A DNA stretch of 20,534 nt, taken from a virus. Of the stretch, positions 1 through 20,534 are shown piece after piece (the first letter of the stretch is position 1; the number at the start of each line of letters is the position of its first letter). Both the position numbers and the translations under genes were made by a program. The notes under the pieces are model-generated. The model did not search any database, was not told the DNA's origin, and worked only from the letters and a program-made list of their open reading frames with translations. Location of the stretch: positions 1 to 20,534 of IMG/VR virus record IMGVR_UViG_3300049215_000274; one strand, given 5' to 3'.

Positions 1-11
1 TGCGTTTTCAT
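1..11 (-). CDS. Start of a further gene, cut by the window edge
   Basis: Only the first codons (M-K-T) are inside the window. The ATG at positions 11-9 is preceded by AGAGGA at a spacing of 6 nt, a good ribosome binding site, and lies about 30 nt after the stop of the preceding small gene. Its position downstream of the tail fibre and a small unknown gene would suit another fibre-related or lysis gene, but nothing in the sequence shows which. Confidence 0.4.
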
Positions 12-41
12 CGAAGATCCTCTTGCTAAGTGATCGATGGG

Positions 42-356
42 TTAGGCCAAACGGACGGCCGGCTCGCCGCGCGCGGCGAGCAATGCGGAAGCGGCCGCGA
101 TGCGGCCCTGGTCGGGCAGCGGCTGGCCAAAGGCCCAGAACAGGTAATTGGCCTGGAAGTCCTGATCCGACGCGGCCAGCAGCGCCGCCGAGGTCTGGCC
201 CGACAGATCCGGACCGGTCACGCCAGCAAGCCCCAGCAGCGGCTTGGCCACATAATCGGGGACCTCCAGGGCGCCGCTCTGGTCCGGTTCGAACGAGGCC
301 TTGCCGTAAGACACGCGGCTGGCGCTGAGCGGAATTTGAATTGTGACGATCGCCAT
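42..356 (-). CDS. Small unknown protein downstream of the tail fibre (104 aa)
   Basis: I do not recognise this protein. It has 104 residues, begins MAIVTIQIPLS, and has no signal peptide, membrane segment, cysteine or repeat. The N-terminal third looks like beta strand (VTIQIPLSASRVSYG), and the rest is Ala/Leu-rich with a probable C-terminal helix. The start is well supported: AAGGGGAA lies just upstream and overlaps the stop of the tail fibre gene, which ends only 10 nt away, so the two are probably translated together. The position right after the fibre could suit a fibre assembly factor or a small virion protein, but that is inference from position only. Confidence 0.7.
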   Translation of the reverse strand: MAIVTIQIPLSASRVSYGKASFEPDQSGALEVPDYVAKPLLGLAGVTGPDLSGQTSAALLAASDQDFQANYLFWAFGQPLPDQGRIAAASALLAARGEPAVRLA

Positions 357-366
357 GATGTTCCCC

Positions 367-1371
367 TTAAGCGTACTGGCCGCCGGTGGCCGTGGTGCCC
401 GCCCCGTTGCCGGGCAGCCAGGTGCTCGATTGTCCTTGCGTATTCAGGGACGAATTGTTGGTGAGGGCATATCGGGTGCCTGTCGCGCCGCCCACCCAGG
501 TCACCGCCACGCCGGAGCCGAAAAGAATGCTGCTCAGATCGCTGGCGCCGATGAACGAACTCGAGAAGGCTGGCGTCCCGGTAAGCGTGATCGTTATGCC
601 GGCGCCGATGAAGATATTGCCCTGCTGGCCCAGAATGAAGTTCGAAGCGCCGCCATTTATGGTGCAATTTGTGGCGAGAGAGACCAGGCCGCCGCCATTG
701 GCATAGAGCTGAGGGCCGGTGCAGGGGCCGAACACCATCCCGACGCCAACATTGATAACGCCACCAGGCGCTGTGGCCTGGAGACCAGTGCCGACGCTTG
801 CGACCTTGAAATTCTTGACCTGGATGGGCGCGCTATAGCTGGCCGAGATCGTGTTCTGGACAACGACATTGGTCGGGGTAATGGCATTGCCATTGATGAG
901 AATGGCCTTACCCTTGATGCCGGCGAACGGACCAATAAAGGTCGCCGCGGCAGCATAGTTGCCGTCAGCAAGCTGGATCGTGACCTGCTTGCCGTTGAAA
1001 TCATAGGAGGTGGCCAGCACATCCGCCGCGTGCTGCAGAGTTGCCCAGGGCGTTCCAGCGGTCAGTCCGTCATTGGCGTCATTGCCCGTCGTGGCGACAT
1101 AGAAGGTCGTATCCGCGGTGAGCTTGATCCGGGTCAGGATCTGGATGGCACTCAGAACCTGATTGACCTTGGTCTTGTCAGGCGCAACGCCGGCTGCTGT
1201 CAGGATGGACATCAGCTCTTCTTGCTGGGCATTGCACCAATCGGCATCGAAATTGGTGGCAGGCACCGGCGCGCCCGGACCAGGGGTTCCGCCCGTGAAA
1301 TAGCCCGCCGCGCCAGGCGCGGCAGGCACGGGCATGACGGCGACCGCCGTTATCGTGTCGATACGATGCAT
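367..1371 (-). CDS. Tail fibre / receptor-binding protein with beta-helix core
   Basis: This 334-residue protein probably forms the distal fibre or spike that contacts the host surface. Near residue 90 is the segment DTTFYVATTGNDANDGLTAG, followed by PWATLQHAADVL, a signature seen at the start of many right-handed beta-helix phage tail proteins. After it come repetitive short strands rich in G, N, T, V and I, as expected of a parallel beta-helix. The C-terminus ends in GAGTTATGGQYA, resembling the Gly-rich tip shared by many fibres. The N-terminal 60 residues (MHRIDTITAVAVMPVPAAPG, then a W-C-NAQQEEL motif) probably attach to the baseplate. I chose ATG 1371, not the longer reading frame from 1485, because it does not overlap the preceding gene, has an AGGG ribosome site, and the extra 38 residues look like shadow coding. 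The fibre call is firm; the receptor is unknown. Confidence 0.85.
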   Translation of the reverse strand: MHRIDTITAVAVMPVPAAPGAAGYFTGGTPGPGAPVPATNFDADWCNAQQEELMSILTAAGVAPDKTKVNQVLSAIQILTRIKLTADTTFYVATTGNDANDGLTAGTPWATLQHAADVLATSYDFNGKQVTIQLADGNYAAAATFIGPFAGIKGKAILINGNAITPTNVVVQNTISASYSAPIQVKNFKVASVGTGLQATAPGGVINVGVGMVFGPCTGPQLYANGGGLVSLATNCTINGGASNFILGQQGNIFIGAGITITLTGTPAFSSSFIGASDLSSILFGSGVAVTWVGGATGTRYALTNNSSLNTQGQSSTWLPGNGAGTTATGGQYA

Positions 1372-1378
1372 TTTGGCC

Positions 1379-1990
1379 CTATGAGTAAGAGAACAGGACG
1401 AAGCGCGTAGCCCGGTTTTTCCGGCCCAGCGTGCATTCCAGATCTTCGTTGCCCCACCAACGCAGCGGCGAAACACAATCGCCATTGCAGGTCAGAACAC
1501 CGATCGTGGTGGCGGGGGCGTTGACCTGCCAGGCGAAGCGCCAGGCATAAGCCAGAACCGGCTCGGTACAGGGCCCTATGCAAGTGCCAATACCGGATGA
1601 CGGCAGGAATTCCGTGATGGTGATCTCGTAGCCGATGGCGGCCGCGAGATCGATGAACTTCTGCCGGCTGAGGCTGCCCAGGTCGGTAATCTTGGCCATC
1701 AGGGCGGCGATGCGCTGCTCTATGGTCTGCGGCTGCGGCGTGCAAGGATCAGGGAGGCCATAGGCTGCTTCCCACTCGGGTAGCAGCGCGGCCGTGGTTG
1801 GCGGATAAAGCTCGTTGTCGACAATGTTCGACGCATCGGCGTGGAAACGCGCGAACAGATCGCCGATCGCGCCCATCGCCTTGGCCAGGATGCCATCGAG
1901 ATCGCGCGGCCAGGCTGGGCCACGGGGCAAAAGGTTCAGCGCGGCGTGCTGGAAATCATCCGGGCCGAGATTGGAATAAGGATTTCCCAC
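1379..1990 (-). CDS. Baseplate assembly protein, Mu gp48 / YmfQ family (DUF2313-like)
   Basis: This 203-residue protein corresponds to the Mu gp48 (P2 gpI-like) component that sits at the baseplate rim and links wedges to fibres. The N-terminus GPDDFQHAALNLLPRGPAWPRD is typical of the family (a 'll P.G.aw' motif), followed by a helical segment with ELYPPTTAALLPEWEAAYGLPDP. The C-terminus CVSPLRWWGNEDLECTLGRKNRATRFVLFSYS matches the family's ending, where a Cys-containing stretch precedes an Arg/Pro-Ala-Thr and a final F-x-Y. It starts 3 nt after the gp47-like gene and ends 7 nt before the fibre gene. This gp47-gp48-fibre order is that of Mu and related prophages. Confidence 0.88.
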   Translation of the reverse strand: MGNPYSNLGPDDFQHAALNLLPRGPAWPRDLDGILAKAMGAIGDLFARFHADASNIVDNELYPPTTAALLPEWEAAYGLPDPCTPQPQTIEQRIAALMAKITDLGSLSRQKFIDLAAAIGYEITITEFLPSSGIGTCIGPCTEPVLAYAWRFAWQVNAPATTIGVLTCNGDCVSPLRWWGNEDLECTLGRKNRATRFVLFSYS

Positions 1991-1993
1991 CGG

Positions 1994-3088
1994 TCAGACC
2001 CAGGTATAGGCGCCTGGGACCAGAATGTGCCCGGTCAGGCAGGTGACGTCGGCTACCGGCGCAACAATGACGAAAGGGGTGTCGCCCGCCCCGGCCGCCA
2101 CGGCCGGATCGATCTGATCCTGGAAGGAAAGACCTCCTGAATAGGTGCCACCCGTCGCCGGGTTATATGCACCGCCCGCCTGCGTATCGGCGGTGAACAT
2201 ATCGGCGACCGAATTCTGGATGGATTGCTGCACGACCGGATCGGTCACGCCGGTGATGTGGAAATTGACCGTGGTCGCCACTGGGGCAAAGACCAGACAG
2301 TCATCGGAGACCGGCCGCTTGACGTTGATCGCGGCCTGCACCGCATTGATGTCAGCGACCAAAGGAATGATGTTGGCACGCCCGTCCATGACAAAGGTCA
2401 CGTCCACCGTGCCGCCGCCGCGGTTGGCCGGATAAACCCAGGCACGCGTCACACCAGGGACCGTCTTCGCCCAGGCGATATAATCGGCATAATTGCCGCC
2501 CTGCGGCGGCTGGGCCAAGCGGGCCAGCACACGGGTCCGGAAGGACGTGTTGACGTCTTCGCTATTCGTGCCACCCGTCAGCCCGGCGCCATCCACCACG
2601 GCATTCGCATCGATGCCGGCGAGAGCCGTAGTCAGTTCCAGCTGGGCGCCGGCATCAAGGTTCTGCGCCGTGCCGCCTTCAGAGGCCTCGATCGGCACCG
2701 TGGCCGTGCCACCGGCAATCGTCGCCAGCGCGGTCGTGCGATAGGTGTTGCCGTTATTGTCTTGGAAAAGGGTCAGGTTGTTCGGGACATTGTTGCCGTC
2801 GATACCGGTCACGACGGCGTTGCCGGCAGCCTTAGTACCGGGGATCGGCGCCATGCCGAACATGGAGCCGATGCGCAACAGATAGTCGCCATCGGCCGTG
2901 TCGGCGAAATTCTGGCGGATCAGGTAGTCGAGGTAGCCATATTCCCCATTGGTCATGCCCGCCAGCACGTCTGAGGTGACCGCGATATTGGACCGGCGCA
3001 GCGCCGCGTCGGCGCCGGACAGCCTGGCGGCGAACATGCCGCGCGCGAGCTGCCGCAGTTGCGTCAAGGTGGGGCGCGTCCAGGGCAT
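1994..3088 (-). CDS. Baseplate wedge protein, Mu gp47 / P2 gpJ family (baseplate J-like)
   Basis: This 364-residue baseplate J-like protein forms the wedge around the tail hub and triggers sheath contraction in Mu and P2 relatives. Diagnostic features are the N-terminal PTLTQLRQLARGMFAARLSGADAALRRSN, the segment YLDYLIRQNFADTADGDYLLRIGSMFG, and the strand-rich middle around EASEGGTAQNLDAGAQLEL. In the second half PPQGGNYADYIAWAKTVPGVTRAWVYP is the highly conserved 'GN..DY..WA...pGVtrawv.P' motif of the family. Length is close to Mu gp47. It starts 9 nt after the gp46-like gene, whose stop overlaps an AGGA ribosome site for this gene. Confidence 0.95.
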   Translation of the reverse strand: MPWTRPTLTQLRQLARGMFAARLSGADAALRRSNIAVTSDVLAGMTNGEYGYLDYLIRQNFADTADGDYLLRIGSMFGMAPIPGTKAAGNAVVTGIDGNNVPNNLTLFQDNNGNTYRTTALATIAGGTATVPIEASEGGTAQNLDAGAQLELTTALAGIDANAVVDGAGLTGGTNSEDVNTSFRTRVLARLAQPPQGGNYADYIAWAKTVPGVTRAWVYPANRGGGTVDVTFVMDGRANIIPLVADINAVQAAINVKRPVSDDCLVFAPVATTVNFHITGVTDPVVQQSIQNSVADMFTADTQAGGAYNPATGGTYSGGLSFQDQIDPAVAAGAGDTPFVIVAPVADVTCLTGHILVPGAYTWV

Positions 3089-3097
3089 CAGGCGGTC

Positions 3098-3658
3098 CTA
3101 AAAGAGACTGATCAGCGTGCCGTCTTCGGTCATCAGCGGATGGCCGCCCTCGTCGGTGAGAAGCGGGGGAAGCGAAAGTACGAAAGGAACAGGCTTCGAC
3201 GGGTTCCAGACATAGTCGAAGCGTCGGTTGACCGGCTGGCCCGCCATCTGGCGAGCGATGTTGACCGTCAGCCGCAGCTGCTCGGCCGTGACGTACTGGG
3301 CGGTGACTTCAATGTCGCCCGCCACACCGTCATCCTTGAGCCACTGCAAGGCTTCCAGCGCATATTGCTGGGCCCGAGCAGCCGTCTTTGTCGTGGCCTT
3401 GGCACGGGCAAGCAGCCAGAGCCGGGAGCCGATCGGATCGGGCTTGCCGTCATCCAGCGCCATGTCGCCCCACCACCCGCGGCGGTCGCCGCTGTTGTCT
3501 GGCAGATCATCATCGGCTGCGGCGACACGATCGGTGAATAGAGAAATGATGACGGCGGTCTCGAGGCCGTCATCAGCCTCAAGCGCGCCCTTCTCGATCG
3601 CCCAATCGAAACCAAATCCATTCTGGCTGGCATCGTGGCGGGTGCGAATGTCGGTCAC
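3098..3658 (-). CDS. Baseplate protein, Mu gp46 family (P2 gpW / T4 gp25 analogue)
   Basis: This 186-residue protein belongs to the Mu gp46 family, the small wedge component that nucleates the sheath at the baseplate. The N-terminal half carries the family pattern: DASQNGFGFDWAIEKGALEADDGLETAVIISLFTDR, then RRGWWGD, with RLWLLARAK shortly after. The C-terminal part has short strands and ends in TDEGGHPLMTEDGTLISLF. This hydrophobic, near-repeated 'LLTDEGG / LMTEDGT' tail is a common ending in relatives. Its ATG overlaps the stop of the gp45-like gene by 4 nt, so the two are probably translationally coupled. The order gp45-gp46-gp47 is exactly that of Mu. Confidence 0.93.
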   Translation of the reverse strand: MTDIRTRHDASQNGFGFDWAIEKGALEADDGLETAVIISLFTDRVAAADDDLPDNSGDRRGWWGDMALDDGKPDPIGSRLWLLARAKATTKTAARAQQYALEALQWLKDDGVAGDIEVTAQYVTAEQLRLTVNIARQMAGQPVNRRFDYVWNPSKPVPFVLSLPPLLTDEGGHPLMTEDGTLISLF

Positions 3659-4173
3659 GTTGCCCTCACCTTGGTGGATGAGGCCTGGACGTGGCCACCT
3701 CCGCCGCCAACCACCGGATCACCGTCCAGCACCACCTTCTTGCCGCCGGCCGCACCCAGCTGGACATCATTACAGGTCAGGATCGTCTGACCGTTGACCG
3801 TCTGCTCCAGGTTGCCGGTGATGGTCATCACAAGCTTTAGGGGTGTGGTCACTTCCAGCTTGTCCTGCCGGAACACCACCTGCTGGCCGTTGGCGTCGCG
3901 GAAGCCGAACTCGCCTTCCTGCAGGTCCTGGATGCGCAGCGCCGGATCGTCGGCGCAGAGCGCGACCAGGTGCGCCCGGCTGGCGCCAACCTGCAGAAGG
4001 ATCAGATCCGCGCCCTTCTTGGGGCGGGCGCTCATGCCATGCGGCAGCATGAGTTCGATCTTGTCCTTGGTCTCTTCGGCCAGGCCTGAAAGCTGCACCA
4101 GGGTGCGCTTGGGGTTGAGAACTGCCAGCGCCACCCTGCCCCGCGTGACCATGGCGCGGAGTTTGTCCATCAT
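3655..4173 (-). CDS. Baseplate spike protein, Mu gp45 family (P2 gpV-like)
   Basis: This 172-residue protein is the central tail spike that pierces the outer membrane in Mu-type tails. The N-terminal part (MDKLRAMVTRGRVALAVLNPKRTLVQLSGLAEETKDKIELMLPHGMSARP) has the beta-barrel (OB-fold) character and 'e.pHG.ss.P' motif of Mu gp45. The C-terminal part is a run of short strands (LEVTTPLKLVMTITGNLEQTVNGQTILTCNDVQLG), suggesting the trimeric beta-helix shaft, and ends in a Gly-rich tip (GDPVVGGGGGHVQASS). I see no HxH iron-binding motif at the tip, although one His is present. Two adjacent ATGs (4173 and 4170) are possible starts. The first overlaps the stop of the hub gene. Confidence 0.9.
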   Translation of the reverse strand: MMDKLRAMVTRGRVALAVLNPKRTLVQLSGLAEETKDKIELMLPHGMSARPKKGADLILLQVGASRAHLVALCADDPALRIQDLQEGEFGFRDANGQQVVFRQDKLEVTTPLKLVMTITGNLEQTVNGQTILTCNDVQLGAAGGKKVVLDGDPVVGGGGGHVQASSTKVRAT

Positions 4174-5246
4174 GAGATACTACCGGTCCACACTGAGGAA
4201 CCGCCCTTCGGCTTCTTGGCCTTGGGCGGTGCCGGCGAGAAGGCCTCGGGCGGCGCCACCAGCAGGTCTGTGCGGCGGCCGTCCTTGTCATCCAGCAGGA
4301 ACGTCACGCCGCCCACCAGAAGCTGCTGATCGATCTCCAGCCATGGGCAGGTGACCGGCACCATCTGGTTGACCTGCCAGAGCGAACCATCCGGCTGGCG
4401 ATAGCCCTGCACGGTCAAGGTCGCCTGTGTCGCCTCGCCGAAATTGTGAGCCGCGCGCCATTTCGCGCGAAGCTTGGCGCGCGCGGTGTCGGCCGGGTCC
4501 TGCGCCATTTCAGCAAAGCGCCGGAAGCGCGGGCAACTAGCGTCCTTGGCCTTGGCGATGATCTCGAGCTGGCTGTCCTGGCCGTCGAAGGCTAGGGGCG
4601 CCTGGGCATAGACGGCATATTCCGAGAAGAGGTTGTCGGCCCGGAGCTGGGCCCGGCCGGCTTTGACGTTTTGTCCCTGGACGAGCGCGCCCGCAGTGCC
4701 TGCCGAGCCAGCCTGGGCAAGGATGAGATTTCCCTTTTCATCATCGAACGCCAGAACGCCGCGCAGGCCGCACAGCTTTTCCAGGAATTCAAAGGCGGTC
4801 TCGCATTTCTCGATGGTGGCGTTCGGGAAGGGATCACCCAGATCCGTACCCTTGGCCACCACCACATTGACACCAAACGGTCCGCAGATCGCTTTCGCGA
4901 TCCGGTCCAGCTTGTAGTTGTTGAACTGGCCGCCCGAAATGTCGGGCATGCAATCCACAATATCCGCTGTCTTGCTGCGCCCGCCGATGCGGACTGTGTG
5001 GCTGGTGGCATCGAAGCCTGGACCATAATGGTCGACATATCCCGTCAGGATCGTGTCGCCGCCGATCGCCAGCGTGCAGGCATCGAAGCGCTTGATCTGC
5101 CACGGCTGATCCTGTCCGGCCCAGCGTTCGGTGACCGAAATCTCAAAGTCGGCTGCGCAATGGCGCAGGTCCCGCTGCACGCTGATCTCTTTCCAGCCCT
5201 CATAGGTCTGGCCATTGATGGTCAGCGTAAGCTTGTCATCCGCCAT
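4170..5246 (-). CDS. Baseplate hub protein, Mu gpP / P2 gpD (late control D) family
   Basis: This 358-residue hub protein should form the trimeric ring between tail tube and central spike. The N-terminus LTLTINGQTYEGWKEISVQRDLRHCAADFEISVTERW is typical of Mu gpP relatives, as are ILTGYVDHYGPGFDATSHTVRIGGRSKTADIVDCMP and the helix ETAFEFLEKLCGLRGVLAFDDEKGNLIL. The C-terminal domain includes YRQPDGSLWQVNQMVPVTCPWLEID, the common 'g.W..n..v.v..p.l.i' pattern. The last 25 residues are a Lys/Pro-rich tail (PAPPKAKKPKGGSS). The gene lies 14 nt after the DNA-circularisation gene and overlaps the spike gene, so hub and spike are translated from adjoining frames. No strong ribosome site is visible; the ATG was chosen by homology of the N-terminus. 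Confidence 0.9.
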   Translation of the reverse strand: MADDKLTLTINGQTYEGWKEISVQRDLRHCAADFEISVTERWAGQDQPWQIKRFDACTLAIGGDTILTGYVDHYGPGFDATSHTVRIGGRSKTADIVDCMPDISGGQFNNYKLDRIAKAICGPFGVNVVVAKGTDLGDPFPNATIEKCETAFEFLEKLCGLRGVLAFDDEKGNLILAQAGSAGTAGALVQGQNVKAGRAQLRADNLFSEYAVYAQAPLAFDGQDSQLEIIAKAKDASCPRFRRFAEMAQDPADTARAKLRAKWRAAHNFGEATQATLTVQGYRQPDGSLWQVNQMVPVTCPWLEIDQQLLVGGVTFLLDDKDGRRTDLLVAPPEAFSPAPPKAKKPKGGSSVWTGSIS

Positions 5247-5260
5247 GGCTCGTTGGTCTT

Positions 5261-6484
5261 TCAGGCCGCCAGCGCTTCTATCTTCATCGGCATAAACAGC
5301 GGATGCGGGGCGGCGTTGCGCGCCACCAGCTCGGGGCCGCGGCTGCCGTCCTGGTAGATGCGTTGCGCCAGCGCCACCGCCGGCAGGCTGGCGCCCAGTT
5401 GGTAGGTCAGGAGCAGCGGAAGCTGCTGGGCGCGGGCCGTCAGGTCGGTAGAGGATGCCCGCATGACATTCATCCAGCCGCCATAGGCGATATCATCGCC
5501 CATATCGGCGGCGCGCGTCGCCTGGGCGTCGATCAGGTCGGTCAGCTGGGCCCGCGCCGTCTCGGCATCGGCCGCGCTGGCGAATTCGGTTTGCGCGTAG
5601 ACCTGCGCCAGCGCCGCCACGGCGCTGCCTTGGACCAGTGCGACCAGCGCAGACTGGTCGGCAGCCTGTTTCAGCCGCTGCGGCGTGGTGCCAGCGACAG
5701 GCTCGAGATTGCTGCCCCAGACCGCGAAAGAGGCCAGCCCATAACTGGGATCGGTGACCGGCGGCAGGCCACGCGAAGAGAGGGTGGGATCGTCCACCGG
5801 CAGGATGTCGGAGACGGCGGCGGCATAGGCCGAGAAGAACGCGGGCACGGCCTGCCCCAGCTCTTCCGGATCATCACCTGCGGCCACCACCGCATCGAAG
5901 ACGTCGGTCAGGAGGCCAATTGGCAGGCTGGGCAACCCGACCAGCGCACCGAGATCTTCGACCAGGGCGGAAATGTTGCCCGCCAGCGCATCGCGGATGA
6001 AGCCCTCGAGGCCATCCAGCGAGAACTGGCTGCTGAAATCGTCGCCCAGCACGCCATATTGATCGTCGGCCTCGTCCCAGGCCTGGGTGTCGGTGCTGCC
6101 GCTGGACGTCGGCGAGGGCTGGGTGCCGGCTTCGATGAAGGTTATCTCGAAGAAGGCCATGCGGCCTTCCCGCGTGGTCTCCGTGATCCGATAGACCGGG
6201 CAACCAACAGTCAGGTTGCCTTTATAGGGATGTGCGAAGGTGCCGGACCCTTCGGCATCCAGCGCCTGTTCCAGTGCGTCGCGGGCGGAGAAATAGTCAT
6301 CGCCCATGACATAAGCACGGACGTTATGTACCTTCGCCCGTTTGCCAATGTCTTCGAGAAAATTGTCTTCGCGAAGTGGGTATTCGTGGTTGGCCAGTCG
6401 CCGGCCGCCTTCGCGGCTCACATCTTCATAGAAGAACGGAACGCCCCGGAAGGATGCCGGGAGCAGATTGTCTTTCCAACTCAT
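5261..6484 (-). CDS. DNA circularisation/tail protein, Mu gpN family
   Basis: This 407-residue protein belongs to the Mu gpN 'DNA circulation' family. In Mu it was first described as protecting or circularising infecting DNA and it is now regarded as a baseplate/tail component. The N-terminal ~95 residues carry the conserved domain: W-KDNLLPASFRGVPFFYED...GGRRLANHEYPLREDNFLEDIGKRA..., then YFSARDALEQALDAEGSGTFAHPYKGNLTV. The remainder is mostly helical and Ala/Leu-rich, with an acidic linker at about 130-160 and a C-terminal domain ending MKIEALAA. Its ATG overlaps the stop of the tape measure gene by 4 nt. The order tape measure-N-P-gp45 matches Mu. Confidence 0.9.
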   Translation of the reverse strand: MSWKDNLLPASFRGVPFFYEDVSREGGRRLANHEYPLREDNFLEDIGKRAKVHNVRAYVMGDDYFSARDALEQALDAEGSGTFAHPYKGNLTVGCPVYRITETTREGRMAFFEITFIEAGTQPSPTSSGSTDTQAWDEADDQYGVLGDDFSSQFSLDGLEGFIRDALAGNISALVEDLGALVGLPSLPIGLLTDVFDAVVAAGDDPEELGQAVPAFFSAYAAAVSDILPVDDPTLSSRGLPPVTDPSYGLASFAVWGSNLEPVAGTTPQRLKQAADQSALVALVQGSAVAALAQVYAQTEFASAADAETARAQLTDLIDAQATRAADMGDDIAYGGWMNVMRASSTDLTARAQQLPLLLTYQLGASLPAVALAQRIYQDGSRGPELVARNAAPHPLFMPMKIEALAA

Positions 6485-8352
6485 GAGTGGCTGAAGCTCT
6501 TGCCGACTTTGAGGTTTAGACCGCGACCGCGAACATCGGTGCTGGTCGTGGCGCCGCGCGGAAGACCTGTCAGATTGACGTTCAAGTCCACCTGGCCGCC
6601 TGGCCCAGCCAGAGCCGTGGCGCCCGGGCGCGTCATCAGCCGCTCGCGGGCCAGCCGGTCATCGCGGCCGACATCATGGAGCTGCTGGAGGCTCTTACCG
6701 AGCGCGGCGGCATCGGAGATCACAGGCAACTGCAGCGCGATCGCGCCGACATAAGCGAATGCCCCGCCCAGCGCCTTGTTGAAGGCGGCGCGGTTCGCCG
6801 CGGCGGCGGCCGCGCGCGCACCGCTCATGCGGGCATCGTGATCTTTCTCTGCCGAAGTGCGCCGATCGCCGCGGCGACTATCCATGCGGTGCCAGAAGGC
6901 CGAAATGGCGTCCAAAACCGGCTTGATCCTGCTCCAGATGGCGTCGATTTCGTGCAGAATTCCGCCCCAAAGGTCCGAAAACCACAGTTTTACTGGCTGC
7001 CACACAGCCTTGATCTTTTCCCAGATGCCCTGGAAGAAGCGCGCGATCGGAGCCCAATGTTCGTAAATTTCATATACGACGGCCGCCAAAGCGCCAACCG
7101 CAAGGATCACAACGCCTATAGGATTGGCATCCATCGCCAGATCCAGGGCCGCCATGGCCGGAATGGCGAGCCGGATGCCGGTCACCAGATCGGCGAAGAA
7201 GCCTGCGACCCCTGTCGCAGCCAGAATGCCCATGCGGACGGCCGCGACGCCGAACTGAAAGGCCAGGCGCCCCAGCGCCACTGCGGCCTCGATCGCGCTT
7301 TTCACGATGGGCCCGAAGATCAGCGCCGCGCCGGCGATAAGCAGGCCCTTGGCGCCGATAATGTCGGCCAGACCCTTGAAGCCAGACCAGACAAAACGGA
7401 TGACCTCACCGATCCCCTTCCAGTCCACCGCTTTCAGGCCGTCACCGACCTGTTTCACATAGGCATTGGCCTTCTGGCCAATCATCTCCCGGTTCTGGAC
7501 GATCCATTCCCGCAGCGGGACCAGCATATCCATCATGGCGGGAGTGATCGCAGAGCCGATGGTCAGCGCCAGCCCTTCGCCGGCGCCGCTCAGCCGCTTC
7601 CAGTTATCGGCCGTCTCCTGCGCCTCCTTCGCGCGTTCGGGCGTCCATTTGCCATAAAAGCGCTCGAACTCGTCGCCTAGCTCCCGCAGCTCTGTTTTGG
7701 TCTTGAGCAGCACCGGGATCATGCCGGCGCCCATGCGCTGCCCGAAGGCGGTGGCCACAACGCCCGCTTTCATGAAGGGGCTCTGCGCCTTCTGATAGGC
7801 ATCGGCGACCGCGCCGAGGGCATCCTCGACATTGTGGATGTGCTTGCGCCAGCCCGCGCCTTCGAATTTGGTGAGCATGGCGTCCATGTCTTTGTTTTTG
7901 CCACGCATTGCCTTGAAGAGATTGGCATTAAGCCGCTCGATGCCCTTGTCGAAGACGGCCGGGTCCACATCCTCGAGCTTGGCGGCATAATGCAGGCGCG
8001 CCAGCACCGGAATATCGACACCGGTCTTTTCGGAGGAATGAACAAGCGCCTCGCCGAACTCGGCGGCCTTCTTGTTGATCTCGAGCAGGCCTTCTGCCGA
8101 AGCAATGCCACCGATCAGCGCCAGAGGACCGAGCAATGCGCCAAGCTCGCGGCCGAGCGCTCCGACCTTTTCGACCGCCACGGTGGCCTGTTCGCCCAGT
8201 GCGACGATGCCGGTCTCTTCCGCCACCGCGGCGACCGCCGCACCCACCGCCGTGATCGGGGCGATCATGCTGTAGATGTCGGCATTGATCTTGTGAATTG
8301 GGGCGGATGCCCGGTTCACAACCTCAATGATGGCGCGGAAGGTCTGGTCCAA
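6481..8352 (-). CDS. Tail tape measure protein (Mu gp42-like)
   Basis: This 623-residue protein sets tail length and is probably ejected with the DNA. The first 130 residues are helical with a hydrophobic patch (GALLGPLALIGGIASAEG, about 71-88). A long helical middle follows, then a cluster of hydrophobic segments at about 330-430, including NPIGVVILAVGALAAVVYEI followed by aromatic repeats (W-APIARFFQGIW, IKAVWQPVKLWF). This pattern is typical of tape measure proteins. The C-terminus has a basic stretch and GGQVDLNVNLTGLP. The start is TTG at 8352, preceded by AGGA at 7 nt spacing; it lies 3 nt after the stop of the frameshifted chaperone product. The length predicts a tail of roughly 90 nm by the usual per-residue rule (inference). 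Confidence 0.92.
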   Translation of the reverse strand: MDQTFRAIIEVVNRASAPIHKINADIYSMIAPITAVGAAVAAVAEETGIVALGEQATVAVEKVGALGRELGALLGPLALIGGIASAEGLLEINKKAAEFGEALVHSSEKTGVDIPVLARLHYAAKLEDVDPAVFDKGIERLNANLFKAMRGKNKDMDAMLTKFEGAGWRKHIHNVEDALGAVADAYQKAQSPFMKAGVVATAFGQRMGAGMIPVLLKTKTELRELGDEFERFYGKWTPERAKEAQETADNWKRLSGAGEGLALTIGSAITPAMMDMLVPLREWIVQNREMIGQKANAYVKQVGDGLKAVDWKGIGEVIRFVWSGFKGLADIIGAKGLLIAGAALIFGPIVKSAIEAAVALGRLAFQFGVAAVRMGILAATGVAGFFADLVTGIRLAIPAMAALDLAMDANPIGVVILAVGALAAVVYEIYEHWAPIARFFQGIWEKIKAVWQPVKLWFSDLWGGILHEIDAIWSRIKPVLDAISAFWHRMDSRRGDRRTSAEKDHDARMSGARAAAAAANRAAFNKALGGAFAYVGAIALQLPVISDAAALGKSLQQLHDVGRDDRLARERLMTRPGATALAGPGGQVDLNVNLTGLPRGATTSTDVRGRGLNLKVGKSFSHS

Positions 8353-8355
8353 GGG

Positions 8356-8813
8356 TCAATCCTGGGGCGTTTCGGCTTCAATGATTTTATGAGCCGTTCG
8401 GAGAGCTATAAGCAGTTGCGGAAAGGTCAGGCGGAAAACGCTCAACCCACCGCCATAAAACCGCGCTAGCTCGAAGTATCTTCGGATGAGTTCGTCTGGG
8501 TCTGCCCCAACCCGCGAAAAAAACCAGCCACAACCCCAACCGCCTTCATCATGTCGATGGGAGCCATCTGTTTCACCGTCGAAAGAGGGACATCGGCCAA
8601 TCGGACGATATATTGTCCGGTTATGGCGAAGTCGAAGTGCGTGTGCCCCTGCATATCGGGAGCGAAATTCGGTGACCCAATCTCGAGAAGATCCTCGCCA
8701 CTCGGATACCGGAATTCGAGATAGGTGATTTCCTTTCCGTGTGCCTTTATCGGTTTCTCAAGCGGAAGCTTGATCTTGTCCCCCAACCTCATTTTTTCCC
8801 CCGGTTTGGTCAT
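8356..8813 (-). CDS. Tail assembly chaperone, long frameshift product (E+E' type)
   Basis: This 152-residue product is predicted to arise from the same start as the 115-residue chaperone. The ribosome reads 99 codons to F99, slips back one base on the T-TTT-TTT run at 8517-8523, and reads 53 more codons to TGA at 8356-8358. The extension begins SRVGADPDELIRRYFELARF and continues YGGGLSVFRLTFPQLLIAL. It is protein-like, stays open for 53 codons and ends 3 nt before the tape measure start. P2, lambda and Mu relatives use such a -1 shift to make a minor extended chaperone that binds the tape measure protein during tail assembly. The zero frame stops earlier, at 8466. The signal is seen directly; slippage efficiency is unknown. 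Confidence 0.85.
8466..8813 (-). CDS. Tail assembly chaperone, short zero-frame product (Mu gp41 / P2 gpE type)
   Basis: This 115-residue protein is the major product of the chaperone gene. It keeps the tape measure protein soluble while the tube polymerises around it and is not expected in the virion. The pattern is that of the P2 gpE/Mu gp41 family: a short strand-rich N-terminus (KIKLPLEKPIKAHGKEITYLEFRYPSGEDLLEIG) followed by a helical half (VRLADVPLSTVKQMAPIDMMKAVGVVAGFFRGL). The last 16 residues after the slippery run are Gln/Ser/Asn-rich with no visible fold. That suits a region whose bases also encode the -1 extension. The ATG overlaps the stop of the tail tube gene by 1 nt. Confidence 0.9.
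   Translation of the reverse strand: MTKPGEKMRLGDKIKLPLEKPIKAHGKEITYLEFRYPSGEDLLEIGSPNFAPDMQGHTHFDFAITGQYIVRLADVPLSTVKQMAPIDMMKAVGVVAGFFRGLGQTQTNSSEDTSS
8517..8523 (-). promoter_or_regulatory. Programmed -1 frameshift slippery heptamer (T TTT TTT)
   Basis: On the mRNA strand the sequence GGT TTT TTT CGC is in the zero frame, giving a perfect X-XXY-YYZ heptamer (T TTT TTT) on which both Phe tRNAs can re-pair after a one-base slip. P2 uses the close variant T TTT TTG at the equivalent place. A small downstream hairpin is possible: TTGGG (8510-8506) pairs with CCCAG (8500-8496), but it is weak and starts only about 6 nt after the run. Confidence 0.8.
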
Positions 8814-9181
8814 TAGACGACCAGCTCCTGCATATCGATGCCGCGGAATTCGACATCATAGCTGCCCTCTTCCGTGTTCACGCTGACCTCGCCTTCCAGC
8901 CAGGCGCTGGACAGGATCCATGTCTTGCCGTTGTTGCACTCCAGCGTGATGTTGCTGTCTTCCAGGTCCTGCAGCTGCTGGACCGAGACACCACCCAGAT
9001 CGGTGATGGTCATTTTGAAGCCGGGCGCCAGCGGCATTTCGGAAAAGCCGTGCACGCTGTCCTGCCCGGTGATGGCGGTTTTCTTCGAGGTCATGGGCAT
9101 GACTTCCGCCTTGCCCTTGAGGGTCCACTGGGCCCCATCGATCTTCAAATAGGCGGTACCGCCGACGCGCTGTGCAGCCAT
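8813..9181 (-). CDS. Tail tube protein (Mu gpM family)
   Basis: This 122-residue protein forms the inner tube of the contractile tail. The family pattern is clear: VGGTAYLKIDGAQWTLKGKAEVMPMTSKKTAITGQDSVHGFSEMPLAPGFKMTITDLGGVSVQQLQDLEDSNITLECNNGKTW, then a C-terminal strand pair ending VEFRGIDMQELVV. Length is close to Mu gpM. The ATG has an AGGAG ribosome site at 9 nt and lies 38 nt after the sheath stop. Sheath directly followed by tube is universal in Mu- and P2-type tails, and the chaperone gene follows directly. Confidence 0.94.
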   Translation of the reverse strand: MAAQRVGGTAYLKIDGAQWTLKGKAEVMPMTSKKTAITGQDSVHGFSEMPLAPGFKMTITDLGGVSVQQLQDLEDSNITLECNNGKTWILSSAWLEGEVSVNTEEGSYDVEFRGIDMQELVV

Positions 9182-9219
9182 GGCTTAAAGCTCCTGCGAT
9201 AGTTGGATGGGTGGGACGC

Positions 9220-10779
9220 TTACTGCTGCGCGGCTTGCGCGGAGGCGTCGGAAAGGAAGAAGTTGACCAGCACGGCCAAAACGCGCAGGCCGCTGACCAG
9301 GATGGGGTCGAGCAGCATGTCGACACGGCTGGCATCGTTGGCGTTGCGCTGCACGATCAGGCCTGCGGCGAAGGTCTTGGTGTCTTCCACCAGGCCGGCC
9401 TGGACCTGCCGGGCATAGGTGGCGATGCAGACACCCTTGATGCCATTGGGCGTGGTGATGGGCTGATCGGCCTGGCCCTTCGTGAAGGTCGTTCCGGCGC
9501 CAAAGCTGACGCCATCATCGGCCAGCTTGGCGCGCGGAAAGGCGATGCCCAGCGCGTCCTTCTGCTGCCGAATGAACGTCATCAGGCTGTAGAGGGTTTC
9601 GGTGTCCAGCAGGGACAGATCGGAGACGCCGGCCGGGTTCTTCTGATAGGTGGTGACCGCGCGCTTGATGGTGCAGGTGCCGTCGGCATTGTAGCCCATC
9701 AGCGCCATGCCGCTGGACAGCAGCGTGTTCTGGGTCGCCCAGGTATAGCGGCCGGTCTTCGGCGGCGCCAAAAGACCGGGAACGTTCAGGGTCTGCAGCG
9801 GGCGCGCCGGATCGGCACGCAGACTGTCGGCCGCGGCACCCATATAGGCGGCCGCGACATCCCAGGGCGCGGGCGGCGAGGGCTCATAGGACACGCAGGT
9901 GACGTGGGGGTCATTGCGGGTGATGCCGAAGGCGATGTTGGTGGCGCCGGTTGCGTCCGCATCCATCTTTGCCGACCAGACATGGCCATAGTCCTGCCGG
10001 TTGTAGGACCAGCGGCCGGTATCGTTGGCCATCAAGGTCTTCATGGCGTTGAGCTGGGTCGCCGTCGACCACGGAATGGCGATGAAATCATAGTTGGTAT
10101 CGCCAAGGATCGCGTCCAGGCCGGTGAGATCGGGATCGGTGGCGCCGGCCGCCATGGCGGTGACGGCGGCCGTGATGCCGGCGGGCGTGGCTTCACCACC
10201 CTGGGCGCCGAAATAGTTGAGGCGGATGTCGATGCTATTGCCCTGCGTTCCCTTGTTCTTGGCCGTCAGGTTCACCTGGGCCTGGATGACACCGTCCACC
10301 GCGGCCGTGACCGGCAAGGTGACGCCATTCGGACTTGCCCAGGCCGTGATGGCTGCCACCACGGCGGTGGCGAGCTGGGCCGCGGTCATGCCCGCGGTCA
10401 CGGCCACCGGTACCGCGCGGCCGGCGATGTAAAGCGCGAGGCTTCCAGCGGCCGTGGCAGGACCGGTGAACAGGATCTGACCAGCCGCCGCGGCCGCGCC
10501 GCCAGCGTCGGCCAGCGGGAGGACATAGAGCGCGCCATTCGGATCGGCGGCGAAATATTTCTCCACCATCGCAGCGGCGATCGAGCCAGCACCGAAGAGC
10601 GCGACGGCCTGGGCGACATTGGGCACCCAGACTGGGACGGCGGGCTGCACGGTAATGGTGTTAGCGATGATAAGCGAGTTCTGCACTTCCAAGCTGCCCG
10701 CGTTCCCGGCGCCAACTTCAAAATAGGAGAAGGGCACCTTGACGTTGGCCGGAATGGTCTTGAAGCCGATGGCGGGCAT
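9220..10779 (-). CDS. Contractile tail sheath protein (Mu gpL family)
   Basis: This 519-residue protein is the sheath subunit whose contraction drives tube penetration. It starts MPAIGFKTIPANVKVPFSYFEV, matching the Mu-type start ('f..iP.n.rvP.fy.E.d'). Residues about 102-188 form the inserted outer domain (ILFTGPATAAGSLALYIAGR... to NLTAKNKGTQGNSIDIRLNY). The C-terminal half is the conserved core: DAILGDTNYDFIAIPWSTATQLNAM, then KRAVTTYQKNPAGVSDLSLLDTETLYSL, and finally DPILVSGLRVLAVLVNFFL. The ATG has a strong AGGAG site at 8 nt. It follows the tail-terminator-like gene by 30 nt and begins the Mu-type tail module. Confidence 0.95.
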   Translation of the reverse strand: MPAIGFKTIPANVKVPFSYFEVGAGNAGSLEVQNSLIIANTITVQPAVPVWVPNVAQAVALFGAGSIAAAMVEKYFAADPNGALYVLPLADAGGAAAAAGQILFTGPATAAGSLALYIAGRAVPVAVTAGMTAAQLATAVVAAITAWASPNGVTLPVTAAVDGVIQAQVNLTAKNKGTQGNSIDIRLNYFGAQGGEATPAGITAAVTAMAAGATDPDLTGLDAILGDTNYDFIAIPWSTATQLNAMKTLMANDTGRWSYNRQDYGHVWSAKMDADATGATNIAFGITRNDPHVTCVSYEPSPPAPWDVAAAYMGAAADSLRADPARPLQTLNVPGLLAPPKTGRYTWATQNTLLSSGMALMGYNADGTCTIKRAVTTYQKNPAGVSDLSLLDTETLYSLMTFIRQQKDALGIAFPRAKLADDGVSFGAGTTFTKGQADQPITTPNGIKGVCIATYARQVQAGLVEDTKTFAAGLIVQRNANDASRVDMLLDPILVSGLRVLAVLVNFFLSDASAQAAQQ

Positions 10780-10809
10780 AGGATCGTCTCCTGTTAGTCG
10801 TGAATTTCG

Positions 10810-11478
10810 CTATTCGGTGGTGATGGTCGCGCCATCTTCGGTCTGAATTTCATCGCCAGCTTCTGTGGCCAGGTTCTGGACCTGCGGTCGCCCGACCGAA
10901 CCGGAAATCTCCGGCCGCCCATCGGGGCCAGAGGTTCGCGGCGCGTCGGGGAACTGGAAGGGCTCCTGGCCGCCGTAGTTGCCGTTGGGATCGAAGATAT
11001 TGACGCTGTCGACGTAGATGTTCATGCCACCGAGGTCGGTGGTGATGGTCGGCTCGAAAATCTCGGTGACCTGGCCCTTGATCTCGATGACGCCAATGAA
11101 GGAATGAAGCTTGGTGTCGATCCCGCGATAATCGGTCTTGGTCTCGACGCTCAGCAGCTTTTCGAACAGCTTTACGAAGGGAATGCCGCCCAAAAGGGCG
11201 TCTTCCACCGTTTCGCAAAGTGCATCGAGGAGCGCTTCCGCCTCGTCTTTTGTCTTGCCCTCTGCAACTACCTCGACGGTGGTCAGGACCGTTGTCTTGA
11301 ACTGCGGCGGCGATCCGCCATCGCCTTCTTTGACATCATCGGTATAAACGACGATCGATGGTGTCTTACCCGATGGGACCGGAGTGTCCTTGCTGCTGGT
11401 CTTCTGCGCTCCCGCCTGCGTGATCGCCGCGGTGAGCAGCTCCAGCGCGGTCGTGCGCACCTGGGCGCGATACAGCAT
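10810..11478 (-). CDS. Tail-terminator-like protein (lambda gpU-like position and pattern)
   Basis: This 222-residue protein probably caps the tail tube/sheath and joins it to the head. The first ~150 residues resemble small tail terminators: an N-terminal helix (MLYRAQVRTTALELLTAAIT), a Pro plus beta strand (TPSIVVYTDDV), a long strand (KTTVLTTVEVVAEG), a helix pair (DEAEALLDALCETVEDALL) and final strands (HSFIGVIEIKGQV). The last ~60 residues are Gly/Pro/Asp-rich and low in complexity (YGGQEPFQFPDAPRTSGPDG and on), an extension I cannot assign. Its ATG overlaps the stop of the gpFII-like gene by 1 nt and the sheath follows. Position and pattern agree, but sequence similarity to named terminators is loose. 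Confidence 0.6.
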   Translation of the reverse strand: MLYRAQVRTTALELLTAAITQAGAQKTSSKDTPVPSGKTPSIVVYTDDVKEGDGGSPPQFKTTVLTTVEVVAEGKTKDEAEALLDALCETVEDALLGGIPFVKLFEKLLSVETKTDYRGIDTKLHSFIGVIEIKGQVTEIFEPTITTDLGGMNIYVDSVNIFDPNGNYGGQEPFQFPDAPRTSGPDGRPEISGSVGRPQVQNLATEAGDEIQTEDGATITTE

Positions 11479-11834
11479 CAGGTGGTCTCATTGAGAAACA
11501 GGCGCATGCAGCCCATCCCATCCGGTTGAGCATCAGCCACCGTGAAAGTGCGCTGCCTCAAATTGTCCTGCAGCTGATCGTCCTGCTGCAGGGTCACGCC
11601 TTGGGGCACGTCGGCCAGGCGAACGGTGATCGCTGGCTTGGTGGTGGAGACAGGTGCGATCGCGCCGCGCCCCACCGCCTGTACTCCGATGCTCGCCCAG
11701 GCCTCGTCATAAATGACATCCAGGGCGAAGGCCTGGCCGCCTTGCGGCGTATAGGTCCACTTGCTGCCGGTCTGGGCCGCGGCGCCGAACAAGCGCATCG
11801 CGGCGCGGTTCGGCGCGTCCAGATCGACGGGCAT
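11478..11834 (-). CDS. Head-tail attachment protein, lambda gpFII-like
   Basis: This 118-residue protein matches lambda gpFII in length (117) and in C-terminal pattern. FALDVIYDEAW corresponds to the 'v.gvfDdp' strand, KPAITVRLADVPQGVTLQQDDQL to 'p.l.vR..dv..l..gD.l', and FTVADAQPDGMGCMRLFL to 'f.V....pDg.G...l.L'. gpFII completes the head vertex so that tails can attach. I chose ATG 11834 rather than the longer frame from 11933, because the extra 33 residues are Arg/Ser-rich shadow coding overlapping the preceding gene. It starts 4 nt after that gene and overlaps the terminator-like gene by 1 nt. The family call is from remembered pattern, not a search. Confidence 0.72.
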   Translation of the reverse strand: MPVDLDAPNRAAMRLFGAAAQTGSKWTYTPQGGQAFALDVIYDEAWASIGVQAVGRGAIAPVSTTKPAITVRLADVPQGVTLQQDDQLQDNLRQRTFTVADAQPDGMGCMRLFLNETT

Positions 11835-11838
11835 GGGC

Positions 11839-12042
11839 CTAGTCTTTCTTGCCGCCTGGCTTTCTGCTGTCCTGCACCGGCTCCTGGATCGGTTTCGGCT
11901 GCTCCAGGCCGGCCTTGCGGAATTCGGCCGCATGGTCGGGGTGGAGCGTCACCTCAGATCCAGGCGCAAAGGGCAGGCCCGTGCCAGGCTTATAGATGGT
12001 CGCGGTGGAGACGAAAGTCTCGTGTTTGGGATCGTCCGGCAT
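11839..12042 (-). CDS. Small head-region protein, second of a tandem related pair (67 aa)
   Basis: This 67-residue protein (MPDDPKHETFVSTATIYKPG...) contains PGSEVTLHPDHAAEFRKAGL, a 'G..v.L....A..f...Gl' pattern common in short phage head-module proteins, and a Lys/Gly/Pro-rich tail ending PGGKKD. The same pattern occurs in the gene just upstream, so the two are probably diverged duplicates. I started it at ATG 12042, 1 nt after the upstream stop, instead of the longer frame from 12162, whose first 40 residues only shadow the upstream gene. Location between capsid and head-tail attachment genes suggests a role in head completion. The function is not known; lambda has FI at this place, but I see no similarity to it. 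Confidence 0.65.
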   Translation of the reverse strand: MPDDPKHETFVSTATIYKPGTGLPFAPGSEVTLHPDHAAEFRKAGLEQPKPIQEPVQDSRKPGGKKD

Positions 12043-12043
12043 G

Positions 12044-12250
12044 TTACTGAGTCGGGGCCTGGAGTTCGACAGGAGCCGTCTCGGCCACGATCTTTCCCAA
12101 TCCCATCTTGGCGAACTTCTCGGCGGCAGGCCTGTTGAGAGAGACCTTCGCGCCTTTCTCATAATGCTCTACCTTGCCGTCCTTGAAGCTGTGGCCAAAG
12201 CGGACCCCGAATTCGAAGTCCACCTTTCCGGCCTTGTCATTCTTTGCCAT
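12044..12250 (-). CDS. Small head-region protein, first of a tandem related pair (68 aa)
   Basis: This 68-residue, Lys-rich protein reads MAKNDKAGKVDFEFGVRFGH, then EHYEKGAKVSLNRPAAEKFAKMGLGKIV. The segment KGAKVSLNRPAAEKFAKMGL aligns without gaps to PGSEVTLHPDHAAEFRKAGL in the next gene. The start has a GAGG site about 5 nt upstream. It lies 58 nt after the capsid stop and 1 nt before the next start. I cannot assign a function; the location among head genes suggests a head completion or accessory role. Confidence 0.68.
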   Translation of the reverse strand: MAKNDKAGKVDFEFGVRFGHSFKDGKVEHYEKGAKVSLNRPAAEKFAKMGLGKIVAETAPVELQAPTQ

Positions 12251-12308
12251 GTCGTCCTCGTCAGTTTTGCGCCCTAAGCGCGATTATCGGCGGAGAAATT
12301 GCTGACTA

Positions 12309-13400
12309 TTACGGGCCAGGATCTTCCGTCACCGCGACCACCTTGCAGAGCATGTTGGGGCGGCGGCACAGGGCCAGCGGATTGGATTGGCTGAGCAGCT
12401 CCACGCCCATGCCATGGTCCAGGACCTTCGGGCTGACGAACACCGGCATGCCCAGCTGATTGAGCATGTTGATGTTGTAGGCCGGCGCATCATAGACCTT
12501 GAAGCTCTCGCGCGTGCCTGTGGGATAGGCATAGCCGACGCCGGCCTCGATGAAGCGCTGCACGCCGCCCATCCCTTGCGTCTGCTGCTGCAGCGGACCG
12601 GTGAGGGCCGAGGTGGGCACCTGCGCGTTATATTCCACGAAGGTGACTGAGCCGAAGGTGAACCGTTTGCGCAGGTCACCCTGGAAACCCGAGGCGGTTG
12701 GGTTCTGCAGGAAGAAGCTCTTGACATTGGGGTGGGCGGTGAGCGCCGAGAAGAACTCGGGCGACACCAGAATTTCCACGCCATCCGACATTTCGCCGTG
12801 CATGTTCAGTTCGATATAGCGCGAGATTTCGTAGGTGAATTCGCGCACGGCGAAGTTGTTGTCGTAGAAATTGAAAGAGAAGACCTGCTGGGTGATGCCG
12901 AAGGTGGCAAACAGGTCATAGAGCAGGCGCAGCTTGCCGTCGTAAATCTGCCCCTTGATGGCGCCCATGCGCAGGAACTCTCGGATCAGATCGTGCTTGA
13001 GCTTGATCTTCTCCAGCCGGCGCGTCATCTCGTCCTGGACGGTCCGACGGCGCTTGACCTGGTTGTCGCCCGGGACGAAGGCGAACTTGTTTTCCAGATC
13101 CTTGGGCGTGATCAAGTCCATATCTGGGAAGTGCGGGATTTTGAAGATTTTGGCCTGCTCTTCATCGCCCGTCGCGGCAACCGGAACGGTACCGCGCGCC
13201 GCCGAGCCCAAAAGTTCGATGAAGCCATCGCGATAATCGATCTCGACCATCGTGCTGTCGTGGCCAATGTCCTCGAAGATGCCCTTGTCGCCGATGAGGC
13301 CCCACTGATTGGGCAGAACATCGATCGCACTGGTCAGACCGAGGGCGGTATAGGGAAAAACAATCGGCGCGAGGGCCGTATTGCCGTTCGGGAAGGTCAT
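12309..13400 (-). CDS. Major capsid protein, lambda gpE family
   Basis: This 363-residue protein builds the icosahedral shell. It follows the lambda gpE family throughout: an N-terminal segment with VFPYTALGLTSAIDVLP, ARGTVPVAATGDEEQAKIFKIPHFPDMDLITPKDLENKFAF, then RRLEKIKLKHDLIREFLRMGAIKGQIYDG. The C-terminal half includes EILVSPEFFSALTAHPNVKSFFLQN, RRFTFGSVTFVEYNA and GVGYAYPTGTRESFKVYDAPA. It ends with NPLALCRRPNMLCKVVAVTE, where the 'nPL....rP...v....' ending is conserved. Length is near that of gpE (341). The ATG has an AGGAG site at 8 nt. It follows the decoration gene directly, the D-E order of lambda. Confidence 0.96.
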   Translation of the reverse strand: MTFPNGNTALAPIVFPYTALGLTSAIDVLPNQWGLIGDKGIFEDIGHDSTMVEIDYRDGFIELLGSAARGTVPVAATGDEEQAKIFKIPHFPDMDLITPKDLENKFAFVPGDNQVKRRRTVQDEMTRRLEKIKLKHDLIREFLRMGAIKGQIYDGKLRLLYDLFATFGITQQVFSFNFYDNNFAVREFTYEISRYIELNMHGEMSDGVEILVSPEFFSALTAHPNVKSFFLQNPTASGFQGDLRKRFTFGSVTFVEYNAQVPTSALTGPLQQQTQGMGGVQRFIEAGVGYAYPTGTRESFKVYDAPAYNINMLNQLGMPVFVSPKVLDHGMGVELLSQSNPLALCRRPNMLCKVVAVTEDPGP

Positions 13401-13456
13401 GAAACTCTCCTGGTTTTTGGTGGATGAACCGCTCGCGCGGGTTAATCAGCGGCGGC

Positions 13457-14152
13457 TCAGCCGTCGGCCTTGGTGATGATGCGAACCACCGCGGCCTGGG
13501 CCAGCGCGGCAGCAATCTGGTTGTTGGTGACGCCATCCTTCCAGAGCAGAGCGCTGGAAAGGACCACACCGTCGCGCACCATGCCCATGGCGTGCACATC
13601 GGTATTGGCGGGGATGAAAACCCGCTCGCCAAGAATGGCGGCGAAGTTCTGGCTGCCGTCAATCGCGGCGGGATCCATGATGACATATTTGCCAGAGCCC
13701 GCGGCATAGCTGACCGGTTGCGTGAAGAAATCCTCCATCACGAAATCGGCCGCGCCATCCGCGATCGTGAACTTGATGCCACCGGTATAGGCGGTGCCGA
13801 CCTTGCCATAGCCGTCCACGGTGCCATCGGGGCGCAACACCACGAAGAAACCGCCATTGGCGGCGACGCCGATGAATTCCACCCGCCAGGTGCCGGCCTG
13901 CGCCAGGGGATCGGCCGCCGGATTGGCGGGCGTGAAGACACCATTGCCGGTGTTGCCAGCGCCGGCCACGGGCGCGCCCACGGTCTGGGCGCCGGTCGTG
14001 ACCTTGCCGAGCACTGTGCCAAGCTCATAGACCGTATCGGCATTGAGGCCGAGCAAGATCAGGTCTTCATAAGAAACGACGGGACCGAGGTCCCATTTCA
14101 CAACCGCGGAAAGCTGGCGCGGCGCATTGATGGTAACGGGAAAAGCGTCCAT
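13457..14152 (-). CDS. Capsid decoration protein, lambda gpD-like, with internal insertion
   Basis: This 231-residue protein should bind the outside of the expanded capsid and stabilise it. Two parts resemble gpD: residues about 35-60 (GLNADTVYELGTVLGKVTTG) and about 150-231 (YVIMDPAAIDGSQNFAAILGERVFIPANTDVHAMGMVRDG...). Between them lies a region of about 80 residues beginning NTGNGVFTPANPAADP and running through TWRVEFIGVAANGGFFVVLRPDG to KFTIADGAADF, a beta-rich module found inserted in decoration proteins of many prophages. Lambda gpD has only 110 residues. The start has a strong AAGGAG site. It lies directly upstream of the major capsid gene, as in lambda. Confidence 0.85.
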   Translation of the reverse strand: MDAFPVTINAPRQLSAVVKWDLGPVVSYEDLILLGLNADTVYELGTVLGKVTTGAQTVGAPVAGAGNTGNGVFTPANPAADPLAQAGTWRVEFIGVAANGGFFVVLRPDGTVDGYGKVGTAYTGGIKFTIADGAADFVMEDFFTQPVSYAAGSGKYVIMDPAAIDGSQNFAAILGERVFIPANTDVHAMGMVRDGVVLSSALLWKDGVTNNQIAAALAQAAVVRIITKADG

Positions 14153-14180
14153 CGCTGGAACTCCTTAGAACGTTGGTATG

Positions 14181-14199
14181 AAAAGCGCGTCCGCCGCGC
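14181..14199 (-). terminator. Possible weak hairpin terminator or attenuator between scaffold and decoration genes
   Basis: On the transcribed strand GCGCG (14199-14195), loop GCGGA and CGCGC (14189-14185) form a five-pair all-GC hairpin, extendable by one G-U pair, followed by TTTT (14184-14181). The stem is short and the T run is only four, so at best it is a partial terminator or an mRNA-stabilising hairpin. It is the only hairpin-plus-T-run I saw between genes. Confidence 0.25.
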
Positions 14200-14206
14200 C
14201 GTGCGG

Positions 14207-14854
14207 TTACTGTTTCTTGCTGGTGGCCTTGGCCCGGTCCTGGGCAGCCGCCAGAAGCTCCTGATCCGGCGACTTCGCGCCCGGCTTGACGCCGCTCTGA
14301 CCAATGTCATAGCGCGGCATTGAGACCAGGGCCTCGGCGAGCGGATTGGTGTCGCTTTCCGGAGCCGTGGCGGACAAGACCTTGATGACCTTGGAGGCCT
14401 TCATGTTGCTGGTGACGTCGAAAGCCAGTTCGCAGGCCAATGGGACACGACCCACGGCATGCTCGCTGGAGAAGATCGCGGCGCAGCGGCGACGCTCCAT
14501 GCGGGTGGCGGCGGCGAGTGCGGCGCCATGGCCAGCAGCCTGCGCCTTCTTCACCTCTTCCTCGTCGCCCTCGGGATCGTCGTCATCGTCATCGTCATCG
14601 TCGTCTTCGCCACGATGGCATTCCTCGTCCGCGGCGGGCGCAGCAACTGCAGGGGCTGGGGCCGCGGGGGTGGCAGCTTCGGCAGCGGGCGCGGCGGCAG
14701 AGGCCGTAGGCGCCTCAGCCGCGGAGGCGGCGGGCGCAGCAGCTTCCGCAGCCGGCGTCGCTTCCGTCGGCGCCGCAGGCTTGCGCGGGATGCTGCTGAG
14801 ATGAAGGAAAGAGGCGGGAGCGGCCGTGGATTTCAGCCGATTGCGAACGGTCAT
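14207..14854 (-). CDS. Probable capsid scaffold protein (lambda Nu3-like role)
   Basis: This 215-residue protein has three parts: a short N-terminus, an Ala/Pro/Glu-rich low-complexity region (about 25-75) followed by ten aspartates (84-93) and an acidic EGDEEE, and a helical C-terminal domain. In that domain, RMERRRCAAIFSSEHAVGRVPLACELAFDVTSNMKASKVIKVLSATAP matches the C-terminal scaffold-like region found after many phage S49 proteases ('R...I..s..a.Gr..lA..lAf.t....e.A...L'). The basic C-terminus (DRAKATSKKQ) would suit binding to capsid subunits. In lambda the scaffold Nu3 is nested in the protease gene; here it is a separate gene starting 12 nt after the protease stop, with an AGGAG site. 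Function is inferred from position and composition. Confidence 0.72.
   Translation of the reverse strand: MTVRNRLKSTAAPASFLHLSSIPRKPAAPTEATPAAEAAAPAASAAEAPTASAAAPAAEAATPAAPAPAVAAPAADEECHRGEDDDDDDDDDDPEGDEEEVKKAQAAGHGAALAAATRMERRRCAAIFSSEHAVGRVPLACELAFDVTSNMKASKVIKVLSATAPESDTNPLAEALVSMPRYDIGQSGVKPGAKSPDQELLAAAQDRAKATSKKQ
14576..14605 (-). repeat. GAC/GAT trinucleotide run encoding ten aspartates
   Basis: Ten consecutive GAC or GAT codons lie inside the scaffold gene, giving a simple trinucleotide tract of 30 bp. Slippage in such tracts changes length in steps of three and leaves the frame intact. Confidence 0.9.
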
Positions 14855-14866
14855 GAGAGACTCCTG

Positions 14867-15742
14867 TTAGCTGTTGAGTTCTTGGCGGAATGCGGCAAAG
14901 GCCTGGTCAATCGGCATGATCTCGTCCACCAGCCGGTTCTTATTGGCTTCCTTACCCATAAAGACGCCGGCCTGCAGATCGAGGACGGCCTTGGGATCGA
15001 TATTGCGCGCGCGGCCAACCAGCGCCTCGAAGCGCTCGCCAACCGCATCGATCTGCGCGCCGATGATTGCCGCCGCCTCGTCGCTCAACGGCTGGTCAGG
15101 ATTGCCGTCGATCTTCCGCTTGCCGCGGGTGATATAGGTGACGTTGAGGCCGTGATCGGCGTTGAACTGCGACCAGTCGACATGCATCCAGACCACGCCG
15201 ATCGAGCCTGACACTCCTGTGCCGGCAGAGATAATGCGGTCCGCGGTGCAGCCGACGGCGAAGGCACCGGAACACATCTGTTCATTGCAATGAGCCCAGA
15301 CGGGCTTTGTCCCGCGCGCCGCCAACATGGCGTCAGCCAAGTCGAAGCAGCCCGCGACTTCACCGCCAGGGCTGTCGATGTCTAGCAGGATGCCATCGAC
15401 TTCTTCATCTTCCAGCGCGGTATTGAAGTTGTAGCGGATGCTGTCATAGCCCAGCATGCCGCACCAGGGCCGCGCCTGGCCGAGCTTCTGCACTAAGGTG
15501 CCGCAAATCGGTATGATGGCGATATTGTCGATGACATCATAGCCGCGGCGCTCGACCCGACGCCCCCCGCCCAAGGTCATGGCCCGCTCATCCTCGTCGA
15601 AGATGGCAAAGCGAGAAGGATCGGCCACGCCAATGCGCTCAGCTAACGCCAGGCGCACCATCTCCGCCTTCTCAGGTCGCAACACCAGAGGCGTGTTGAA
15701 GACCCGCTGAAGGATAAGCGGGAAATGCGTTGCAACGTCCAT
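14867..15742 (-). CDS. Head maturation protease, S49 (SppA-like), lambda gpC type
   Basis: This 291-residue serine protease should cleave head proteins during capsid maturation. The S49 fold is visible: NIAIIPICGTLVQK (about 73-86), DGILLDIDSPGGEVAG (116-131), then the nucleophile motif EQMCSGAFAVGCTADRI with probable catalytic Ser158, GVSGSIGVV (176-184) and TRGKRKIDGNPDQPLSDE with Lys210 as likely base, by analogy with SppA. The C-terminal FMGKEANKNRLVDEIM matches the family's 'g..A...GLvD.i'. It ends at 291 residues, without the scaffold domain that extends lambda gpC; that domain is the next gene. Its ATG overlaps the portal stop by 1 nt, so the two are probably coupled. Confidence 0.93.
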   Translation of the reverse strand: MDVATHFPLILQRVFNTPLVLRPEKAEMVRLALAERIGVADPSRFAIFDEDERAMTLGGGRRVERRGYDVIDNIAIIPICGTLVQKLGQARPWCGMLGYDSIRYNFNTALEDEEVDGILLDIDSPGGEVAGCFDLADAMLAARGTKPVWAHCNEQMCSGAFAVGCTADRIISAGTGVSGSIGVVWMHVDWSQFNADHGLNVTYITRGKRKIDGNPDQPLSDEAAAIIGAQIDAVGERFEALVGRARNIDPKAVLDLQAGVFMGKEANKNRLVDEIMPIDQAFAAFRQELNS

Positions 15743-17445
15743 CAGGCGGCCTGCGGCTTTTGCGCTAACTGCTGGGCGTTTTCGGATTGAGACGTTGCCT
15801 GCTCTTCACCAAACCATTTCGGGAAAGGCAGACCGAGCTTCTGGAACAGCTCGCGCTCGAATGCGCGCTGATACAGCACTTCCTCATAGTCCAACCCCTG
15901 TTCGGAGCACTCGTCTTCCAGCGTGGTGAGCCCTGCATCCATACGAAGCACGGCTGCCTGGGCTTCCTTGACCGGATCGATATAGCCGCGGCCAGGCCCG
16001 AGCAGACGCGAACGGCAATAGGCCGTCCGCATTTCGGGGAATGAAGGCGCCTTGCGCGGCAGCGGAATGTCTTTCCGGGTCGCATGCATCTCTTCGATCA
16101 CGCAGCCGATGATCGGAAGCGCGAAACCATGGCTAAACCCGAACCTCTGCCGGCCGATGCTCTTCCAGGCCTCGATCATCGCGGCGCGCTCGCCCGAATA
16201 GGTGTTCTTCGAATAATCCCGTGAGACTTGGCTGGCCGACTGGCCCGTGGCCGAGGCGACATTGCGGATCATTGCGCCTTCGAAGGCCTCGAAGGCTGCC
16301 GGCGGGCGCGCCGGCGTGGTCAGGTTGAACTTCTCGCCCGAGAACAGACGCGGAATGCGCGCGCCATTGAGCTTGAGGTCATGGCTTTCGTGATAGCCCT
16401 GCCGCAGATCCTCATAGACCCCGAGCTGTGCATTGCGCACATCGCCCCCGGTGAGTTGGGCCTCGAGCGCGCTGCCCATGCTTTCCGGGTCGTAGGGCGC
16501 CTCGATGAAGGCCGCCAGCACCGCATTGATAATTGCGGCCTGCAATTCCACGCTGTCATAACGAGACAGCATCTTGAGCCGCGACAGAACCGGGCGCAGC
16601 AGACCGCCACAACCGCGATGCGTATCCGCCCGCTCACTTTCGAAATAGTGGATAACGAAGGGCCGGCCCCATGCGGTTTCGCGCGGTACGCGCTCCCAGG
16701 TCCAGGATTTTTGATATTCCATCCACTGCGCCTGGTGTGCGCGGCGGAAGTGATACGCAATGGGGGCACCATCATCATCGATCTCAACGCCGCCCCGCAG
16801 GTTCGGCTGGTCCGCCATCATGTTCGGGTTCGACAGCCGATCCGGATCGACAACCTGGACGCAAGTGGCGAACTGCGCGCTGCCACGGCCCAGGCGTTCG
16901 GGCCGCAGATGCATCATGGCGATCGCATCATTCTCGATGATATGCGTGCGCGCGCCCAGCCGACAGATTTCCCGGAAGGACAGACGGCGGCCAAGATCGC
17001 AATTGCGGCCCATATCGTCAGCCCAGAGGCGGAATTCACCCTGCACATAGGCCTGATATTCTTTGGCCCATTGCATATCGAAGCCCTTGGCATGACGCGA
17101 AAGCGCCATCCAGTCGGGCTTTGAGACGAAGCGGAAGCCCGCTCCGATCATATTGTCGAGCAGGCTGGTGACGGTACCGCTCGCCCAGCCGTCATTGCGC
17201 ACCAGGTCGCGGATGCGACTGACAATGAAGTCCCGATAGGGGTTACCTTCGGTATCAGGTGAACCCAGCCAGGGATGCCAGTTCTTGAGTTCCTGGCTCC
17301 AGGGATCGGCCGCGTCATACGGCGTCAGAGATCCCGTACCACTCAGGCTCACGCGGGTGCGCGAGATCGCGCTATCCCAGGCAAGCGCCTCGCGGAGCGG
17401 CTTCCCGTTGGTGGGGTGCACCAGCGCCGGAAGAGTTTCGGGCAT
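15742..17445 (-). CDS. Portal protein, lambda gpB family
   Basis: This 567-residue protein forms the dodecameric ring for DNA entry and exit at one capsid vertex. Family features: an N-terminal region with YRDFIVSRIRDLVRNDGWASGTVTSLLDNMIGAGFRF, where 'R.R.l.rN...a...v..l.dnviG.G.r' is characteristic, then EGEF-like VQGEFRLWADD with RLSFREICRLGAR, and CVQVVDPDRLSNPN. GRPFVIHYFESERADTHRGCGGLLRPVLSRLKMLSRYDSVELQAAIINAVLAAFIE is the conserved core ('r..q.RG.p.l.p.l.....l..y..aEl.aa...a...gfi'). The C-terminal QSASQVSRDYSKNTYSGERAAMIEAWK is also typical. Lambda gpB has 533 residues. It overlaps the gpW-like gene by 1 nt. Confidence 0.96.
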   Translation of the reverse strand: MPETLPALVHPTNGKPLREALAWDSAISRTRVSLSGTGSLTPYDAADPWSQELKNWHPWLGSPDTEGNPYRDFIVSRIRDLVRNDGWASGTVTSLLDNMIGAGFRFVSKPDWMALSRHAKGFDMQWAKEYQAYVQGEFRLWADDMGRNCDLGRRLSFREICRLGARTHIIENDAIAMMHLRPERLGRGSAQFATCVQVVDPDRLSNPNMMADQPNLRGGVEIDDDGAPIAYHFRRAHQAQWMEYQKSWTWERVPRETAWGRPFVIHYFESERADTHRGCGGLLRPVLSRLKMLSRYDSVELQAAIINAVLAAFIEAPYDPESMGSALEAQLTGGDVRNAQLGVYEDLRQGYHESHDLKLNGARIPRLFSGEKFNLTTPARPPAAFEAFEGAMIRNVASATGQSASQVSRDYSKNTYSGERAAMIEAWKSIGRQRFGFSHGFALPIIGCVIEEMHATRKDIPLPRKAPSFPEMRTAYCRSRLLGPGRGYIDPVKEAQAAVLRMDAGLTTLEDECSEQGLDYEEVLYQRAFERELFQKLGLPFPKWFGEEQATSQSENAQQLAQKPQAA

Positions 17446-17708
17446 CAGAAGCTCACGGCAATGGCCCGGCGCCGCCCACCGGTGCCGAGGGCCCGCTGCA
17501 GCTCACCGATCCAGGCGCGGAGTTGCGCCATGCTGTTTGGATTGCGTTCGAAGGTAACCTCGCGGTGCTGGCCGCCACCTGTGACAATGACGGTGATCTC
17601 TTTCTGGCCAAGCGCCAGGGTGTTGAGCGCCGATTGGGCCGACGTCAGCCAGGCCTGCAGCGTGTCGCGGTCCACGCCGGCGAGCGCGCCGCTATAGCAC
17701 TGGCTCAT
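17445..17708 (-). CDS. Head-tail joining protein, lambda gpW-like
   Basis: This 87-residue protein resembles gpW (68 residues), which stabilises DNA in the filled head and provides the site for gpFII. Visible pattern: LQAWLTSAQSALNTLALGQKEITVIVTGGGQHREVTFERNPNSMAQLRAWIGELQRALG, that is a helix, a beta hairpin and a second helix. Position fits exactly, between the large terminase and portal genes as in lambda (A-W-B). Its ATG overlaps the terminase stop by 4 nt and its stop overlaps the portal start, so all three are coupled. The extra ~12 residues lie mainly at the ends. Confidence 0.88.
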   Translation of the reverse strand: MSQCYSGALAGVDRDTLQAWLTSAQSALNTLALGQKEITVIVTGGGQHREVTFERNPNSMAQLRAWIGELQRALGTGGRRRAIAVSF

Positions 17709-19810
17709 TCCTTACCCTTCATGACGTTGCCGATGGTCCGGCGTCCCTTCGCGGGCGCTGCGCCGCGCGCGGCGGGTGAGTTGACCGAGCTTTCTCCGAT
17801 CGGACCGATCATCGAATTCCTCTCTGCGGACGAAGCCCAGGCTGGAGGGCTATCCCACTTGATGCGAACTAGGCCGTGAAGCCAGGCGAGCACATGCGTG
17901 CCGACCATCAGATCCAGCATTTCGTTGCGGATACCCTGGTGGGGTTTGCTCCACTTCCCGCTTATGTCGCGCCGCTCAGCGACAAGCTGCTCGAAGTTGA
18001 CATGCGGGCTTTCCTTTGACCGCAGCGCCGCCGGCAGGTGCACAAAACCGGGGCCGGCCTGTGCGTGCAACAGTTGGCCCGCGAGATCGTCCTTGAACTG
18101 GTTGGGATTGAATCGCGCGAGCGGCACCGTCCCGGTCTGCGCGACTTTTTTGTCTTTCCGCTGATTGTCGGGATAGACAATCTGCAGGCGTGGCGCGTTT
18201 GGATGGGATGCGCCCTTGGTGGGCACCATCGACCACACGTCGCGCCCGTCCAAAACTCCATAATTACGGACCAGGCCGCGCTGGCGAAGAACGCGCCAAG
18301 CGGTATTGGCCTGTTCACTAGTGCCAGGCGCGCCGCCACTGTCATAGCCGACGGCGCGGATCGCCATGCCGCGTGCGGGATCTGAGCCCAGTGGATAGCG
18401 GCGCTCGGCCAACTCGGTCAGCAGAGATACCCACGCCAGCGTGTCGGAAGCGGTCTCGGCCGGTATCCGCTCCTTGGCGATGACCCAGCTCTCGCCGCCG
18501 ATGCCCCAGCCGCGCACCAGGACTTCAAAGTGCGCGATCTGAATATCAATCCAGCAGGTCAGAAAGCGGACACCATCCGGCACCACACCCAAGGCCTGTG
18601 GCTCATCGAGCGCCCGTTGCGCCAGCGTCTCGGCATCCATCGTGCCAACCGGGCCCCTGATCGCATAGGGGACGCCGACCTGCTTGACGGTAACTTCCTT
18701 CAAGGTCTGAGCGTCGCCGCTGACCTCGAATTCCCGCTCGGCTTTCACGAACTCGCGGGCGAGACCGCCGATGCCCTTGAGCAGGAAATTGCTCATGGCG
18801 CCGACGATCCAGAAGCCAGCGGTGTCGCGCTTCACCAGCTCGCCAGTGACCGTGCCGTCTTCCGCTATTTCCTGGCCGTCCCCGATCCAACCCGCGGAGG
18901 GAGAATTGAGGGCGGCGATGTTCATCCCGCGGCGCTCGCGGTCCGTGATGACGCAACCATTGACCGGGCAAAGCAGGTGCGCTTCATGCTCGATCTCGTC
19001 CAGCGTGCCGTCCTTCGGCCATTCCAGCGTCATCACACGGCGCGCGATCGGCACCGGGCTGGACCAGCATCCACAATGGGGGCATGGCCAGTACCAGACG
19101 AACCTGGTGCTGTCGGCATAGAGCCGCATGATGCCCGCCCCCCAATGCTTATTGGGATCGAGGCCTAGGGCACGGTCTGGGTGCGATATCGCCAGCAGTT
19201 TCGACTGCCGGCCATAATATTGGCGGCGGACATCAAGAAGAGCTTTCGGGTCGCCGAGGTTCTCCGGATAGGCGTCCCATTCGTCTGCGATGATCAGCGG
19301 CGCATTCTTGTTGATCAGGTTCGAGTAGGTGAAGGATAGAAACTGCACCCACATGCCGTCGAAGCGCTTGAAGTGCTGCGCATCGTCTTCTGGACGGTCG
19401 CCCAGGCGGCTCAACATGCCGTCATGGGCCCCGATCATTGGATTGATGCGGGCCTTTACATAGGCCTCCACACTCTCGTCGGTCTGCATATACCACAGCA
19501 GATTGCGGGGCTGCTTTTCGACCGCATGTTGAAAGGCGTTCTCGCCGACGACTGTTTTGCCGCACTGGCCTGGGCCAACAATAGCTGTCGTCAGATATAG
19601 GCTCGAAGTCAGCGTCCGCTGGGGCAGAACCAGATACGGCGCTTCTTCGTGGCTATATAGCTCAAACCCCGTGCCAGATCGCTTCGGCAAAAGCCTGTGG
19701 CGCGGCGCAAACTCGTCAACGGTCTCGCGAGTTGGCGGCAGCAAGAGCTGCAGCGTGTCCGAGAATATTTCCCGCGCCGAGGCATAGGGGGGAAGGGTAA
19801 GATCACCCAT
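17705..19810 (-). CDS. terL: Terminase large subunit, lambda gpA family
   Basis: This 701-residue packaging motor has an ATPase and a nuclease. The ATP-binding loop is GPGQCGKT (79-86) and the Walker B-like segment is PLIIADEWDAYP (171-182, with D176-E177). Two cysteine pairs, CPHC (243-246) and CPVNGC (281-286), form a probable zinc ribbon as in other gpA proteins. The nuclease half has CWIDIQIAHFEVLVRGWG with D422 and AVGYDSGG with D490 as likely metal ligands, and RNEMLDLMVGTHVLAW near the end. I chose ATG 19810, which has AGGAAG at about 7 nt and overlaps the small terminase gene by 8 nt; the longer frame from 19909 only shadows that gene. Residues 562-568 (VPLARFN) lie in a 33-bp stretch repeated upstream of the small terminase gene. 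Confidence 0.95.
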   Translation of the reverse strand: MGDLTLPPYASAREIFSDTLQLLLPPTRETVDEFAPRHRLLPKRSGTGFELYSHEEAPYLVLPQRTLTSSLYLTTAIVGPGQCGKTVVGENAFQHAVEKQPRNLLWYMQTDESVEAYVKARINPMIGAHDGMLSRLGDRPEDDAQHFKRFDGMWVQFLSFTYSNLINKNAPLIIADEWDAYPENLGDPKALLDVRRQYYGRQSKLLAISHPDRALGLDPNKHWGAGIMRLYADSTRFVWYWPCPHCGCWSSPVPIARRVMTLEWPKDGTLDEIEHEAHLLCPVNGCVITDRERRGMNIAALNSPSAGWIGDGQEIAEDGTVTGELVKRDTAGFWIVGAMSNFLLKGIGGLAREFVKAEREFEVSGDAQTLKEVTVKQVGVPYAIRGPVGTMDAETLAQRALDEPQALGVVPDGVRFLTCWIDIQIAHFEVLVRGWGIGGESWVIAKERIPAETASDTLAWVSLLTELAERRYPLGSDPARGMAIRAVGYDSGGAPGTSEQANTAWRVLRQRGLVRNYGVLDGRDVWSMVPTKGASHPNAPRLQIVYPDNQRKDKKVAQTGTVPLARFNPNQFKDDLAGQLLHAQAGPGFVHLPAALRSKESPHVNFEQLVAERRDISGKWSKPHQGIRNEMLDLMVGTHVLAWLHGLVRIKWDSPPAWASSAERNSMIGPIGESSVNSPAARGAAPAKGRRTIGNVMKGKE
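18107..18139. repeat. 33-bp direct repeat, copy 1 (inside large terminase gene)
   Basis: This stretch is identical base for base to positions 20448-20480, in the same orientation. Flanking bases differ at once on both sides (g versus c on the left, c versus g on the right). Here it encodes part of QTGTVPLARFN in the nuclease half of the large terminase, so this is presumably the original copy. Confidence 0.95.
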
Positions 19811-20396
19811 CCACGAGCTTCCTGGCCCGCTGCACCATGTCGGCACGCATCTTGTCGACCAGCTCCTGGATCTGTGGCACCAGATCAGGCTGGCCGATTT
19901 TCCGGGCAATCAGGTCTGGCAGCCCGTCGAGATCATTGGCGAGGCTGGCGAATATGTCGGCAGAGCGCTGACGTACATCGGTCTTTTCGACCAGCTCGCC
20001 GTTTTCGATGCGGAGCTTGTTTTCCTTGAGCGCCGCTTCCGCGTTGTCCTTCCGCTGACGGGCTGTGGCCTCGCCACTGTGATATGCGCTACGCCGCGGC
20101 TTATGAACGGTAGGCGCCACCGACGCTGGAGGCCGGGCCACCACATCGCGCAGCTGGGCCTGGTCCACTTCCACTGCGGATGGCGACGCCTTTGCAGCGG
20201 CGACCGGCTTCACAGGGCCACCGCTCAGGTAAGCCTTCACTGCAGAAGGATCGAACCGCCACCCACCAGACTGGTCGCCGCGCTGCAAAACCGGAAAGGC
20301 GGCATCACCCTTCAGGCGACGGTCCAACTTAGGCCGGCTCCAGCCGAGGATTTCCGCGAGCGCGGCTTTGCCGACTGGCGCTGCGGCGGCCTGCAT
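19803..20396 (-). CDS. terS: Terminase small subunit, lambda Nu1-like
   Basis: This 197-residue protein should recognise the packaging start site and recruit the large subunit. The N-terminal ~60 residues are a Nu1-type winged helix: VGKAALAEILGWSRPKLDRRL, then FPVLQRGDQSGGWRFDPSAVKAYL, matching 'vnk.elA.ifg.s..tv..w....P....G..gg.w.yd...v..w'. A Pro/Ala-rich linker follows, then a helical region RQRKDNAEAALKENKLRIENGELVEK for self-assembly, and a C-terminal helix pair that should bind gpA. I chose ATG 20396 because AGGA lies 7 nt upstream. The frame can be read from a GTG at 20468 (24 more residues), but that start has only a poor ribosome site and its first codons come from the repeated 33-bp stretch. 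It overlaps the large subunit gene by 8 nt. Confidence 0.87.
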   Translation of the reverse strand: MQAAAAPVGKAALAEILGWSRPKLDRRLKGDAAFPVLQRGDQSGGWRFDPSAVKAYLSGGPVKPVAAAKASPSAVEVDQAQLRDVVARPPASVAPTVHKPRRSAYHSGEATARQRKDNAEAALKENKLRIENGELVEKTDVRQRSADIFASLANDLDGLPDLIARKIGQPDLVPQIQELVDKMRADMVQRARKLVDG

Positions 20397-20427
20397 CTCC
20401 AAGTCCTGTGTAATGGGTTGGTATAAC

Positions 20428-20447
20428 GGTGTAACGGGCGTTACACC
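20428..20447. promoter_or_regulatory. Perfect inverted repeat upstream of terS, possible protein-binding site
   Basis: GGTGTAAC (20428-20435) and GTTACACC (20440-20447) are exact reverse complements separated by GGGC. Related half-sites lie just to the left: TGTAATGGG near 20409 and TATAACGGT near 20422. Such a cluster could bind a dimeric regulator or terminase itself, or form an RNA hairpin in the terS leader. Function is not shown by the sequence. Confidence 0.5.
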
Positions 20448-20480
20448 ATTGAATCGCGCGAGCGGCACCGTCCCGGTCTG
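20448..20480. repeat. 33-bp direct repeat, copy 2 (leader of small terminase gene)
   Basis: An exact copy of positions 18107-18139, in the same orientation, abutting the inverted repeat at 20428-20447. It lies upstream of the preferred terS start and includes the alternative GTG start codon at 20468. In that frame it would encode VPLARFN, the same peptide as in the large terminase. Confidence 0.95.
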
Positions 20481-20534
20481 GTGGAACGTGTTTTTTTGGG
20501 CCTGACAGACTTAAAGGCCGTGGTGCGAATTGCC
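20481..20534. other. Right-edge stretch without a recognised gene
   Basis: This 54-bp stretch precedes the terminase genes. It contains seven T (20491-20497) next to an imperfect dyad GGCCT (20499-20503) / AGGCC (20515-20519) with an 11-nt loop. The order of T run and dyad does not make a terminator on either strand. In lambda the cos site lies upstream of nu1, so a packaging site may lie here or beyond the edge, but I cannot identify one. Confidence 0.3.

Follow-up and report, generated by a model that had tools for sequence, protein, structure and literature searches.

A predicted programmed -1 frameshift at an all-T heptamer in the tail assembly chaperone gene of a Mu-like contractile-tail phage

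Frameshifting in tail assembly chaperone genes is already well known in tailed phages. In phage P2, a -1 frameshift at T TTT TTG is annotated for the pair E / E+E'. The record of phage Mu lists the frameshift product of the gene for gp41 as verified, with a -2 shift (PMID 15469818). In phage lambda, a low-level -1 shift generates two chaperone forms, G and GT, in a fixed ratio; the tape measure protein is bound by the domain that both have in common, and tube subunits are recruited by the extended form (PMC5009743). The same principle is proposed here for a gene of a phage represented in IMG/VR.

The DNA analyzed, hereafter the window, spans the full 20,534 bases of a virus record in IMG/VR. 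On its minus strand, genes for the head (terminase, portal, maturation protease, and major head protein) come first, and after them those of a contractile-tail module (sheath, tube, chaperone, tape measure, and baseplate hub and wedge proteins). A protein with long Ala/Pro/Glu stretches and an Asp run, perhaps part of the scaffold, is encoded on the same strand at 14207-14854, where it separates the maturation protease gene from the head genes. In the tail module, the sheath gene (9220-10779; phrog_165, E 2.6e-145) precedes the tail tube gene (8813-9181; Pfam PF10618 Tail_tube, E 1.3e-33), the stop of which overlaps the start of the 115-aa 0-frame chaperone gene (8813-8466) in the sequence TAATG. 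The tape measure gene (6481-8352; 623 aa; phrog_8125, E 2.5e-20, and other tape-measure families) begins with a TTG, 113 nt from the chaperone stop. The product of 8813-8466, of the gpE / gpG / SfV orf13 type, matched Pfam PF10109 Phage_TAC_7 (41.8 bits versus a cut-off of 25) and phrog_166 (E 4e-11). The Pfam match, along with the tail tube and tape measure genes on either side, confirmed the chaperone identity assigned earlier from the sequence alone.

The chaperone codons GGT TTT TTT CGC contain the heptamer T TTT TTT in X XXY YYZ phase at 8523-8517, on the minus strand and 16 codons ahead of the 0-frame stop. This T7 is the sole run of at least six T on the coding strand of the window; the only other 7-base homopolymer on that strand is a seven-A run near the window end (20491-20497, minus strand). 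Past the slip site, the -1 frame reads SRVGADPDELIRRYFELARFYGGGLSVFRLTFPQLLIALRTAHKIIEAETPQD, which corresponds to 53 codons and ends with a TGA (8358-8356) just ahead of the tape-measure TTG at 8352. This extension (8517-8356) would be the equivalent of E' or of the lambda T domain, and its end harbors an AGGA 7 nt upstream of the TTG. The predicted fusion comprises 99 + 53 = 152 aa, and its junction peptide is ...VVAGFFSRVGADPDELIR. The sequence-only reading had described the heptamer and its phase, the 53-codon open frame with a stop at 8356, the 113-bp gap, and the 152-aa product; checked or recomputed on the sequence, all of these agreed.

This arrangement very probably reflects a programmed -1 ribosomal frameshift in the tail assembly chaperone gene. 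Most ribosomes would read GGT TTT TTT CGC and produce the 115-aa chaperone. We infer that in this phage a minority slips back one base with two tRNA-Phe on T TTT TTT and reads TCG CGG onward in the -1 frame, which would result in the 152-aa fusion ending just before the tape measure gene. If the two forms act as lambda gpG/gpGT and P2 gpE/E+E' do, the domain that they share would coat the tape measure protein, and the long form, the less abundant of the two, would recruit subunits of the tail tube.

To estimate the contribution of chance, codons were shuffled inside the chaperone gene, and the last 36 codons were scored for in-phase heptamers. An in-phase T TTT TTT appeared in 0.1% of the shuffles and T TTT TTN in 0.9%, whereas some X XXY YYZ heptamer was present in 20% (last 36 codons, that is, the last third of the gene). 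Random -1 frames of the same composition remained open for at least 50 codons in 14% of cases and had their stop within codons 50-57 in 2.3%. Phe is encoded by TTC in 129 of 156 cases in the nine other genes of the window (83:17 with respect to TTT), and GGT TTT TTT is therefore improbable, at about 0.5% given Gly-Phe-Phe and the usage in these genes. According to these figures, the open -1 frame by itself is weak evidence, and it is the homology of the extension that makes the case strong.

No Pfam or PHROGs model matched the 53-aa extension alone; PF06528 Phage_P2_GpE (E' family) had no match either in the window or with the extension. We therefore built a profile of our own from the extensions of relatives only, leaving out the window, Mu, and P2. 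Among 472 six-frame segments, the -1 segment of the window was the best match (E 1.7e-4; the next had 0.018), and its 53 residues scored 18.6 bits, compared to a maximum of 8.1 in 5000 shuffles. The same profile recognized the Mu frameshift extension (E 1e-5), whereas the match to the P2 extension (E 0.014) was weak and did not surpass that of the top chance segment. The -1 sequence, previously called protein-like from its composition, is thus above all shuffles and homologous to the extension of Mu. Of the comparisons with known extensions, that with Mu gave a match and that with the Pfam model of P2 E' did not. On the other side, the extension of the window diverges in its C-terminal half, with 13-31% identity overall.

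In these relatives, the extensions are under purifying selection in the -1 frame, as computed on pairs of relatives. Beyond the 0-frame stop, the pair L021/L022 showed a dN of 0.03 and a dS of 1.53, with 2/2/19 differences at codon positions 1/2/3, and the corresponding differences in the pair L001/L007 were 9/6/27. In more distant pairs, dS was saturated and less telling.

The relatives were retrieved by two routes. A tblastn search against annotated phages led to SfV-type phages, with 43-45% identity to the orf13 of this group over residues 15-99 and an alignment that stops at the slip site. In IMG/VR, 43 loci were found via the tail tube; a single-protein search with the fusion gave no match there, an alignment proved too divergent to yield search patterns, and the sheath as query gave 0 loci in IMG/VR or GTDB. 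A DNA-level search among phages also gave no match, and no close DNA relative of the window was found. An in-phase T TTT TTN near the chaperone end was present in 13 distinct IMG/VR relatives, in seven phages (SfV, EPP-1, 689R6, AH07, YeP1, BgVeeders33, and PG1), and in P2, in agreement with the conservation expected from the earlier reading; a more distant group of loci is without it. The relatives keep a 0-frame stop a few codons past the slip site, and their -1 extensions, like those of the seven phages and P2, have 42-63 codons and end at or near the tape-measure start. In the seven phages and P2, the extension has 53-63 codons and ends at most 10 nt from that start. In the 13 IMG/VR relatives, it has 42-56 codons and ends at most 17 nt from the called start in 11 of 13, the exceptions being L011 and L033, in which it overlaps the mechanically called first tape-measure start by 46-49 nt.

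The all-T heptamer occurs at the same codon pair and in the same phase in the Yersinia phage YeP1 and in five IMG/VR relatives (L013, L014, L020, L023, and L024), with extensions of 53-56 codons that diverge in sequence; others have T TTT TTC or T TTT TTG at this pair. The difference from the T TTT TTG of P2 pointed out in the sequence-only reading therefore exists, but it is no notable departure, and within this group of relatives all-T heptamers are nothing out of the ordinary. In a literature search that covered few subscription papers, no paper turned up that gives TTTTTTT as the slip site of a tail chaperone, or TTTTTTC for Mu-like phages; with this coverage, the search says nothing on priority.

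Several other loci differed in this region. A 186-aa chaperone, apparently with two chaperone-like repeats and without an X XXY YYZ site, was observed in L026-L030, L032, L035-L044, L046, L047, and L053 (at about 4358-4918 of the full-flank loci). Its sequence GGT TTT CAG GTT CGG is identical in the five loci inspected, and a -1 extension there continues as far as the start of the tape measure gene; slippage in this group may take place at a single codon, T_TTT. Three loci (L049-L051, at about 4351-4660) have a clearly conserved -1 extension (WPELIAELTKFYGWGPREAWSLTL), with G GGT TTC as the slip site in one member and without a standard heptamer in the two others. In Paraburkholderia phage IPK (L002, 2489-2950; record UNVERIFIED), the chaperone Phe-Phe is encoded by TTC TTC, without a heptamer; the -1 frame does contain a similar extension, but it is preceded by stop codons close to where the site is expected.

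The coding strand has no T run longer than the T7, and an RNA polymerase that inserted an extra U there would yield an mRNA from which normal translation gives the same 152-aa protein as the predicted fusion. However, relatives with T TTT TTC or T TTT TTG hold six T only, a pattern that fits in-phase tandem tRNA slippage, and efficient transcriptional slippage in bacteria is documented at stretches of 9 A or T (PMC5009743), compared with seven T here. Polymerase slippage is very unlikely for these reasons, and the counterparts in lambda, P2, and Mu have been described as ribosomal. Homopolymers are, furthermore, prone to sequencing and assembly errors, and one additional T would fuse the two frames into a continuous 152-aa gene. 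The two-frame arrangement nevertheless recurs in independent assemblies and in finished phage genomes, many relatives have TTTTTTC or TTTTTTG, which a miscounted T7 does not explain, and the nearby 0-frame stop is retained throughout; an error of this kind was rejected, as the relatives exclude it in practice.

Between 8757 and 8359 the -1 frame has no stop, which would be compatible with an independent small gene having its own start. This stretch, however, contains neither ATG nor GTG, and its one TTG (8445, for 29 aa) lies behind the conserved motif GADPDELIRRYFELARFY, whereas conservation among the relatives begins close behind the slip site. With no usable start ahead of this motif, we rejected a separate gene as extremely improbable. 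The Mu-like tail, together with the verified -2 shift annotated for Mu, raised the alternative of a -2 shift into the +1 frame. The homologous extension sits in the -1 frame, however, and in the window the extension profile matched nothing in the +1 frame, which stops ahead of the tape measure gene. A -2 shift would hence enter a frame without homology and was discarded as having hardly any probability.

As for the efficiency of the proposed -1 ribosomal shift, a review reports that, in E. coli, ribosomes shift far less readily on U_UUU_UUU than on A_AAA_AAG (PMC5009743), which counts against this mechanism, yet it suits the low rate used by the chaperone system. No pseudoknot-free fold starting 5 nt past the heptamer of the window rose above shuffles (z-scores of 0.17 for 50 nt and -0.37 for 80 nt), the downstream structures examined gave no consistent signal, and there was no clear upstream Shine-Dalgarno stimulator in the window. 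That the T run alone sets the chaperone ratio, through slippage without an RNA stimulator or with a contribution of polymerase slippage, is in our view unlikely.

The result is a sound, ordinary annotation. The gene models of this phage and its relatives are thereby corrected: the apparent gap between chaperone and tape measure encodes the extension of the predicted fusion, which was absent from the annotation in most records checked. The understanding of frameshifting itself is unchanged.

Among the known systems compared, the Shigella phage SfV, with a Mu-like contractile tail, has the same gene order as the window. Over residues 15-99, up to the slip site, its orf13 is 44.7% identical to the window chaperone, and T TTT TTC is located at the same Phe-Phe codons, followed by a -1 extension that also has 53 codons. 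The SfV heptamer ends in C instead of T, the 0-frame stops a few codons past the slip site as opposed to 16 codons in the window, and the extension overlaps the tape-measure start, whereas that of the window ends just before it. In the SfV record, orf13 is annotated alone, without the extension. The order sheath, tube, chaperone, extension, and tape measure is the same in SfV and Mu, and P2 has a corresponding order. P2 E / E+E' resembles the window in position, direction, the T TTT TT core, and a site ahead of the tape measure gene, but its heptamer ends in G and it is too far in sequence for the window to match the E' model PF06528. Mu shares with the window the chaperone position, the homologous C-terminal extension, and the Mu-like tail, whereas its shift is -2 and that of the window would be -1. 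The claim that Mu-like phages use such shifts was hence right about the outcome and wrong about the mechanism in Mu itself. The -2-shift extension of Mu (L054, 1053-1617) is recognizably homologous to the -1 extensions of the SfV-type phages and the IMG/VR relatives, and the extension was thus retained through a change in shift direction. Lambda G / GT has a slippery sequence different from that of the window and a non-contractile tail. The comparison with P2 E/E' and lambda G/GT made in the sequence-only reading holds for the slip site, its phase, and the -1 extension, and on these sequence features the window gene belongs to the known G/GT, E/E' class of programmed -1 frameshifts, in a phage with a predicted Mu-like contractile tail.
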